Shown here: piece by piece, positions 1 to 64,000 of the stretch
Layout: every line of letters begins with the position of its first letter
Position numbering within the stretch: the stretch's first letter is position 1
Assembly (NCBI GenBank): GCA_900317125.1
Contig: ONFR01000006.1
Span: 1-64,000, forward strand
Source of the DNA: an uncultured Bacteroidales bacterium
GTDB taxonomy: Bacteria > Bacteroidota > Bacteroidia > Bacteroidales > P3
Reading direction: 5' to 3'
Length of the DNA: 64,000 bases
Program-made: the position numbers and the translations under genes
The notes under the pieces: model-generated
Database searches by the model: none
What the model was told of the DNA's origin: nothing
The model's input: the letters and a program-made list of their open reading frames with translations, nothing else

Positions 1-32
1 GGAGGGGATGTTGAATCGAACCGGAATCGATG

Positions 33-76
33 CTGAATTTATCGGGAATCTATTCTGAATTAATCGTGAATCTATG
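33..76. repeat. Two tandem 22-bp imperfect repeats
   Basis: Two adjacent 22-bp units (33-54 and 55-76) share the pattern CTGAAT-T-ATCG-GAATCTAT. They lie upstream of the first gene. Too few copies to say more; the window edge prevents seeing whether the array extends further left. Confidence 0.5.
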
Positions 77-137
77 TAGATACATTATTTTTCGCACGGG
101 GCACAATATTAGTAGCGGAAATGCGTTATTGGGCATT

Positions 138-1574
138 ATGATTAATCGTATAATAAAAGCAACTCTATTTATCGCCTTGGCCTTGATGCTGGCCCTGCCG
201 GCCCAGGCCAGAAAGAAACAAGGCTACGAAATCACCCTCAGCATCAATCACGGCAAGGACACGATGATGTTTATGGGTCACTATTTCGCCAAAGGCAACA
301 GCATTATCGATACCGCTTTACGCGACAGGAAAGGTCGTTTTGTGTTTGAAAGCAAGACCGATACTTTGGCGCCCGGACTGTATTTCTTTGCTAACCCGGA
401 GGGCAAGTATGTGGAGTTTGTGGTGTATCATGAGCCACCGTTCTTCAACTTTGTGACCGACGAGGAGGACTGGACCACTAACATGAAGGTGAAAGGCAGC
501 CCGGAAAATGATTTCTTCTACCGTTTCCACCGCATTGACGCGGATTATGCCAAAGATTTGGACGACAAGTACTTCTCGATGGACTCGGTGGAATTCATGG
601 CATACAAGCGCAAACGGTTGTTGAGCCTGGACTCGGTGAAGATTAACATGATAGAGGAGAATCCCTCACGTTTCCTGTCGAAGATGATGCTCGCCACCAA
701 GGAGGTGTATCCCCCAATTGTGGACGAGAAGGGCGACACCCTGAGCGAGGCACAGCGCAGAGACTACTATCTAGAGCACTACTTTGACAACATCGCTTTG
801 GAGGATGACGCCATAATCCGCACTCCGAAAAAGGTGTTCTACGACCAGGTGATGTCGCTATATAACGAGTATTTGAAGTATGCGCCGCCGTCGGTGATTG
901 AGCATAGTATAGACATCATGATGGAGCGGGCGAAGAAAGCCCCGACGGTGTTCCAGTACCTGACGCTGACGCTGACACAGAAATATTTGCAGAGCAACGT
1001 GATGGTGTACGATGAGGTGTATGTGCACATGGTGAAGAATTACTTTGCGAGCGACTACAATTTTTGGTCCACACCCAGCAACATAGAGCAGGAACTGATG
1101 CGTGCCACAAAGTGGGAACGCCTGTTGGTGGGCAAGGAGGCGCCGGAGCTGATACTGTTTGACACGTTGCACAACCCGCACTCGCTGCATGCTTTGCCTT
1201 ATAAGTGGAAACTGCTGGTGTTCTGGTCGCCCAACTGCGGCCACTGCAAGCACATCATTCCCACGGTGTACCAGGTGTTTGAGAAGTATCAAGCCAAGTA
1301 CGACATCGGGGCATTTACCATACTCAGCGACCCCGACGACAAGACACGCGCTGAGTGGCGCAAGTTTATGAAGGACCACAACATGACCAGCCCCACATGG
1401 CTGAGTCTGGACGGCGGCGAGGCTAATGTGGATTGGCACGATGTGTACGACATTACCACTACACCGCAGATATACTTGATAGACGAGGACAACATAATAC
1501 AGGCCAAGCATTTGGGCGAGAGCAGCGTGGAGAAAGTGATACAGGCCATTTGCGGAAACGGCAACAATGAGTAG
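138..1574 (+). CDS. Exported thioredoxin-like protein (DUF4369/DUF5106 type)
   Basis: A 478-residue exported protein. The ATG at 138 is preferred over an upstream in-frame start because it opens a good signal peptide (basic N-terminus, hydrophobic core, AQA cleavage site near residue 24). After that comes a beta-rich N-terminal region resembling DUF4369, a central helical region like DUF5106, and a C-terminal thioredoxin fold whose active site is C367-G-H-C370. Members of this Bacteroidota family are periplasmic or outer-membrane-attached thiol-disulfide oxidoreductases of the TlpA/ResA group; the substrates are generally unknown. The chain ends in the cis-Pro strand and helix expected of thioredoxins (TTPQIYLID). 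It is followed after about 110 bp by a small coiled-coil gene. Family assignment is firm, domain names for the N-terminal half are from memory of the family. Confidence 0.85.
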   Translation: MINRIIKATLFIALALMLALPAQARKKQGYEITLSINHGKDTMMFMGHYFAKGNSIIDTALRDRKGRFVFESKTDTLAPGLYFFANPEGKYVEFVVYHEPPFFNFVTDEEDWTTNMKVKGSPENDFFYRFHRIDADYAKDLDDKYFSMDSVEFMAYKRKRLLSLDSVKINMIEENPSRFLSKMMLATKEVYPPIVDEKGDTLSEAQRRDYYLEHYFDNIALEDDAIIRTPKKVFYDQVMSLYNEYLKYAPPSVIEHSIDIMMERAKKAPTVFQYLTLTLTQKYLQSNVMVYDEVYVHMVKNYFASDYNFWSTPSNIEQELMRATKWERLLVGKEAPELILFDTLHNPHSLHALPYKWKLLVFWSPNCGHCKHIIPTVYQVFEKYQAKYDIGAFTILSDPDDKTRAEWRKFMKDHNMTSPTWLSLDGGEANVDWHDVYDITTTPQIYLIDEDNIIQAKHLGESSVEKVIQAICGNGNNE

Positions 1575-1682
1575 CAAAGCCGACACTGGAGGGCAGGCTG
1601 TGGACGGAGCAGTTGGATATGGGGAGAAGAGGATTGCGGAACAGGCTGCCGAGGTGGCGGTAAAAGTCTAATAATTATAAAG

Positions 1683-2060
1683 ATGACTGAAGAGAAAAAA
1701 TACCCTACAATAAAACCCCAAATCAGTTTGGGATTGTATTGTAAATGGCTGACAGACAAATATCAGTCGCTGGAACAGGAAAATGAGAAGTTAAAAAGAC
1801 AGTGTGCTCACAAAGACAAGGAGATTGCGAGCCTGAAGAAACAGATTGATTTTATCATCGCCAACAACAAGGTGGTTCACAACAAGTACCTGGACGAACG
1901 TAAAGAGTTCAAAAAAGAACTGTACAAAGAGGATTTGATAATATCATATAAACAGCAGGTTGAAGCACTGAACAGAAGATTGAAATACTACAGGACAATG
2001 AGCAAGCAATTGATTGACAAAATCATTGAGTTGGAACGCAAGAAATCGGAGCAGCAATAG
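1683..2060 (+). CDS. Small coiled-coil protein of unknown function
   Basis: A 125-residue, highly charged (Lys/Glu-rich) cytoplasmic protein without signal peptide or membrane segment. Residues about 25-60 and 85-125 show heptad patterns (for example LEQENEKLKRQ and IIELERKKSEQQ) and are probably coiled coil. I recognise no family. It is transcribed in the same direction as the thioredoxin-like gene and the M3 peptidase, 71 bp before the latter, so could be part of either transcript. A structural or adaptor role is possible but not shown. Confidence 0.6.
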   Translation: MTEEKKYPTIKPQISLGLYCKWLTDKYQSLEQENEKLKRQCAHKDKEIASLKKQIDFIIANNKVVHNKYLDERKEFKKELYKEDLIISYKQQVEALNRRLKYYRTMSKQLIDKIIELERKKSEQQ

Positions 2061-2131
2061 TACTTTCAAGGGATAAAGGGCAATCACTGATGACATCCAA
2101 ATGAAACAGAAATAAATAATACAAGAACAAT

Positions 2132-4231
2132 ATGAAAAAATTAACTCTTTTAGCCGTTGGCATCGCCATGACTGCCGTGCTGACGACCGGTTGCAAATCA
2201 AAAATGGACAATCCTTTCTTTTCGGAATGGGGAACACCGTATGAAATCCCCGACTTCGGTAGAATCAAGACCGAACACTACATGCCCGCCTTCAAAGAGG
2301 GTATGAAACAACAGATGAAGGAAATCGACGACATTGTGAACAACAGCGAGGCGCCGACTTTCGAAAACACCATTGAGGCTTATGAATACAGCGGCAGCTT
2401 GCTGGACAAGGTGGCCGGCGTGTTCTTCAACCTGAGCGAGTGCGAAAACAGCGACGAGATGGAAGCCATAGCCGAGGAGGTGACTCCCCTGCTGTCGGCA
2501 CACTCGGACAACATTGCGCTGAACGCCAAATTGTTTGAACGCATCAAGACCGTTTACGACCAGCGTGAGAGCTTGAACCTCAATCCCGAGCAGGCACGTC
2601 TGCTGGAGGAGACCTATAAAGGCTTTGTGCGCAGCGGCGCCAACGTGCCGGCCGACAAGCAGGCCCGTTTCCGCGAGCTGAATGAGCAGATAGCTTCACT
2701 CACTCTGCGTTTTGCACAGAATGTGCTGAAAGCCACCAACGCCTATCAGCTGGTGCTGGATGAAGCCCCTGCCGGACTGGGAGCCGACCAGATAGCCGCC
2801 GCCAAGGAGACCGCCGACGCCGACGAGGCCACCAAGGGCAAACTGGTGTTCAAACTGAACCTGCCCAGCTGGGAGCCTTTCATGCAGAACTGCTCCGACC
2901 GCGAACTACGCAAACAGATGTGGGATGCCTACACCCAGCGTTGCAACGGGGGCGAGTTTGATAATACCAAGATTATCGACACGCTGGTGAACCTGCGCCT
3001 GGAGCGTGCCAACATATTGGGCTACAGAACCCACGCCGACTATGTGCTGGAGAACTGTCTGGCCAAAACCCCTGTCGCTGTGGACAATTGCTTGATGCAG
3101 ATTTGGACCCCCGCGCTGGCAAAAGCCAAAAAGGAATGCGCCGAATACCAGAAGATGATTCAGGCCGACGAGAAAGGTGCGAAACTGGAGCCTTGGGACT
3201 GGCGTTACTATAGCGAGAAACTGCGCAAAGAGAAATACGACCTCGAGGACGAAGTGGTTCGCCCCTACTTCTCGCTGGACAATGTGCGTGAAGGTGCTTT
3301 CGCCACCGCCAACAAACTGTATGGCATCACCTTCCGTGAAAACGACACGCTGCCCACCTACAACAAGGAGGCTCATGTGTATGAGGTGATTGACAACGGC
3401 CAGGTGATTGGCATCCTGTATATGGACTTCCATCCCCGCGCAAGTAAACGCAGCGGTGCTTGGATGACCGAGTTCCGTGGACAGAAAGTGGACCGCGACG
3501 GGAAGAATGTTATCCCCATCATTCAGGTGGTGTGCAACTTCACCAAGCCGACCGCCGACAAGCCCTCGCTGCTCAATTTCGACGAGAGCGAGACCCTGTT
3601 CCACGAGTTTGGACACGCCCTGCACGGCCTTTTGAGCAAATGCCACTATCCTTCATTGGCTGGCACCAACGTGCCCCGCGACTTCGTGGAGCTGCCTTCG
3701 CAGATTATGGAGAACTGGTGCCGCAACCCGCAGGTGATGAAAACTTATGCCAAGCATTATAAAACCGGCGAGCCCATCCCCGACCAGCTGATTGCAAAAA
3801 TCGCTGCCGCTCAAACCTACGGACAAGGTTTTATCAACACCGAGTTGCTGGCTGCCTCACTTCTCGACATGGAATACTACAGCCTGCTGGAAAAACAGCA
3901 CATCGACCCCAACGAGTTTGAAACCAACTTCTTGAACAGCATCGGACTGATTCCCGAAATCATCAGCCGATACAAGAGCCCCTATTTCCAACATATTTTC
4001 ACCACGGGATACGATGCCGGCTACTATAGCTACACGTGGACAGCCATTCTCGACCACGATGCCTTTGCAGCCTTTGTGGAGAGCGGTGACCTGTTCAACC
4101 CAGTGCTGGCCAAAAAGTTCCGCCACATACTGGAGAGCGGCAACACCATCGACCCCATGAAAATGTATATTGAATTCCGCGGACAGGAACCCAGCGTCAC
4201 ACCGCTGCTGAAAGACCGCGGCCTTATTTAA
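2132..4231 (+). CDS. dcp: M3 family metallopeptidase (peptidyl-dipeptidase Dcp-like), lipoprotein
   Basis: A 699-residue zinc oligopeptidase of family M3. The zinc motif is H491-E-F-G-H495, with E520 in the following DFVELPSQ segment as the third ligand, exactly the M3 arrangement. The long helical N-terminal half (residues about 30-400) is the clamp typical of Dcp/oligopeptidase A. The N-terminus is a lipoprotein signal peptide (lipobox ending in TTGC near residue 21), so the enzyme is probably anchored in the periplasm or outer membrane, as in other Bacteroidota Dcp paralogues. Dcp removes C-terminal dipeptides from oligopeptides; this fits peptide-fermenting Bacteroidales. It is followed by a strong hairpin at 4243-4290 that likely ends the transcript. 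The exact specificity (Dcp or OpdA type) cannot be read from the sequence. Confidence 0.93.
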   Translation: MKKLTLLAVGIAMTAVLTTGCKSKMDNPFFSEWGTPYEIPDFGRIKTEHYMPAFKEGMKQQMKEIDDIVNNSEAPTFENTIEAYEYSGSLLDKVAGVFFNLSECENSDEMEAIAEEVTPLLSAHSDNIALNAKLFERIKTVYDQRESLNLNPEQARLLEETYKGFVRSGANVPADKQARFRELNEQIASLTLRFAQNVLKATNAYQLVLDEAPAGLGADQIAAAKETADADEATKGKLVFKLNLPSWEPFMQNCSDRELRKQMWDAYTQRCNGGEFDNTKIIDTLVNLRLERANILGYRTHADYVLENCLAKTPVAVDNCLMQIWTPALAKAKKECAEYQKMIQADEKGAKLEPWDWRYYSEKLRKEKYDLEDEVVRPYFSLDNVREGAFATANKLYGITFRENDTLPTYNKEAHVYEVIDNGQVIGILYMDFHPRASKRSGAWMTEFRGQKVDRDGKNVIPIIQVVCNFTKPTADKPSLLNFDESETLFHEFGHALHGLLSKCHYPSLAGTNVPRDFVELPSQIMENWCRNPQVMKTYAKHYKTGEPIPDQLIAKIAAAQTYGQGFINTELLAASLLDMEYYSLLEKQHIDPNEFETNFLNSIGLIPEIISRYKSPYFQHIFTTGYDAGYYSYTWTAILDHDAFAAFVESGDLFNPVLAKKFRHILESGNTIDPMKMYIEFRGQEPSVTPLLKDRGLI

Positions 4232-4242
4232 GAGAACAATAA

Positions 4243-4290
4243 CCGCCTGTCCGTCATGTACCTGTCCCAACGGCAGATACGGACAGGCGG
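4243..4290 (+). terminator. Hairpin after the M3 peptidase gene
   Basis: A perfect 12-bp inverted repeat, CCGCCTGTCCGT at 4243-4254 with ACGGACAGGCGG at 4279-4290, starts 12 bp after the peptidase stop codon. The loop is 24 nt and the downstream T-tract is weak (ATTTATAA), so this could be a terminator or an mRNA-stabilising hairpin ahead of the next gene. Confidence 0.6.
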
Positions 4291-4308
4291 ATTTATAACG
4301 AATCATTG

Positions 4309-5472
4309 ATGAAGAAAATACTACTTGCTGCCGCAATATTGCTGATGTCCTGCCACTTGTGGGCACAGACAGGAAATGATACCACCGCCACCCAGAAGCC
4401 CACCGGTCCAAACTACGAACAAATACAGGAGGTGCTGAATGGGAAGTCGGGCAAACGGATTTTTTCCAAACTTGTGAAACGGCTGAAAGACGCCGACACT
4501 ACATTGCAATTGGCCGACATCCAAATGCTTTATTACGGACAAATCTACATGGACAACTACACGCCCGGCGGCCAATTCCCCGAGTTTGATGAAATCAACA
4601 CGATCCTGTCGCAGAAAAAAGTGTACAGCTTGTCGGAGGCAAAAAAGATTGTTTCGCTGTCCAACCAAGTGATAGACCGATGTCCCTGCGAACCCATGGG
4701 CTACTATTACAAATACCTTGGGCAGGACATTCTGTGCCAGCACTATGGCGGTGACACCAATCTGAGGAACAAAACCCAGTTGCAATACCAGATGCTGTTC
4801 TATGCCATCCTGTCGTCGGGCAATGGGATGTACCCCCGCACAGCCGTGCATGTGGTCAGCCTGGCGCACGAAAACATACTGCTGAACACTTACGACCTGA
4901 AACGTCAGTCGAACTCTTTCAGGATTATCGACGGACACAACTACGACATTGTGGCTTTGGACCGGAACAAGTTCCGGGTGAACTCCATGTTCTTCAACAT
5001 CGACCCCATTCTAGCTTGGGATAAAATGGTCAAAAATAATGCCCCGCAATCCAATAAGGACATCAAAAAGGTGACTTCGGCAGAGATAGACTTGGGTACG
5101 CGCTTCGTTATAGAGCTGGTGAAGACCAAAAAGTCCGAGAGCACCTTCAAGCTCCTCAGCTGTGAGAAGATACAAGACACACTGACCCTTCAGGGCAATA
5201 TGCTCTATAATGAGCCTGTGCCTTATGGCAGAATCGTGGGATACTTCTGCAAAACCCGCCCCACCCTGGGCAGCAAAGAAGTACACACCAGCCTGATTCT
5301 GAACGCCAACTACACTGAGGAGGAGCTATTCTTCGACAGCGAAATACACATCTGGGGCATTCCCGGCTATCACGCCACACCCAACAATGGTCTCTCCAAC
5401 AACTGGCAGAGCCTTGAATGGAACGACGAAATCGCCACCATCCGGATAAGCAATATCCGAACCCAGAAATAA
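4309..5472 (+). CDS. DUF4919-like secreted protein
   Basis: A 387-residue exported protein: signal peptide MKKILLAAAILL... cleaved near the AQT at residues 18-20. ATG at 4309 is preferred to the TTG three bases earlier. Residues about 30-200 match the DUF4919 pattern (PNYEQI near the mature N-terminus, then a TL-LAD--MLYYGQ-Y---Y motif, and a G(Y/W)YYKYLGQ segment), a Bacteroidota family of unknown function thought to be periplasmic. The C-terminal 130 residues are beta-rich and contain no motif I know. Family membership is inferred from motif resemblance only. The gene is followed by the small PspC-domain gene after 52 bp. Confidence 0.7.
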   Translation: MKKILLAAAILLMSCHLWAQTGNDTTATQKPTGPNYEQIQEVLNGKSGKRIFSKLVKRLKDADTTLQLADIQMLYYGQIYMDNYTPGGQFPEFDEINTILSQKKVYSLSEAKKIVSLSNQVIDRCPCEPMGYYYKYLGQDILCQHYGGDTNLRNKTQLQYQMLFYAILSSGNGMYPRTAVHVVSLAHENILLNTYDLKRQSNSFRIIDGHNYDIVALDRNKFRVNSMFFNIDPILAWDKMVKNNAPQSNKDIKKVTSAEIDLGTRFVIELVKTKKSESTFKLLSCEKIQDTLTLQGNMLYNEPVPYGRIVGYFCKTRPTLGSKEVHTSLILNANYTEEELFFDSEIHIWGIPGYHATPNNGLSNNWQSLEWNDEIATIRISNIRTQK

Positions 5473-5524
5473 CAGTTAGCCTATACAAATCAATAAACAA
5501 TATAAACAATAAAGTAGACATATT

Positions 5525-5731
5525 ATGGAAGACAATGTTCGCAAACTTACTCGCAGCACCACCGAACGCCGCATTGCCGGTGTTTGCGGAGGAATAGCAA
5601 AATACCTGAATGTCGATGTCACCGTGGTCAGAATTCTATTTCTGATTGCCTTGCTGTGCGGAAGCCTTGGTTTCTGGGCATACCTCATCGTGTGGATTGC
5701 CGCCCCCGAGGACAACCGTCTGCACCAATAA
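5525..5731 (+). CDS. PspC domain protein
   Basis: A 68-residue protein consisting of a single PspC domain: an N-terminal basic stretch with the conserved RRIAGVCGGIAKYL-type segment, then one transmembrane helix (about residues 35-60) ending in the family's WIAAPED. PspC domains occur in the phage-shock response of proteobacteria; free-standing short versions are common in Bacteroidota, where they are thought to be small inner-membrane proteins tied to envelope stress. It stands alone between the DUF4919-like gene and a convergent flavodoxin operon. Confidence 0.9.
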   Translation: MEDNVRKLTRSTTERRIAGVCGGIAKYLNVDVTVVRILFLIALLCGSLGFWAYLIVWIAAPEDNRLHQ

Positions 5732-5913
5732 CAGCCATCCCGCCCAAACGCCATCGGGGTTCCTCCTATGGATTGGGGCAGGAGTATTGCATCACGCCGC
5801 CAACCAAAGTTGCCTTTCGCGGCCTACTTTCGGATGGCATTAGCTTTCAATCCCTGCATCCCATGTATACTCACACCCCGTCGTTCTGAGCTTTCGGCAA
5901 ACAGGAACAACCA

Positions 5914-5952
5914 AAAGGCCGGAGTCGCAACACCAATGCGTCTCCGGCCTTT
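5914..5952. terminator. Bidirectional terminator between convergent genes
   Basis: AAAGGCCGGAG at 5914-5924 pairs perfectly with CTCCGGCCTTT at 5942-5952. The stem is flanked by A on the left and T on the right (CTTTCTTAT), so it can end transcription from both the PspC side and the flavodoxin operon arriving from the right. Confidence 0.8.
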
Positions 5953-5997
5953 CTTATCAGTCCGCCACCCGGCAGACCGCAGGAACTATGTCCCAGC

Positions 5998-6540
5998 CTA
6001 TCTGTTCATCAGTCGGCTCTCACCCCACGAGTACTGGGGATAAGCCTTCTTGAGGTCGGCGGCAGAGCCGTTCACATTACTTCCGCCGCTGGTGGCGAAC
6101 ACACAGAGCGTCTTGCCAGCCAAGTCGTGAGCCTCGATGAAAGTATTGATAATTGTGGGAGCAGTGTACCACCACACGGGGAATCCAATCCACACAGTGT
6201 CGTAGTCGGCCATTTTGTCGCAGGTGGCGGCAATGGCGGGACGGGAACTCTTGTCCTTCATCTCCACCGAGGAACGCGACTGCTTATTGGTCCAGTCGAG
6301 GTCGGCCGAAGTGTAAGGCTGAGCGGGAACAATTTCAAAAAGGTCGGCATTCTTCTCTTTAGCCAGACGCTCGGCCGCGGCCTTGGTGGTACCTGTTGCC
6401 GAGAAATAAGCTACAAGTGTTTTCTTCATTTTCGAGGTCTCCTTATTCGATGAATTACTGTTACTTTGATTATTTTGGGCGCAAGCCGACATACCGAATA
6501 GCAGCGCGGCGGCACACAGGAACGTTGTGAAATGTTTCAT
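5998..6540 (-). CDS. Flavodoxin, exported lipoprotein form
   Basis: A 180-residue flavodoxin with a lipoprotein signal peptide (lipobox GMSAC, Cys20) and a Ser/Asn-rich linker before the fold. The FMN phosphate loop is AYFSATGTTKAAAERLA, and the chain shows the later loops of the Flavodoxin_4 type (WIGFPVWWYTAPTIINTF and FATSGGSNVNGS). Exported flavodoxins of this kind are common in Bacteroidales beside hydrolases, aldo/keto reductases and carboxymuconolactone decarboxylases; their physiological partners are not established. The gene starts 3 bp after the hydrolase gene upstream and is surely co-transcribed with it. Confidence 0.92.
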   Translation of the reverse strand: MKHFTTFLCAAALLFGMSACAQNNQSNSNSSNKETSKMKKTLVAYFSATGTTKAAAERLAKEKNADLFEIVPAQPYTSADLDWTNKQSRSSVEMKDKSSRPAIAATCDKMADYDTVWIGFPVWWYTAPTIINTFIEAHDLAGKTLCVFATSGGSNVNGSAADLKKAYPQYSWGESRLMNR

Positions 6541-6543
6541 GGT

Positions 6544-7641
6544 TTATTTAAGATTTGAACGGAAAAACTCTTCTATCTTGTCGTAGGGGATAACACCTGC
6601 CACATCATCATAAAGGTCCACGTGTGTAGCTCCTGGAATAATCATTATCTCCTTGTTCCCCACCACAGTACTCTTGCCTTGAGGGTTCACGCCAGTCATC
6701 TTCTCGAAAGCATATTCGCTGAAATAGCGGCTGTGCGCCTTCTCGCCGTGCACCAGCAACACCGGAGTCTCTATCTCTGCGGCCCAGGCCAACAGCGGCT
6801 GGTTCATGAACGACTGTGTGCCAATCAGATTCCAGCCGTCGGTGCTGTTGCCGCTACGCTCGTGATAGCCACGGGGACACTTATAATAAGCATGATAGTC
6901 CTTTACAAACCACGGAGCGTCGTCCGGCAGTGGGTCTACCACCCCACCCTGACGGCCATAATCGCCCGTGCGGGCAATCTCGGTGCGGGCCTTGGCCAAA
7001 GCCTTACGCTGCTCCTGACGGGCAGCGGCATTGTCCGTACTTCCAAAATAGCCCTCCGAAGCTATCTTGCTCATATCGTACATCGTACTGGCAACGGTGG
7101 CCTTGATGCGAGGGTCGAGAGCGGCAGCGTTCACCGCCATACCGCCGAAACCGCAAATGCCAATGATGCCAATCCGCTCGGGGTCCACATTGTCCTGCAC
7201 ACTCAGAAAATCAACTGCGGCAAGAAAATCCTCGGTGTTGATGTCGGGGCTGGCAGTGCGGCGGGGTTCTCCGCCACTCTCGCCCGTATACGAAGGATCG
7301 AAAGCCAATGCCACGAAACCGCGCTCGGCCATGTGCTGGGCATACAGGCCCGACGACTGCTCCTTCACGGCACCGAAAGGTCCGCTCACTGCAATGGCCG
7401 CCAACTTACCCTCATACTTCTTAGGCGTGTACATGTCGGCCGCCAGTGTGATGCCGTAGCGGTTGCGGAACGTCACCTTGCGGTGATCCACCATGTTGCT
7501 CTGTGGGAAAACCTTGTCCCACTCCTGTGTCAATTGCTGTTCCATATTATTCTGTTTTTTATCTATTTCCTTGTTGCAACAACCCGTTGCCATAGCAGCC
7601 ACAACAGCCACTAATAAAATATTTTTCAACACTTTATCCAT
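6544..7641 (-). CDS. Alpha/beta hydrolase, dienelactone-hydrolase-like lipoprotein
   Basis: A 365-residue alpha/beta hydrolase. The nucleophile elbow is IGICGFGGMA, that is a Cys rather than Ser nucleophile, as in dienelactone hydrolases; the C-terminal histidine is in PGATHVDLYD. An N-terminal lipobox (MATGCC) predicts anchoring to a membrane. Related Bacteroidota proteins are annotated as alpha/beta hydrolases of unknown substrate. It is the first gene of a two-gene operon with the downstream flavodoxin and has a good promoter at 7669-7698. The pairing with a flavodoxin suggests handling of small reactive organic compounds, but this is inference. Confidence 0.9.
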   Translation of the reverse strand: MDKVLKNILLVAVVAAMATGCCNKEIDKKQNNMEQQLTQEWDKVFPQSNMVDHRKVTFRNRYGITLAADMYTPKKYEGKLAAIAVSGPFGAVKEQSSGLYAQHMAERGFVALAFDPSYTGESGGEPRRTASPDINTEDFLAAVDFLSVQDNVDPERIGIIGICGFGGMAVNAAALDPRIKATVASTMYDMSKIASEGYFGSTDNAAARQEQRKALAKARTEIARTGDYGRQGGVVDPLPDDAPWFVKDYHAYYKCPRGYHERSGNSTDGWNLIGTQSFMNQPLLAWAAEIETPVLLVHGEKAHSRYFSEYAFEKMTGVNPQGKSTVVGNKEIMIIPGATHVDLYDDVAGVIPYDKIEEFFRSNLK

Positions 7642-7668
7642 ACTAAAAAAATACCATTATTTAAACTG

Positions 7669-7698
7669 CAAAGATAACAAAAATCCGCAAAACACAAA
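7669..7698 (-). promoter_or_regulatory. Bacteroidota-type promoter for the hydrolase-flavodoxin operon
   Basis: On the minus strand, TTTG (complement of 7695-7698), 18 bp, then TATCTTTG (complement of 7669-7676). The -7 element lies 28 bp upstream of the hydrolase ATG. Match to the consensus of the phylum is close. Confidence 0.75.
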
Positions 7699-7775
7699 CT
7701 CCAGTCCATATTATTAAGAAAAAAATAACGAATCTACTATACGTCCACCCCTCATCGAGTGTCAATTTTTATTTG

Positions 7776-7783
7776 TATCTTTG
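7776..7783 (+). promoter_or_regulatory. Probable -7 element upstream of the YdeI-like gene
   Basis: TATCTTTG followed by C at 7776-7783, the common Bacteroidota -7 box. No clear TTTG is found 19 bp upstream. It lies 138 bp before the chosen ATG of the next gene, so it would give a long leader, or the real start codon may be further upstream. Confidence 0.55.
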
Positions 7784-7920
7784 CACATTGGCAACAGTCC
7801 CATCCCGCCCCATCTAATGGCACATATCTCACTAAATGCCAACACACAAACCGCAAACATCTGCCTCACACAAACCCCGCCACGCTGCCGCCACACCTTA
7901 CTAACAAAACAATAATCCAC

Positions 7921-8526
7921 ATGAACCCCACACCCGAAATACAAAATACCCCCACCACCGACCGCCACAACATATTGGGCACAACCAACCGCAGCCAGTT
8001 CCGCCAATGGCTTTCAGCCAACCATGCCAGCCAGCCGGAATGTTGGGTGGTAGTGAAACGCGGCCGCCCCACCGACGACAAACACTTCTGGTATCTCGAC
8101 GCGGTGGAAGAGGCCCTTTGTTTCGGATGGATTGACAGCGTGTCCACACTTGTGAACGGCGTTCGCATGCAACGTTTCACACCCCGCAAGAAACAAAGCC
8201 CCTGGACCGAGCTGAACAAAGAGCGGGTCCGCCGGCTGGAAAGGCTGGGGCTGATGACCGATGCCGGCCGGAAGGTGCTGCCGCCCATGGGACCTCGCAG
8301 CTTCAAAGTCGACCCCGACATCGAAGCCGCCATGAAAAAGCACCATGTATGGTCGCGTTTCCGCCAATTCCCGCCTCTCTACCAACGCATCCGCGCCTAC
8401 AATGTGGCCTTTTTCAAACACCGTGACCCCGACACCTATACCTCCATGCTCGAGCATCTCATTGAAGCAACCCGTCACGGCCACCTCTACGGCGAGTGGA
8501 ATGACTATGGCCGTCTGTTGCAGTAA
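7921..8526 (+). CDS. YdeI/OmpD-associated family protein
   Basis: A 201-residue soluble protein. Conserved blocks of the YdeI (bacteriocin-protection, OmpD-associated) family are visible: FRQWLSANHA near residue 27, WYLDAVEEALCFGWIDS near residue 58, and RFTPRKKQSPWTELN near residue 85. The molecular function is not established; E. coli YdeI was linked to peptide resistance. The in-frame region before 7921 is proline- and threonine-rich low-complexity and unlikely to be coding, so the ATG at 7921 was chosen. Stands alone. Confidence 0.85.
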   Translation: MNPTPEIQNTPTTDRHNILGTTNRSQFRQWLSANHASQPECWVVVKRGRPTDDKHFWYLDAVEEALCFGWIDSVSTLVNGVRMQRFTPRKKQSPWTELNKERVRRLERLGLMTDAGRKVLPPMGPRSFKVDPDIEAAMKKHHVWSRFRQFPPLYQRIRAYNVAFFKHRDPDTYTSMLEHLIEATRHGHLYGEWNDYGRLLQ

Positions 8527-8902
8527 CCCCCTCCTCCCTTCCCGCTTCGCTTACTCTTCACCCCTAAGTAAGATTCTCATAAGCTCTTATTCACCCTGAC
8601 GGTAGCGAACAACTTTCTAAGTCATTTTTTAATAGTTGTGGGTTAACGAATTGACAATTGAAGCGGTTGGCAGGTCAAAGGGAGTGAGAACGGACGGGTG
8701 TTGGAAATGGAATTAATCCGGAGCTACGAAAAATGGATGTGCATTGGGGTTGGATATATTTATAGAAATAACGGCATTATGACAGGAAAGGATGACAACA
8801 ATAATGGTGTTTTTGGCTAGAAATGAGCAAAATGAAAGATTGTGGGGATATTTTTTGAGGAGGGAAGAAACATACAAAATATACTGATTGAATTTTTATT
8901 GT
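8527..8902. other. Intergenic region without recognisable gene
   Basis: AT-rich spacer between the YdeI-like gene and the promoter of the cyclophilin-like operon. I see no coding pattern, hairpin or RNA gene here. Confidence 0.6.
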
Positions 8903-8910
8903 TATCTTTG
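8903..8910 (+). promoter_or_regulatory. -7 promoter element for the cyclophilin-like operon
   Basis: TATCTTTG then C at 8903-8910 in an AT-rich context. A TTG at 8888-8890 is too close to be a standard -33 element. The element lies 285 bp before the first recognisable gene, and the leader between them contains a 33-bp tandem repeat array. Confidence 0.6.
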
Positions 8911-9015
8911 CAGGCAGAAACTGGATATAAACGCGGATTGCTACAATTTGAAAACAACCCGGTTATGAAGAGAGGCGTTGGGGCGGGAGAAACAACCAAG
9001 GGCATATACCATTGG

Positions 9016-9180
9016 GAAGCGACCCCATATACTGGCAGATACAATTTGGAAACGAACCCAAATAAGGGCAGATACACGGGGGCAACTAAACCACATACGG
9101 GCAGATACATTGGGGGAACTAAACCACATACGGGCATTTACATTTGGGAAACAAAACTATATACAAACAGAAACATTTTA
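9016..9180 (+). repeat. Five tandem 33-bp repeats in the leader of the cyclophilin-like gene
   Basis: Units at 9016, 9049, 9082, 9115 and 9148, each exactly 33 bp. Shared core: GAAACnAAnCCACATACnGGCAGATACATT. Units 3 and 4 are nearly identical; the outer ones are more diverged, and weaker traces appear further left to about 8950. The reading frame 8965-9198 stays open through all units (11-residue periodicity, core KPHTGRY-) and its stop overlaps the ATG of the next gene as ATGA. Whether this is translated is unknown: it could be a repeat peptide, a leader peptide or non-coding. Confidence 0.85.
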
Positions 9181-9194
9181 GAAACAAGTCGATT

Positions 9195-9629
9195 ATGAAC
9201 AAATACACTCTTCTCCTTTTTGCTACACTGGCATGCACCGCCTGCGGGAAAGAAAACAACCCGCCGGCCGACCCGAGTGTGAAAAACATTGTGTTGACAG
9301 TGTCGGGCACAACGTTCGTGGCCACACTGGGCAACACCAAGGCCGCACAGGAATTTGCCGCCATGCTGCCCCTCTCGCTCAATATGCAGGAGCTGAACGG
9401 TAACGAAAAATACTGCAACCTGAGCCAAAAGCTCACCACCGACAGCCAAAAGCCGGGCACCATCCATGCTGGCGACATTATGTTGTATGGACGGGACTGT
9501 ATTGTAGTGTTCTACGAAACGTTTCAAACCAGCTACAGCTACACCCCCATCGGACATATCACCGACCCCGCCCGGCTGAAAGAGACGCTCGGTACAGGAA
9601 ATATAACCATAAAATTCACAGCCCAATGA
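9195..9629 (+). CDS. Cyclophilin-like fold lipoprotein
   Basis: A 144-residue lipoprotein (lipobox TACG near residue 14). The mature part matches the cyclophilin-like family often found in Bacteroidota: a strand with VSGTTFVATLGNT, then AAQEFAAMLPLSLNMQEL, and a late GDIMLYG-DCIVVFYE segment. These proteins have the cyclophilin barrel but usually lack prolyl isomerase residues; role unknown. The ATG at 9195 was chosen because it directly opens the lipoprotein signal. The stop overlaps the start of the acetyltransferase gene by 4 bp (ATGA), so the two are translationally coupled. Confidence 0.85.
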   Translation: MNKYTLLLFATLACTACGKENNPPADPSVKNIVLTVSGTTFVATLGNTKAAQEFAAMLPLSLNMQELNGNEKYCNLSQKLTTDSQKPGTIHAGDIMLYGRDCIVVFYETFQTSYSYTPIGHITDPARLKETLGTGNITIKFTAQ

Positions 9630-10165
9630 CAACAAAACCCACAGGAAAAGACTATGTAGGCAGCGACGACATGTATGCCGAAGTGCAGCGCACCATGCGC
9701 CTGGTTGCCGAAATGAACACCGGATACCACACCGAGGCCGAAGTGCGCCAATACCTGAGTGAAATAACTGTAAGCGAGGTGCCCGACACCGTACGGGTCT
9801 TCACTCCGTTCAACATAAACTATGGCCGCACCACACGATTCGGGAACGACAGTTTTGTGAACTTCGGCTGTACCTTTCTGGCACTGGGCGGCATCACCAT
9901 AGAGGACGGGGTGTTTATAGGTCCCCACTGTGTGCTGGCCACGGAGTATCATCCCGAAAACCCCGCAACCCGCCATTCGCTGCTCACCAAACCCATCGTG
10001 ATAAAGCGCAATGCGTGGCTTGGGGCGGATGTGAAAGTGCTGGCCGGAGTAACCATTGGCGAAAATGCCATAGTGGCCGCCGGCAGTGTGGTGACCAAGG
10101 ACGTGCCGGACAACATGGTGGTGGCCGGCAGCCCCGCTCGCATCGTCAGACCCATCCACGAATAA
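9626..10165 (+). CDS. Sugar O-acetyltransferase, maltose/galactoside acetyltransferase type
   Basis: A 179-residue left-handed beta-helix acyltransferase. Features are the N-terminal mac-like region (TGKDYVGSDDMYAEVQR), the hexapeptide repeats from about residue 70 on (for example GGITIEDGVFIGPHCVLA, and GADVKVLAGVTIGENAIVAAGSVV), and the catalytic His in the segment ATEYHPENPATR. It would transfer acetyl from acetyl-CoA to a sugar hydroxyl in the cytoplasm. Coupled by a 4-bp overlap to the upstream cyclophilin-like lipoprotein gene, a pairing seen in other Bacteroidales. Confidence 0.92.
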   Translation: MTTKPTGKDYVGSDDMYAEVQRTMRLVAEMNTGYHTEAEVRQYLSEITVSEVPDTVRVFTPFNINYGRTTRFGNDSFVNFGCTFLALGGITIEDGVFIGPHCVLATEYHPENPATRHSLLTKPIVIKRNAWLGADVKVLAGVTIGENAIVAAGSVVTKDVPDNMVVAGSPARIVRPIHE

Positions 10166-10322
10166 TGCCCACCCTCGTCTGCCCCAGTTTCGGGCGAACG
10201 GAGCTGTTATTACAGTCCTTTCCATCCCCACCACAGAGGCCAGACTCACAGCATCGGCGGCAAAACAGAATAAGACACAACAACAATAACATCCTTATTT
10301 AAACAAAAAACATAAAAGTAAT

Positions 10323-10979
10323 ATGCTTAAAGCATTATTTATCAACGGAAGTCCCCGAAAGCAATGGAACACGGCGCAACTGCTGCAGAAAGCCCTGGAG
10401 GGAGCACGCGATGGCGGAGCCGAAACCGAGATGGTGCACCTTTACGACCGGGGCATAAACTACAAGGGATGCATGAGCTGTTTTGCCTGCAAGGTGAAAG
10501 GTGGGAGGAAAGGCGTGTGTTTGTTCAAGGACGACCTACAACCCATCATGGAGAAGGCTGTGGAGGCCGATGTGCTGGTGTGCGGCTCGCCTGTGTACTG
10601 CGGCTATCCCACGGCAGGGCTCCGTGCTTTTATGGAGCGGTTGATATTCCCGGGAGTGAACTATGCCGACTTCCGACACCCCGTGGTGCTGAAACCCAAA
10701 CACTCCGCCACCATTTTCACCATGAACTGTCCCAACGAAGCCGTCTACCAGGCCAACGCCTACGACATACTGATGGACACCAACGCAAAACAGCTGGGCA
10801 TGTTCGGCCCGACGAAAATCATGTACTCGTTCGACACGTTGCAATTCAACGATTATAGCCGATATGACGCCGAAGGAATTAACGGCGACCACAAAAAGCA
10901 ATGGCACGACACCCATTTTGCCGACGACCTGAACCAAGCGTACAACTTGGGCAAACGGCTGGTGGAAGAGTGCCGGTAG
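10323..10979 (+). CDS. Flavodoxin family / NADPH-dependent FMN reductase-like protein
   Basis: A 218-residue cytoplasmic protein. The N-terminal FMN loop is NGSPRKQWNTAQLL; residues about 51-67 carry the GCMSCFACKVKGG-KGVC cysteine pattern found in iron-sulfur flavoprotein-like reductases, followed by VCGSPVYCGYPTAGLRAFMERL. Members bind FMN and catalyse NAD(P)H-dependent reductions or act as electron carriers; some of the cysteines may bind Fe-S, though the spacing is not proof. Stands in a run with another such gene and an acyl-ACP thioesterase in the same direction. Confidence 0.88.
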   Translation: MLKALFINGSPRKQWNTAQLLQKALEGARDGGAETEMVHLYDRGINYKGCMSCFACKVKGGRKGVCLFKDDLQPIMEKAVEADVLVCGSPVYCGYPTAGLRAFMERLIFPGVNYADFRHPVVLKPKHSATIFTMNCPNEAVYQANAYDILMDTNAKQLGMFGPTKIMYSFDTLQFNDYSRYDAEGINGDHKKQWHDTHFADDLNQAYNLGKRLVEECR

Positions 10980-11009
10980 GGACTTTAGCTAAAACACAAC
11001 CTGCAGAAA

Positions 11010-11053
11010 CCGTCAGCCTGTGCGGAGCCATAGGCGGCAGGGCAGGCTGACGG
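11010..11053 (+). terminator. Hairpin after the first FMN reductase gene
   Basis: CCGTCAGCCTG at 11010-11020 pairs perfectly with CAGGCTGACGG at 11043-11053, 31 bp after the stop codon. It lacks a T-tract, so it may be an mRNA end stabiliser rather than an intrinsic terminator. Confidence 0.5.
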
Positions 11054-11167
11054 AAATTGGGCGGTGCGCGTCAAAAAAACATCAACAACTCATTTTGCGA
11101 TTCCGTCATATTTATCAAGAACTTGGACTGAACAGAACAGATAACGGCAAAAAGAGAAAAAACAGAG

Positions 11168-11199
11168 GCAGGACCGCACAATAAAAAGGGCGGTCCTGC
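11168..11199 (+). terminator. Hairpin just upstream of the second FMN reductase gene
   Basis: GCAGGACCGC at 11168-11177 pairs with GCGGTCCTGC at 11190-11199, followed by GTTTAAATAA. It ends 26 bp before the next ATG. It could be a terminator of read-through transcripts or a leader structure of the next gene. Confidence 0.5.
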
Positions 11200-11225
11200 G
11201 TTTAAATAATAAAGAGACAACCAAT

Positions 11226-11843
11226 ATGAACGTACTATTGATAAATGGTAGCCCCAATGCCAAAGGCTGCACATTCACCGCCTTGAACGAGATGGCCGCC
11301 ACACTGCAGAAAGAGGGATTCGACACCGAAATAATACACGTGGGCAACCGCGATATAAGAGGCTGCATAGCCTGTGGGCGCTGTTCGGAAACGGGGCACT
11401 GTGTGTTTAACGACCTGGTGAATGAAGTGGCACCCAAACTGGAAGCCGCAGACGGGTTGGTGGTTGGGTCACCGGTATACTATGCTTCGGCAAACGGGAC
11501 ATTGACCAATTTCCTTGACCGTCTGTTTTTCAGTACTCCTTTCAGCAAACGGATGAAAGTGGGCGCTGCCGTCTGCTCCGCCCGACGGGGAGGCACAACA
11601 GCCACCTTCGACCAACTGAACAAATACTTCACCATTTCGGAGATGCCTGTTGCCAGTGGAAGATACTGGAACATGGTGCACGGGAATGACGCCGAACAGG
11701 TGATGGAAGATGCCGAAGGGCTGCAGAACGTGCGCATCGTGGCCCACAACATGGCATTCCTGATGCGAGCCATAGCCGCAGAGCGAGACCGCAACGGCCT
11801 GCCGGAACAAGAGGAGAAGGTGTATACCAATTTCATACGCTAA
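11226..11843 (+). CDS. Flavodoxin family / NADPH-dependent FMN reductase-like protein
   Basis: A 205-residue protein, paralogous to the gene at 10323. It has INGSPNAKGCTFTALNEM as FMN loop, then RGCIACGRCSETGHC as a Cys cluster (C-x2-C-x2-C-x5-C) and VVGSPVYYASANGTLTNFLDR. This is the usual pattern of the Bacteroidales flavodoxin-family NAD(P)H reductases. An acyl-ACP thioesterase gene follows after 28 bp, so the two probably share a transcript. Confidence 0.9.
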   Translation: MNVLLINGSPNAKGCTFTALNEMAATLQKEGFDTEIIHVGNRDIRGCIACGRCSETGHCVFNDLVNEVAPKLEAADGLVVGSPVYYASANGTLTNFLDRLFFSTPFSKRMKVGAAVCSARRGGTTATFDQLNKYFTISEMPVASGRYWNMVHGNDAEQVMEDAEGLQNVRIVAHNMAFLMRAIAAERDRNGLPEQEEKVYTNFIR

Positions 11844-11871
11844 AACACGCACAAAACATAATCCCAGCCAC

Positions 11872-12582
11872 ATGTACAGTCTACAATATAAAGTTACCAC
11901 CAGCACATGCGACAGCGAAGGACGATTGAAACTGTATTCCGCGCTGCAGATGATGCAGGACTGTTCGGAGATGTGGATAGACAGCCAACCGGAAGTGCGC
12001 GAGTATTTTGAGCGCGAGAATATGGCTCAACTGCTTGCCTCACGACAAGTGGAGATAGTGCGTGTGCCTGCCTACAAAGAGAAACTTACCGTCACCACCT
12101 CGGTATATGACATGAAACCCATGTTTGGATTCCGCAACACCTTCATATACGATGAGCGGGGAAATCCCTGCTACCGCACATGGAGCATGGGGGCATTTGT
12201 CGACAAGAGTACCGGAAAACTGAAAAGGGTGGACGACAGCGTTGCCGCCACGCTGAAGATAGAACCCCAACTGCCCATGAACTACAAGGACCGCCGCATT
12301 GCGGTTCCTGCCGACGAGGGGACAGTTTGCACCCCTGTGCGGGTGATGCGGGCCGACATAGACTACAACTGCCACGTGAACAATGCCAACTATATCCGCA
12401 TAGCTATGGAACTGATACCCGAAGGGGCGGAAATCAAAGGGTTGAGGGTGGAATACCGGGTGGCGGCCAAATTGGGCAACATACTGTCCCCCACCCTCCA
12501 TGTTATCGGAAACGGATACATAGTGACACTGGCTGTAGGCAAAGAGATATGTGCCATTGTGGAATTCGAATGCACCCATTAG
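11872..12582 (+). CDS. Acyl-ACP thioesterase (FatA/FatB type)
   Basis: A 236-residue double hotdog protein. The first hotdog begins at the N-terminus (YKVTTSTCDSEGRLKLYSALQMMQDCSE) and the second near residue 150 with the typical DIDYNCHVNNANYIRI motif, where D, N and H fall in the active-site helix of acyl-ACP thioesterases. It releases free fatty acids from acyl-ACP in the cytoplasm, setting acyl chain length and turnover. Length agrees with bacterial members (about 240-250). Located behind an FMN reductase gene. Confidence 0.92.
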   Translation: MYSLQYKVTTSTCDSEGRLKLYSALQMMQDCSEMWIDSQPEVREYFERENMAQLLASRQVEIVRVPAYKEKLTVTTSVYDMKPMFGFRNTFIYDERGNPCYRTWSMGAFVDKSTGKLKRVDDSVAATLKIEPQLPMNYKDRRIAVPADEGTVCTPVRVMRADIDYNCHVNNANYIRIAMELIPEGAEIKGLRVEYRVAAKLGNILSPTLHVIGNGYIVTLAVGKEICAIVEFECTH

Positions 12583-12676
12583 GACACTGCATTACCGATG
12601 CAGAATAAAAGCAAACGACCTATAAAACGCATCGAGTTCCCTATCTTGCTGACAACAGGAAACAACACATAGAAAA

Positions 12677-13489
12677 ATGACAGACCACAGACAAGAAATA
12701 ATCATCACCGACACCCTCGCCGATACAGCCACGCTGCAGCAGCAAGGTTATATCACCCACGCATTGTGCCGACAGGGTGGCGGTTCTTTCTGTCTTGGCA
12801 ACCATCAACACACATTCACCGCGGGCGATTGCCTCATCATACCCCAACAGAGCCTCCAACTGAATCATCTGAAAGAGAGTGCAGACATGGTGTTGGATGT
12901 AATCTATGTGTTACAGGAGTTTATTACCGTTGCCACCCCACAGAGCAACCATGGCATACGGGGACACCTGGCATTGTTCGAACAGCCAGTGATGCATTTG
13001 AACCAGCAGCAACAGGAGGTATGCCGCATAAACTTTGAATATATCCGTCACCGACTTAACCACCCACAACACCACTTCCACCGCGACGCCATGCTCAACG
13101 CCATCCAGTGCATGATAATAGACTTTTTTGACTTCCATGTAGAGCTATATGGCGATATACCCATCAGCAATCAGCAGGCCTCACTTATGGGACGGTTTCT
13201 CTCGATGCTGGACCGTGGCGACTACCGCCAGCACAGGCAAGTGACACACTATGCCTCGGAGCTTTGCGTTACGCCAAAATACCTGAGCGAAGTATGCCAC
13301 AAAGTGAGCGGACAGTCGGCCATTTACTGGATAACACGATATACAGCACTCGACATCAGCCGACTGCTGCGACAAAGAGAGCTCTCACTAGAGCATATCA
13401 GCGACCTTTTCGGGTTCTCGTCGCTAAGCTTTTTTGTGCGCTATGTGCAGAAGAACCTGGGAGCACCACCAAGCGACTTCAGGGAGTAG
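12677..13489 (+). CDS. AraC family transcriptional regulator
   Basis: A 270-residue regulator with an N-terminal cupin-like sensor (residues about 20-120, including GGGSFCLGNHQHTFTAGDCLII) and a C-terminal pair of helix-turn-helix motifs (from about residue 180; VTHYASELCVTPKYLSEVCHKVSG and SLEHISDLFGFSSLSFFVRYVQKNLG-PPSDFR). It binds DNA as an AraC/XylS activator or repressor. In Bacteroidales such regulators often stand beside aldo/keto reductase and flavodoxin genes; here a broken aldo/keto reductase follows 390 bp downstream. The duplicated leader at 17302 and 20528 could be among its targets, which is speculation. Confidence 0.93.
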   Translation: MTDHRQEIIITDTLADTATLQQQGYITHALCRQGGGSFCLGNHQHTFTAGDCLIIPQQSLQLNHLKESADMVLDVIYVLQEFITVATPQSNHGIRGHLALFEQPVMHLNQQQQEVCRINFEYIRHRLNHPQHHFHRDAMLNAIQCMIIDFFDFHVELYGDIPISNQQASLMGRFLSMLDRGDYRQHRQVTHYASELCVTPKYLSEVCHKVSGQSAIYWITRYTALDISRLLRQRELSLEHISDLFGFSSLSFFVRYVQKNLGAPPSDFRE

Positions 13490-13877
13490 TGCCCCCAAGT
13501 CCACTATCGGGCCATCAGCCACACCAACAACCGCAAAATCTATCATTTTTACCGCAATATTCATAACATCCATTTGGCAAAATGGATGTAATTTTGCATT
13601 TTGGGAGTAATCAACAGAGACTCTTATAACAGGATGAAAAATAAAGAAGTAACCTTATAGGCATGTGCGGACTCGATTGGCATGGCCGTTATCTGGAGAG
13701 TGTCGGTAGGAAGGCAAATAGTACTGGCCGATTATTCGGAAGAGAATGCCCGCACAGCGGCCCACAGCCAGGAAGAACCGACATCCCGATAGACGGCGGA
13801 ACCTCAACCAGCCACTGGTATGGAAGCCATCAATACTTGAAAGTGACACATTGACAATGCATCAAAACAAAAATACT
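13490..13877. other. Intergenic region with one probable -7 element
   Basis: Spacer between the AraC regulator and the aldo/keto reductase pseudogene. TAATTTTG at 13589-13596 resembles a -7 box, without a TTTG at the right distance. The rest shows no convincing coding pattern; frames open through 13746-13877 on the plus strand read as low-quality Pro/Arg-rich peptide and were not called. Confidence 0.5.
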
Positions 13878-14692
13878 ATGGAGACAATAAAACTTATAAA
13901 CGGAGTAGAAATGCCCCTGTTGGGGTATGGTGTTTTTCAGGTACCACCGGCCGAGGCCGAACGCTGTGTGAGCGATGCCCTGCAGGTGGGCTATCGCCTT
14001 ATTGACACCGCTCAAGCATACTTCAATGAAGAGGGCGTAGGCAATGCCATTAGCAAAAGCGGGATAGACCGCAAAGACCTCTTTATAGTAACCAAAGTGT
14101 GGATCAGCAACAATGGCGAGGCACGTGCCGCTACCAGTATAGACGAGAGCCTGCGCAAGTTGCAGACGGATTACATCGACCTGCTACTCATCCATCAGGC
14201 ATACGGTGACGTGTTTGGAACGTGGCGGGCGATGGAGAAAGCCTATCACGACGGCAAAGTGCGCGTCATCGGAGTGAGCAACTTCCAGTCAGGCCGCTTC
14301 TTCGACTTCGCCCACTATGTGGACGTAAAGCCGATGGTGAACCAGCTGCAATGCAACACCCTCATACAGCAGACAGCCATCGAGCCGATAGGGGACCGCT
14401 TGGCGGACAAGGGGTCGAAGGCATCGTGAAGAGTGAAGATCTTGCCGCCATAGGTGCCAAGTACGGCAAAAGTGCCGCTCAGGTAGCCCTACGGTGGCTG
14501 ACCCAGCGAGGTGTTGTGGCCATCCCCAAGTCCAGCCACAAGGAACGAATGGCTCAGAATTTCGACATTTTCGACTTCACATTGACGGATGACGATATGA
14601 AAAGTATTGCCAAATTAAACCAACACGACTCGGGCACCATCAATTTCGGCGACCCACAGTTTGTGAGATATTTGATTGAAAATTACGGATAA
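13878..14692 (+). pseudogene. Aldo/keto reductase, broken by an internal deletion
   Basis: The first part, from ATG 13878 to a stop at 14427-14429, encodes a normal aldo/keto reductase N-terminus: NGVEMPLLGYGVFQVP, then the catalytic DTAQAYFNE (Asp and Tyr), TKVWISN with the catalytic Lys, and LIHQAYGD with the His. After QQTAIEP near 14390 the frame is lost. The rest of the enzyme (GPLGGQGVEGIV ... AAQVALRWLTQRGVVAIPKSS ...) continues in another frame to 14692. About 12 residues expected between the two parts are missing. The frame change equals a net loss of 1 modulo 3 bases, fitting a deletion of about 37 bp. The product would lack the cofactor-binding C-terminal third. Assembly error is possible but a 37-bp loss is not a typical one. 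Confidence 0.88.
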
Positions 14693-14717
14693 AAACATTA
14701 ACCCAATACTATTTACA

Positions 14718-15710
14718 ATGAAAAGAATCGCATTATTCGCCGCTGCGGCACTGCTGCTGGTCGGCTGCAAACAGAAACAGGAAACTCCCGAACCCGTACA
14801 GGAACCACAAGGGTCGGTGGTGTACATGACCAAGGAAATCAGCCCCGAGGCGCTGATTAACGTCTACAAGGCACTCGGTGTGCCGGCAGAGGGCCGTGTG
14901 GCCGTGAAAATCTCTACCGGCGAGGCCGGCAACAACAACCACCTGAAGGCCGACCTCATCGGACCGCTGGTGCAGCTGGTGAACGGCAAAATCGTGGAGT
15001 GCAACACCGCCTACGCGGGCAAGCGCATGAACACTAAAGACCACCTGAAGGTCATCGAGGAGCACGGCTTCAACACCATCGGCGGGGTGGACATCATGGA
15101 TGCCGACGGCGAAATCAAAATCCCCGTGCGCGACACCACCTACATGCACTACAACATCGTGGGCAAGAACCTGCAGAACTACGACTTCATGATTAACCTC
15201 GCCCACTTCAAGGGTCACCAGATGGGTGGCTTCGGTGGCGTGCTGAAGAACGCTAGCATCGGTGTCGCTTCGCGCAACGGCAAGACCTACATCCACACCA
15301 ACGGCCAGAGCGAGGACTACACCCACCTCTGGGACTACATCCAGCCGGAGAACCAAGACAAATTCCTCGAGTGCATGGCCACTGCTTCCGCTGCAGTGCA
15401 CGACTATTTCAAGGGTAAGGTTATCTACATTGCAGTGATGAACAACATGAGCATCGACTGCGACTGTAACGGCAATCCTACCCCTGTGGCACTTAAAGAC
15501 ATGGGCATCCTCGCCAGCACCGACCCCGTGGCCCTCGACCAAGCCTGCATCGACCTCGTCCTCAGTCAGGAGCAGACGGCCGACAACGATGTAGCCTCCA
15601 TGAAAGGGCGCATCGAGAGCCGTCACGGCATCCACACCGTCGAGCACGCCGAGAAGATCGGCCTCGGCAGCCGCAAATACAAGCTAGTCTCCATCGACGG
15701 GAAGGAGTAA
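14718..15710 (+). CDS. DUF362 domain lipoprotein
   Basis: A 330-residue protein. The ATG at 14718 opens a lipoprotein signal with lipobox LVGC near residue 16. The mature part is a DUF362 domain: VAVKISTGEAGNNNHLKADLI, then CNTAYAGKRMNTKDHLKVI, and NLAHFKGHQMGGFGGVLKNASIG, ending DPVALDQACIDLVL. DUF362 proteins are often predicted Fe-S or metal proteins and some carry extra ferredoxin domains, which this one lacks. Function unknown. It begins 25 bp after the broken aldo/keto reductase gene and is closed by a terminator at 15754. Confidence 0.9.
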   Translation: MKRIALFAAAALLLVGCKQKQETPEPVQEPQGSVVYMTKEISPEALINVYKALGVPAEGRVAVKISTGEAGNNNHLKADLIGPLVQLVNGKIVECNTAYAGKRMNTKDHLKVIEEHGFNTIGGVDIMDADGEIKIPVRDTTYMHYNIVGKNLQNYDFMINLAHFKGHQMGGFGGVLKNASIGVASRNGKTYIHTNGQSEDYTHLWDYIQPENQDKFLECMATASAAVHDYFKGKVIYIAVMNNMSIDCDCNGNPTPVALKDMGILASTDPVALDQACIDLVLSQEQTADNDVASMKGRIESRHGIHTVEHAEKIGLGSRKYKLVSIDGKE

Positions 15711-15753
15711 ACCTCTAAGGTAGGTTCAATATATCCCTTCCGTAGCAGATAAG

Positions 15754-15795
15754 CCATCCGCCTTGGGAGCCACACCTCCCTGGCGGATGGTTCTT
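15754..15795 (+). terminator. Rho-independent terminator after the DUF362 gene
   Basis: CCATCCGCC at 15754-15762 pairs with GGCGGATGG at 15782-15790, with a smaller inner pairing (GGGAG/CTCCC), followed by TTCTTTAT. Confidence 0.85.
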
Positions 15796-15887
15796 TATGT
15801 TGCACGATTTGTTCCCGGCTGGCACAATATTTTCGGGGAGTTGGCGTTAGATAAGAAAATCAGTTTTTTCAAAATTTAGGAGGAGAT

Positions 15888-17138
15888 ATGAGTATCGAAT
15901 CAGTAATTGGCATTATTGCGGGATTAATCGCTATTGGCGGTGCGGTAATATCACTTTACAAAAAGCTAAAGAAACGTCCTTTAACAGATCTGATGAATCA
16001 ACTTGTTGACAAGAAACTATCCTGCAAACAGCATAGGACGATTCTTCGTAAGATGAGCATACAACTGGGTGGAAAAATAAAGAATGAATACATACACAAG
16101 TTCGTATTGAACGACAGAGGTAAGGAAACCGTTTTTATGGATATTTGCGAGAGCAACGAAATAGAACCCACTGAAGAGATTTGCAAGAAGTTCATGAATG
16201 CGGATATGAAAAAGTTTAGAGCTGACTACAACAGCAGAAGGAACAATGCTACTACATCTGTTCAATCAGAAAAATCACCGTCTTTCCCTTCTTCTTTGGA
16301 TAATGAAGGGCAAACCGTCTATATGTCGGAGTTGCTGATGAGCAGGTACCCTGAAACCTGCAAGAACCTAATCAAGATTCTTGAAAAGCACCATATAAAC
16401 TACTTCTTCATTAAAGGTACAAAGGACATATGGTGTCGTGATTATATGCCTGTACAAACCGAATCGGGCAAACTCATTCAGTTCTCCTACAACCCAAGCT
16501 ATCTGAAAGGCAAAAAGGAGTGGGAAGAGTCACGTTCTAATGTGAAAGATATATGCAAGCAGAACAATATTACTGCAACATTCTCGAACATAAATTTGGA
16601 TGGAGGGAATGTACTTGTCTGCGATGGTAGGGCGATAATATCAGACAGACTTTATTCGGAAAATCCAGATAAGACGAGAGATGAATTGAGGAAAGAACTG
16701 GCCATATTGTTGGAATGCGAGATTATTGTAATTCCATCGCTAAATAAAACTGTAGATTTTACAGGTCACGCTGATGGAATGGTTAGGTTTGTGGATAGAA
16801 ATACCGTTCTTGGGATAAAATATGACGACAAGTATAAAAAAGATTGGTGGAAAAACACTCAAAAGGTGTTGGATAAATACAACATAAGTTTTATTGAAGT
16901 CCCATTCTTTGAAGATGAAACAGATAGAGAACACCCTGAGAGCGCAATTGGCGTTTATGTGAATTATTTAGAGGTTAATGATTTGATAGTAGTGCCTGTA
17001 TTTGGAAGAGCGGAAGATGCACAAGCAATTGAAATAATCCAAAAAGCATTCCCTAACAAGCAAATCGAAACAATCAATTACAATGATGTGGCAAAAGAAG
17101 GCGGCTTGTTGAATTGCACAACATGGGTCGTAAAATAA
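15888..17138 (+). CDS. Membrane-anchored agmatine/peptidylarginine-deiminase-like protein
   Basis: A 416-residue protein. Residues 5-23 form one hydrophobic helix followed by KKLKKR, i.e. an N-terminal anchor with the rest in the cytoplasm by the positive-inside rule. Residues about 32-115 are a small helical domain I cannot assign. Residues about 140-416 are a PAD_porph/agmatine deiminase fold: W182-x-R184-D185, G239-G240-N241, H294-x-D296 and the nucleophile C410. The residue before C410 is Asn, where most family members have His. Reaction would be hydrolysis of a guanidino group. Immediately upstream is a strong AGGAGG ribosome binding site (about 15878-15883), rare in this phylum, and the gene is AT-richer than its neighbours, suggesting acquisition. 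Strong hairpins lie on both sides. Fold is sure; substrate unknown. Confidence 0.8.
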   Translation: MSIESVIGIIAGLIAIGGAVISLYKKLKKRPLTDLMNQLVDKKLSCKQHRTILRKMSIQLGGKIKNEYIHKFVLNDRGKETVFMDICESNEIEPTEEICKKFMNADMKKFRADYNSRRNNATTSVQSEKSPSFPSSLDNEGQTVYMSELLMSRYPETCKNLIKILEKHHINYFFIKGTKDIWCRDYMPVQTESGKLIQFSYNPSYLKGKKEWEESRSNVKDICKQNNITATFSNINLDGGNVLVCDGRAIISDRLYSENPDKTRDELRKELAILLECEIIVIPSLNKTVDFTGHADGMVRFVDRNTVLGIKYDDKYKKDWWKNTQKVLDKYNISFIEVPFFEDETDREHPESAIGVYVNYLEVNDLIVVPVFGRAEDAQAIEIIQKAFPNKQIETINYNDVAKEGGLLNCTTWVVK

Positions 17139-17250
17139 TCACAAAACGACTAGAATGAATCATTACAACGCCAATTGCATTTGAAAACAACTGAAAAGAG
17201 TGTTTTCGGGGCCTTTCAAACTTGAAACACGTAAGATTGAATATAATGTT

Positions 17251-17278
17251 AGCGGCCCCGCCATCCGGCGGGGCCGCT
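17251..17278 (+). terminator. Strong GC hairpin after the deiminase-like gene
   Basis: AGCGGCCCCGCC (17251-17262) and GGCGGGGCCGCT (17267-17278) form a perfect 12-bp stem with a 4-nt loop, followed by CCCACCATTTTG. Likely terminator. Confidence 0.75.
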
Positions 17279-17301
17279 CCCACCATTTTGTAGATGGTAA
17301 A

Positions 17302-17460
17302 TTGTGAAAGAAATAGCGTAAAATGTGAAAGTGCAGTATGGGGGATTATTCGTAATTTTGCAGTCGGAAACAGGCGAGGGTGAATATGTGTAATATATTT
17401 AACCATCAACGATTTACAAGAATAATAACCCAAACAGACCCATCGATATGAACGCAAAAC
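17302..17460 (+). repeat. Duplicated promoter/leader, copy 1
   Basis: About 159 bp that reappear at 20528-20686. The start codon lies exactly 146 bp after the repeat start in both copies. Shared blocks include GCGTAAAATGTGAAA, TTTGCAGTCGGAAAC, GAGGGTGAAT and CATCAACGATTTACAAGAAT, and similarity runs into the first codons. This copy drives the carboxymuconolactone decarboxylase-like gene. Confidence 0.9.
17353..17360 (+). promoter_or_regulatory. -7 element in leader copy 1
   Basis: TAATTTTG then CAGTCGG; at the same place in copy 2 the element reads TATCTTTG. No good -33 TTTG in either copy, which is consistent with activator dependence, though this is inference. Confidence 0.6.
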
Positions 17461-18341
17461 TCATTATCTCCATTGTCGCGGCGGGCGCGATGCTGCTGGC
17501 CGCCTGTGGCAATAACACAAAAACTGACAAGGATATGAACATGTTATCATTCAACGAACAGCAGGCGGCTGCGATGACGGTTATCGCCTGCCACGAGGCG
17601 AGGGGCGACCAGTCGTCGCTGGCCATCGCCATTGGTGAAGGCTTCGACGCAGGACTCACCGCCAACCAGATGAAGGAGGCCCTCTCGCAGCTCTATGCCT
17701 ACACGGGTTTCCCGCGTTCGCTCAACGCACTGGGAACTCTCAAGAAAGTGATGGAACAGCATGGCGATGTAGAGATGGGCGCCGAATCGTCGCCGCTGCC
17801 CAGCGGCTATGATGCCCTCAAGCAAGGCACCGAGGTACAGACCAAGCTTAGCGGACAACCCTTCAACTACGACTTTTGCCCCGCTGAGGATTACTACCTC
17901 AAAGCGCATCTCTTCGGCGACATATTCGCCCGCGACCTGCTCACCCATGCCGACCGCGAGTTGGTCACCGTCAGCGCGCTGAGCGGCTTAGAAGGTGTGA
18001 TGCCGCAGCTGCAGGCCCACGTGCGCGGTGCCTTAAATATGGGCGTCACCAAGGAACAGCTGAACGGTATCGTCACCTCGTTGCGTTCACACGGTATGGA
18101 GGCAGAGGCACTGCGCTGTGAGGCCGCCATTGCCGCTGTGGACGGACAGCAGATGCCCGCCGTATCCACCTCATCGTGGCCATTGGGTCAGCCCAACGAC
18201 GCCTACGCTAAGTATTTCACCGGACAGAGCTACCTGGCCTTGCTCGACTCGGGTCGAAATTGCACAGAAACCGCAAATTTTCGCCACCCCGCGGGCAATA
18301 AAATCAACGGGGCGGCGTTTGTTTCAGTGATAAACTTTTAA
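17448..18341 (+). CDS. Carboxymuconolactone decarboxylase family lipoprotein, C-terminus replaced
   Basis: A 297-residue lipoprotein (lipobox LAACG). It holds two carboxymuconolactone decarboxylase-like/AhpD-like halves, with FNEQQAAAMTVIACHEARGDQ and later LTHADRELVTVSALSGLEGVMPQLQAHVRGALN. The usual AhpD CxxC pair is absent. In related Bacteroidales proteins a C-terminal cupin domain follows the segment here read as YAKYFTGQSYLA. In this gene that cupin is missing: after residue about 264 the frame runs into a 49-bp repeat (18283-18331) and stops, giving an unrelated 30-residue tail. So the gene is probably a truncated remnant, perhaps still yielding the first domain. It uses copy 1 of the duplicated leader. 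Confidence 0.8.
   Translation: MNAKLIISIVAAGAMLLAACGNNTKTDKDMNMLSFNEQQAAAMTVIACHEARGDQSSLAIAIGEGFDAGLTANQMKEALSQLYAYTGFPRSLNALGTLKKVMEQHGDVEMGAESSPLPSGYDALKQGTEVQTKLSGQPFNYDFCPAEDYYLKAHLFGDIFARDLLTHADRELVTVSALSGLEGVMPQLQAHVRGALNMGVTKEQLNGIVTSLRSHGMEAEALRCEAAIAAVDGQQMPAVSTSSWPLGQPNDAYAKYFTGQSYLALLDSGRNCTETANFRHPAGNKINGAAFVSVINF
18283..18331 (+). repeat. 49-bp direct repeat, copy A
   Basis: Begins GCCACCCCGCGGGCAATA and ends GGCGTTTGTTTCAGTGAT. Copy B is at 19753-19801 with about 43 of 49 positions the same. The left and right ends can pair (GCC-CCCCG with CGGGG-GGC), so the element forms a hairpin followed by TTTGTTT, terminator-like. Copy A lies inside the frame of the truncated decarboxylase gene. 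Confidence 0.8.
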
Positions 18342-18352
18342 TGGTTTAGGAT

Positions 18353-18853
18353 ATGAAGAAAGCGATTTTGACACTCGCGATACTGCTGGCCATATGCACG
18401 GTTTGCGTCGCACAACGACAGAAGGTGACCGTCGGCAAGGACGGCGAAATGATAGTGAACGGCGACACGGTGGCATACATTGAGAAGGAGGGCTGCAAGC
18501 TGCTCAGTGCCACCTGCCGGTTCATCGTCATCGACCTCAACGACGACATGCTGATTACCGTCACGCAGCAGAGCTTCACCGACCGTGAGCGCACCTCGCC
18601 CGAGTTCCCCGACGGTACGCCGACGGCCTACATGGTCTTCTCGTTCCGGGGTTACGACGAGGTGGCGGAGACCGACTCGCCCTTTGCGCCCAAGGAGGAG
18701 TCGGTAGCTAAACTGATTGCCCGCTGGCACCTGCTCAAGGACAAGAAGCTTGACCCCGAAGCGGTGCAGCAGTTCATCACCGCCAACGGCCGCAAGTTCT
18801 CCGACAAGGAACGTCGGCAGAACCAGCCACCGACCATCATCATACAGCAGTAG
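18353..18853 (+). CDS. Exported hypothetical protein
   Basis: A 166-residue protein with a clear signal peptide (MKKAILTLAILLAICTVCVAQ, cleaved after about residue 20). The mature part opens with short charged beta strands (KVTVGKDGEMIVNGDTVAYIEKEG) and ends in a polar helix and PPTIIIQQ. I recognise no family. It lies 9 bp before the next gene, forming a two-gene unit within the block bracketed by the 49-bp repeats. Confidence 0.7.
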   Translation: MKKAILTLAILLAICTVCVAQRQKVTVGKDGEMIVNGDTVAYIEKEGCKLLSATCRFIVIDLNDDMLITVTQQSFTDRERTSPEFPDGTPTAYMVFSFRGYDEVAETDSPFAPKEESVAKLIARWHLLKDKKLDPEAVQQFITANGRKFSDKERRQNQPPTIIIQQ

Positions 18854-18862
18854 GGCTTGGGT

Positions 18863-19483
18863 ATGAAGATTGTCAAATTTCTCGGCGGCATTGCCCTCGC
18901 GTTACTTGTTGCATTTGTGCTGTATGTGGGTTATCTGTTGGTAGCGACATGGTTTTGCAGCACACATGTTCCCATCAGGAAAATGGTCTCCTATTATGAG
19001 AAAAACAGTTCGGAAATGGAGCGGCTGGCAAACTATGCCAATTGTGCCGTGGACGACAGTGCCTACCTGTGGCTGATGCTTTATCCCAACGGTGATACAG
19101 GATTGCAAGGTTCCTCCAATGGCATCGCCGACACACTCTATGGTGGCATTGATGGAGTTGACACGGTGCTTTGCACGGTTGGATTGACAGGGAAGGAATG
19201 CGACACCATCTGCCAGAGCCTGAAAGCGATGGGCTGCATTGGCGTAAAGGTGACTCCCGGCCGTCGCGAGACACAGGTGCTTTACAAATATGGCGGCCCC
19301 TTCGACGAGTTTCCTTTCGGCTACATCCTCTACAGCACCCCCATGACTGACGAGGAACGCATTAATAATCTGGAAAACGACCATCTTGTTCCCTACTGTG
19401 ACCGGGTGGTTTTCCTCATGGGTTGGCTTGGACACGGCAAAAAAGAAGCATGGATGCGAAAATACAAGTCGGAGAAGAAATGA
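18863..19483 (+). CDS. Membrane-anchored hypothetical protein
   Basis: A 206-residue protein with one N-terminal transmembrane segment (about residues 5-28, FLGGIALALLVAFVLYVGYLL) and a soluble extracytoplasmic part. No known motif found; Cys residues occur in CTVGLTGKECDTICQSLKAMGC. ATG at 18863 was taken rather than the TTG two codons upstream. Translated right behind the exported hypothetical at 18353. Function unknown. Confidence 0.65.
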   Translation: MKIVKFLGGIALALLVAFVLYVGYLLVATWFCSTHVPIRKMVSYYEKNSSEMERLANYANCAVDDSAYLWLMLYPNGDTGLQGSSNGIADTLYGGIDGVDTVLCTVGLTGKECDTICQSLKAMGCIGVKVTPGRRETQVLYKYGGPFDEFPFGYILYSTPMTDEERINNLENDHLVPYCDRVVFLMGWLGHGKKEAWMRKYKSEKK

Positions 19484-19540
19484 TATCTGTGTAACAAAAA
19501 GAAAAATAATGATTAAACAACAAAGAATTATGAAAACTAA

Positions 19541-19735
19541 TCCCTTCAAACTAATGACGGCAGTTGTTATGGTTCCTATACGTATTATTCCTACGATTAT
19601 GAAAGGGAAATAACAGAGTACCTCGATCTGACCATCAAAAGCCTGACCAACGACACAATGGTCATCGAAGGCAAACGCACAATGGTGGACGGAAGCCAAG
19701 GGGACTACTCCGGCACCCTCCACAAGGTGCAGTAA
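19541..19735 (+). pseudogene. 3' remnant of a small gene
   Basis: An open stretch of 64 codons ending in TAA at 19733 with a convincing protein pattern (YSYDYEREITEYLDLTIKSL then NDTMVIEGKRTMVDGS) but no start codon; the frame is closed by a stop at 19538-19540. A start-like ATGAAAACTAATCC at 19530 opens in a different frame just upstream, so a frameshift or internal loss is likely. Resembles the tail of small Bacteroidota exported proteins; no name can be given. Confidence 0.5.
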
Positions 19736-19752
19736 TTTCTTCTTGCAAAAAT

Positions 19753-19801
19753 GCCACCCCGCGGGCAATAAAATCCGCAGGACGGCGTTTGTTTCAGTGA
19801 T
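19753..19801 (+). repeat. 49-bp direct repeat, copy B
   Basis: Second copy of the element at 18283-18331, same length and orientation, here between the remnant gene and the hypothetical gene at 19848. Copies A and B bracket about 1.4 kb. Confidence 0.8.
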
Positions 19802-19847
19802 TAATTGAAACAACAAATAGAACAGAATCAATAAATACAGAAAGACA

Positions 19848-20393
19848 ATGAACGAAATCATCAAACAATTATGTAATACTAATGAACTGGTTGAAATATA
19901 CACCAACCCTACGGACAGCGACAAATACGGTGTCGGATACATTATAGCATATTCAGACAACGAATTTCTTGCACACTCTTTCGATGAGAAAGACCTAGAC
20001 GATGGATATTATGTGGCGCGTATTGATTATGTGAACCGAATCCAGCGCAATACCATTTATCTGAACAATATGTTGCAATTCATCAAACCCAAAGCCGAGA
20101 AATATGAATTACCAAAGGGATATTGGCCGGATTTGGACTTGTACAGCGCAGTGCTTAATTTGTGTAAGGAGGAACATCTGGTATCACAGGTTGGCGTGAA
20201 TAATGACTATGTTCGCTTTGGATGGGTGAAGAGTTTCAACGACGATGTATTGGAGATGGAGTGCTTGGACTGTGACGGAATGTTCGATGGCACCACATAC
20301 TTACGCATGGAAGATGTCAGTTATGTAGGCTTTGGTGGTGTTAATGAAGAACGCCGTGCCAAGTTGTTCCGCAAAAGGACTCATCAAAAATAG
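19848..20393 (+). CDS. Hypothetical cytoplasmic protein
   Basis: A 181-residue acidic soluble protein without signal peptide or transmembrane segment. Two related halves seem present: each contains an aromatic strand followed by acidic turn (GVGYIIAYSDNEFLAHSFDEKDLDDGYYVARIDYV and YVRFGWVKSFNDDVLEMECLDCDGMFDGTTYLRMEDV), ending in an ARIDYVNRI or RMEDVSYVGF strand, which suggests a duplicated small beta domain. I know no family. It is AT-richer than its neighbours and is followed by a strong terminator. Confidence 0.65.
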   Translation: MNEIIKQLCNTNELVEIYTNPTDSDKYGVGYIIAYSDNEFLAHSFDEKDLDDGYYVARIDYVNRIQRNTIYLNNMLQFIKPKAEKYELPKGYWPDLDLYSAVLNLCKEEHLVSQVGVNNDYVRFGWVKSFNDDVLEMECLDCDGMFDGTTYLRMEDVSYVGFGGVNEERRAKLFRKRTHQK

Positions 20394-20419
20394 TATTTTT
20401 TGCATCTACGGTAAAACCC

Positions 20420-20460
20420 AACGGCTGCCATCCTTGCGAACGGCAGCCGTTGCTGTTTTA
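20420..20460 (+). terminator. Rho-independent terminator
   Basis: AACGGCTGCC (20420-20429) pairs with GGCAGCCGTT (20442-20451) and is followed by GCTGTTTTA. Ends the transcript of the hypothetical gene at 19848. Confidence 0.85.
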
Positions 20461-20476
20461 GTGTGTCGATGCAGGA

Positions 20477-20521
20477 TTACATCTCGCTCAGTTTCTTGTA
20501 GCCCTCGTCGTTTTTATTGCG
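20477..20521 (-). pseudogene. Short 3' coding remnant on the minus strand
   Basis: Reading leftwards from 20521 to a TAA at 20479-20477 gives RNKNDEGYKKLSEM. It resembles the C-terminal end (often ...DEEYKKL) of the cupin tail that the decarboxylase-like gene at 17448 has lost, but it is inverted and only 15 codons long. Identification is tentative. Confidence 0.25.
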
Positions 20522-20527
20522 GTGATT

Positions 20528-20686
20528 TGTGAAAGAATTGGCGTAAAATGTGAAACTGCCGTGTGGCGGAATGTTCGTATCTTTGCAGTCGGAAACTGGT
20601 GAGGGTGAATGTGCGGAATATATTTAGTCATCAACGATTTACAAGAATATCAACCCCAATTGGAACTACCGATATGAGCGCAAAAC
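20528..20686 (+). repeat. Duplicated promoter/leader, copy 2
   Basis: Second copy of the 17302-17460 element, here in front of the broken flavodoxin gene. Same 146-bp distance to the ATG. Confidence 0.9.
20578..20585 (+). promoter_or_regulatory. -7 element in leader copy 2
   Basis: TATCTTTG, perfect -7 box, followed by CAGTCGG as in copy 1. The -33 position holds ACTG only. Confidence 0.65.
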
Positions 20687-21331
20687 AGATTTTTACCACC
20701 CTCGCGGCCTTTGCACTCTTCCTGGCCTCGTCGGGCTGCAATGCACAAAGCAAGCAAGAGAATCCTAACACAATAAAGCAATCAAACAATAACGCAATGA
20801 ATAAAATAGTCATCTTCTTCTCCCACGCGGGCGACAACTATAGCGTGGGCAATATCGAGGTTGGCAACACCAAGATTGTGGCCGACTATATCAGCGAAAT
20901 CACAGGTGCCGACCAATACGAAATCATCACCCACAAGTACGACGGTATGGCCTATACGCCGCTTATCAACTTGGCGCAGGAAGAGGCCAACAAGGGCGAG
21001 CTGCCTCCATACGAAGGTGCTGCTCCTGACCTCTCGCAGTATGACACCGTCTTCATCGGTGGCCCCGTGTGGTGGGGCACCTGTTAATGACGTTCGCTCC
21101 ACTCCGGTCGCGCACATCCCACAGGTGATGTTCACGCTGTTCAAGGACATTGACCTCGCCGGCAAGACCGTCATCCCCTTCACCACCCACGAGGGCAGTG
21201 GGCTGGCCAACTGCGTCAGCGACGTGAAGAAAGCCTTCCCCAAGGCCAACGTCACCAAAGGCTTCTCCATCTACGGCCACGAAGTCCGCTCCGGCAAAGC
21301 CAAAGTGGAAAAGTGGCTGAAAGGGTTGTGA
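20674..21331 (+). pseudogene. Exported flavodoxin, broken by a 34-bp insertion
   Basis: ATG 20674 opens a lipoprotein signal (lipobox ASSGC) and a flavodoxin N-terminal half (KIVIFFSHAGDNYSVGNIEVGNT and YDTVFIGGPVWWGT). The frame stops at 21085-21087. The normal continuation, PQVMFTLFKDIDLAGKTVIPF then THEGSGLANCVSDVKKAFP, follows in the +1 frame to 21331. Between GGCACCT and CCACAGGTG there are 36 bases where two are expected, a net insertion of 34 bp (21069-21104) that carries TAATGA. Without it the flavodoxin would be complete and about 205 residues long. It shares its leader with the decarboxylase-like gene at 17448. Confidence 0.88.
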
Positions 21332-21421
21332 TGTTGGGTTGCTGATACGTTGAAAAGTAGCTGCTTACAAAACGTATCAACAACTACCATTGCAACGATT
21401 ACGATATTGACTTCTGATCTC

Positions 21422-21474
21422 TCCGCTTCGCTTTCGGCAAGCCTCCGTAGGATGCCTGTCGACAGCGAAGCGGA
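21422..21474. repeat. 11-bp perfect inverted repeat with 31-bp spacer
   Basis: TCCGCTTCGCT (21422-21432) and AGCGAAGCGGA (21464-21474) lie between the broken flavodoxin gene and the promoter of the methylmalonyl-CoA operon. Could be a terminator-like hairpin or the scar of a small mobile element; no T-tract. Confidence 0.55.
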
Positions 21475-21506
21475 ATGTTAATTAACATGGGGGGCGATAA
21501 GTTTTA

Positions 21507-21537
21507 TTTGCCATGTAAAATATTATTTGTATCTTTG
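21507..21537 (+). promoter_or_regulatory. Canonical promoter of the methylmalonyl-CoA decarboxylase operon
   Basis: TTTG at 21507-21510, exactly 19 bp, then TATCTTTG at 21530-21537 followed by C. The best match to the Bacteroidota consensus in the window. The leader to the mce start codon is about 90 bp. Confidence 0.88.
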
Positions 21538-21633
21538 CATTTTCAGCATCAGAACATTTGGTGCTGTAAATGTGTGCTTTAAAGTGAATATTAACTAACA
21601 ACGTAATATATAAATTTAAAAATACAGAATATT

Positions 21634-22041
21634 ATGACCCCTTCGCACATTGAACACATCGGCATTGCCGTGACCAATCTTGACGAGGCTATCCGTTATT
21701 GGGAAGACGTCATGGGTCTTAAATGTTACGCCATTGAAGAAGTTACCGACCAGAAGGTGAAAACCGCCTTCTTCAAAATCGGCGAAGTGAAAATCGAACT
21801 CCTTGAACCCACCTGCCCCGAGAGCACTATTGCCTCATTCATAGAGAAAAACGGCGGCAAGGGCGGTATGCATCATATCGCCTTTTGTGTTGACGATACC
21901 GACCAGGCCCTGAACGACGCCAAAGAGAAGGGTGTCCGCCTGATCGACCAGCAGAGCCGCGGCGGTGCCGAAGGCCTGCATATCGGCTTCCTCCACCCCA
22001 AGAGCACCCTGGGTGTCCTCACCGAGTTCTGCTGCAAATAA
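21634..22041 (+). CDS. mce: Methylmalonyl-CoA epimerase
   Basis: A 135-residue glyoxalase-fold enzyme. It interconverts (R)- and (S)-methylmalonyl-CoA, linking methylmalonyl-CoA mutase to the decarboxylase. The two beta-alpha-beta-beta-beta modules are visible, with metal ligands expected at the HIEHIGIAV start, in GGMHHIAFCVDD and in the final GVLTEFC glutamate. Length is normal. It is the first gene behind the strong promoter at 21507-21537, 84 bp ahead of mmdA, in the operon for propionate formation through the succinate route. Confidence 0.96.
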   Translation: MTPSHIEHIGIAVTNLDEAIRYWEDVMGLKCYAIEEVTDQKVKTAFFKIGEVKIELLEPTCPESTIASFIEKNGGKGGMHHIAFCVDDTDQALNDAKEKGVRLIDQQSRGGAEGLHIGFLHPKSTLGVLTEFCCK

Positions 22042-22124
22042 TTATTCCGAGTTTTCAGGGTGACGCGGACGGTCGCTAAGGCTGCGAGCAACACCCAAGT
22101 TCAATAACCTAAATAAATTCAAAT

Positions 22125-23684
22125 ATGGCATTTGAAGAAAAGATAAAAGAGCTTCTCGACAAGAGAAGCCAAGCCAAAATGGGCGGCGGCCAGAAACGTA
22201 TCGACAAACAGCACGAACAGGGCAAGCTCACTGCCCGCGAGCGTATCGCTCTCCTGCTGGACGAAGGTTCGTTTGAGGAGTTCGACATGTTTGTCGCTCA
22301 CCGCTGTGTAAATTTCGACATGCAGAAGCAGTCCTTCCTGGGCGACGGTGTGGTGACCGGCTACGGCACCATCGACGGTCGTCCGGTTTATGTGTTTGCA
22401 CAGGACTTCACCGTTTTCGCCGGCAGCTTGAGCGAGACCATGTCCCTCAAAATCTGCAAGATTATGGACCAGGCCATGAAGACGGGTGCCCCTGTCATCG
22501 GCCTTAACGACTCCGGCGGAGCACGTATCCAGGAGGGCAGCAACTCCCTCGCAGGCTATGCCGAGATTTTCGAGCGCAATATCCTGGCCAGTGGTGTCAT
22601 CCCGCAAATCAGCGCCATCTTCGGCCCCTGCGCCGGTGGTGCTGTCTACAGCCCCGCACTCACCGACTTCATCCTCATGACCAAAGAGAACAGCTACATG
22701 TTCCTTACCGGCCCCAAGGTGGTGAAGACCGTCACCGGCGAGGATGTGACCGTCGATAAACTGGGTGGCGCCATGGTGCATGCCACCAAGAGCGGTGTGG
22801 CCCATTTTGTCGGCGAGACCGAGGAGGAGACCATCAAGCTTATCCGCGACCTGATGAGCTACATCCCCTCCAACAACTTCGAGGAGGCCCCCTATGTTCC
22901 TTCCGAGGATCCTATCGACCGTCTGGAGGACAGCCTCAACAGCATTATCCCCGAGAACCCCAACGAGCCTTACGATATGAAGGGCGTTATCGAAGCCATT
23001 GTCGACGACGGCAAGTTCCTTCAGGTGCATGAGAAATTCGCTCCCAACCTGTTGGTCGGTTTTGCCCGCTTCGGCGGTGTCTCCGTCGGCATCGTTGCCA
23101 ACCAGCCCAAGGCGATGGCCGGTGTGCTCGACAGCAACGCATCCCGCAAGGGCGGCCGTTTTGTCCGCTTCTGCGATGCCTTCAATATCCCCATCGTCAC
23201 CCTCGTCGATGTCCCCGGCTTCCTCCCCGGCACGGGTCAGGAATACAACGGTGTCATCGTACATGGTGCCAAGATGCTCTTTGCTTACGGCGAGGCCACG
23301 GTGCCCAAGGTCACTGTCACCCTCCGCAAGAGCTACGGTGGCGCCCACATCGTGATGAGCTGCAAGCAGCTGCGTGGCGACTTCAACTACGCTTGGCCCA
23401 CGGCACAGATTGCCGTCATGGGTGCCAGCGGCGCCACCGAGGTGCTCTATGGCCGTCAGATCAAGGAAATCGAAGACCCCGAAGAACGCGCCAAGTTCAT
23501 CGCTCAGCGCGAGATTGACTACAACGAGCAGTTCGCCAATCCTTACTGCGCAGCACGCTTCGGCTACATCGACGACATCATCGAGCCGCGCAACACCCGC
23601 TTCCGCATCACCCGCGCCCTGCAGGTGCTGGCCAGCAAGAAGGAGTCGTTGCCCCTCAAGAAACACAACAATATCCCGTTGTAA
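22125..23684 (+). CDS. mmdA: Methylmalonyl-CoA decarboxylase alpha subunit (acyl-CoA carboxyltransferase)
   Basis: A 519-residue carboxyltransferase of the propionyl-CoA carboxylase beta / MmdA family. It contains the paired crotonase-fold halves with oxyanion-hole glycines ([13 protein letters not shown] in the first, [15 protein letters not shown] in the second) and the [13 protein letters not shown] and [12 protein letters not shown] blocks. It moves the carboxyl group of (S)-methylmalonyl-CoA to biotin on MmdC; the membrane subunit then decarboxylates carboxybiotin and pumps Na+. Context with oadG, biotin carrier and oadB genes favours a decarboxylase over an ATP-dependent carboxylase, as no biotin carboxylase gene is present. 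Confidence 0.95.
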
Positions 23685-23731
23685 TCAGGTAGATTGATAT
23701 AACAATATCAATATATTTTATTTATTAACCA

Positions 23732-23746
23732 GGGGTTCTTCACCCC
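23732..23746 (+). other. Small intercistronic hairpin
   Basis: GGGGT-TCTTC-ACCCC at 23732-23746 followed by ATAAAAAATC, between mmdA and the Cys-rich gene. May attenuate or process the operon mRNA. Confidence 0.4.
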
Positions 23747-23767
23747 ATAAAAAATCAACACAACAAA

Positions 23768-24106
23768 ATGAAGAAAGTTTTCTTAACTGCTTTTGTGGCT
23801 GCCGCTTTTGCGTTTGGCATTTCCTCTTGCAACAACAACCAGACTGCTGAGGAGACCGTCGACAGTGCTGCTCAGACCGAGATGTGCGAGCATGAGTGCC
23901 ATCACCACCATGACTGCACCTGCGCCGACACAGCCTGCGCCGCTAACCACTGTGCCAACTGCACCGACACCAACTGCTGCAAGCCTTGCGATCACAAGTG
24001 CTGCGCCAAAGCCGGTCAGGACAGCTGCTGCGCTCAGAAAAAAGAGTGCTGCAAGAACCACGAAGGTTGCGAAGGCAAGAAAGAGTGCTGCAAAAAGGCC
24101 AACTAA
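23768..24106 (+). CDS. Cysteine- and histidine-rich lipoprotein
   Basis: A 112-residue lipoprotein (lipobox SSC near residue 21). The mature part holds about 20 Cys, with five CC pairs (NCC, KCC, SCC and two ECC), a CEHECHHHHDC cluster and many Lys. This composition points to a metal-binding peptide, metallothionein-like, or to a structure held by disulfides in the periplasm or on the surface. I know no named family. It is encoded within the methylmalonyl-CoA decarboxylase operon, between mmdA and the oadG-like gene, with hairpins on both sides (23732-23746, 24127-24152). A link to the pump is not apparent; see findings. Confidence 0.75.
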   Translation: MKKVFLTAFVAAAFAFGISSCNNNQTAEETVDSAAQTEMCEHECHHHHDCTCADTACAANHCANCTDTNCCKPCDHKCCAKAGQDSCCAQKKECCKNHEGCEGKKECCKKAN

Positions 24107-24126
24107 GCTTTAAGATTGAGTCGTGT

Positions 24127-24152
24127 CATGGGAAGGGCTCTTCCTTCCCATG
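24127..24152 (+). terminator. Perfect hairpin between the Cys-rich gene and the oadG-like gene
   Basis: CATGGGAAGG (24127-24136), loop of 6 nt, CCTTCCCATG (24143-24152), followed by GCATTACC. No T-tract, so partial termination or mRNA protection are both possible. Confidence 0.5.
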
Positions 24153-24206
24153 GCATTACCTCAACGACGAAAACGGACATTTTGATTGTATTATTTTTGA
24201 ATTGAA

Positions 24207-25220
24207 ATGAATAAGATTATTAAACCCATAGCCACCATGTTGGTAGGTCTTGTCCTGACCGTAGGCACTGCCTTTGCGCAGACCGGACGCGGGGTCAATC
24301 CTCCTGCCGGGGCTGTTCCCACCCCTCTGGTGGACGAACTTGCCCAGCAGCCCCTCTGCGCCGAGGCCTTGGCTCCCATGGATTTCACCTCCAACGAGGC
24401 TTGCTATATCCCCGAAAAGAAAGCCTTCGTGCTTATCGACAGCATCGACTGTGCTGTCGACCTGCTGGTGCGTCAGGCTGACGGTCTCCAGCGTGTGGGT
24501 CGTTTTACCACCGACACCTATCGCGGCCGCCACGACCTGGTCAACATCCTCCGTCCCAAGTCGGTCTCCGTCTTGGGCGACAAAATCCTCGTCCTTGCCA
24601 GTTCCAAGAAGGACACCTCCTACCTTGCCGTTGTGAGCATGGACCCCGTTAAATGCAACGACGAGCAGGGCTTCGACAGCCTCAAGGCCGTCTCCCTCAT
24701 CGGGTTCAGCAGCAATGCTTACGCTTTCCACGTCGACCCCGCCAACAACGAGATTATCGCTGTGGGCAAGAACCCCGTGGGCTACGACATCAACTTTGTC
24801 TCCTTTGCCAATGGCGTTGAGAACATCACCTCTTCCGGTGCCTTCCACTACCATGTGCCCAAACAGTCCGAGCGCATCCAGGCCTCCGACCCCTATGGCG
24901 CAGGCTTGGCCGTTGTCGCCGTCTCGGTGGTTTTCTTTGCCCTGGTCTGCATCATGTTCATGATGGGCGGCTACGGTAAACTCATCCAGCGTTTCCAGAA
25001 CCGCAAGCAAGCTTCCGGCAAAGCCACTGCCACCTCCGGCACCGGCAACGCCCCCGAAGGCGAAGTGTATGCCGCCATCGCTGCAGCCATCTATGCCTAC
25101 AGCCAGGATCTCCACGATGTCGAGGACACCGTCATCACCATCCAGAAGGCCGAGCGTGCATGGACTCCGTGGAATGCAAAGTTCTACAACATGAACAGGT
25201 ATTTCTCTGTGCGTAAATAA
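24207..25220 (+). CDS. oadG: OadG-like decarboxylase gamma/delta subunit with large N-terminal extension
   Basis: A 337-residue protein. It has a signal peptide (AFAQ cleavage near residue 25), about 200 residues of beta-rich periplasmic domain (repeated hydrophobic strand patterns such as VSVLGDKILVLASSKKDTSYLAVVS), a transmembrane helix near residues 232-254 (GLAVVAVSVVFFALVCIMFMMG), and a cytoplasmic tail that ends like OadG proteins (EVYAAIAAAIYAYSQD... WNAKFYNMNRYFSVRK). OadG holds the membrane and carboxyltransferase subunits together in Na+-pump decarboxylases and is normally about 80-100 residues. Long forms exist in Bacteroidales; the function of the outer domain is not known to me. 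Confidence 0.85.
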   Translation: MNKIIKPIATMLVGLVLTVGTAFAQTGRGVNPPAGAVPTPLVDELAQQPLCAEALAPMDFTSNEACYIPEKKAFVLIDSIDCAVDLLVRQADGLQRVGRFTTDTYRGRHDLVNILRPKSVSVLGDKILVLASSKKDTSYLAVVSMDPVKCNDEQGFDSLKAVSLIGFSSNAYAFHVDPANNEIIAVGKNPVGYDINFVSFANGVENITSSGAFHYHVPKQSERIQASDPYGAGLAVVAVSVVFFALVCIMFMMGGYGKLIQRFQNRKQASGKATATSGTGNAPEGEVYAAIAAAIYAYSQDLHDVEDTVITIQKAERAWTPWNAKFYNMNRYFSVRK

Positions 25221-25262
25221 TCCACAGGCCAGAATAACAACAATGCTTAATTAAAAACAAAC

Positions 25263-25718
25263 ATGAAGAATTATAAACTCAAAATAAACGGCAACAACTA
25301 CAACGTTGATATCAACGAGGTGGAAGGCCAGGAAATCAAACTTGAAGTGAACGGTACGGCTTACACCGTCACCGTGGACCAGGAGCTGCGCGCCCATCAA
25401 ACCCGCACCACCACCGTCATCAGCGACCGTGCCGCACCCCGCGTCTCGGCAGCCCATGGCGATGTGCAGCGTGCTTCCGCTCCCAAACCCGGCTCCGCAG
25501 CCGGCGGCACCAAGGTCACCACACCGCTCCCCGGCACCATCCTCGACGTCTTTGTCAATGTCGGCGACCAGGTGAAGAGCGGTCAGACCGTCGTCCTCCT
25601 CGAAGCCATGAAAATGGAGAACAACATCGAGGCCGACACCGAGGGTACCGTCACCTCCATCAACGTCCGCAAGGGCGACAGTGTGCTCGAAGGCGACACT
25701 CTGATTGTCATTAGTTAA
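25263..25718 (+). CDS. mmdC: Biotin carboxyl carrier subunit of methylmalonyl-CoA decarboxylase
   Basis: A 151-residue protein. The C-terminal biotinyl domain (about residues 83-151) has the attachment site EAMKMEN with the biotinylated Lys at residue 117. Residues 1-45 form a small beta domain seen in Bacteroidota carriers, and a Pro/Ala-rich flexible linker joins the two. It shuttles the carboxyl group from MmdA to the membrane subunit. Encoded 42 bp after the oadG-like gene. Confidence 0.95.
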   Translation: MKNYKLKINGNNYNVDINEVEGQEIKLEVNGTAYTVTVDQELRAHQTRTTTVISDRAAPRVSAAHGDVQRASAPKPGSAAGGTKVTTPLPGTILDVFVNVGDQVKSGQTVVLLEAMKMENNIEADTEGTVTSINVRKGDSVLEGDTLIVIS

Positions 25719-25783
25719 TTAAAGTCAGAACCTTTCAGGGTCTTGCCTAGCGCAGGCCTCTGTTTAAAATTATATTATAGACA

Positions 25784-26956
25784 ATGTTTAGTTTATTAGC
25801 ATCAGGTGGTTTCATGGACTTCTTGTCGACCCAGATGGTACAGTTCCTTATGTACACTGGTTTCGCCAACGTCACATGGGGCCATATTATCATGATTCTT
25901 ATCGGATTGGTTTTCATCTTCCTTGGAATCCGATTCGAATTTGAGCCGTTGCTTCTCGTCCCCATCGGATTTGGTATGTTGGTGGGCAACATCCCCTTCT
26001 ATCCCGGATTGAAGATAGGCATATACGAGTCGGGCTCAGTGTTGCATATCCTTTATCACGGTGTGCAGAACGGTTGGTACCCGCCACTGATATTCTTGGG
26101 CATCGGTGCCATGACCGACTTCTCCGCCCTGCTCTCCAACCCCAAACTCTTCCTTATCGGTGCCGCCGCACAAACGGGCATCTTTGCCGCCTACGCCGGC
26201 GCCTTGGCCTTGGGCTTCGCTCCCAACGAGGCTGGTGCCATCGGCATCATCGGTGGTGCTGACGGCCCCACCGCCATCTTCCTTTCGTCACAGCTAGCTC
26301 CCGACCTGATGGGTGCCATCGCCGTGTCGGCCTACTCCTACATGGCTCTCGTGCCCGTCATCCAGCCGCCCATCATGCGACTCATGACCACCCCCAAGGA
26401 GCGTACCATCCGTATGAAACCTCCGCGCCAGGTCTCCAAGCTCGAGAAGATTTCCTTCCCCATCGTTGGCTTCCTCTTCTGCGCATTCATCGTGCCGAGC
26501 GGTCTGCCCCTGTTGGGTATGCTCTTCTTCGGTAACCTGTTGAAGGAATGTGGTGTCACCAAGCGTCTCAGCGAGGTGGCCAGCAACGCCATCGTCAACA
26601 TCTGCACCCTCCTTATCGGTATCACCGTCGGTGCCTCCACCCAGGCCACCTCGTTCCTCACCGGCCGTTCGGTGCTCATCTTCTGCCTTGGCGCCTTCTC
26701 CTTTGTCATCGCCACCTTCTGCGGTGTCCTCTTCGTGAAGATTTTCAACCTCTTCCTCAAGGAAGGCAACAAAATCAACCCGCTTATCGGTAACTCCGGT
26801 GTCAGTGCCGTTCCCGATGCCGCCCGTGTGTCGAACAACGTAGGTCTCGAGTACGACCGCACCAACTACCTCCTCCAGCACGCCATGGGTCCCAATGTGG
26901 CCGGTGTGGTAGGCTCTGCTGTTGCCGCAGGTATCCTGCTGGCCTTCCTCCACTAA
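25784..26956 (+). CDS. oadB: Na+-transporting decarboxylase beta subunit
   Basis: A 390-residue integral membrane protein with about 9-10 hydrophobic helices. It shows the family core GAIGIIGGADGPTAIFLSSQLAPDLMGAI, where the conserved Asp takes part in Na+ and carboxybiotin chemistry, and a second conserved stretch near GNSGVSAVPDAARVSNNVG. It decarboxylates carboxybiotin on MmdC and exports Na+, saving energy during propionate formation. Last gene of the operon, followed by a terminator at 26984. Confidence 0.96.
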   Translation: MFSLLASGGFMDFLSTQMVQFLMYTGFANVTWGHIIMILIGLVFIFLGIRFEFEPLLLVPIGFGMLVGNIPFYPGLKIGIYESGSVLHILYHGVQNGWYPPLIFLGIGAMTDFSALLSNPKLFLIGAAAQTGIFAAYAGALALGFAPNEAGAIGIIGGADGPTAIFLSSQLAPDLMGAIAVSAYSYMALVPVIQPPIMRLMTTPKERTIRMKPPRQVSKLEKISFPIVGFLFCAFIVPSGLPLLGMLFFGNLLKECGVTKRLSEVASNAIVNICTLLIGITVGASTQATSFLTGRSVLIFCLGAFSFVIATFCGVLFVKIFNLFLKEGNKINPLIGNSGVSAVPDAARVSNNVGLEYDRTNYLLQHAMGPNVAGVVGSAVAAGILLAFLH

Positions 26957-26983
26957 GCGAAAGCGTTTTATTGTTCATATTTG

Positions 26984-27013
26984 GCGGCCCCCTTCTTGGG
27001 GGTCGCTTTCTCT
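26984..27013 (+). terminator. Terminator of the decarboxylase operon
   Basis: GCGGCCCCC (26984-26992), loop TTCTT, GGGGGTCGC (26998-27006) with one G-T pair, then TTTCTCT. Good intrinsic terminator. Confidence 0.85.
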
Positions 27014-27247
27014 ATCCCGAATCGTCCAATAATGTCGAACCTGTTCGAATTCTCCGTGTTTGCCTTTTGGCCGGTTTGGAATAAATAAATTGAAGAAAGA
27101 AAACAGTCGTTCTAATAATCGGTTGGAGGTCAATAATGTATTCAGGACACGTCCGCCGTCGTAGTCCATTGCAGTATGCCTATTGTCTTGAAGCATCCAG
27201 GGCCGCGCATCGTCACAAGGCCTAGTTACTTATGCCGCGCATACCAA

Positions 27248-27283
27248 AAACTCCTTGCCACCCGTTAAGATGGCAAGGAGTTT
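27248..27283 (-). terminator. Terminator, minus strand
   Basis: AAACTCCTTGCCA (27248-27260) and TGGCAAGGAGTTT (27271-27283) form a perfect 13-bp stem. On the minus strand it is followed by TTGGTAT after the A/T-rich stem end. It lies just downstream of the minus-strand remnant at 27304-27396. Confidence 0.75.
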
Positions 27284-27303
27284 CTTGCTGTTAAGGTGTG
27301 ATA

Positions 27304-27396
27304 TTATTTGCTTGTAGAAGAATTGATCTCTTTGACCAGTCTAATCAAAGCAGAGGAGCCGTCGTAGTTTCCAGTGTTGCTTCCGGCATATAGGGT
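27304..27396 (-). pseudogene. 3' remnant of a minus-strand lipoprotein-type gene
   Basis: From 27396 leftwards, TLYAGSNTGNYDGSSALIRL then VKEINSSTSK and a TAA stop at 27306-27304; the frame is closed upstream by TGA. The ending resembles the final strand of the FSPGNLQY-type Bacteroidota lipoproteins (the gene at 55786 ends SGMAVRLVRNVR). Its own terminator is still present downstream, so it is probably the left-over end of a deleted gene. Confidence 0.45.
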
Positions 27397-27425
27397 TCAA
27401 GTTCCCCATGATGCAAGTTCTGTCC

Positions 27426-27441
27426 TAATGACCGATTTGGG
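27426..27441. repeat. Dispersed intergenic repeat TAATGACCGATTTGGG
   Basis: One of at least five related copies in the window; the others are at 34363-34380, 34574-34588, 55125-55146 and 55451-55476, all between genes. Confidence 0.6.
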
Positions 27442-27489
27442 ATAAACGTTATTATTGACGGGTGGCATACCTCCGCCCTGCCCACCCCT

Positions 27490-27530
27490 AAAAAAGCAGC
27501 CGGCCTCTCAAAGAACACCTTGAGAGGCCG
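27490..27530 (-). terminator. Terminator of the BspA-like gene
   Basis: CGGCCTCTCA (27501-27510) and TGAGAGGCCG (27521-27530) form a perfect stem; on the minus strand it is followed by GCTGCTTTTTTAGG. Confidence 0.88.
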
Positions 27531-27571
27531 ACAGAAGCGGATTATTCGAAAGTTGGAGTAGCAGTTATTTG

Positions 27572-29371
27572 CTACTTATTGTTGGGGTCGGGTGCGGGCC
27601 CTCTGTATATCACTGTTAGGTTAAAACCTGTAGTAGGATCAGGATTACTACCATTAGCCTGTCCCTTTATAGTATTCCAAACACCATCACTACAGGTGAT
27701 ATAGCAGGGATCCCTGGAAGGATTATATTGATTTATAGGGAGGTTGTAATAATCGACACGGTGGCACATACTATCTATAATAGTATTAGAGGAAATAACA
27801 AACCCGCTCGTACTCGTATTAATGCGTGTCAGTTTTTCGCAACCAGAAAATAAATAGCTCATATCGGTTACTCGTTCGGTGGTGAATGAACTTAAATCAA
27901 TAGTCGCTAGAACACCGCATCTTCTAAACATATAAGACATGTTTTCCAAGTTATGAGTATTGAAATTAGCGAGGGCAAGACTAAGATCACTACCTTCAAT
28001 ATGACATCCTTCAAACATGTGTGCCATATTCGTCACATTAGTAGTATTGCAGTGTTCGAGACCCGCAAAGGTTGCTAAGTTCGTACATCCCGCAAACATG
28101 TATGACATATCAGTCACATCTTCGGTTTGAAGGCCACCTTCACCTTCTGTGGGGTCATTATCCCAATGAACAGACCGGAGAGTAGTAAGGCCTTCGTACA
28201 TGTGGCTACAGTCGGAATTGGCATAAATAATCGGAGCATAAGAGTTAATTTGCACGGTGTTTCCCGAAACATAGGCATATATTTTATAGGGTGAAGTAAC
28301 ATCCTGTACTTCTACCCAATCATTAGGAATTGTAGCTGGAATGCCACCTGTTACTCGATTGAAGACGATGTCTTGGATTTCGCCTGAGGTTCCGACAAGT
28401 GGATCAATTAGGGCATGCATATCTGCTTTAAACTGCGGGCCGGGTTCAAGGTATGCATAAGAAGGTTCGAGGAGATTAGTACTTTTGATTTCTAAGTTGA
28501 TGGGTATAATCTTATTACGCACCAGATGTACTGTCGGCTCAGTTGAATTCGGATTACCGATCACATGAGAGGAGTAACCAAGAATGCTACCATTATTATT
28601 AGGATCATACACCTCCACCTCGAGGATGAGATAGGTGGCGTCGAATGGTGGCACGACAATGTCAAAAGACTGGTCAGAGTTATAATCTAAGTGAGCCATG
28701 CTCGCATATCCAGGAGCGTAAAATGATAAAACGTTGTTGTGTTCGTTGTCAAGCTCATCCATAGTTACAGTAGGGACACCAGTTTCGGAAAGGGTAACAT
28801 CGGCTTTTCCAGCAAGGTATGCTCCATATGCATTTAAGGTGATTCTCCTCACTTCTAAAGCAGTATTGTCAGGCAACAAATTCTTTACGTTCACCCGAAG
28901 GATGGAACAAAGGTTTTTGAAAAAGAGTGTGGTGGTACCCGTTGAGGTAGGCGTTGCGACGGCTCCCATAGGCATCTCTAACCGTTGGTGGTCTCCGTCC
29001 AAAATATACTTCTGTTCGGATGGGAACTTGATAGTTGCTTTAGTTTCAGCGGCATTGGGTGTACCCATTGTATGGACTGCTGAGGCTGGGAAGATGGCGC
29101 AGTAAACAGAGCTGGCAGGCACATTTGAGATTGTTGCAAAGGTGGTATTTTGAATATTGAGGCTATAAGAATTGGGGGTGATACCTGGCCCCGCGATATA
29201 CACTCTGTCAGCACCATCCCAATAAGGTAAGTGATCATGATCATCACCAAAAAACGCTTTGGTTTCCTGGTCGATAACGGCTTTAAGAGTGACGACATCC
29301 TGATCTTTCTGGCAGCCGGTCATCACTGCAATACCTGCCAAAAGTGCAAAAAATAGAAATAGCTTTTTCAT
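27572..29371 (-). CDS. BspA-like leucine-rich surface lipoprotein with fimbrillin-like N-terminus
   Basis: A 599-residue lipoprotein. The ATG at 29371 opens the signal peptide (lipobox VMTGC near residue 20); longer frames upstream have no signal. Residues about 25-310 are beta-rich and resemble the Mfa-like/fimbrillin fold of Bacteroidales surface lipoproteins (LPYWDGADRVYI, and VYCAIFPASAV). Residues about 370-540 carry four to five DUF285/BspA-type repeats with the core VTDMSYMFAGCTNL, NVTNMAHMFEGC, NLENMSYMFRRC, RVTDMSYLFSGC. BspA-like proteins act in adhesion to host or other bacteria. A small protein gene lies 34 bp upstream and a terminator at 27490-27530 closes the unit. AT-richer than the average of the window. 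Confidence 0.85.
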   Translation of the reverse strand: MKKLFLFFALLAGIAVMTGCQKDQDVVTLKAVIDQETKAFFGDDHDHLPYWDGADRVYIAGPGITPNSYSLNIQNTTFATISNVPASSVYCAIFPASAVHTMGTPNAAETKATIKFPSEQKYILDGDHQRLEMPMGAVATPTSTGTTTLFFKNLCSILRVNVKNLLPDNTALEVRRITLNAYGAYLAGKADVTLSETGVPTVTMDELDNEHNNVLSFYAPGYASMAHLDYNSDQSFDIVVPPFDATYLILEVEVYDPNNNGSILGYSSHVIGNPNSTEPTVHLVRNKIIPINLEIKSTNLLEPSYAYLEPGPQFKADMHALIDPLVGTSGEIQDIVFNRVTGGIPATIPNDWVEVQDVTSPYKIYAYVSGNTVQINSYAPIIYANSDCSHMYEGLTTLRSVHWDNDPTEGEGGLQTEDVTDMSYMFAGCTNLATFAGLEHCNTTNVTNMAHMFEGCHIEGSDLSLALANFNTHNLENMSYMFRRCGVLATIDLSSFTTERVTDMSYLFSGCEKLTRINTSTSGFVISSNTIIDSMCHRVDYYNLPINQYNPSRDPCYITCSDGVWNTIKGQANGSNPDPTTGFNLTVIYRGPAPDPNNK

Positions 29372-29405
29372 TATTATAAGTCTTTTAATTCTTTTGCTGT
29401 GATTC

Positions 29406-29678
29406 TTAATTGCCAAAGACATGACCCTCGTTATAAGGGTTAAAATCGGTGGCAGCCCAACTTCCGTCGGATTGTTGATCATATCTATCATAGGTTTCTA
29501 TTCCATCTAGACTTCTCCTCTGGTCTCCGACAAAGGTAGACGGCTCAAATCCCGCCTCCACCTGGAAGGCGACTACATGAATGGCCGGTGATGCATAACT
29601 TCTTTTTGCCGACAGACCATCGGAAGTGGATTCAGACAGTCCTAACGTACGATTGTTTTTTGTTTTTGTAATTGTCAT
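29406..29678 (-). CDS. Small conserved-type Bacteroidales protein upstream of a surface lipoprotein
   Basis: A 90-residue protein without a typical signal peptide. It has the pattern K-SYASPAIHVVAFQVEAGFEPS, a motif I have seen in short hypothetical proteins placed ahead of fimbrillin-like lipoproteins in Bacteroidales (SY--P-I-VV-F-VE-GF--S), followed by an acidic, aromatic tail with WAATDFNPYNEGHVFGN. Function unknown. Translated 34 bp ahead of the BspA-like gene and probably co-transcribed. Confidence 0.7.
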   Translation of the reverse strand: MTITKTKNNRTLGLSESTSDGLSAKRSYASPAIHVVAFQVEAGFEPSTFVGDQRRSLDGIETYDRYDQQSDGSWAATDFNPYNEGHVFGN

Positions 29679-30451
29679 TTTTAAATGATGAAATTAATTA
29701 GTTTGACATTTATGTTTTATCTATATGATATTGCAGTTTAAGTTTTCAGTTTGTTAATAGCAGTTCAGGGAGGTATATGTACCGTTATTATTTAATAGTG
29801 TACTTTTTTTAAAATGCAAAAATACATTTTTTTTGGCTGTTTCTGCCATGCCCTTTTTGGACATACGTTGATTTGGTTAATGGATGGATACTTATTCTTG
29901 GTTGGTTTCTGGTACGGAAGTAAGTTGGTACTTTCTTCATATTTTGAATATTTGTCAGGTGATTTGTTGATTCGTATCCTTGTTAATGAAAGATGCCTAT
30001 CTCTCTGTTATGTGTAAAAATAATAACGAAATTTTGTGCGTCCGAGTCGTTGTAAAATGAAAAAAAGGTCTCTTTCACGGCATGTGTTTCATTTTTTTGC
30101 TTCTTGTTTCATTAATCTGACTTGAATAAAAATCCCAGTTACAAGTGCAATACTGAGTAGAAAAAAGATTACCAAAATTTGGTACTCTTAGTAAAATGAC
30201 TACTTCTGTGTTGTCAAATGAAAAGATATAATCACTTTACCAAAGAGCAAAGAGACACAATTTTCTTTCCATTTTCTCGTTAATAAGACCAAACGTTTAT
30301 GCGTTATACCCATTAGAGCTATGTCAAACAAAAGTATGAAGTATAGACTATTGCGATATGTGAACATGTCCGACGACTTGACTGGGGTGGTATATGCGTA
30401 TCAGTACGTAATCCAGAATGTTGTCGTCCAATAAACCACAATAACATCCTT
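29679..30451. other. AT-rich intergenic region between divergent genes
   Basis: About 770 bp without a convincing gene. CAAAAATA at 29817-29824 is a possible minus-strand -7 box (TATTTTTG) for the small protein and BspA-like gene. Long A/T runs (for example around 29808-29830 and 30060-30100) could be curved DNA. A 67-codon open frame at 29814-30017 was judged chance. Confidence 0.5.
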
Positions 30452-32398
30452 ATGCATCACAGATATTTACTCATAACGTTGCTCCTGATGCTGCCCTTCT
30501 GGGCAAAAGGGCAGAACTATCAGCCCTGTAGTACATCAATTGTTGTGGCCGATACCGTGGTGCTGGAAGACTCGGTGCGTTTTCATCTGCTCCCTTTCGA
30601 CGATGTGGACAGTGTGCTATGGGCTCCTGATTCCCTCTTCGCCAATCCCCGTGCCGTCGAGCAATGGATTACCCTGCCCTTTGATTCTTCGGTCCAAGTA
30701 TATCTCACTGCCTATTTCCAGTCGGCCAACCTGTTCCGATGGCGTAAGCCAGGCTATGTGCGTTTCTGTACAGGCTATAATTATATCGAATCGCCGGCCG
30801 ATGGCGACCTTTGCCAGCCACGCAGCATCAGCATGGCTTCCGACCCTTCGGTGCTCTGTCCCGACTTGCCGTCCAACAATTACGGAAACAATATCATTAT
30901 CAGTACTGATACGCTCCGTGTCTATGGCGACTCGTTGCCTGCTTTCTACAATTTCGACTCCGCACAGGGCTCAATCTTGCCATTTATTACCGACCATTTG
31001 CGGCGAATTCCCAACGATAGTGCCTATGTACCTTTCTATGTGGATACTGTCGATATGTGGGATCCCTCCCGCAGCCACACCCATATTCTCAACATGAATC
31101 ACTTCCGCCTCGTCTATGGCAACGAACCTCAGGCAGCGTTGCCCACCATTTTCTTCACAGTGCATATTGACGACACTGCGCATCATTTCTTCCGCGAGGG
31201 CTGTAATATTCCTTTGTGCGACACCACCCTCTTCTATTATGGCTCAATCGAATTTCCCCGTCCAGGAATTCCTCCGTCCCAGAGCCTCGACGCAGCCTAC
31301 TATTTCAACATGGTGCCCCGACCCCACGGCAGGGCTATTTTCCGTTTCTACGAAACACCCACCAACTATTACAATACGCTCTCTTCCATCCAGATCAACC
31401 GCATCGAAATGCAGGGCTTCTGCCATCCTACCGACAGCCTTATGCTCATCGCTCCGCATCCGGGCTGCCTGGTGCGCGACACTCTGTATTGTGCCGTCTG
31501 CCCCAGCCAATTACCATACACTTGGTTCGGCCACACTTTCGACTCGGATGCTTTCGATTCCATTACTGTTACCACCTCTCTCTGCGACTCGGTCCACTAT
31601 CTCAGTCTTTCAGTACACTTCGACGATACTCTTGCTCTCTACGATACCGTGGTGCAGAATGCCTTGCCGTGGACCGCCTACGGCCACACTTTCGACAGCA
31701 CCGGTCGCTACGAGCTGCTCCTTTCCGGCACATGGCCAGACTGTGACACACTGCTTTACTATAACCTCACCGTCATCGACAATGTCTTCGACACGACACT
31801 CACCTATATCTGTCCGGGTCAGTTGCCCTATACGCTCCACGGCGTGACGGTCAACACCGACACCGTTTTCAACATCACCCTGCAGGGCAGCCAAGGGCAG
31901 GACAGCACCGTCACCTATTTCGTCTACGTCAAGGCCGACAGCGACACCGCCATATTCGATACCATTGTCGAAAACCAGCTCCCTTGGGCGTTCCTCGACA
32001 GCCTCTTCACCGACACCGTCAGCAACATGCCCTTCCACTTCGTCAACGAGGCAGGCTGCGACAGCATCGTTTACTACAACCTCCATATCTTCTGGAACGG
32101 TGACCATTGCGACAGCTCTCTCACTTTCCCCAATGTGGTCACTTCCAACGGCGACGGCCTCAACGACCGCTTTGTCATCGGCGGACTGGTGGAGAACCAG
32201 TGCTATCCCGACAACATGCTCGTCATCGCCGACCGCACAGGCCGCATTGTCTTCCAAGCCGAGAACATCTGCCGCGACGACCAGTTCTGGGACCCTGCCG
32301 CCTCGCGCATCCCCGCCGGCACCTACTTCTACCGCTTCGTAGGCCGCGGCGTCAATCATGCAACCCAACATCAAGGATGTATAGAAATACTGAAATGA
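30452..32398 (+). CDS. Type IX secreted surface protein (type B C-terminal domain)
   Basis: A 648-residue exported protein with signal peptide (MHHRYLLITLLLMLPFWAKGQ). Much of it is Asp/Ser/Thr-rich beta structure with repeated segments of a PYTWFGHTFDS or PWTAYGHTFDS type followed by LCDSVHYLSL or DCDTLLYYNL (about residues 350-560), an imperfect repeat of roughly 55-60 residues. The last 90 residues are a gliding-motility-associated type B sorting domain: FPNVVTSNGDGLNDRFVIGG, then MLVIADRTGRIVF, and IPAGTYFYRFVGRG. This targets it through the type IX system to the cell surface or outside. Its stop overlaps the start of the Card1-type gene by 4 bp. Confidence 0.88.
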   Translation: MHHRYLLITLLLMLPFWAKGQNYQPCSTSIVVADTVVLEDSVRFHLLPFDDVDSVLWAPDSLFANPRAVEQWITLPFDSSVQVYLTAYFQSANLFRWRKPGYVRFCTGYNYIESPADGDLCQPRSISMASDPSVLCPDLPSNNYGNNIIISTDTLRVYGDSLPAFYNFDSAQGSILPFITDHLRRIPNDSAYVPFYVDTVDMWDPSRSHTHILNMNHFRLVYGNEPQAALPTIFFTVHIDDTAHHFFREGCNIPLCDTTLFYYGSIEFPRPGIPPSQSLDAAYYFNMVPRPHGRAIFRFYETPTNYYNTLSSIQINRIEMQGFCHPTDSLMLIAPHPGCLVRDTLYCAVCPSQLPYTWFGHTFDSDAFDSITVTTSLCDSVHYLSLSVHFDDTLALYDTVVQNALPWTAYGHTFDSTGRYELLLSGTWPDCDTLLYYNLTVIDNVFDTTLTYICPGQLPYTLHGVTVNTDTVFNITLQGSQGQDSTVTYFVYVKADSDTAIFDTIVENQLPWAFLDSLFTDTVSNMPFHFVNEAGCDSIVYYNLHIFWNGDHCDSSLTFPNVVTSNGDGLNDRFVIGGLVENQCYPDNMLVIADRTGRIVFQAENICRDDQFWDPAASRIPAGTYFYRFVGRGVNHATQHQGCIEILK

Positions 32399-33564
32399 AA
32401 ACACTTGTCAACATCTTCGACCCCGACGAGCCTTTGGCCGCCTACCTCTTCCTCAAGCAGTATTATGCCGAGGGCGACCGCCTGCTCTTTATCGCCACCC
32501 GCGAGAACCGCCAGCTCCTTGGTCGCTACGCCGCCCTCTTCAACCTCCCCGACGACCAGATCGACTTCATCGCCTTCAAGCGCGCCGAGGACAGCTATAT
32601 CTACGAGCGTATCAGCCGCCGCCTTTCCTCGCGGCTCTCGGCCGATGTCACCTACTGGGTCAACCTGGCCGGCGGCACCCGTTATCTGGCCCTCGCCGTC
32701 CAGCATGTCTTCACCCAGTTCAATGCCCGTCTCTTCTACGTCCAGACACGCGAGAATCTCATCGTCAACTCCCCGTTCGACTCCACCTTCGACGACAGTC
32801 CCGACACCATCGACCCCATCCGCTACCGCATGACCCTCGACGAGTATTTCCGTCTCCACGGCCTCGGCCACGACCTCAAGGAGCGCAGCCACCGTCCCAC
32901 ACGCAGCGAGGAGGATGCCCTGCGCGTCTTCGACTGCTTCCGCACCCGTCGGCTGCCCCACAGGGCTTTCCACGCCCTCGAGCAGCTCCGCCTTATCTAC
33001 CGCGGCATGCGCAAACCCATGGCCATCCACGACATCACCTTCGGCCGTCGCGACCGCCGCGACGCCGTCCCCGGCCTCCCCGAGCTGCTCAACGCCATCG
33101 GCTTTGTACCCAAAGAGAAGGAGATGCTCCAGCCCGCCGAAGTCGACTACCTCACCGGCGGCTGGTTCGAGGAGTATGTCTACTACACCCTCCAGCGCCT
33201 CGTCGCCCCGCAGCAGATAGCCATCGGCGTGCGTATCGCACGGCCCGGCACCCAGCACAACAACGAGCTCGACGTGGTCTTTATCAAGGCCAACACCCTC
33301 TTCGTCGTCGAGTGCAAGACCGGTGTGGCCTCCGACCACATGTTCAACGAGATTGTCTACAAGGCCAGTGCCCTCAAGGAGTCGTTCCTCGGCCCCTCCA
33401 GCCACTCATACATCTTCACCCTCAAGAACGACTACGACCACCGTCTGCAGACGGTGGCCGCCATCATGGGCATCACCCTGTGCCCCAAAGGCACCCTTGT
33501 CAGTCCCGACCTCATGGGCCGGGTGGCGGAGCAGATGCGCCGCATAAGCAACGAACTAGATTGA
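32395..33564 (+). CDS. Card1/DUF1887-type CARF plus PD-(D/E)xK nuclease
   Basis: A 389-residue cytoplasmic protein. Residues 1-140 are a CARF domain; the ligand-site segment N90-L-A-G-G-T-R-Y matches the N-x-TGGTK type of DUF1887. Residues about 165-245 are a linker or winged-helix region. Residues about 250-389 are a restriction-endonuclease fold: GGWFEEYVYYTL with E259/E260, then E291-L-D293, and E306-C-K308, the full PD-(D/E)xK set. Card1/Can2 proteins cut single-stranded DNA or RNA and sometimes double-stranded DNA when cyclic oligoadenylate made by Cas10 is bound. No Cas10, other cas gene or CRISPR array lies in this window. The ATG at 32395 overlaps the stop of the type IX secreted gene (ATGA), so translation is probably coupled. 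Confidence 0.88.
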   Translation: MKTLVNIFDPDEPLAAYLFLKQYYAEGDRLLFIATRENRQLLGRYAALFNLPDDQIDFIAFKRAEDSYIYERISRRLSSRLSADVTYWVNLAGGTRYLALAVQHVFTQFNARLFYVQTRENLIVNSPFDSTFDDSPDTIDPIRYRMTLDEYFRLHGLGHDLKERSHRPTRSEEDALRVFDCFRTRRLPHRAFHALEQLRLIYRGMRKPMAIHDITFGRRDRRDAVPGLPELLNAIGFVPKEKEMLQPAEVDYLTGGWFEEYVYYTLQRLVAPQQIAIGVRIARPGTQHNNELDVVFIKANTLFVVECKTGVASDHMFNEIVYKASALKESFLGPSSHSYIFTLKNDYDHRLQTVAAIMGITLCPKGTLVSPDLMGRVAEQMRRISNELD

Positions 33565-33565
33565 T

Positions 33566-33650
33566 TCACCTTTCACTTTTCACCTTTCACTTTTCACTTT
33601 TCACATTAAATCTCAATTCTCAATTCTAAATTCTCAATTCAATTAGTCAG
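33566..33650. repeat. Simple-sequence repeats (TTTCACTTTTCACC and TCTCAATT)
   Basis: At about 33566-33606 repeats of TTTCAC(C/T)TTTCAC; at 33611-33643 repeats of (T)CTCAATT. The second motif recurs as a clean heptamer array at 41231-41283. Located between two convergent genes. Confidence 0.8.
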
Positions 33651-34134
33651 TCCATCCCGTGACTTTGCAGCCGGCATACCGCTCCTCCATCTCCACAAAC
33701 CAGTCCTGTGCGGTGCTGTTTGCCAGCAGCGGTTCCAGACGGGGGTCTTCGTCCACCCGCTCCCGGCAGCGGTCGATGAGGTAGCGGTAGCGCGACAGAT
33801 TGGGGTGGTAGTAGTTGATTTCGGGACCAAGGACAATCTCGTCCCAGTCGATTAGCTGTACGGCGGCCAGCATCAGCTCAAGCATGCTCTCCACATGCAG
33901 CCCCACGCCCCAGAGCCTGTCGCTGTACTCCTCCCGCAGCATGCTCTCGCCGCGCATCACCGCCGGCCTGTCCGACGCCCATTCATAGCCCTCCGCCACC
34001 CGACGGCGATACTGCTGTTGCTGCCTGACGAAATCCGCTTTCAGCTCCCGCGTCTGCTCCCGCCGCAGATGGGTCTCCTCGCCGTTGCTCCATGCCATCA
34101 ACGTACCATTGCTTTTGATTCTTTTTCTTCTCAT
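33643..34134 (-). CDS. Hypothetical cytoplasmic protein
   Basis: A 163-residue soluble basic/acidic mixed protein, mostly helical (RREQTRELKADFVRQQQQYRRRVAEGYEW near residues 24-52; VESMLELMLAAVQLI near 82-96; YRYLIDRCRERVDED near 117-131). The N-terminus MRRKRIKSNGTLMAWSNGEE suggests a small DNA- or protein-binding region but no motif is proven. A probable promoter lies at 34323-34330. Convergent with the Card1-type gene; function unknown. Confidence 0.6.
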   Translation of the reverse strand: MRRKRIKSNGTLMAWSNGEETHLRREQTRELKADFVRQQQQYRRRVAEGYEWASDRPAVMRGESMLREEYSDRLWGVGLHVESMLELMLAAVQLIDWDEIVLGPEINYYHPNLSRYRYLIDRCRERVDEDPRLEPLLANSTAQDWFVEMEERYAGCKVTGWTD

Positions 34135-34322
34135 AGTTTTATTGATTTTGAAATGAATAGATCAATGCTTCCGGATGCCCTTATGTCAAATCACTCTCCG
34201 CTGCAAAGGCAATAAATCCCCCTTCAACGGATGCTTTCGGCATCCTGAAATGCAAGGTTTGTCAATCAAAAACTATGATTATAAACAGATTAACGCATGA
34301 CGTGTGTTTCCATTAAGTGCTA

Positions 34323-34330
34323 CAAAGATA
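34323..34330 (-). promoter_or_regulatory. Probable -7 element (minus strand)
   Basis: CAAAGATA on the plus strand, TATCTTTG on the minus strand, about 190 bp upstream of the hypothetical gene at 34134. A CAAA at 34345-34348 is 14 bp away, too close for the usual -33. Confidence 0.5.
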
Positions 34331-34362
34331 CGAATTATTTCACACAAAGCAACTTTTTTTGT

Positions 34363-34588
34363 CCCAAATCGGTCGTTGGAAAATACCTATTCGAAATCTC
34401 CTCCGGAGAATATATCTGTATAACAACGTGATATGCTATTAAACGAAAGCCCCTACGGGGCAGGGATATTCCACATGCATTGCACGATTCGGCAGGTACT
34501 CCGTAGGAGTTTTCGCTTAATAGCCAACGTCATACCCCTCCCAATTATACTCCGTCGGAGTTTTCGGGTTCCGAATGACCGTTTTGGG
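34363..34588. repeat. Cluster of REP-like palindromes and dispersed repeats
   Basis: In the gene-free stretch 34135-34805. ACTCCGTAGGAGTTTTCG (34498-34515) and ACTCCGTCGGAGTTTTCG (34549-34566) are two copies of a palindrome with constant tail; an inverted relative, AACGAAAGCCCCTACGGGG, is at 34442-34460. The dispersed CCCAAATCGGTC-type repeat occurs at 34363-34380 and 34574-34588. The rest of 34135-34805 shows nothing recognisable. Confidence 0.65.
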
Positions 34589-34805
34589 TTTATCATTCCC
34601 TGTATCCACATCCCGCCCGCTTCGCCGCCTCTGATTTTTGCCTAACACCCTTCAATATAGCATTGTAGCAGCCTCGATACAGCCTCGTTCCCCGTCATCA
34701 AGAAAGAGAATGATGCAATAACGATGGGAGAACGAAGCAGTATTGAACGGCCCTACCGGGGTTCAGCGGACGGAAAAGGGAGAGAAGGGAAGTATAGACA
34801 ACGCC

Positions 34806-37541
34806 CTATGCATCAGTCTTATTTGCCTTCCGAATGTGCTCCAATAGCTCTTCCGCATCCTTCACATCCTTGTTGAAAGCAGCATGGCTCTTCTCCGCCA
34901 TGATGCGGTACTTCTCCAGACTCTCCAGTGCCGCAGCCTCCGCAGCGGGGTATTCTTTCCTGGCAAGGTACTGCAATGCAAGGTTATGGAGGTCCCCAGC
35001 AACGTATGGTATGTAGGCATCGGGGTTCTTGTCTGCCAATTGACGATGGATGGCCAAGGCCTCATTAAGTATTTTTAGAGCATTGTCAAGATGGTTGGTT
35101 TGCCAGTAATGCCCTGCCAAGTTGTTCAACGCCATGGCCACATTGGGCTGGTAGGCATCGGGGTTCTGGTCTGCCAGTTGGCGGTAAGTGGTCAAGGCCT
35201 CGTTGTATTCCTCTTCGGCTTTGCCCAGTTGGTTGGTGTCGCTGTGGAGGTTAGCCAAGTTGTTCAGTGTCGTGGCTACGTATGGCAGGTAGGCATCGGG
35301 GATCTTGTCTGCCAGTTGGCGGCGGATGGTCAAGGCCTCGTTGTATTCCTCTTCGGCCTCCTTGTATTGATTGGTGCTATAGTGGAGGACGGCCAAGTTG
35401 TTCAGTGTCGTGGCTACGTATGGCAGATAGGCATCGGAGTTTTGTGCTGCCAGTTGGCGGTAAGTGGCCAAGGCCTCGTTGTATTCCTCTTCGGCCTTGT
35501 CCAGTTGGTTGGTGTCACTGTGGAGGTTGGCCAAGTTGTTCAGCGTTGTGGCTACGTATGGTAGGTAGGCATCGGGGTTCTTTGCTGCCAGTTGGCGGCT
35601 GATGGTCAAGGCCTTGTTGTATTCCTCTTCGGCTTTGTCCAGTTTGTTGGTGTCTCTGTGGAGGTTGGCCAAGTTGTTCAGCGTTATGGCTAAATCAGGT
35701 AAGTATGAATTGTCTTCTTCTGCTAAAACATAATATTTATTATAGGATTCTTTGTATTTGGATTCTGCAAATAATAGATCTTTATCATCGTTGCTTTTTG
35801 AATAAATAGAAGCTAATTTGTTTAGTGAAGATGCAATCTGTGGTAAATATGAGCCGGGATTCGATTCATTGTATTTTCTATATATACCTATTGATTCTGT
35901 ATATTCATCTTCAGCATAAGTGAGTTTCTCAGTTCTTAAATGAAGATTGGCCAAACAGTTCAGTGTTTTGGCCACATTGGGACGGAATTCTTTGGGGTTC
36001 TCGTCGGCTAATTGTCTGTATATGGCCAATGCCTCTGTGTATTCCATCTCTGCCGCTTGGAGATGGTCGGTGACGCTGTGGAGGTTCGCCAAGTTATACA
36101 GCACCATGGCGATGTCGTCTTTGCATGTGTCGTTTTTTTCTTTTTCCAGATGGCGGAATAGCTCCAATGCAAGTTGGTAGTAGCGCTCAGCATCAGAGAA
36201 ATGGTTGATATCATCTAGTGCAACGCCTACACTATTCAAAGAGGAGGCAACAGTGTAAGGGCGGGTATTCTTCAGGTCGGCAAAGGGTGTGTCTTTTTTT
36301 TCAGACCAGGCTTGGAGTGCGTCATCGTAGATCTGCAGGGCGAAGTCCATGCCATAGACTTGTTTTATCTCCTCGGGGTGTTGCAGGAAGCGGTAGGCCA
36401 TGAAATATTCATAAAAAGACTTGTCCGAGAAGTGGAATTCGTTTCCAGTGCGGGTAAGCAAAGAGCGTTGCTGAAAATAGTTTTTAATGCTATCATTGGT
36501 ATTAGGACTCTTACTAATGATATATTGTAACTCTTCCGAAGACAGTGTGTTTTTTTTGTGGGAGTAAAGATATGATGCTACTTCGTATAAAACATTCCAC
36601 CAAGACGTGATATCTTTATTATTTATCTGTTGCGTGATTTTGTTCAGATCACGACGAATACTGTTATTCACTATAGCATCATAAAGGTCAAAGGCTGTGT
36701 TGATATTTCTGTTGGATTCAACAATCTCGCGAATGTAGGTAAGTACCAAAGGACGTGTGGTGATGAAAGGATATTTATGTATGAGTACTTCTGCTTTGTG
36801 TCGTAGCTCATTATCGGAGCGGAAAGAGAATAATTTATCAAGGTATTCTGATATTTGTTCATCATTAAATGGGAGTAAATACAACTTTGTGGTGGGAATA
36901 TTGCTTGTATTGAATTCATCATCTTCGTTTGCAAAGAATTGAGGACGGCAGGTGGTTACAACAAAGGCAAAATCTATATAGGCTTTTTCTAATTGTTGAA
37001 AAAAGGACTTGTATTCTTTGGATTCTTTTGGCTCTTGTGCCATTGGGTTTTCATCAATGGCATCAAGTAGTAGAATACAATTACTCTTTTTCTCAATTTT
37101 TTCAATGGTTTGAAAGGCTTCTTTTTGACGTAGGGAAACAAAATGTATATCGTATGGAGGATTATTTCGGGTGCGTTTTTTTATATAATCATAGTATAAA
37201 TGTACGAGTGCAGCGGTTTTTCCAGTACCAGTGTCCCCTAGTATACAAAATACTCGTGGCTCTTCTGTGTTTTTGATGAATTCTTGTTTGATGAAATAAT
37301 CTCGCAAGAGTTGTGGCTTTCCTGCTTGAGAGAATGAGTGTTTTGAAATAAATGGCTGAATGTATATATTGTATTTGTCATTATAGTCATTAAAATCAAA
37401 ATCATCGTGAATGTTGTCTATATATTTCTTCCGATATTTGATATTGTCTATATAATTCAATATTAGTATGCAAATATATGCAATTCCTGCGAGGAATAGC
37501 AATAATACAAGAGCTAAAAGAAAATGAGATAAGATATTCAT
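34806..37541 (-). CDS. Membrane-anchored NACHT (STAND) NTPase with TPR-like sensor repeats
   Basis: A 911-residue protein. Residues about 7-29 form one transmembrane helix. Residues about 95-390 are a NACHT-type NTPase: Walker A G102-D-T-G-T-G-K108-T109, Walker B LLLDAIDE with D160 and D163-E164, the arginine-bearing TTCRP (196-200), and the C-terminal winged-helix signature FHFSDKSFYEYFMAYRFL (369-386). Residues about 425-890 are TPR repeats of the kinesin-light-chain/TPR_10-12 type, with a period of exactly 46 residues (Tyr at 613, 659, 705, 751, 797, 843). STAND NTPases oligomerise when the repeat half senses a ligand; bacterial ones (Avs and NLR-like proteins) act in phage defence. No effector domain is fused; the upstream 4-TM gene ends 3 nt before, and the membrane helix could join them. 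AT-rich compared with neighbours. Confidence 0.9.
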   Translation of the reverse strand: MNILSHFLLALVLLLFLAGIAYICILILNYIDNIKYRKKYIDNIHDDFDFNDYNDKYNIYIQPFISKHSFSQAGKPQLLRDYFIKQEFIKNTEEPRVFCILGDTGTGKTAALVHLYYDYIKKRTRNNPPYDIHFVSLRQKEAFQTIEKIEKKSNCILLLDAIDENPMAQEPKESKEYKSFFQQLEKAYIDFAFVVTTCRPQFFANEDDEFNTSNIPTTKLYLLPFNDEQISEYLDKLFSFRSDNELRHKAEVLIHKYPFITTRPLVLTYIREIVESNRNINTAFDLYDAIVNNSIRRDLNKITQQINNKDITSWWNVLYEVASYLYSHKKNTLSSEELQYIISKSPNTNDSIKNYFQQRSLLTRTGNEFHFSDKSFYEYFMAYRFLQHPEEIKQVYGMDFALQIYDDALQAWSEKKDTPFADLKNTRPYTVASSLNSVGVALDDINHFSDAERYYQLALELFRHLEKEKNDTCKDDIAMVLYNLANLHSVTDHLQAAEMEYTEALAIYRQLADENPKEFRPNVAKTLNCLANLHLRTEKLTYAEDEYTESIGIYRKYNESNPGSYLPQIASSLNKLASIYSKSNDDKDLLFAESKYKESYNKYYVLAEEDNSYLPDLAITLNNLANLHRDTNKLDKAEEEYNKALTISRQLAAKNPDAYLPYVATTLNNLANLHSDTNQLDKAEEEYNEALATYRQLAAQNSDAYLPYVATTLNNLAVLHYSTNQYKEAEEEYNEALTIRRQLADKIPDAYLPYVATTLNNLANLHSDTNQLGKAEEEYNEALTTYRQLADQNPDAYQPNVAMALNNLAGHYWQTNHLDNALKILNEALAIHRQLADKNPDAYIPYVAGDLHNLALQYLARKEYPAAEAAALESLEKYRIMAEKSHAAFNKDVKDAEELLEHIRKANKTDA
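35005..35705 (-). repeat. Tandem 138-bp repeats within the NACHT-TPR gene
   Basis: About five consecutive 138-bp units encode the 46-residue TPR units; those around 35140-35650 share long identical blocks (for example GCCAAGTTGTTCAG and GTTGTATTCCTCTTCGG recurring at 138-bp spacing). Copy number could change by recombination. Confidence 0.85.
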
Positions 37542-37544
37542 ATT

Positions 37545-38000
37545 TTATTGATTGATTTTTTTGATGAATATATTTGAAAAAATATAGAAAAGAAATGCAA
37601 GTGCAAGTAAAAATCCAATAATCCAATAATGAAAGGGTAAAAAAACATGGTCTTTCCCTATGAAATTATAAGCAAATAAAATAATTACAATAATAGCAAA
37701 GCCTATATATGAAATAATCTTAATTGCTTTTAATGTTTTTTTTGTGTTTTCCTGGGTTTTGAATAATGTTATATTTATGTTATCAATCTTAATTATCGTA
37801 TCTAATGTTAGTATACTAAGTAAAAAAAGATTTATACAAAAGAACGCCAAGTCTGGAATTGGAATCAAATATGCATTAAGATCATAATGAGTGAATTGAA
37901 CATACTCTTTTTTTGCACCATATTTCATATATAATCTCACGAGTATTCCTACTATTATTGGAGAACCCGATAGGAAAAAATTGATAATAGGATGTTTCAT
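37545..38000 (-). CDS. Small four-TM membrane protein, partner of the NACHT-TPR NTPase
   Basis: A 151-residue membrane protein with four hydrophobic helices (about residues 5-24, 45-68, 93-112 and 120-146) and little loop; the C-terminus is basic (IKKINQ). I recognise no family. It is the first gene of a minus-strand pair; the NTPase start codon follows 3 nt after its stop, so both are made together. In defence systems such small polytopic proteins can be membrane-disrupting effectors, but it could equally be a partner of the NTPase anchor. Promoter at 38074-38105. Confidence 0.75.
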   Translation of the reverse strand: MKHPIINFFLSGSPIIVGILVRLYMKYGAKKEYVQFTHYDLNAYLIPIPDLAFFCINLFLLSILTLDTIIKIDNINITLFKTQENTKKTLKAIKIISYIGFAIIVIILFAYNFIGKDHVFLPFHYWIIGFLLALAFLFYIFSNIFIKKINQ

Positions 38001-38073
38001 GTTTAATAATATTATGTGTATATGTGTGTATATTAATGCTTTGTTAATGAAATTATTCCTTTAATCGCAGATA

Positions 38074-38105
38074 CAAAAGTACATTTTATTTTGTAAAAAG
38101 GCAAA
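38074..38105 (-). promoter_or_regulatory. Promoter of the 4-TM/NACHT-TPR pair
   Basis: On the minus strand: TTTG (complement of 38102-38105), 20 bp, TACTTTTG (complement of 38074-38081), 73 bp ahead of the first start codon. Confidence 0.7.
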
Positions 38106-38154
38106 TTGCAGGCAGAAATTTGTATTATTATGTATACTCAGTGGGTGTAGAACC

Positions 38155-38186
38155 CTATACCTCTCTATTGAGAGTTTGAGGTGTAG
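38155..38186. other. Nested inverted repeat upstream of the pair
   Basis: CTATACCTC (38155-38163) faces GAGGTGTAG (38178-38186) with one mismatch, with CTCTC/GAGAG nested inside. It sits about 50 bp upstream of the promoter of the NACHT-TPR pair and could be an operator or a terminator. Confidence 0.35.
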
Positions 38187-38297
38187 TATAGTCACGGTGT
38201 CAATCATAAAGGAGAGTTATAGGGAAAGGGTGAATAAATAACGGGAAGAAATTGTGTGGAGGCACAATATTATTGGGGTGGGGGCGTTATTTGAGGT

Positions 38298-38663
38298 ATG
38301 AAAATAATGTCGCATATCATGGTGTCGCTGGCGGTGTTCCTGTTGCTGGTCTTTGGGGCCGGGGGCATGGGGTGCCAGCGTTGCTCCTGTTCGGGGAGGG
38401 TGAGTATCCTCCTGCTGGACGATGGCTGTTGCAGCCGGGGCAGCGACTGCATGGATGTGCGGGTGTCGCCGGTGTCGGCGGCAGACATTGTCCAGGCAGC
38501 GTCGCCGCTGGTTGTGGCTGAGATGGATGCGATGAGTGTGTGCAAAAGAGAACCGCTATTATGGATGCCGCGAATGTATGATGCTGTCGTTGGATGGCAG
38601 TGCCGGGGCGTTGACAGTCCGCCAGGCTGGCTGTCGGGCAACTGCGCGGTGTTGAGGGTTTGA
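38298..38663 (+). CDS. HYC_CC_PP-like exported protein
   Basis: A 121-residue protein with a hydrophobic N-terminal segment (about residues 8-25). The pattern after it, CQRCSCSG, then DDGCCSRGSDCMDVRVS, and a final DSPPGWLSGNCAVLRV, matches the order of motifs in the Bacteroidota HYC_CC_PP family (here CQRC in place of HYC). Such genes sit next to TonB-dependent receptors and HMA proteins, as here, and are presumed to take part in copper or other metal handling. The identification rests on motif order only. Confidence 0.6.
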   Translation: MKIMSHIMVSLAVFLLLVFGAGGMGCQRCSCSGRVSILLLDDGCCSRGSDCMDVRVSPVSAADIVQAASPLVVAEMDAMSVCKREPLLWMPRMYDAVVGWQCRGVDSPPGWLSGNCAVLRV

Positions 38664-38694
38664 CGATTTCATTAATGTGTTATCGTGTGAATGT

Positions 38695-38766
38695 GTTATT
38701 GTGTTAGTCGATTAACGAATTAACACGTTTACGAATTAACGAATTTCAAACATTAACGAATTCAAG
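38695..38766. repeat. AATTAACGAATT-type spacer repeats
   Basis: Four to five copies of (A)TTAACGAATT or its variants fill the spacer ahead of the receptor gene. The inverse form TTAATTCGTTA recurs at 40795-40825 and 41187-41220 behind the receptor and HMA genes, and so the same motif separates each gene of this metal cluster. Confidence 0.7.
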
Positions 38767-38786
38767 ATGTCAAATCAAAAGAATAC

Positions 38787-40790
38787 ATGAAAAAGATTAT
38801 TTTGTTTGGTCTGTTGCTGTGCACGACGGTGTTTGCCAGTGCGCAGCGGCGGGACACGATAGAGAGAAAGACGCTCGCGGAGGTGAGCGTGAAGTCGAAG
38901 GCCGAGGGTTTGAGCCGCCTCGGCGGTGCCGAGAACGGGCAGAAGATGGGGCAGGAGGTGCTGTTCAGGGCGGCCTGCTGTAACTTGGGCGAGAGTTTTG
39001 TGGCCAATCCCAGCGTGGACGTGAACTACAGCGATGCCGCCGTGGGCGCCCGACAAATCAAGCTGCTGGGTCTGAGCGGCCAGTATGTGCAGCTGTTGAT
39101 AGAGAATCTGCCCTGCTTTGCAGGGGCAGCGTCGCCGTATGAGTTGAACTATGTGCCGGGGGCGTGGATGAATAGCATCGCCGTGAGCAAGGGGGCGTCG
39201 AGCGTGAAGAGCGGCTTCCAGAGCATCACCGGACAGATTGACGTGGAGTATCTGAAGCCCGACAAAGAACAGGGTGTGGACATCAATCTGTATACCGACA
39301 GCCGTCTGAAGACAGAAGGGAATGCGGTGGCGAACATCCACCTGAACAAACATTTGAGCACCGAGCTGCTGCTGCATGGCGAGAAGGACTGGCTGCACCA
39401 CGACATGAACAAGGACGGCTGGCACGACTCGCCGGCTATCGGCCAGTGGCATGTGCAGAACCGTTGGAAGTACGTCAACGGCCGCTATATCTTCCACGGC
39501 GGTATCGGCTTGATGCGCGAGGAGCGCGAGGGCGGCCAGATGAAGGGCGTTTCGGACAACCCCTTCCGCGTGAAGCTGGATGCCGACCGCGTGGAGGCCT
39601 ATATGAAGCATGCCGTGCTGCTGAACTATGAGCATAACACCAACTTGGCGTTGATGGCCACGGGAAGCCTGTATAACCTGCAAGGGGAATTCGGACAGCG
39701 TACCTACTCCACCAAGAACAAGGACCTGTATGCACGGCTGATGCTTGAACACGAGTTCAGCGAGCGTCACCAGCTGTCGGCAGGCCTCAGCCTGCTGATG
39801 CAGGGCAAGGATGAGCGGGTGCGGCCGATGCGGATGCCGGAAGGCGTGGTGGGTGGATACAGGCTGATAGACCAGCAGCCGGAGACGGTGCCGGGAGCCT
39901 ATGCCGAATACACCTATAAGCCGTCGCACAAGCTGACCATGATGGCTGGTCTGCGGGTGGACAGGAGCAGCCTGTACGGCACTTTTGTCACTCCGCGACT
40001 GCATGCCAAGTGGATGGTCTCGGACATGATGACCTTGCGCCTGTCGGCAGGCAAGGGCTACCGTTCGCCCCACGCCTGGGCAGAGAACCACTACCTGCTG
40101 GCTTCGGGCCGCGATGTGACCGTGGACAAGGACCTGCGGATGGAAGAGGCTTGGAACAGCGGCCTGTCCGCAGCCTTCTATATCCCCGTGGGCGAGCAGA
40201 CCCTGAAGTTGAATGCTGAGTATTACTACACGAATTTCATCAACCAGCTGGTGGTGGACTACGACAGCGACCCGACGAAGATAAGTATCGGCATGCTGAA
40301 AGGGAAGTCGTTCTCGCACACCGTGCAGGTGGATGGGTCAATAGACATTGACGAGGAGCTGGAGCTGATGTTGGCTTACCGCTACAACAATGTAAAATGC
40401 ACCTACGGCGGACAGCTGATGGAAAAGCCCCTCACGTCGCGCTACAAAGGGCTGCTCACCGTGGCTTGGAAGCCCTATATGGGGTTGATACAGGTGGATG
40501 TGACCCTGCAGCTGAACGGTGGCGGACGGATGCCGAAGCCTTATAAACAGGTCGACGGCGCGTTGTCGTGGGATAAGCGTTTCCCAGCCTATCCTCAGCT
40601 GAACATACAGGTGACGAGGCGTTTCCGCCATGTGTCGGTGTATGTGGGCGGCGAGAACCTGACCAACTACCGTCAGCCTATCCCGGTATTCTGTGCCGAC
40701 GACCCGTGGAACGACATGTTTGAACCTACCTTGATTTGGGGTCCGGTGCACGGCATCATGGCTTACGCCGGGGTTAGGGTGAATATTTGA
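38787..40790 (+). CDS. TonB-dependent outer membrane receptor
   Basis: A 667-residue outer membrane receptor. It has a signal peptide (FASAQ cleavage near residue 20), a plug domain (about residues 45-160, with QIKLLGLSGQYVQLLIENLP and GAWMNSIAVSKGASSV) and a 22-strand barrel ending in an aromatic strand and asparagine-isoleucine (AGVRVNI). No N-terminal carboxypeptidase-like domain. Neighbours HYC_CC_PP-like and HMA-domain proteins suggest a heavy-metal or metal-chelate substrate, probably copper-linked; this is inference from context. Confidence 0.9.
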   Translation: MKKIILFGLLLCTTVFASAQRRDTIERKTLAEVSVKSKAEGLSRLGGAENGQKMGQEVLFRAACCNLGESFVANPSVDVNYSDAAVGARQIKLLGLSGQYVQLLIENLPCFAGAASPYELNYVPGAWMNSIAVSKGASSVKSGFQSITGQIDVEYLKPDKEQGVDINLYTDSRLKTEGNAVANIHLNKHLSTELLLHGEKDWLHHDMNKDGWHDSPAIGQWHVQNRWKYVNGRYIFHGGIGLMREEREGGQMKGVSDNPFRVKLDADRVEAYMKHAVLLNYEHNTNLALMATGSLYNLQGEFGQRTYSTKNKDLYARLMLEHEFSERHQLSAGLSLLMQGKDERVRPMRMPEGVVGGYRLIDQQPETVPGAYAEYTYKPSHKLTMMAGLRVDRSSLYGTFVTPRLHAKWMVSDMMTLRLSAGKGYRSPHAWAENHYLLASGRDVTVDKDLRMEEAWNSGLSAAFYIPVGEQTLKLNAEYYYTNFINQLVVDYDSDPTKISIGMLKGKSFSHTVQVDGSIDIDEELELMLAYRYNNVKCTYGGQLMEKPLTSRYKGLLTVAWKPYMGLIQVDVTLQLNGGGRMPKPYKQVDGALSWDKRFPAYPQLNIQVTRRFRHVSVYVGGENLTNYRQPIPVFCADDPWNDMFEPTLIWGPVHGIMAYAGVRVNI

Positions 40791-40859
40791 ATGTGTTAAT
40801 TCGTTATTGTGTTAATTCGTTAGTCTTTTAATTTGTTAAACTGTAAATCTTTAATCGAT

Positions 40860-41186
40860 ATGAAACGTTTGTTGATGATAATGATGGCACTGTTTGTTGC
40901 CATTGGTGTTTCTGCCCATACGGGCAGCGGTAAAAAGGAGATGCGTGTGTTGGTGGTAACCACCAATCCCGAGATGCATTGCCAGAACTGCGAGAAGAAA
41001 ATCAAGGAGAATATCCGCTTTGAGCCGGGTGTGAAGAAGATTGAGACCAGTCTTGATAAACAACAGGTGACCATCACCTATAACTCCGCCAAGACCGACG
41101 TGAAGAAGCTGACGGAGGCCTTCGCCAAGATAGGCTACGAGGTGAAGGTGGTGAGCGACAAGCCAGTGGAGAAGAAAAAAGGATGA
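40860..41186 (+). CDS. Exported heavy-metal-associated (HMA) domain protein
   Basis: A 108-residue protein with a signal peptide (VSAH near residue 20) and a single HMA domain. The metal site is M-H-C41-Q-N-C44, with the ferredoxin-like beta-alpha-beta pattern around it (VKKIETSLDKQQVTITYN, then KLTEAFAKIGYEVKVV). Such domains bind Cu(I) or similar ions. It is probably periplasmic and works with the receptor encoded 69 bp upstream. ATG at 40860 was chosen because it begins the signal peptide. Confidence 0.9.
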   Translation: MKRLLMIMMALFVAIGVSAHTGSGKKEMRVLVVTTNPEMHCQNCEKKIKENIRFEPGVKKIETSLDKQQVTITYNSAKTDVKKLTEAFAKIGYEVKVVSDKPVEKKKG

Positions 41187-41230
41187 ATGTGTTAATTCGT
41201 TAATGTGTTAGTTCGTTAATCTGATAAACA

Positions 41231-41283
41231 ATTCTCAATTCTCAATTCTCAATTCTCAATTCTCAATTCTCAATTCTCAATTC
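41231..41283. repeat. Heptamer array (ATTCTCA)n, about 7.6 copies
   Basis: Perfect tandem heptamers ending 28 bp before the hydE start codon. Seven-base units can change copy number by slippage, moving any promoter element upstream relative to the gene. Confidence 0.92.
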
Positions 41284-41310
41284 GATAAGCATTCAAGCAA
41301 TCATAGGTTT

Positions 41311-42345
41311 ATGAACACTATTGACAAGATAAAGGAGCAGCGGGATATTACGCGCGAGGAGCTGGAGTTGATACTCACTACCGACAATAGGGATGCTGTG
41401 GAGTATCTGCGGCAGACGGCGCGCGCGGTGGCCGACGGGGTGTATGGCAACAAGATTTTCATGCGCGGGCTGATAGAGCTCTCCAGCTATTGCAAGAACG
41501 ACTGCCTCTATTGCGGGCTGCGACGCAGCAACAAGGAGGCTGTGCGCTACCGCCTGACGGAAGAGGAGATATATGAGTGCTGCGAGACGGGCTACGGCTT
41601 GGGCTTCCGCACCTTCGTGATGCAGGGTGGGGAAGACGGCTGGTTTACCGACGAGCGGATGTGCCGCATTGTGTCGACCGTGCGGCAGAAATATCCCGAC
41701 TGCGCCATCACGCTGTCGCTGGGTGAGCGGAGTCGCGAGAGTTATCAGGCGTTGTATGACGCGGGTGCCAACCGCTATTTGCTGCGCCACGAGACTGCCG
41801 ACGCGGAGCATTACGGCAAGCTGCACCCTGCCGAGATGTCGTGGCAACACAGGATGGACTGCCTCCAGGCGTTGAAGGAGATAGGCTATCAGGTGGGCTG
41901 CGGGTTTATGGTGGGGTCGCCCTTCCAGACCATTGACACCCTGTATGCCGACCTGCAGTTCATCCGCTCCTTCCAGCCGCACATGGTGGGTATCGGCCCC
42001 TTTGTCTCCACGCACAACACCCCCTTCGAGGGGTACCCCAACGGCAAGGTGGAGACCACCCTGCGGTTGCTTGCACTGATACGGCTGCTGCATCCCCGCG
42101 TGCTGCTGCCCGCAACAACGGCCCTCGGCACCCTGCATCCCCGCGGACGTGAACTCGGCATCCAGTTCGGTGCCAACGTCATCATGCCCAACCTCTCGCC
42201 TCGTACTCACCGCAAGGACTACGCCATCTACGACAACAAGATCTGCACAGGTGAGGAAGCGGCCGAGTGCCGTGCCTGTACCGAGCAACGCATCCGCAAG
42301 ATAGGCTTCGAGAGCGTCGTGGATCGCGGCGACTACAAGGGCTAA
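41311..42345 (+). CDS. hydE: [FeFe]-hydrogenase maturase HydE (radical SAM)
   Basis: A 344-residue radical SAM enzyme. The cluster motif is C61-x3-C65-x2-C68 (SYCKNDCLYCGLR), preceded by KIFMRGLIELSSY, and followed by FVMQGGEDGWF and the HydE-like GCGFMVGSPFQTIDTLYADL and MPNLSPRTHRKDYAIYDNK. HydE helps build the dithiomethylamine bridge of the H-cluster with HydF and HydG. BioB-like and PylB relatives share the fold but the C-terminal motifs fit HydE best. The other maturases and the hydrogenase are not in this window. Confidence 0.93.
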   Translation: MNTIDKIKEQRDITREELELILTTDNRDAVEYLRQTARAVADGVYGNKIFMRGLIELSSYCKNDCLYCGLRRSNKEAVRYRLTEEEIYECCETGYGLGFRTFVMQGGEDGWFTDERMCRIVSTVRQKYPDCAITLSLGERSRESYQALYDAGANRYLLRHETADAEHYGKLHPAEMSWQHRMDCLQALKEIGYQVGCGFMVGSPFQTIDTLYADLQFIRSFQPHMVGIGPFVSTHNTPFEGYPNGKVETTLRLLALIRLLHPRVLLPATTALGTLHPRGRELGIQFGANVIMPNLSPRTHRKDYAIYDNKICTGEEAAECRACTEQRIRKIGFESVVDRGDYKG

Positions 42346-42424
42346 ATGGGAGAGTGGTTGATCCTGTTGAGTATTAATAGATTTGATAGATTTGATAGAT
42401 AGGATAGAGGGGGGGGGCTTGGGT

Positions 42425-44281
42425 TTAGCGGCTTTTATGGAATCTGTTTAACTGTATGAGATTGTCGTTTAGCTGTTTGTTAGATAGTTTGTAGTCGGGT
42501 ACGGCGTTCAAGTCCTTGTCGTAGACCTTGACATGCCCGTTGCCCAGTTTTTCGATAATGTGGCCGTCGTCGGTGATGAATGCATAGTTGATGTCGTTGC
42601 CTACAAAATGCCATCCCCTGTCGACACTATCTTGCAGATACACGCCCATCGAATAGTCGGCGGTGGCATTCGTCACCCCTAATACCTGATGCATCAATGA
42701 GGGTACAACGTCATAGTGGGTGGTGCGGTGAGAATATACCTGTGGCTGGACACCGGGATAGTGGAGAATGAGGGGTACTTGTATCTGGTAGGGCGAATAG
42801 TTGCCTGAGTGGCCCCAATAATTCTTTTTGTTCTCGTTGAACTCTTGGCCGTGGTCGCCAGTGATGAGGATGACGGTGTTCGACATCAGGCCTTGCCGCT
42901 CTATGGCATCGAGAACCATGCTGATGAGGGAGTCAATCTGGTAGATGCAATTCCGGTAACGATTGAAAAAGGGTTCGGGATCGGTTCGGTTGTTCAGTCT
43001 TGTGTAGTCGGTGAACGCCCACGCGGGCTGGAAATGTGTGTTTTTCTCTAGAGGGATGTCGATGGCGTGTGCCATGTCGTAGAAAAGGAACGCATAGAAA
43101 GGCTGTCCGGCTGCGGCAAACCGTGGAAGGTCGTCGAGGAAATTATGTGTCAAACGGCAGTCGCGTTCATAAGCGCTGACGCCCTCGGTGGTAGTGTTAA
43201 TGTCGACGCCTTTGAAGAGTATGCGGTCGAGAGGGGGTGAGCTGAAATTGGCCGACGGGTAGACTTGGATGGCATAGTTCTGCGAGAGCAACTGCTGAAT
43301 GAAAGCGGGTTTCAGTGACGAGTACTCGAAGCTCTTCCAGTAGTAGGGAGGAAGGCCTGTTAGGAGCCCGAAGATGCTGCCGCGTGTGCCATTGCTGCTG
43401 CTTAGGTGGTTGGAGAAATACTCGGAATCCTCTTTGAAATGCCACACATGAGGCATACACTCTTCGGTCATCGTTCGAAAACTCCACGAATCAATTACAA
43501 TCATCACGATATTTTGGTCTTGATGATTCGCTTCGGTAATCAGCTCCTGTTGCGGATAGTCCAGGGGTGCACTGTTCTCGTTGATTTTAAGGGTGGTAAT
43601 CTTCTTGCGGTCGATGATGCCCATCTTGTCCAGCGCGGAGTTCATGCTCAGGGGAAAATAATAGGGCAGGAAAGCATCGCTTTCGAGGATGGAGGGGTGG
43701 AGGGTGGCAGCGGCGTAGACATGCATACCTTGCGACAGCAGCGTGATAAGAGCCATTGAAAGGATGAGGACTGGAGGACGCACAGTTGTGTGGCGGCAGC
43801 AAAGTTTTGCGACATAGGCAAGGATGGCCACGGCTACACAGACACCGATGAAAATCAGTGCCACCTTGAGGTAGAGCCAGCCAGAGAAGACAAATATCTC
43901 TCCTGCTCCTTCGGAGAACAGCAAGCCGAGAACAAAACCATTGATATGGAAGTGATAGAGCTGGAACACATAGCGGTTGACTACAGCCACCAGTAGCAGA
44001 AACACATAAAAGACCCCCAGTATCGGGATGCTCACCTTGTTTCTCACACCGGCAAGAGCCAGTGGCATAAACACCACAAGCAGCGGCACCGCCACAAACA
44101 ATCCAGCATGCATGAGTGAGGATAGCAGAAAGTAGACCCATCCCCACACGTCCATGAAGGAGAGGTCGCCTGCACCGAAAATGTAGGAAAACAGCGTCAG
44201 GCCGAGCAGCCCTGTGGTGAGCAGGGCAAACACCAAGCCCTCCTGAAGGTTCTTTTTCACATGCTGTCTTGTCGTCATCAT
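42425..44281 (-). CDS. YejM/PbgA-like membrane sulfatase-fold protein
   Basis: A 618-residue inner membrane protein. About five transmembrane helices (residues about 14-200) are followed by a periplasmic alkaline-phosphatase/sulfatase domain (about 250-610). Conserved points are IVMIVIDSWSFRTMT (metal Asp), SSSNGTRGSIFGLLTG with the nucleophilic Thr, TGDHGQEF, and WGHSGNYSPYQIQVPLIL. This arrangement is that of DUF3413-sulfatase proteins such as YejM/PbgA, which in enterobacteria control LPS synthesis, and of LTA synthase relatives. In Bacteroidota the role is unknown, perhaps in envelope lipid handling. A run of nine G lies at 42409-42417 just past the stop. Confidence 0.87.
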   Translation of the reverse strand: MMTTRQHVKKNLQEGLVFALLTTGLLGLTLFSYIFGAGDLSFMDVWGWVYFLLSSLMHAGLFVAVPLLVVFMPLALAGVRNKVSIPILGVFYVFLLLVAVVNRYVFQLYHFHINGFVLGLLFSEGAGEIFVFSGWLYLKVALIFIGVCVAVAILAYVAKLCCRHTTVRPPVLILSMALITLLSQGMHVYAAATLHPSILESDAFLPYYFPLSMNSALDKMGIIDRKKITTLKINENSAPLDYPQQELITEANHQDQNIVMIVIDSWSFRTMTEECMPHVWHFKEDSEYFSNHLSSSNGTRGSIFGLLTGLPPYYWKSFEYSSLKPAFIQQLLSQNYAIQVYPSANFSSPPLDRILFKGVDINTTTEGVSAYERDCRLTHNFLDDLPRFAAAGQPFYAFLFYDMAHAIDIPLEKNTHFQPAWAFTDYTRLNNRTDPEPFFNRYRNCIYQIDSLISMVLDAIERQGLMSNTVILITGDHGQEFNENKKNYWGHSGNYSPYQIQVPLILHYPGVQPQVYSHRTTHYDVVPSLMHQVLGVTNATADYSMGVYLQDSVDRGWHFVGNDINYAFITDDGHIIEKLGNGHVKVYDKDLNAVPDYKLSNKQLNDNLIQLNRFHKSR

Positions 44282-44347
44282 CGTTAGGTTTCGGGTGTTG
44301 TCGCTAAGTGGTCAAGCTCCTCAACCTCCTCACGGCCTATAAACATT

Positions 44348-44379
44348 GCCCTTCACAGACGTATTGGTCGGTGAAGGGC
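44348..44379 (-). terminator. Terminator of the OmpH-like operon
   Basis: GCCCTTCAC (44348-44356) and GTGAAGGGC (44371-44379), 30 bp downstream of the OmpH-like stop on the minus strand; followed there by AATGTTTAT. Confidence 0.7.
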
Positions 44380-44408
44380 ATATAGGACTTGGTGAGGGCC
44401 TAGTAGGA

Positions 44409-45206
44409 TTATTTGCTGGCTTTCTTGCCCTTGACGGACTTGTACTCTTCGTTGAGGCCATCGATGATTTCGTCGGTGATGTCCATGGCGGGGTTCATGT
44501 ACATGGTGGGGCTGTCGTTGAAGGTCTTGCGCATGATGATGTCGAACTGTTGGTTGGCGGCATTGTATTCGCGCACGAAGGCAAAGATGCGATTGAGGAG
44601 CTCGATGTTGGCGTCCATCTGCTTCTGCAGGACTTTCTGGGTGAGCTCAGCCTCGAGGGTACTCAGTTTCTCGGAACGCTGCTTGAGCTCGGCCTCGGTG
44701 GCCTGCTGCTGGCTGAGGGTCATGTTCTCGCCGGTCTGCAGATAGGTCTGGTAGTCCTTCTGGAACTTGGTCACCAGCTGCTGGTAGTTCTTCTCCTGAG
44801 ACTCTTTGTATTTGTTGAGCTCTTCCTGGAGGTCGATGGCATACTGGTATTTGGCCAGGAGGGTGTCGCTGTCGATGCAGGCGACTTTCAGCAAGCCGTC
44901 TTTGGCCACTACGGGAGCGGTGGCGTTGGGGTTGTATTTGGTTTTGACGCCAAAGCCAGTGAAGTGGAAGATATAGAGCAGGATGAGGCCGATGAGCAGG
45001 ATAATGTTGCAGACAAGGATGCCGGTGTGGCAGCATTTCTTTTTGCTGTCGCAGGTGCTGTTCTCGGCAGTGGGTTGTGCTGCGGGAGCTTCGGGTTGTG
45101 GCAGCGGCTCGGGGTTGGCAGGACGCTGTTCTTGGTTTTCTTGCATTGCTATGGTGTCGATGCTGTTGTCGTCGACGGGTTTGTTGAGGTCTTGATTGAT
45201 TTCCAT
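44409..45206 (-). CDS. OmpH/Skp-like protein with N-terminal membrane anchor
   Basis: A 265-residue protein. Residues 1-55 are acidic and Pro/Gln-rich cytoplasmic, then KKKCC, a transmembrane helix (about 61-82), and a periplasmic OmpH-like region (about 105-265) with the DLLAKYQYAIDL entry strand, a long coiled coil (ELNKYKESQEKNYQQLVTKF ... ELKQRSEKLSTLEAELTQKV) and the final MNPAMDITDEIIDGLNEEYK typical of OmpH. Skp/OmpH proteins hold unfolded outer membrane proteins; here the chaperone would be tethered to the inner membrane rather than free. Follows gltX in the same operon. Confidence 0.85.
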   Translation of the reverse strand: MEINQDLNKPVDDNSIDTIAMQENQEQRPANPEPLPQPEAPAAQPTAENSTCDSKKKCCHTGILVCNIILLIGLILLYIFHFTGFGVKTKYNPNATAPVVAKDGLLKVACIDSDTLLAKYQYAIDLQEELNKYKESQEKNYQQLVTKFQKDYQTYLQTGENMTLSQQQATEAELKQRSEKLSTLEAELTQKVLQKQMDANIELLNRIFAFVREYNAANQQFDIIMRKTFNDSPTMYMNPAMDITDEIIDGLNEEYKSVKGKKASK

Positions 45207-45221
45207 TGTTTTATTGTTTTT

Positions 45222-45257
45222 TTGTCGGACTTGTCGGACTTGTCAGACTTGTCGGAC
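45222..45257. repeat. Four tandem 9-bp repeats TTGTCGGAC
   Basis: Four units, the third with one change (TTGTCAGAC), in the spacer between gltX and the OmpH-like gene. Confidence 0.88.
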
Positions 45258-45263
45258 GGGTGA

Positions 45264-46805
45264 TTATTCTTGTTTATTTTCTATCTCGCCGATGGTGTCG
45301 ATGGCGCGCTGGACGCGGGCTATGGTCTCCTCTTTGCCGATGGTCATGACGAGGGTGAGCATGTCGGGACCCACGGTGGTGCCTACGACGGCGAGACGGA
45401 GGGAATTCATGATCTGACCCATGTTGAGCTCATGGCCTTTGATGTAGTCCTCGAGCAGGGCTTGATGGATGGCATCATATTCAAAGGGGACGGTGTTGAG
45501 GATTTCGATGACCTTGGCCATGTGGGTGGTCATGCCTGGTTTCCAGCGTTTGGCGACGGCCTTGGGGTCGTACTCGGTGGGGGCGACGAAGAAGTAATGG
45601 GTCTGGTCCCAGAGTTCGGAGGGGAAGGAGATTCGTTCCTTCATCATGCCGCAAACCTTGACAACGTAGTCCATGGGTGCATCGATGCCGTGCTCTTTGA
45701 GTTGGGGCAGGAACATCTCGGCGATACGCTCGTCGGAGCACTTCTGGAGGTATTCGTGGTTGAACCATTTGGCCTTTTCGACGTTGAATTTGGCACCGCT
45801 CTTGCTGATGTGTTCGATGCTGAAGAGTTTGATCAACTCGTCCATGGTCATGAGCTCCTGGTCGTTGCCGGGGTTCCAGCCGAGGAGCGCCAGCATGTTG
45901 ACCACTGCTTCGGGGAGGTAGCCGCGTTCGCGGTAGCCGCTGGACACTTCGCCGGTCTCGGGGTTGTGCCAGTCGAGGGGGAAGACGGGGAATCCGAGGC
46001 GGTCGCCGTCGCGTTTGCTGAGTTTGCCGTTGCCGTCGGGCTTGAGGAGCAGAGGCAGGTGGGCGAACTGGGGCATGGTGTCCTCCCAGCCAAAGGCTCG
46101 GTAGAGCATGACGTGGAGGGGGGCCGAAGGCAGCCATTCCTCGCCACGGATGACGTGGGAGACCTCCATGAGGTGGTCGTCGACAATGTTGGCGAGATGG
46201 TAGGTGGGCATGCCGTCGGACTTGAAGAGAACCTTGTCGTCGAGAAGGCGGCTGTTCATGGTGACATCGCCACGGATAAGGTCGTGGACGGTGATGTCGA
46301 GGTCCTCGGGGAACTTGAAGCGCACCACGTAAGGCTCGCCGCTTTCGATGCGGCGCGACACCTCGTCGGCGGGGAGGGAGAGGCTGTTCTCCATAGTGCC
46401 GCGGGTGGTGCAGTCGTATTGGAAGGTCTTTTTCTGTGCCTCGTATTCTTTGCGTTTGGCGTCGAGGGCTTCGGGACGGTCGAAGGCGTAGTAGGCCCAG
46501 CCATCGCGAAGGAGCTGGTCGGCATATTGACGGTAGAGGGGCTTGCGGTCGCTTTGGCGGTAGGGGCCATAGTTGCCGCCGATGTGGACACCCTCGTCGA
46601 ATTTGATGCCCAGCCAGTCGAGTGCCTCGATGATATAGTCTTCGGCACCCGGCACAAAGCGGGTCTGGTCGGTGTCTTCGATACGCAGAATCATGTCACC
46701 GCCATTTTGGCGTGCGAAAAGGTAGTTATACAAAGCAGTCCTCACGCCGCCTATGTGTAGGGGGCCGGTGGGACTTGGTGCAAAACGAACTCGTACTTTT
46801 CTCAT
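45264..46805 (-). CDS. gltX: Glutamyl-tRNA synthetase
   Basis: A 513-residue class I aminoacyl-tRNA synthetase. HIGH-type motif in the segment [21 protein letters not shown] at the N-terminus; KMSKS-type motif KLSKRDGDR near residue 258; discriminator region [18 protein letters not shown]. It charges tRNA-Glu (and perhaps tRNA-Gln, depending on GatCAB). Part of a minus-strand run with GT2, acyltransferase and GWxTD genes. Confidence 0.97.
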
Positions 46806-46836
46806 TGTGATATTTGGAGTTTATTGTTATTTACAT

Positions 46837-47853
46837 CTAAAAGGTCGTTGAATTGAGGTCGGAGAATCTCTTTTTTCGCAACAGGTAGTAGTCGATGAGG
46901 AGACGACCTGGATACAACCCTGACACGTGCTTCTGTTGCTTTAGGCTCTTGCGTTTGGCTTTGAGCGAGGGAATCCATTGATAGAAGGCCTTATGTGCTT
47001 TCACCACGGCACAGAACTCCTTGGGTTTGCGTTCGAGAAGGAATTTGAAGGCGGCCACGTAGTCGAGAATGATTCGGCAGAACAAGACCCAAGCCAGTCG
47101 GCTTTGATGCAGATTCTTGTATAGCAGGGCCATGTTGTTGCGGAAATTGAGGTATGTCTTCCGGGGATTGGACTTGGGCAGGGTGCCGCCGCCTACATGG
47201 TATACGGTGGATTGGGGGCAATACTCGACACGGTAGCCGGCATTCTTTGCCCTCCAGCAGAAGTCGATTTCCTCCATGTGGGCAAAGAAATCGTTGTCGA
47301 GACCACCCAGCTGTTTCCAAACATCGGAGCGGACAAACATTGCGGCCCCCGAAGCCCAAAAGATCTCGCAGGGATTGTCGTACTGGCCGTGGTCTTTCTC
47401 GAGCGTGGTGAACATCCTGCCACGGCAGAAGGGGTAGCCGTATTTGTCGAGGAAACCACCAGCACCGCCTGCGTACTCGAAGGTGTCGCGCTGGTCGTAC
47501 ATCAGCAGCTTGGGCTGGCAGATGGCAGTGCCGGGGTGTTGCTGCATCTGCGCAATGACAGGCTCAATCCATCCGGGAGTCACTTCAACGTCGTCGTTCA
47601 GCAGAACGTAGTAGTCGGCATCCACTTGGCTGAGGGCGCGGTTGTAGCCTTCGGCAAAGCCATAGTTCTTGTCCAGTTCAATGATGCGAAGGCCGGGGTA
47701 TTGGCTGCGGACGAAATCGAGGGAGTCGTCGGTGGAGCCGTTGTCGGCAATAATCACTTCGTTGTCGCCGGTAGTGCAAGCCGTCACCGAGGGAAGAAAA
47801 CGCTCGAGCATTTTCTTTCCGTTCCAGTTCAGTATCACAACGGCGGTAGTCAT
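46837..47853 (-). CDS. Family 2 glycosyltransferase
   Basis: A 338-residue GT-A glycosyltransferase. It begins TTAVVILNWNGKKML, with EVIIADNGSTDDSL and the DxD-type metal site in VLLNDDVEVTPGWIE, then EEIDFCWRAKNAGYRVEY and VYHVGGGTLPK, as in rhamnosyl- and other cell-surface transferases of Bacteroidota. C-terminal helices probably rest on the membrane. Sugar donor and acceptor cannot be told. Encoded 15 bp behind the LpxL-like gene, which points to lipid A, LPS or capsule work. Confidence 0.93.
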   Translation of the reverse strand: MTTAVVILNWNGKKMLERFLPSVTACTTGDNEVIIADNGSTDDSLDFVRSQYPGLRIIELDKNYGFAEGYNRALSQVDADYYVLLNDDVEVTPGWIEPVIAQMQQHPGTAICQPKLLMYDQRDTFEYAGGAGGFLDKYGYPFCRGRMFTTLEKDHGQYDNPCEIFWASGAAMFVRSDVWKQLGGLDNDFFAHMEEIDFCWRAKNAGYRVEYCPQSTVYHVGGGTLPKSNPRKTYLNFRNNMALLYKNLHQSRLAWVLFCRIILDYVAAFKFLLERKPKEFCAVVKAHKAFYQWIPSLKAKRKSLKQQKHVSGLYPGRLLIDYYLLRKKRFSDLNSTTF

Positions 47854-47868
47854 CTTGTTGTAGTCATT

Positions 47869-48732
47869 TTATTGTTTTTCGGTATTTGAGGAGAGGAGGG
47901 TGTAGGAGTGCAGCTCCATTCCTTCGGGACGGGTGCGTTTCCAGCGGCGGTGAGACCAGAGCCAGTATTCAGGGTGACGGTCGATAGTCTCTTTGAGCAT
48001 CTTGATGTATCGTGACGTGATAGTGTATTGTGGCACCTGGCTGGGCTTCTCGCACAGGGGGGTGAAGTGGACCTCGTAGTAGCCGCGTTTGACCTTGGTT
48101 ACATCGTAGTAGAGAACCGGCATGTCGTATTTACGGGCAAAGTATTCTGCACCGTAGAGGAAAGGAGTCTCCTGGTTCATGAACATTGTCCAGAACGACT
48201 TGTGGACATCGTTGGGCGACTGGTCGCTGAGCATCATGTAGGCCACAGGAACCTGGTGGAGGTGGTAGTATTCCATAGTTTGACGCACAGTGAACTGGTC
48301 GACAATCTCGGTGCCGTAACGGCCTCTGCGACGTGTGATGTAGGAGGCTACGGCTTTGTCCTGTAGGGGTTTTCCTACACCGACCCCATGGTGCATCAGC
48401 TGGAAGTTGAGCGAAGTAATCATATACTCCCAGTTGTTGTAGTGTGCCGACATCAGCACCACGCTCTGTCCCTGCTGGTAGTAGCGGTTGACCACCTCGC
48501 GGTTCACGAAGCGATAGCGTTTCATGATGCTCTGTGGTTTGGCGTAGAGGTTGTAGATGCCTTCCAGAAGGAGGTCGCAGATGTGGTGGTAATAGGCTTT
48601 TTCTATCCGGGCGCGTTCTTCCTGGCTGAGAGTAGGGTAGGCCTTGGACAGATTTGTCCTCGTCACCCCTCGTCGGTAACGCAACAGGTGGTAGGCAACA
48701 AAAAATAATATGTCCGAGAGTAGACTTTTCAA
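47869..48732 (-). CDS. LpxL/HtrB-family lysophospholipid acyltransferase
   Basis: A 287-residue acyltransferase of the lipid A lauroyl/palmitoleoyl type. The catalytic HX4(D/E) motif is in SAHYNNWEYM, and the later LMHHGVGVGKPLQDKA... YMMLSDQSPNDVHKSFWTMFMNQETPF is typical. No ATG gives a full length; a TTG at 48732, two bases behind the stop of the GWxTD gene, is the best start and implies translational coupling. The N-terminus is about 20 residues shorter than many relatives, lacking part of the first hydrophobic helix. It would add an acyl chain to lipid A or a related lipid. Confidence 0.88.
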   Translation of the reverse strand: MKSLLSDILFFVAYHLLRYRRGVTRTNLSKAYPTLSQEERARIEKAYYHHICDLLLEGIYNLYAKPQSIMKRYRFVNREVVNRYYQQGQSVVLMSAHYNNWEYMITSLNFQLMHHGVGVGKPLQDKAVASYITRRRGRYGTEIVDQFTVRQTMEYYHLHQVPVAYMMLSDQSPNDVHKSFWTMFMNQETPFLYGAEYFARKYDMPVLYYDVTKVKRGYYEVHFTPLCEKPSQVPQYTITSRYIKMLKETIDRHPEYWLWSHRRWKRTRPEGMELHSYTLLSSNTEKQ

Positions 48733-48734
48733 TC

Positions 48735-50252
48735 TTAGTAGCCTCGTCTAAACTGCATTCCCACTTCGCCCAAAGCACCTTCTTCCATGGTGTAACGGCT
48801 CAACATACGTTCCCAACCGGGGGTGGTCACTTCGCCCATGGCGTTTGAGTTAAGCAACCTGTAGTATCCGCTGCGGAACTCGTCCCAGAAAATGAAAACG
48901 CGGTTGTTGTAGTCTCCCGGTATCAGATTGTAGCGCCAGAGTTGATACGGCAGATAGTAAATCAGTCCTTCGTTGGCATGCTCGCCTTCACCGTAAGATG
49001 TGGTGGAGATACGCTGGGACCATTTGACATTGTTCAAGGCACCCACAAAGTTCTTCTCGTCGCGGACAAAGTCGGGAGGACCATACTGGAGGTATACACG
49101 GCCCATGTCGGTGCGGTAACCCGGTGTGAGGGGGTAGGTGAAATGTTCCTCCACATATTTCATTCTGGCGAGATATTTGTTCCATTCCCCTTCGGGGTCG
49201 ATGGGGTTACGGCTTTTCCAGAAACGGTAAAGGAAAGTCTGCTTGCTCTTCATGTCGGTTTGCTCGATGAGGTTGCGGACTTGGTCCACCTCTACTGCCG
49301 ACGACACAGGATACAGGGCATCGAGATAGTAGTTGAGGGTCTTCTCTTCGGTGATAAGTCCTGCGAAAGAGGTGGCCACTTCGGTCTCGGTGACTTGGGC
49401 ATTCGTCACGATGGGGTTTGAACGCATCACGGTCACATCTTTCTTGAACAAAGGATCGCCGTTGTTGTTTGTTACTTCCACCACGATGTTATAGTTGCCG
49501 GAAGGAACCTGGCTCATGTCGATAGTGGTGTAGTAGGGTTTGATGCCGGAGGCACCTTTGCCCTGGCGAGTCTCACCCACATTGGGGATTCTCCTCCCGT
49601 TCTCTTTCTGCTCGAGATAGACATTGACGGTGTAGGCATTGTTCCCGATTTCTTTGTCCAGATTGTACAGCTCGAAGTAAGGGTGGATAGTGGACACGGA
49701 AGCGGGCATGAAGTCGTCGATGTAAGGCACCATGTCGTAGCCATTGCGCGACAGCATGTTCTCGGTAGTGGTGGGTGTTGCCGACTCCATCAGCTGGATG
49801 CTTGACATGGAGGGGGCACTGGAGGGATAATAGACAATCAGCTTGTCTTTTATCAAAACGGGTTCGTCGTTGCTTCCCTTGTCACGTAAAGTCAATTCGA
49901 GGTCGTAGATGCCATTGGAAAGGCCGAAACGCTGGAGGTCGAAGAAAGTGAAATTGGTTGCAGTAACACTGTTGGTGTAAGGGCTATGAAGGTCGTACTT
50001 CTTCACATAGGCCACGGTATCGCCTTTGCGGGCGACCAGCGTCACCTCCACCGTTGCGCGGTATCTGTCCTGCTCCTCCTGGGCAAAGAAGAGACTCCAG
50101 GCATCGAAACGCAGATAGGTCTCCACGTAGGGCTGGTTGTTCTCAGGCAGATAAAAGACGGAATAGCCGAAAAGAGCCGACAACTGCGGCTGTGCCATTA
50201 ATCCCGACACGGCCATTGATAGAGCCATGAACATTAATGCAATTTTCTTCAT
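48735..50252 (-). CDS. GWxTD domain exported protein
   Basis: A 505-residue exported protein with signal peptide (VSGLMAQ cleavage near residue 21). Three beta-rich Ig-like stretches (about 25-330) are followed by the GWxTD domain (about 345-460), here YLARMKYVEEHFTYPLTPGYRTDMGRVYLQYGPPDFV, with the motif GYRTD in place of GWxTD. The domain is frequent in Bacteroidota and related phyla; no biochemical function is established. First gene of a minus-strand run leading to the acyltransferase, GT2 and gltX. Confidence 0.9.
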   Translation of the reverse strand: MKKIALMFMALSMAVSGLMAQPQLSALFGYSVFYLPENNQPYVETYLRFDAWSLFFAQEEQDRYRATVEVTLVARKGDTVAYVKKYDLHSPYTNSVTATNFTFFDLQRFGLSNGIYDLELTLRDKGSNDEPVLIKDKLIVYYPSSAPSMSSIQLMESATPTTTENMLSRNGYDMVPYIDDFMPASVSTIHPYFELYNLDKEIGNNAYTVNVYLEQKENGRRIPNVGETRQGKGASGIKPYYTTIDMSQVPSGNYNIVVEVTNNNGDPLFKKDVTVMRSNPIVTNAQVTETEVATSFAGLITEEKTLNYYLDALYPVSSAVEVDQVRNLIEQTDMKSKQTFLYRFWKSRNPIDPEGEWNKYLARMKYVEEHFTYPLTPGYRTDMGRVYLQYGPPDFVRDEKNFVGALNNVKWSQRISTTSYGEGEHANEGLIYYLPYQLWRYNLIPGDYNNRVFIFWDEFRSGYYRLLNSNAMGEVTTPGWERMLSRYTMEEGALGEVGMQFRRGY

Positions 50253-50552
50253 ATCTTTATTAATTGTATTTTCATAATCAATATAGAGTGTCCGTAATTT
50301 TCTGGTTTACATTCAAATGGCATGATGAACCGTCTGTTTCGGACATTCTAAACCAACTGCAAAGATACAAAAAAAATCTCACAATGCATAAATTCGCCTG
50401 CCTATGATTCCATTAAATAATGTGTAGTACCCGTCAGAACCGCTTTAAACGGCGTGCATATGATACTCACCCAGATTACCCATTCGGCAAACAGAACCCT
50501 CGGTAGGGAATGTGTGCCTACCGAGGGTATCTGAAATAAGCTACTGCATTTG
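50253..50552. other. Intergenic region with promoter and terminator
   Basis: CAAAGATA at 50360-50367 (minus-strand TATCTTTG) is the probable -7 element of the GWxTD operon. ACCCTCGGTAGG (50496-50507) and CCTACCGAGGGT (50517-50528) form a perfect 12-bp stem followed on the minus strand by TCTGTTTG; this is the alaS terminator. Nothing else is recognisable. Confidence 0.75.
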
Positions 50553-53159
50553 TTATTTGAGCATCTCTTCTGCCACGTGGAGGGCAGCGTCGAGACCGTC
50601 GGGGTTCTTGCCGCCAGCAGTTGCATAAGCGGGTTGTCCGCCGCCACCGCCTTTTATCTCTTTTCCAGCGGCACGGACGATGGCACCTGCGTTGAGACCT
50701 GCGTCGACACGGTTCTTGCCCAGGGCCACAAGGAGAGCGGGCTTGCCGGCGCATACGCTGCCAAGCACCACGGCCATGTCGGGATACTGCGTTGCAAGTG
50801 CAAGCATGGCATCTTTCAGTTGGCTGAGGTCACTGTCCATCCGGCGGACAAGCAGCGGCGACTGCTCAAGCTGTCGGGCGAATTCCTGTTTCATGGCGTT
50901 GGCCTGCTCCTTTTGGTATTTTTCCACTTCGGCACGGAGGGCGGCGTTATCGTCCTGCAGACGCTGGACTGCGGCAAGAAGGTCCTTGGGACTCTTGAGC
51001 AGTTCGCGGAGGGCGTCGAGCTGGTCCTGCAGGTTGTTGTTGTAGGTTTCAGCAGCAGCACCTGTGACGGCTTCGATACGGCGCATGCCGGCGGCCACAG
51101 CACCTTCGCTTACGATGCGGAAAGAGCCGATATGACCGGTGTTGTCGATATGGGTACCGCCGCAGAATTCCACGCTGTCGCCGAACTTCACCACGCGTAC
51201 CTTGTCGCCGTATTTCTCGCCAAAGAGTGCCATGGCTCCAAGTTTGCGGGCCTCGTCGATAGGCATGGCGCGGTGCTCCTCAAGCGCGATAGCGCGGCGG
51301 ATGTCGATGTTGACCTGTTTCTCCACCTCGCGGATTTCCTCGTGGGTGAGTTTGGCAAAGTGCGAGAAGTCGAAGCGCAGACGCTGGTCGTCGACACTGG
51401 AACCTTTCTGCTCGACATGCGTGCCGAGGACATTGCGCAAGGCTTTGTGCAGCAAGTGGGTGGCCGAATGGTTGCACTGGATGGCTATACGGCGGCACTT
51501 GTCTACCTCGGCCTTGTAGGGCTGGTCAAGATGCTCGGGCAGCTTGGATACGATGTGGATGATGAGGTTGTTCTCTTTTTTGGTGTTGATCACTGGCACC
51601 ATGTCGCCAGCGGGGTGGGTGAGGGTGCCTTGGTCCCCCACCTGTCCGCCGCTCTCGCCATAGAAAGGTGTGCGGTCGAAAACCAGATGGTAGAACTCCT
51701 TGTCCTTCACCTTCACGTGACGGTAGCGGGTGATGTGTATCTCGGCAGTCAGCTCGTCGTAACCGATAAACTCCTGGTTCACGTTGGGCATTAGCTCCAC
51801 CCAGTCGTCGTTCTCCACAGTGGCGGCAGCGCGCGAGCGGTTTTTCTGTTCGGTCAGTCCTTGTTGGAATCCTTCCATGTCGACAGTCCAGCCCTGCTCG
51901 GCAGCCATGAGCTGAGTGAGGTCGACAGGGAAACCATAAGTGTCGAAGAGCTCGAAAGCAAAAGCGCCGTCTATGGTTTTGTTGTTGCCGGTGGCATGGG
52001 TGGCGATATAGTCGTCGAAACGTTTGATACCGCCTGCAAGCGTCTTGAGGAAAGACTGCTCCTCCTCAAGTATGATGCGTTGGATAAGTTGCTGCTGTTT
52101 GACCAGTTCGGGGTATTGGCCGCCCATCTGGCTCACAAGTGTGTCGACAAGGGTGTTCATGAACGGCTCTTTGAATCCGAGGAAAGTGTAGCCGTAGCGG
52201 ACAGCACGGCGCAGGATACGGCGTATCACATAGCCAGCCTTGGCGTTGCCGGGCAGCTGGCCGTCGGCAATGCTGAAACTCACGGCACGCAGGTGGTCGG
52301 CTATCACGCGCATGGCGATGTCGGCTTGGTTCTCCTGCCCGTAGGTGCGACCTGCCAGGCGGGCAATATGCTGGATAAGGGGCTGGAAGACATCGGTGTC
52401 GTAGTTTGACTTCTTGCCCTGCATTACCATGCACAGGCGCTCGAAACCCATACCGGTGTCGATATGTTTGGCCTTGAGGGGTTCGAGGGTGCCGTTGGCC
52501 AGACGGTTGTACTGCATGAAAACGAGGTTCCATATCTCGATGACCAAGGGGTTGTCCTTGTTCACCAGTTCATGCCCCGGCACAAGCTTTTTCTCCGCCT
52601 CGTCGCGCAAGTCGATATGTATCTCGCTGCACGGGCCGCAGGGACCTTGCTCGCCCATTTCCCAGAAATTGTCCTTTTTCGAGCCTTTCAGAATGCGGCT
52701 TTCGTCGATGTGCTCTTTCCAGAAGTTGTAAGCCTCGGTGTCCATCTCCAGGCCGTCCTTTGCATCGCCGCCAAACACGGTGACATACAGGTTCCGTTTG
52801 TCGATATGCATCACCTCGGTCAGGAATTCCCAACCGTAGGCGATGGCCTCGCGTTTGAAATAGTCGCCAAACGACCAGTTGCCCAACATCTCGAACATGG
52901 TGTGGTGGTAAGTGTCGTGGCCCACTTCCTCCAGGTCGTTGTGCTTGCCGCTGACGCGGAGGCATTTCTGCGCATCGCAGGCACGGGGATAGGGTGCATC
53001 GGCATTGCCGAGGAAGATGTCCTTGAACTGGTTCATGCCCGCATTGGTGAACATGAGTGTGGGGTCGTTCTTGATGACCATGGGAGCGGAAGGCACGATG
53101 TGGTGGGCTTTGCTCTCGAAGAATTTAAGAAACTGGCTGCGGATTTCGTTGCAAGTCAT
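50553..53159 (-). CDS. alaS: Alanyl-tRNA synthetase
   Basis: An 868-residue class II synthetase. Catalytic domain at the N-terminus (MTCNEIRSQFLKFFESKAHHIVPS, then DPTLMFTNAGMNQFKDIFLG), editing domain with HSATHLLHKALRNVLG and CGGTHIDNTGHIGSFRIVSE (metal-binding HxxxH...CxxxH), and the C-terminal C-Ala/DHHA1 region ending in GGGGGQPAYATAGGKNPDGLDAAL. Charges tRNA-Ala. Begins 15 bp after groES. Confidence 0.97.
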   Translation of the reverse strand: MTCNEIRSQFLKFFESKAHHIVPSAPMVIKNDPTLMFTNAGMNQFKDIFLGNADAPYPRACDAQKCLRVSGKHNDLEEVGHDTYHHTMFEMLGNWSFGDYFKREAIAYGWEFLTEVMHIDKRNLYVTVFGGDAKDGLEMDTEAYNFWKEHIDESRILKGSKKDNFWEMGEQGPCGPCSEIHIDLRDEAEKKLVPGHELVNKDNPLVIEIWNLVFMQYNRLANGTLEPLKAKHIDTGMGFERLCMVMQGKKSNYDTDVFQPLIQHIARLAGRTYGQENQADIAMRVIADHLRAVSFSIADGQLPGNAKAGYVIRRILRRAVRYGYTFLGFKEPFMNTLVDTLVSQMGGQYPELVKQQQLIQRIILEEEQSFLKTLAGGIKRFDDYIATHATGNNKTIDGAFAFELFDTYGFPVDLTQLMAAEQGWTVDMEGFQQGLTEQKNRSRAAATVENDDWVELMPNVNQEFIGYDELTAEIHITRYRHVKVKDKEFYHLVFDRTPFYGESGGQVGDQGTLTHPAGDMVPVINTKKENNLIIHIVSKLPEHLDQPYKAEVDKCRRIAIQCNHSATHLLHKALRNVLGTHVEQKGSSVDDQRLRFDFSHFAKLTHEEIREVEKQVNIDIRRAIALEEHRAMPIDEARKLGAMALFGEKYGDKVRVVKFGDSVEFCGGTHIDNTGHIGSFRIVSEGAVAAGMRRIEAVTGAAAETYNNNLQDQLDALRELLKSPKDLLAAVQRLQDDNAALRAEVEKYQKEQANAMKQEFARQLEQSPLLVRRMDSDLSQLKDAMLALATQYPDMAVVLGSVCAGKPALLVALGKNRVDAGLNAGAIVRAAGKEIKGGGGGQPAYATAGGKNPDGLDAALHVAEEMLK

Positions 53160-53174
53160 AGCTAAAAAGTCTGA

Positions 53175-53531
53175 TTAAAAGTCATCGCGCTCCACAAGCA
53201 GTATGGCATTTTGTGGGACGATGAAATATTTGTCGTTGTTATATTTGATTTCGATGGCGTTCTTCTGCAAGAAGAGGGCAAGGTCGCCGGGCTGCACCTG
53301 CAGGGGCATATAGTGCGTGTCATGGCGGTTGCTGTTCCACGACTCGCCCTCATCCATTGAGGGGAGGGGGTAGCCCGGTCCGCATTTTAGGATGTAGCCC
53401 GATTGTATCTTCTCTTTGTCCTGGTATCCGGCGGGTAGATACAGCCCGCTTTTAGTACGGTCGGCAACATCGTTGGGCTTGATTAAAACCCTGTCGCCCA
53501 CCACTATAATTTTGTCAAGATTGGTCGTCAT
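53175..53531 (-). CDS. groES: GroES-like co-chaperonin
   Basis: A 118-residue GroES-fold protein. The ATG at 53531 is chosen; the frame upstream only offers a TTG that overlaps the promoter. It shows IIVVGDRVLIKPNDVADRTKSGLYLPAGYQDKEKIQSGYILKCG, the cpn10 pattern with a mobile loop, and ends VPQNAILLVERDDF. It differs from the canonical groES of groESL operons: no groEL follows, and it pairs with alaS. Such second GroES-like genes are common in Bacteroidota; the partner is not known. Confidence 0.85.
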   Translation of the reverse strand: MTTNLDKIIVVGDRVLIKPNDVADRTKSGLYLPAGYQDKEKIQSGYILKCGPGYPLPSMDEGESWNSNRHDTHYMPLQVQPGDLALFLQKNAIEIKYNNDKYFIVPQNAILLVERDDF

Positions 53532-53549
53532 AGTTCCAAATTGAAATTG

Positions 53550-53557
53550 CAAAGTTA
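53550..53557 (-). promoter_or_regulatory. -7 element of the groES-alaS operon
   Basis: CAAAGTTA on the plus strand (TAACTTTG on the minus strand) 19 bp ahead of the groES ATG. It lies back to back with the fucosidase promoter at 53567-53595. Confidence 0.65.
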
Positions 53558-53566
53558 CGAAAAAAA

Positions 53567-53595
53567 TTGGAATCCACTTTTTTTTTGTAACTTTG
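53567..53595 (+). promoter_or_regulatory. Promoter of the fucosidase gene
   Basis: TTG at 53567-53569, 18 bp, then TAACTTTG at 53588-53595 followed by C. The leader to the ATG at 53650 is about 50 bp. Confidence 0.72.
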
Positions 53596-53649
53596 CAAAT
53601 CGTAGCAATAGATGACCAAGTGTTATTTTACATTGAAAACGTTGATATT

Positions 53650-55098
53650 ATGCGGAATTTCAAATATATTGTAATAACGATGATGTGTGCATTGTGCGGA
53701 GTGCGAGGCATGGCACAGGACACACTGCGCACCGAGGTCCTGCCCACGTGGGAGTCGTTGAACCAGCGAGGCTATCCCCAATGGTTCAGCGATGCCAAAC
53801 TAGGCATATTCATCCACTGGGGCCTCTACTCTGTCCCTGCCTGGTCGGCTCCCGACGGCTATGCCGAATGGTTTTACCGCGGACTGATGACCGGCGATAC
53901 AATCAGGGTGGAGGAAATGAGAGACTACAATCGTAGGTGGGGTTATATGCTGGGAGACCAGTGGAGCGGAAGGCTGAGCAACAGCCCTGGCGTAAAGCAA
54001 CGCCCCAAGCCCACCGACCTTTATACACTCTACGCTCAATCGTGGCATGCCGAACATTGGAACCCCGACCAGTGGGCCGACCTCTTTGTGCGGTCGGGTG
54101 CCAAATACGTGGTGTTGGTGACCAAGCACCACGATGGCTACTGCCTATGGCGCAGCCGCTACCAACCCAACTGGAACAGCGTGGTGACAGGTCCCCACAA
54201 AGATATTGTCGACATGCTCACCAAGTCCGTCCGCAAGGCAGGACTCAAGATGGGTTTCTACTATTCCCTCACAGAGTGGACCAACAACCTGCATATCTGG
54301 ATGCACGACCCCGACAGCGCCATAGGCGAATATGTCGACCACTACATGATGCCCCAGTTCAAAGAACTTGTCAGAAAGTACAAACCCAGCCTTATCTTCA
54401 CTGATGGCGAGTGGCAGAACACGTCCGAGCAGTTCCGTGCCAAGGAACTCATCGCCTGGTATTACAATACTGTAGGCCCTGAAGCCATTGTCAACGACCG
54501 TTGGGGCGAGGGCACCCAGCATGGATTCCGTACCCCCGAGTACAAAGGCGCCATCAACGATACAGTCCGGCCCTGGGCCGAATGTCGCGGCATTGGCAAG
54601 AGTTTCGGCCTGAACCGCAATGAGCCGCTTGAGAATTACCTCACCAGCGACTCGCTGATACGCCATTTCGTCAAGCTGGTGGCGGCTGGTGGCGGCCTTA
54701 CGCTTAACGTGGGGCCCAATGCCGACGGCACCATCCCGATGCTGCAGCAAGAGCGGCTGCTTGACCTTGGCAACTGGCTGAAGGTGAACGGCGAGGCCAT
54801 CTATGGCTCACGTCCTTACCACAAGATGTGCGAGAGGGACAGCACTGTCTATTACACCCGCGCAGGTGGTAACCTCTACGCCATTGCCACCCATCTCGAC
54901 GGCAAGACCCTTGTGTTGAAAAACATGCCCCGTCCCGGCCTATTCTCGCAAATAAAGCTGCTTGGATGCGACAAACCCATTGTCCACTACTACTTTGCAG
55001 GCAGTATATATATCCGTCTCAACAACCTCACTATCGAGGACCTTAACAAGCTGCGCGGTGCATGGGTGTTCCGCATCACCCATTATGGCGACAGGTAG
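53650..55098 (+). CDS. GH29 alpha-L-fucosidase
   Basis: A 482-residue exported glycoside hydrolase. Signal peptide MRNFKYIVITMMCALCGVRG, cleaved near MAQ. Family 29 features are the KLGIFIHWGLYSVPAW entry, YVVLVTKHHDGYCLW, and KPSLIFTDGEWQN (nucleophile Asp in this strand), then GGGLTLNVGPNADGTIP at the end of the barrel, followed by a small C-terminal beta domain. It cleaves alpha-L-fucose from host glycans or plant polymers in the periplasm or outside. No SusCD genes are beside it, so it is not in an evident polysaccharide utilisation locus. Confidence 0.93.
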   Translation: MRNFKYIVITMMCALCGVRGMAQDTLRTEVLPTWESLNQRGYPQWFSDAKLGIFIHWGLYSVPAWSAPDGYAEWFYRGLMTGDTIRVEEMRDYNRRWGYMLGDQWSGRLSNSPGVKQRPKPTDLYTLYAQSWHAEHWNPDQWADLFVRSGAKYVVLVTKHHDGYCLWRSRYQPNWNSVVTGPHKDIVDMLTKSVRKAGLKMGFYYSLTEWTNNLHIWMHDPDSAIGEYVDHYMMPQFKELVRKYKPSLIFTDGEWQNTSEQFRAKELIAWYYNTVGPEAIVNDRWGEGTQHGFRTPEYKGAINDTVRPWAECRGIGKSFGLNRNEPLENYLTSDSLIRHFVKLVAAGGGLTLNVGPNADGTIPMLQQERLLDLGNWLKVNGEAIYGSRPYHKMCERDSTVYYTRAGGNLYAIATHLDGKTLVLKNMPRPGLFSQIKLLGCDKPIVHYYFAGSIYIRLNNLTIEDLNKLRGAWVFRITHYGDR

Positions 55099-55785
55099 CC
55101 GTTGTCGTGTGACTGCTGTTTCAACCCCAATCGGTCATTAGGCCGACTTTTCAATCGGGATAACCGCACTCTCAATTCACTTTTTACACTTATCCGACGG
55201 ACACTCCGCCCTCCCCCCTCAACGCCCTCCACACTCTTTTCCTGCCCAGCCTTTGCTCCCTCACTGCGCCTTCCCGGTCCCACCGCAGTGCCGGAAAGTC
55301 TCAGCGGACTTCACGCCACGACCCACTTGGGTCGTTCAATCCTGGCTCGATGTTGCCTGCTTCTAGGCTTGTTACCCGTTATCATGTCGAGTAACGTTGC
55401 TATAACAATACTATAAGGATGCAGGATTGAACGGTCCCTCTCGGTATGTGTTAACCCAAATCGGACATTAGACCGACTTGGCATAAACCCTAACGATCGA
55501 TTTGGGTTAAACCCAACTGCATGTCGGCGGTGGTTACAAGGTGCGTCGTTTGATGACTAACTCCTCAGTCGACAGGGTGTCTTATAAATAACGTCTCAAT
55601 GGTTCAGCAAATGGGCTTCCCGTATTCCCTTAACGTTTTTTAACGTCGGTGACTGTAAGAAAACAGCCTGTTTTACGTTTCTAATATCTAAAGAATACTG
55701 CGACGTGGGGAACGGACTCCACTCATGCCGTAGCTGATGATGATTGTCGAGTCCAAATTATTGATTCAAATCATTCTTAGGACTT
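55099..55785. other. Long intergenic region with dispersed repeats
   Basis: No gene recognised. Two copies of the dispersed repeat are at 55125-55146 (CCCCAATCGGTCATTAGG) and 55451-55476 (CCCAAATCGGACATTAGACC), and an inverted half TCGATTTGGGTTAA at about 55497-55510. The remainder is low in coding signs. Confidence 0.6.
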
Positions 55786-56580
55786 ATGAAGAAACATTTT
55801 ATCACGAAAGTATTGTTCAGCTCGATGCTGTGCATGGTCATGGCTGTGGGGTGCAGGAAAGACGAATCGGTGCGCCCGATAGTACCGGTGACGCCCCCTG
55901 ATACAGACACGGTGCTGCCTCCCGAAGAGCCCCTTACGGCGACATTCTCCATCAGCGATTCGCAACAGGTGCGTTTCAGCCCGGGCAATCTGCAGTATGT
56001 GTCGGGCCGTTGGCGTTTTGCTGCCCACCAAGAAGACTTTCTGGAAGAAAATGACGAGAATGCGATGGACCTTTTTGGCTGGAGCACCGCCTCGAACAAC
56101 TGGGGTAGGACCTTTGAGACCAACCAGCAACTGTTCACCGGCAGTTTTGCGGACTGGGGAACAAATCCCGAGTTGGTCATTTCGCTGGGTGCTGGATGGC
56201 GCACGCTGTCGAAGGATGAGTGGAATTATCTGCTTTACAAGCGGGTGGTGAATAAGGGTACCGGTGTAGGTCATTCGTATCTGTTGTGTGTCTTGAAAGG
56301 GCAGTATGGATTGTTGCTATTCCCTGACAATTATAAGGAACAGGAAAGGAATTTCGAGTCCATCCCCGACAGTTGTATCTTCCTTCCAGCAGTGGGTAGC
56401 CGATATGGGAGAGAGATTAACCGCTTTGAGAATGCGTCGGGTCTTTATTGGACCTCGACGGTTGAGGATCAAATTGAATGGTATGCCGACCTGCTTGAGT
56501 TCCATAACATGACTATCAATTTCGGAATGGGTTCACGCGTGTCGGGAATGGCTGTGCGTCTGGTCCGCAATGTGCGTTAA
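55786..56580 (+). CDS. FSPGNLQY-type Bacteroidota lipoprotein
   Basis: A 264-residue lipoprotein (lipobox MAVGC). After a Pro/Glu/Thr-rich linker comes the pattern ATFSISDSQQVRFSPGNLQYVSGRWRF, followed by DLFGWSTASNNWG, WRTLSKDEWNYLLYKR, FLPAVGSRYG, GLYWTSTVEDQIEW and the final SGMAVRLVRNVR. These are hallmark pieces of a large paralogous family in gut Bacteroidales, related to the Fibrobacter major paralogous domain and perhaps to the FGE-sulfatase fold. Surface-exposed proteins of unknown task. A remnant of a relative may be at 27304-27396. Confidence 0.72.
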   Translation: MKKHFITKVLFSSMLCMVMAVGCRKDESVRPIVPVTPPDTDTVLPPEEPLTATFSISDSQQVRFSPGNLQYVSGRWRFAAHQEDFLEENDENAMDLFGWSTASNNWGRTFETNQQLFTGSFADWGTNPELVISLGAGWRTLSKDEWNYLLYKRVVNKGTGVGHSYLLCVLKGQYGLLLFPDNYKEQERNFESIPDSCIFLPAVGSRYGREINRFENASGLYWTSTVEDQIEWYADLLEFHNMTINFGMGSRVSGMAVRLVRNVR

Positions 56581-56592
56581 ATCTCCCTGCCG

Positions 56593-57672
56593 ATGCCTGT
56601 TTTTGAAGCCTCATCAATACAATCCGTTGTCCTGCACCGTGTGGGCAACAAGGCCACGGAGGAGGGCTATGTGCTCTCAACCGAGCCGTTGCACCTGACA
56701 GAACAACTGCAGGATGTGCTTGTGCGCTATTTCCTTGGTCCCTTCAAAGTGGAGGAGTACTACCGCTTGTACAGTGACGATGGGGTGGAGATGAACCCAC
56801 TCTATCGTCATTGCGCCGATATCTTTTCCGACCCGGAGTGCTTGATGGAGTCGTCGTGCGACATCGCGCGGCTGCTCTACGATGCTTCAACCCACGCCAA
56901 CATTAAGGGCGGCGAGCTGTTTGTGGTCTATTTTTCAGGTTGCATGTTCAATGGCAAGACCATGGATGCCATCGGCCTGTTCAAGTCGGAGAGCAAGGAG
57001 TCGTTTCTGAAGGTGCTGCATGGCGACGAGGAATGGAGCCGTGCCGAATCCGATGCCAGTGCCACCGCCCGCTACGAGTTGGAGGTGCAGCAAGGCATCA
57101 ATCCAGCCAAGCTGGACAAGGGTGCCATCATATTCAATACCGAGGCGGAAAAAGGCTATGTTGTGAGCGTGGTAGATGCGACCAACCGCACCGTCGACGC
57201 CCTCTATTGGAAGGATGCGTTCCTCTCCGTCCGCCAGCGCGAGGATGAGTACTACAATACCCACACCGAGATGCAGGCCTACAAGAAGTTTGTCACCGAC
57301 GAGCTGCCGCAGCAGTTTGAGGGGGTGAGCAAAGCCGACCAGGCAGATATGCTGAACCGCTGCAGCAATTATTTCAAGCAGAATGATAATTTCGATTTGC
57401 AGACATTTACGCAGGAGGTGATTGCCCAGCCCGAGGTAATAGACAGTTTCAAGGAATACCGTGAGCAGTATCAGCAGGAGTATGATGTGCAGATGCCCGA
57501 GAGCTATGACATCAGCGAGAGCGCTGTGAAGAAACAGGCGAGGGCGTACAAAAGTGTCATCAAACTGGACAAGAACTTCCATATCTATGTCCACGGCAAC
57601 CGCGAGCTGATAGAGCAGGGCGAGGACGAGAAGGGGAAGTATTATAAGGTCTATTTCAAGGAGGAGTCGTAG
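56593..57672 (+). CDS. Nucleoid-associated protein (NdpA/YejK family)
   Basis: A 359-residue cytoplasmic protein of the 37-kDa nucleoid-associated family (PF04245). Recognised by the start VVLHRVGNK, the central KGGELFVVYFSGCMFNGKTMDAIGLFKSE, the GAIIFNTEAEKGYVVSVVDATNR strand pair, and the closing FHIYVHGNRELIEQGEDEKGKYYKVYF. E. coli YejK binds DNA and interacts with topoisomerase IV and gyrase. Length is normal (about 335-360). It follows the lipoprotein gene with 12 bp between but is unlikely to be functionally linked. Confidence 0.9.
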   Translation: MPVFEASSIQSVVLHRVGNKATEEGYVLSTEPLHLTEQLQDVLVRYFLGPFKVEEYYRLYSDDGVEMNPLYRHCADIFSDPECLMESSCDIARLLYDASTHANIKGGELFVVYFSGCMFNGKTMDAIGLFKSESKESFLKVLHGDEEWSRAESDASATARYELEVQQGINPAKLDKGAIIFNTEAEKGYVVSVVDATNRTVDALYWKDAFLSVRQREDEYYNTHTEMQAYKKFVTDELPQQFEGVSKADQADMLNRCSNYFKQNDNFDLQTFTQEVIAQPEVIDSFKEYREQYQQEYDVQMPESYDISESAVKKQARAYKSVIKLDKNFHIYVHGNRELIEQGEDEKGKYYKVYFKEES

Positions 57673-57696
57673 CCGAAGCCGTTCCCCCTTTACTAA

Positions 57697-58467
57697 TTAT
57701 ATAATATGTAGCTCGCGCAGGGCGTTGGCTATGCCTTCGTCGTCGACGCTGGTGGTGACGTAATCGGCGTGTGCTTTGACGTTGTCGTCGGCGTTGTCCA
57801 TGGCCACACCAATGCCGCAGAAGTCGAGCATCTCGATGTCGTTGCCCCCGTCGCCAAAGCCGATGCATTCGTTGCGGTCGATGCCATAATGGTGCAGGAT
57901 GCTGTCTATTCCCGTGGCTTTGCTGTTGTCGGCGTTGACAAGGTCGCTGAACTGAGGATGCCATCGTGGCAGGCGGCAGTGGGGCAGCATTTGCAGTACA
58001 TCATTGTCGCGCTCGGCAGGCATGATGGCGATGACCTGGAAGGTCTCGTGCCCCATCATCTGCCTGGTGGGCAGCAAAGGCGGCATCTGGAACTCAAGCT
58101 GGTTGCGGATGGCGTTGGCAACAGGGTCGGAGTGGGTGTTGACGAACATCTCATGCTCGGTGAATATCATGGTGCATAGGTTCTCCTGCTCGGCGTACTG
58201 GAGCCAACGGTCGGTCTCCTGCTGCGGGATGGGATTGCGCAGCAGCACTTGATTTCCTACAAAACAGTAGCCACCGTTCATGGTGACATAGCCGTCGAAC
58301 CCAACGGGCATAGGCGGGATGAGCACTTTGGGTCTACCGGAGGAGATGAATGTGTGTATGCCTTGGCGGTGGAGCTCCTCGAAGGCCTGAATGGTGCCAG
58401 GCGAGACAAGGTGGGTTTTGAAGCTGAGGAGGGTGCCGTCGATGTCGAAAAATGCGGCTTTAATCAT
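57697..58467 (-). CDS. Cof-type HAD-IIB family hydrolase
   Basis: A 256-residue HAD phosphatase. Motif I FFDIDGTLLS (nucleophile Asp), motif II ISSGRP, a C2 cap in the middle, Lys of motif III in NSKATGIDSIL, and motif IV FGDGGNDIEMLDFCGIGVAMDNA. Cof-type enzymes act on sugar phosphates, pyridoxal phosphate or FMN; the substrate cannot be told here. Transcribed with the purine nucleoside phosphorylase gene, 72 bp downstream of it. Confidence 0.94.
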   Translation of the reverse strand: MIKAAFFDIDGTLLSFKTHLVSPGTIQAFEELHRQGIHTFISSGRPKVLIPPMPVGFDGYVTMNGGYCFVGNQVLLRNPIPQQETDRWLQYAEQENLCTMIFTEHEMFVNTHSDPVANAIRNQLEFQMPPLLPTRQMMGHETFQVIAIMPAERDNDVLQMLPHCRLPRWHPQFSDLVNADNSKATGIDSILHHYGIDRNECIGFGDGGNDIEMLDFCGIGVAMDNADDNVKAHADYVTTSVDDEGIANALRELHII

Positions 58468-58539
58468 TGTGTAGTTCGGGGTGGGTTGTTGATTTGTGGA
58501 AGTGATGAGGGGTGTTGGACAGATGACAGTGGGATAGGG

Positions 58540-59385
58540 TTATTCGGATTGCGGTAGGGGTTGGATGTCGAGCTGGGAGATAATGGCGCAGAGGAGGTCG
58601 GTCATCTTATCGGCGGCACGGTTGGCTTGAAGCACTACGTCGTCGCCGTCGTTGAGGCAGTGGTCGCCAAGGTCGGCGCTTTGGTTGGTGATGACACTGA
58701 TGCCGAATATCTCCATGCCGCTATGACGGGCCACGATGACTTCGGGTACGGTGGACATGCCTGTGGCATCGGCACCGAGGATATGGTACATGCGGTATTC
58801 GGCCGGAGTCTCGTAGGTGGGGCCTGTTCCGGCGGCATATACTCCCAGCCTCAGCTTTTCGCCTTTGAGGGCGGCTTGTGCCAAGGCGATGTCGCGGAGG
58901 CGCCGGCTGTAGACGGTGGTCATGTCGGGGAAGCGGGGACCGAATTCCTCCATGTTGGGACCGACGAGGGGGTTGGGCATGAAGTTGATGTGGTCGGTGA
59001 TAATCATCAGGTCGCCCACACGGTATTCGGGATTGACCGCTCCGGCGGCATTGCTGACAAAAAGGTATTTCACGCCCAGCCGCGCCATGACGCGCACAGG
59101 GAAAGTGACCTGCTGCATGGTGTAGCCTTCGTAATAGTGGAAACGGCCTTGCATGGCCATGACCCGTTTGCCGCCGAGGGTGCCGATGATGAGGTTACCC
59201 TTGTGCCCGGTGGCAGTGGGTTGCTGGAAGTGGGGGATGCGACTGTAGGGGATGGTGACGGAGTCGTCGATATGGTTGGCCAAAGGACCGAGTCCGCTGC
59301 CAAGGATAATGGCTATCCTGGGTACTTGCCCGTTGCAGAATGTGCTGATATATCCTGCGCTTTCGTCTATTTGTTGTATGTTCAT
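58540..59385 (-). CDS. punA: Purine nucleoside phosphorylase (trimeric PNP type)
   Basis: A 281-residue enzyme of the trimeric PNP family. Phosphate site in AIILGSGLGPLAN, then MQGRFHYYEGYTMQQVTFPVRVM, FVSNAAGAVNPEYRVGDLMIITDHINF, the catalytic region MSTVPEVIVARHSGMEIFGISVITNQSA. It splits purine nucleosides with phosphate to base and ribose 1-phosphate. Length is typical of this class (270-290). Sits between HAD hydrolase and bifunctional nuclease genes and close to rdgB, a purine-related group. Confidence 0.94.
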   Translation of the reverse strand: MNIQQIDESAGYISTFCNGQVPRIAIILGSGLGPLANHIDDSVTIPYSRIPHFQQPTATGHKGNLIIGTLGGKRVMAMQGRFHYYEGYTMQQVTFPVRVMARLGVKYLFVSNAAGAVNPEYRVGDLMIITDHINFMPNPLVGPNMEEFGPRFPDMTTVYSRRLRDIALAQAALKGEKLRLGVYAAGTGPTYETPAEYRMYHILGADATGMSTVPEVIVARHSGMEIFGISVITNQSADLGDHCLNDGDDVVLQANRAADKMTDLLCAIISQLDIQPLPQSE

Positions 59386-59433
59386 ATCGCGGTAGGTGGG
59401 TAAGAATGACTTGGGGGTGGGTAACAGACCCTA

Positions 59434-60009
59434 TTATTTCGGGTCGTTGCCTTTCATGCGGTTGATTCTCTTCATGATTTCGGCGGCCTGTTCGTAGTCC
59501 TCGTTTTCCTCGCATTGGCGCAGGAGGGTTTCGAGCTGGTCGAGGGTCTCGTCGGGATTGGGTAGCTGAGCCTTGTTTCGGGGCAGGTTGTCTTCGAGGG
59601 CACCCGGCTCCATGGATGTTTCGTCCAGCACGTTTTGTGCCATCATGATGGGGCATCCCTGCATCAGAGCAAGAACGATGGCATCGCTTGTGCGGCTGTC
59701 GATACGTTTCTCGGTGAATCCGTCGCTGATATAGAGTGTTGAGTAGAAGATGCCCTCGTCGAAGCGGTCGATGGTGACCTGCTTTAGTATGAGCATGTAT
59801 TGCTCCATGATGTTGTTGATTAGCTGGTGGGTGAGGGGACGGCGTGCCTGGCGTTGCTCGATGGCCATGACGATGGCCTGGGCTTCGGGTTCGCCGATGA
59901 TGACGGGCACCTGTTTGCCTGTGTCAGGCGCATCAAGCACCAGCACATAGGCATCGCTCATCGACATGGTTTGCGAAATCTGCAAAGGGTATACCTGCGT
60001 GTAGCTCAT
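59434..60009 (-). CDS. Bifunctional nuclease family protein (DUF151)
   Basis: A 191-residue cytoplasmic protein. The DUF151/BFN domain fills residues 1-130: LQISQTMSMSDAYVLVLD, then VPVIIGEPEAQAIVMAIE, RPLTHQLINNIMEQ and IDSRTSDAIVLALMQGCPI. Bifunctional nucleases were described in plants and some are active on RNA and DNA, but many bacterial ones are untested. The C-terminal tail carries a UVR-like helix (ETLLRQCEENEDYEQAAEIMKRINRMKG), as often in Bacteroidota. It ends before the PNP gene and begins 10 bp after rdgB. Confidence 0.92.
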   Translation of the reverse strand: MSYTQVYPLQISQTMSMSDAYVLVLDAPDTGKQVPVIIGEPEAQAIVMAIEQRQARRPLTHQLINNIMEQYMLILKQVTIDRFDEGIFYSTLYISDGFTEKRIDSRTSDAIVLALMQGCPIMMAQNVLDETSMEPGALEDNLPRNKAQLPNPDETLDQLETLLRQCEENEDYEQAAEIMKRINRMKGNDPK

Positions 60010-60019
60010 GGTGCTGAGG

Positions 60020-60598
60020 TTAGTTTGCTGTGAGGTACTTCACCAATTCGGCTACTGCCAGGCCGCGGTGGCTTATCTGGTTCTTCACGTCGAGGGGCAT
60101 CTCGGCAAAGCTCACTGCAAAGCGGTCGGGCATGAACACGGGGTCGTAGCCGAAGCCTTCCTGCCCGTAGCGTTCGGTAAGGATACAGCCGTTCACCTTG
60201 CCTTCGAAGTAGCGGGGGGTGCCGCCTTCGATAAGGCATATCACCGTGCGGAAGGCTGCTTTGCGGTTGGTGTTGCCGTCGAGGGCATGGAGTAGTTTGT
60301 CGATATTGTCGTCGAACGAGCAGTGCTCACCGGCGTAGCGGGCGCTGTAGACTCCGGGAGCGCCTCCGAGGGCATCCACTTCAAGACCCGTGTCGTCGGC
60401 AAAACAGTCCTTGCCGGCGCGTTCCCAAACCCATTGTGCTTTCTGCAAGGCGTTGCCTTGAAGGGTCTCGGCGGTCTCGGGGATTTCTCCTTCAAGCCCG
60501 GCTTCTGCAAGGCTGATGACTTTCACGCTGCCTTGCAGAAGTCGGCTCACTTCTTCTAACTTGTGCTTGTTGTTGGTGGCAAAAATAAGTTCTCTCAT
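60020..60598 (-). CDS. rdgB: Non-canonical purine NTP diphosphatase (RdgB/HAM1)
   Basis: A 192-residue HAM1-family enzyme that hydrolyses dITP, XTP and related nucleotides, keeping them out of DNA. The start at 60598 gives the family N-terminus RELIFATNNKHKLEEVSRLL; other blocks are FADDTGLEVDALGGAPGVYSARYAG, QEGFGYDPVF and NQISHRGLAVAELVKYL. Two in-frame residues upstream give no better start. First of the minus-strand run rdgB-BFN-PNP-HAD. Confidence 0.95.
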   Translation of the reverse strand: MRELIFATNNKHKLEEVSRLLQGSVKVISLAEAGLEGEIPETAETLQGNALQKAQWVWERAGKDCFADDTGLEVDALGGAPGVYSARYAGEHCSFDDNIDKLLHALDGNTNRKAAFRTVICLIEGGTPRYFEGKVNGCILTERYGQEGFGYDPVFMPDRFAVSFAEMPLDVKNQISHRGLAVAELVKYLTAN

Positions 60599-60678
60599 AG
60601 TTTGTTTGTCAAGGATTGGCATGCCGGCCATGTGCGGCAGAGACTGCCAACCTTTTCAAGTGTAGTACAGTATGTGGG

Positions 60679-63528
60679 TTATCTAATCAGAGTAATAGTG
60701 CCTTTTACACGGTATTCTTGTATACTGCCCTGACGGGTGTAGGTGATGACGTAGGGGTATGCACCCTGCGGGCATGGAGTGCCGTTGTGGGTACCGTCCC
60801 ATTTGAAATTAATATCGTCCGATGTGAATACCAGCGCGCCTCGGCGGTTGAAGATGGCGATATGGAATTTCTCCATATTGCTCTTGCTGATAATGCTGAA
60901 GACGTTGTTGGTGGCCTTGTTCGGGGTGAAGATATTGGGGCGGAAGAATCCGAAGGTGTCGATGACGATAGTCCATGTGGAGTCGACAAAGCATCCAAGC
61001 TCGTTGAAGCTGCGCAAGGTGACTGTGTTGCAGTTGGTGGCGTAAATGTCGAAGTGATGGGTCACATTCTTGCCAGTCGACACGGCGCCGTCGCCGAATA
61101 ACCATTGAGAGTGGTCGGAATATTGCGAGTTGTCGGTGAAATTAACCACAGGCGTCTCGGTGTCGATGTATTGCGGCGAGTATTCAAAATTGAGGATAGG
61201 CAGAGGAACTTCCTTCACCAGTATTTCGATGGCGGCGATGTCGCAGCTGTCGGAAGCATAGCCCACGAGGAAATAGCGGGTGTCCTCAGAGGGTGAAACC
61301 GTAATGGTCTGGTTGTGCTTCTGCTCTTCAAGGTTGGGGTCGGGGGGGTAGCTGCTCCATTCGTACCACATGGCCCCTTCGCCTCTCAGCGTGACGCTGT
61401 CGCCGGGACAGTGTTTGGCACTCTTGGGTGTGGGGATAATCTTGGTGGAGAGTAGTGAAAGGGTTACGCTGTCCCATGCCACACAGCCGGCTATAGCTGT
61501 GATTTTCAAGTAGTAAGTGGTGCGAGGCTGGGTGGGACGCACATACAGCACGTCGCCGCGGCAGATGGGCTCTTCCCCGGCCTGGTCTTTGTGTCTGTAC
61601 CAAGCGAAAGAGATGCCTCTCATGTTGGTAGACACTTTTACGTGCGACTCGTGACCGTTGCAAATGATGGTATCCTCGGAATAAGACACTTCTGGGTCGT
61701 GGAAGAAGTATATGGTATCGATCAGGGTGTCGTAGCATTGTGCATCACCCTTGGTGATGAGCATGAAAGGATTCTCGAATTCGGTGAAGTCGCGTGTCAC
61801 AGAGGTAGTGGCGGACATTCCCGAAACCTCACTGCTGATGGTAGTGTCGGCAAACACCCATCTGCGTTCAACAATAATGCCTTCGGTTATGTCGGTGAGA
61901 GTGGTTGTCTCCCCCTCGCAGATGGTGCGCTTGGTGATCTGAACTCTTGTGGTTGGCGGAGTGTGGACTTGGGCAACATATACATTTGTCGTGCTGCACG
62001 CACTGTCCTCCAGATACATGGTAAGCGTCACAGCGTGGAAGCCGGCATGGGTAGTGCGGTAGTAGGCGGTGTCGCCGTACATCACCGTGTCGACGGGCGT
62101 GAGGGGGTCGCTGCCCTGGTGGACCTCCCAACGGGTCAGGCTGTGGTCAATCACAGGGGCATTGGCGCCCTTGTAAGGAACCCTGCCACGGGCAACCATT
62201 GTCAATACCGAAGTGTCAAGACATTCTTCGGTGATAACTGCGTTGATGATGGGTTTGATATTGCTGACCTGTGCATATAGTGTCGAGTGGAAAGGCTTTT
62301 CAGGGTCCATTGCCGACGTCATGACGCATTTATATGTGGTGGTTCCAACGGTGTCGCCCTCATGTACGTCGCGCTGAGGGTCGTCCAAGCTGGTGATGAA
62401 ATGGTCGGTTCTCACTAACAAATTGCTGTCGTAGTTCTGCAGCGATCTGAAATTTAGCGTACTCATGATTTCCGAATTGGATGTCGGTCCATCGTATCCA
62501 GTGGAGGAGACGTACCAATCGTAGGTAAGCAGACCTGCAGGAGCATGCAGTGTGTCAATAGCGTCGGAAACACCGACGGGACACCCCGAAGAGGTAATCT
62601 GCATCTTCTGGCAGGAACCGGCAATGTATGCATAGATGGGATCCACGTTGTAAATGCAGTCGCTCGTATACATTTCAATACGGACGGAGTCGTAGAGGAA
62701 GTCAATCAAACTGATGGCCACACGTGTCCACGGTTTGTAGCAGTAGCAGCAACTTGTGGCTGCCGCCGAGGCTGGGGTTCCATTGAAACCTTCAACCCAA
62801 GGTGCGGGAAGTCCTCCTTGGACATGGGGGGCGGCAACATTAAACCAAAGGCTGTCGTTGATGGGAGCGTTTTCCCATTGTTCGCCGTTCTTCTTGCACA
62901 CCCTGATGAGGAATTCTCCTGCTTGCCAGGGATCGTGGTCGTAACGGCATGCCACAATGGCATAGTCGATAAAAAGCAAGGCGTTGAAGGGTGTCACTAG
63001 CATGGTGTAGAAGAGCGCCTCGGCACCCTTGTCGTTGCCGTTGGAGTTGATGTTCGATTGGCATATGCCGGTTGCACGCATGTCACCCAGGCGGATACTT
63101 GAGGCATGGCCTTCAGGGATACGCTGCATGCCTTGTCCTGTCGTGTTGTTGATAGTAAACAGGTCCAAACCGGCGTCGGCTGATGAATAGATGCGGAAAC
63201 GCTGGTCATGGGCATCGAAAAGGGAACAGTGGTTGCAGGCGCAACGGTTGTCGTCGTAGCCCGAATTATAAGCCGCCGAGGTGATATTGGTGTGCCCGAC
63301 AATAGGGGGCTTTGATGGCCTGCTGCAGGTACTCAACACATTGTATCCAGTGCTTCCACCTGATTGGTTCTCTACCCGGTCGCCGACGCGTGCCGACCAT
63401 TTCCCCTTGTCAGCCGGCATTGAAGTGAAAGAAGTCGGGTTATGCAATTGGGGGCAGTGGTTTTGTGCCCATGCTCCCATGCTTGCCATCAGCATTGTTA
63501 ATAAGAAAAATGATACCAAATGTTTCAT
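60679..63528 (-). CDS. Large type IX secreted PKD protein (type B C-terminal domain)
   Basis: A 949-residue exported protein with signal peptide (MLMASMGAWAQ cleavage near residue 21). A Cys-rich, glycine-rich N-terminal half (CNHCSLFDAHDQRF and later a SCCYCYKPWTRV strand) resembles lectin-like surface proteins; several Ig/PKD-like domains follow (for example the GDGAVSTGKNVTHHFDIYA PKD strand near residue 840). The C-terminal 90 residues are a type B sorting domain: RPNIFTPNKATNNVFSIISK, IAIFNRRGALVFTSDDI, and GTPCPQGAYPYVITYTRQG. It is secreted through the type IX system and probably attached to the surface, maybe in adhesion or gliding. Confidence 0.87.
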   Translation of the reverse strand: MKHLVSFFLLTMLMASMGAWAQNHCPQLHNPTSFTSMPADKGKWSARVGDRVENQSGGSTGYNVLSTCSRPSKPPIVGHTNITSAAYNSGYDDNRCACNHCSLFDAHDQRFRIYSSADAGLDLFTINNTTGQGMQRIPEGHASSIRLGDMRATGICQSNINSNGNDKGAEALFYTMLVTPFNALLFIDYAIVACRYDHDPWQAGEFLIRVCKKNGEQWENAPINDSLWFNVAAPHVQGGLPAPWVEGFNGTPASAAATSCCYCYKPWTRVAISLIDFLYDSVRIEMYTSDCIYNVDPIYAYIAGSCQKMQITSSGCPVGVSDAIDTLHAPAGLLTYDWYVSSTGYDGPTSNSEIMSTLNFRSLQNYDSNLLVRTDHFITSLDDPQRDVHEGDTVGTTTYKCVMTSAMDPEKPFHSTLYAQVSNIKPIINAVITEECLDTSVLTMVARGRVPYKGANAPVIDHSLTRWEVHQGSDPLTPVDTVMYGDTAYYRTTHAGFHAVTLTMYLEDSACSTTNVYVAQVHTPPTTRVQITKRTICEGETTTLTDITEGIIVERRWVFADTTISSEVSGMSATTSVTRDFTEFENPFMLITKGDAQCYDTLIDTIYFFHDPEVSYSEDTIICNGHESHVKVSTNMRGISFAWYRHKDQAGEEPICRGDVLYVRPTQPRTTYYLKITAIAGCVAWDSVTLSLLSTKIIPTPKSAKHCPGDSVTLRGEGAMWYEWSSYPPDPNLEEQKHNQTITVSPSEDTRYFLVGYASDSCDIAAIEILVKEVPLPILNFEYSPQYIDTETPVVNFTDNSQYSDHSQWLFGDGAVSTGKNVTHHFDIYATNCNTVTLRSFNELGCFVDSTWTIVIDTFGFFRPNIFTPNKATNNVFSIISKSNMEKFHIAIFNRRGALVFTSDDINFKWDGTHNGTPCPQGAYPYVITYTRQGSIQEYRVKGTITLIR

Positions 63529-63713
63529 GATACTGTACTATTATCGTTCTACAAAAAATAAAATTATACCTTAATCGCTTATATGACACACAGCATTCAT
63601 TTTGCTGCAATTATTTAACATTATTTATGAATATTCTTTGTCTCTACCGTTCTGTTATGATGGGTTATTGTGTTGTAATTTCTCTGTAAGTGTCGTATTA
63701 TCTATTCGTTATC
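63529..63713. other. AT-rich spacer between minus-strand genes
   Basis: No gene or strong hairpin. A possible plus-strand box (TATTCTTTG at about 63632-63640) has nothing to drive. Confidence 0.4.
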
Positions 63714-64000
63714 CTAGAGTCTTCTCCCCAGCTCGGGCAGTATTCCTGCCTTCCAATCTGTATAATCCCCCTCCACAATGTGCTTCCGTGCTGTCCTCAC
63801 CAGCCACATGTAGAAAGCCAGGTTGTGGATGGAGCATATCTGCAGGCCGAGAATCTCTTCCGAGCGTATCAGATGGTGCAGATAGGCTAGGGTGTAGCTT
63901 CGGTCGCACAAGGCTGTGCTCTCGGGGTCGATGGGCTCGAAGCAGCTCTCCCACTTCTTGTTCTTGATATTGATGGTGCCGTGGGCAGTAAACAACAGGC
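63714..64000 (-). CDS. tgt: tRNA-guanine transglycosylase, C-terminal part (cut by window end)
   Basis: The visible 95 codons run off the right edge and end at 63714. They match the C-terminus of bacterial Tgt: LLFTAHGTINIKNKKW, then SYTLAYLHHLI-SEEILGLQ and ICSIHNLAFYMWLV-TARKHI. The zinc ligands of Tgt (Cys-x-Cys-x2-Cys ... His) should include the C in LCDRSYT, the C of QICSIHN region and the His following it. Tgt exchanges guanine for a queuine precursor (preQ1) in the anticodon of certain tRNAs. The catalytic Asp residues lie outside the window. Confidence 0.9.
   Translation of the reverse strand, partial: LLFTAHGTINIKNKKWESCFEPIDPESTALCDRSYTLAYLHHLIRSEEILGLQICSIHNLAFYMWLVRTARKHIVEGDYTDWKAGILPELGRRL

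What the first reader, a model, noticed from the sequence alone, without database searches (positions are those of the whole stretch)
32395..33564. Orphan Card1-type CARF nuclease without CRISPR
The CARF segment N90-L-A-G-G-T-R and the nuclease residues E260, D293, E306-x-K308 are intact, so the protein should bind a cyclic oligoadenylate-like signal and cut nucleic acid. No cas10, other cas gene or repeat array is present in the 64 kb. Either a type III locus lies elsewhere on the genome, or the CARF domain serves another signalling source, such as a CBASS-like cyclase.
Basis: partly seen in the sequence, partly recalled or inferred. Interest (0 to 1): 0.7.

Follow-up and report, generated by a model that had tools for sequence, protein, structure and literature searches.

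The report
Lineage-conserved Card1-like nuclease outside CRISPR
This gene encodes a signal-activated nuclease descended from a CRISPR accessory enzyme, but in a group of gut and rumen bacteria it is kept as an ordinary chromosomal gene, mostly in species with no such CRISPR system and with an altered signal-binding pocket, so it probably answers to a signal nobody has identified.

Summary
Window 32395-33564 (+) encodes a 389-aa Card1/Can2-family protein (CARF plus PD-(D/E)xK nuclease) with an intact catalytic set; the window has no cas gene or CRISPR array. The genome does carry a type III-A locus elsewhere (cas6, cas10 with GGDD, csm2-5, array), but with its own Card1 (36% identical) and a Csx20-like gene. 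The window gene is therefore a second, unlinked paralogue. It belongs to a single-origin clade (75 sequences, branch support 100) nested among type III-linked Bacteroidales Card1. About 65 of 74 genomes carrying it have no detectable cas10. It sits at fixed places beside core genes, is near-fixed (16/19) in the window's clade, and is under strong purifying selection. The nuclease residues never vary, while CARF pocket positions switched in concert (S6 to N, S9 to D, T92 to A, K96 to R). Two of these match VC1899, the known orphan that cA4 does not activate. mCpol is absent and CD-NTases nearly absent in the genus. Best reading: a type III effector domesticated into a CRISPR-independent nuclease with an altered, unidentified trigger. 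Residual type III service in trans is not excluded. Orphan DUF1887 proteins are known in principle; this clade and its pocket switch appear undescribed in the papers I could read.

The parts
32395..33564 (+). Orphan Card1/Can2-like protein: CARF (about 1-146) and PD-(D/E)xK nuclease (about 247-345); 389 aa
32410..32430 (+). CARF beta-1 and loop (residues 6-12, NIFDPDE): N6 and D9 where type III-linked homologues have S6 and S9; one residue longer loop
32662..32682 (+). CARF motif N90-LAGGT-R96: A92 and R96 where linked homologues have T and K
33169..33321 (+). Nuclease motif residues E259, D293, E306-C-K308-T309, invariant in orphan and linked forms
30452..32398 (+). Upstream 648-aa protein with CHU_C type IX secretion domain; its stop overlaps the Card1 start (ATGA). 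Same overlap pattern in 15 loci of the clade, window included
33643..34134 (-). Convergent downstream 163-aa protein of unknown family, conserved in 12 of the compared loci

Best explanation
A Card1/Can2-type CARF-nuclease that left a type III CRISPR locus once in the ancestry of certain gut and rumen Bacteroidales and became a stably inherited, unlinked chromosomal gene. By homology with Card1/Can2 it should be a homodimer in which a ligand at the CARF dimer interface switches on the metal-dependent PD-(D/E)xK domains to cut nucleic acid, slowing growth or phage replication. Shown by computation: family and fold, single origin, conserved location beside core genes, retention under purifying selection without Cas10, invariant nuclease residues, concerted changes in the CARF pocket. 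Inferred: that the trigger is no longer canonical cA4, that it comes from a non-CRISPR source encoded elsewhere (no partner gene is shared between the different neighbourhoods), and that the outcome is defence or stress dormancy.
For: 75 orphan sequences form one branch (SH-aLRT 100), nested among 12 type III-linked ones. cas10 is absent from 28 of 35 orphan-bearing genomes of the window's family, 16 of them at least 90% complete and at most 5% contaminated, and from 38 of 40 genomes reached through the other loci (one genome is in both sets). Synteny: downstream of a CHU_C gene in the window's genus; between pgk, a secreted protein and an LD-carboxypeptidase gene in another lineage. rpoB tree: present in 16/19 of the window's clade while type III is in 6/19. 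dN/dS 0.03-0.15, including pairs in Cas10-less genomes. Fixed orphan/linked differences N6/S, A92/T, R96/K and D9/S (68/75 against 12/12); 9 of 10 discriminating sites lie in the CARF. SthCan2 contacts cA4 through S19, T42, K99 and Y118; orphan VC1899 has D9 and R96 at the S19 and K99 positions and is not activated by cA4 (PMC7969007). No phage or plasmid homologue.
Against: The window's own genome makes a Cas10 with an intact GGDD motif, so cyclic oligoadenylate may reach this protein. Within the genus, cas10 is commoner among orphan bearers (7/32 against 1/88, p 0.0004). Y115 and T35, equivalents of two Can2 cA4 contacts, are kept in the window protein, and Lys to Arg is conservative. No ligand, activity or phenotype was measured. 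One relative (G109) lacks the gene with the flanking genes intact, so it is dispensable there.
Confidence: 0.6

Rival explanations
1. It is a trans-acting type III effector: it still answers to cyclic oligoadenylate from whatever type III system a strain carries, perhaps a different ring size from the locus's own Card1, and persists in Cas10-less strains because such systems come and go.
For: Own genome has type III-A with cyclase-competent Cas10. cas10 is enriched in orphan-bearing genomes of the genus, 7/32 against 1/88, p 0.0004. A Can2-family member can bind cA3, cA4 and cA6 (PMC12825302).
Against: The enrichment is not supported once shared ancestry is taken into account: the independent-pairs test on rpoB gives at most 2 informative pairs, and within the window's clade it is 6/16 against 0/3, p 0.52; both tests have little power. 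The type III loci of G121, G022 and G015 have effectors of their own. Low dN/dS between pairs without cas10.
Confidence: 0.22
2. It is activated by a cyclic nucleotide of another immune cyclase, such as a CBASS CD-NTase or mCpol.
For: CARF and CBASS ligand pools overlap in principle; the pocket differs from linked Card1.
Against: SMODS CD-NTase in 4 of 120 genus genomes and not in this one; mCpol model hits only Cas10 itself.
Confidence: 0.07
3. The CARF domain has lost ligand control and the protein is a structural or constitutively weak nuclease, or a decaying relic.
For: VC1899 shows weak cA4-independent RNase activity (PMC7969007); one related copy (G348) has an in-frame stop.
Against: Several pocket positions and all catalytic residues are almost invariant in 75 sequences; CARF dN/dS 0-0.16.
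Confidence: 0.11

Closest known systems
TsuCard1 / SthCan2 (type III CRISPR ancillary nucleases, CARF4 clade)
   Same: Same two-domain architecture, fold and catalytic residues
   Different: Not linked to cas genes, mostly in Cas10-less genomes, cA4-phosphate contacts S19 and K99 (Can2 numbering) replaced by D and R
VC1899 of Vibrio cholerae (PDB 1XMX), orphan DUF1887 protein
   Same: Orphan CARF-nuclease; Asp and Arg at the same two pocket positions; second-best fold match
   Different: Very distant in sequence; has neither the Thr (D34) nor the Tyr (V115) that the window protein retains; our clade arises within linked Bacteroidales Card1
The genome's own type III-A-linked Card1 (contig C2, L006:11214-12305)
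   Same: 36% identity, same domains
   Different: In the cas operon next to a Csx20-like gene; has the S6, S9, T92 and K96 type pocket

Membership tests
Card1/Can2 (PF09002, CARF4 PD-(D/E)xK) | N-terminal CARF of the Card1 type | tested here: met
   PF23400 30.6 bits over cut-off 24.6
Card1/Can2 (PF09002, CARF4 PD-(D/E)xK) | C-terminal PD-(D/E)xK nuclease with E, D, E-x-K | tested here: met
   PF09002 61 bits; E259, D293, E306, K308 invariant; fold match 6xl1, TM 0.75
Card1/Can2 (PF09002, CARF4 PD-(D/E)xK) | cA4-contact residues Ser, Thr, Lys, Tyr (typical of cA4-activated members, not of the whole Pfam family, which includes VC1899) | tested here: not met
   D9, T35, R96, Y115: two of four replaced
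Card1/Can2 (PF09002, CARF4 PD-(D/E)xK) | Activation by cA4 | not testable with these tools
   needs purified protein
Type III CRISPR ancillary effector | Encoded in a type III locus | tested here: not met
   cas genes only on contig C2; 75-member clade unlinked
Type III CRISPR ancillary effector | Co-occurs with cas10 across genomes | tested here: not met
   about 65 of 74 bearers without cas10; enrichment within genus not supported independently of ancestry
CBASS effector | CD-NTase in the same genome | tested here: not met
   No SMODS hit in own genome

The most novel reading that the evidence does not exclude
The orphan clade has re-tuned its CARF domain to a non-CRISPR nucleotide signal made by core metabolism or released on damage (for example c-di-AMP or RNA fragments), giving a CRISPR-independent signal-gated nuclease pathway fixed in gut Bacteroidales lineages.
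Probability: 0.35. Interest if true: 0.8.

Novelty: new variant of a known kind. Interest (0 to 1): 0.52.

Why it matters
What activates CARF nucleases that live outside CRISPR has been open since VC1899. A vertically inherited clade with a fixed pocket switch, intact nuclease and many Cas10-less hosts turns that into a defined experiment with a built-in control: a linked and an orphan Card1 in one genome.

Tried and rejected
NCBIfam has no model for the protein. A shared partner gene was sought in the neighbourhoods: none is common to all orphan contexts. CBASS and mCpol as signal source: disfavoured. Mobile origin: no phage or plasmid match. The genus-level cas10 enrichment was first taken as evidence of a functional link, then checked on an rpoB tree, where independent pairs give no support. 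The place of VC1899 in the tree is unreliable (long branch), so shared D9/R96 is noted as a parallel, not as kinship.

Full report
Observation. The ORF at 32395-33564 (+) is real: 389 aa, ATG start, PF09002 and PF23400 both over their cut-offs, and best solved relatives Card1, Can2 and VC1899 by sequence and by fold. There is no array in the window.

The rest of the genome. Contig C2 carries cas6, a Cas10/Csm1 with GGDD, csm2, csm3, csm4 and csm5, a Card1 of its own, a Csx20-like gene and a CRISPR array running to the contig end. So the 'no CRISPR' part of the title is wrong at genome level, but the window gene is a separate paralogue, 36% identical to the linked one.

A clade, not an accident. 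Among 190 genomes of the GTDB family, 42 have a PF09002 protein and only 15 have Cas10. A scan of 84,980 species genomes gave further relatives, all top hits being Bacteroidales, mostly from rumen and gut and including Candidatus Colimorpha and Limimorpha. The 75 distinct unlinked sequences form one branch with support 100, and the 12 type III-linked Bacteroidales sequences lie outside it. An even sample of the order shows orphan-level scores in only three families.

Independence from type III. Cas10 is missing from 28 of 35 bearers in the window's family (16 of those 28 are at least 90% complete and at most 5% contaminated) and from 38 of 40 others; one genome is counted in both sets, giving about 65 of 74. 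The completeness of the 40 is not told, and a cas10 in an unassembled part of a draft genome would be missed. RAMP proteins in the genus occur in exactly seven genomes, all bearers, and one non-bearer (G116) has a III-D-like locus. That is an enrichment (7/32 against 1/88, p 0.0004), but on an rpoB tree the bearers are concentrated in particular clades: 16 of 19 genomes of the window's clade carry the gene, 6 of 19 carry type III, and independent pairs give no support for coupling, though with few informative pairs. The closest relative, G052, has a 98%-identical copy and no Cas10. The type III loci of G121, G022 and G015 have effectors of their own.

Location and selection. In the window's genus the gene follows a CHU_C type IX secretion protein, with an ATGA overlap in 15 loci. 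In a second lineage it lies between pgk plus a secreted protein and an LD-carboxypeptidase gene (these gene names are my reading of the sequences). In a third group it is beside uvrA and sometimes a ribonucleotide reductase gene (likewise). No neighbour is shared by all, so it probably acts alone or answers to a signal made elsewhere (inference). dN/dS is 0.03-0.15, including pairs in Cas10-less genomes.

Pocket. Orphan and linked forms differ completely or nearly so at N6/S, D9/S, A92/T and R96/K and at a few loop positions; 9 of 10 discriminating sites are in the CARF and six fall in the 28 positions that I took, from the Can2 contacts, as the pocket surroundings (that set was drawn up after seeing the alignment, so its p value is only indicative). 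Nuclease residues do not differ. In SthCan2 the residues aligned with 9 and 96 (S19, K99) hold phosphates of cA4; VC1899 has D9 and R96 there and is not activated by cA4 (PMC7969007). T35 and Y115, matching the other two contacts, are kept in the window protein, so loss of cA4 binding is likely but not certain.

Known before. Unlinked CARF genes in every family, including PF09002, were noted in 2014 (PMC4012209), and VC1899 was called an orphan in 2021. I found no description of this Bacteroidales clade or its pocket switch in the papers available, which exclude several key subscription articles. I therefore file it as a new variant of a known kind.

Noticed in passing
L162 (G116:C34) 6232-10550: Cas10d/III-D-like locus with Csx20, Cas5_IIId-like and Csx19 genes but no PF03787 RAMP hit in the genome; it may be a divergent or partial III-D system.
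   Followed up: partly
window 34806-37541 (-): 911-aa NACHT/STAND NTPase with TPR repeats (five 138-nt direct repeats), next to a 151-aa ORF without a family match; possible defence or signalling gene near the Card1 gene.
   Followed up: no
L158 (G015:C36) 5226-7440: Type III-B-like locus with CorA and DHH hydrolase genes, the SAM-AMP signalling type, in a relative that also carries the orphan Card1.
   Followed up: no
L006 2657-3694: Tandem array of about ten 82-nt units upstream of the type III-A locus.
   Followed up: no
G348:C7:50242-51393: Orphan-clade copy with one in-frame TAA in another family, possibly a decaying gene or an assembly error.
   Followed up: no
L075 5187-7291: Two adjacent Card1-like genes in one type III locus.
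   Followed up: no
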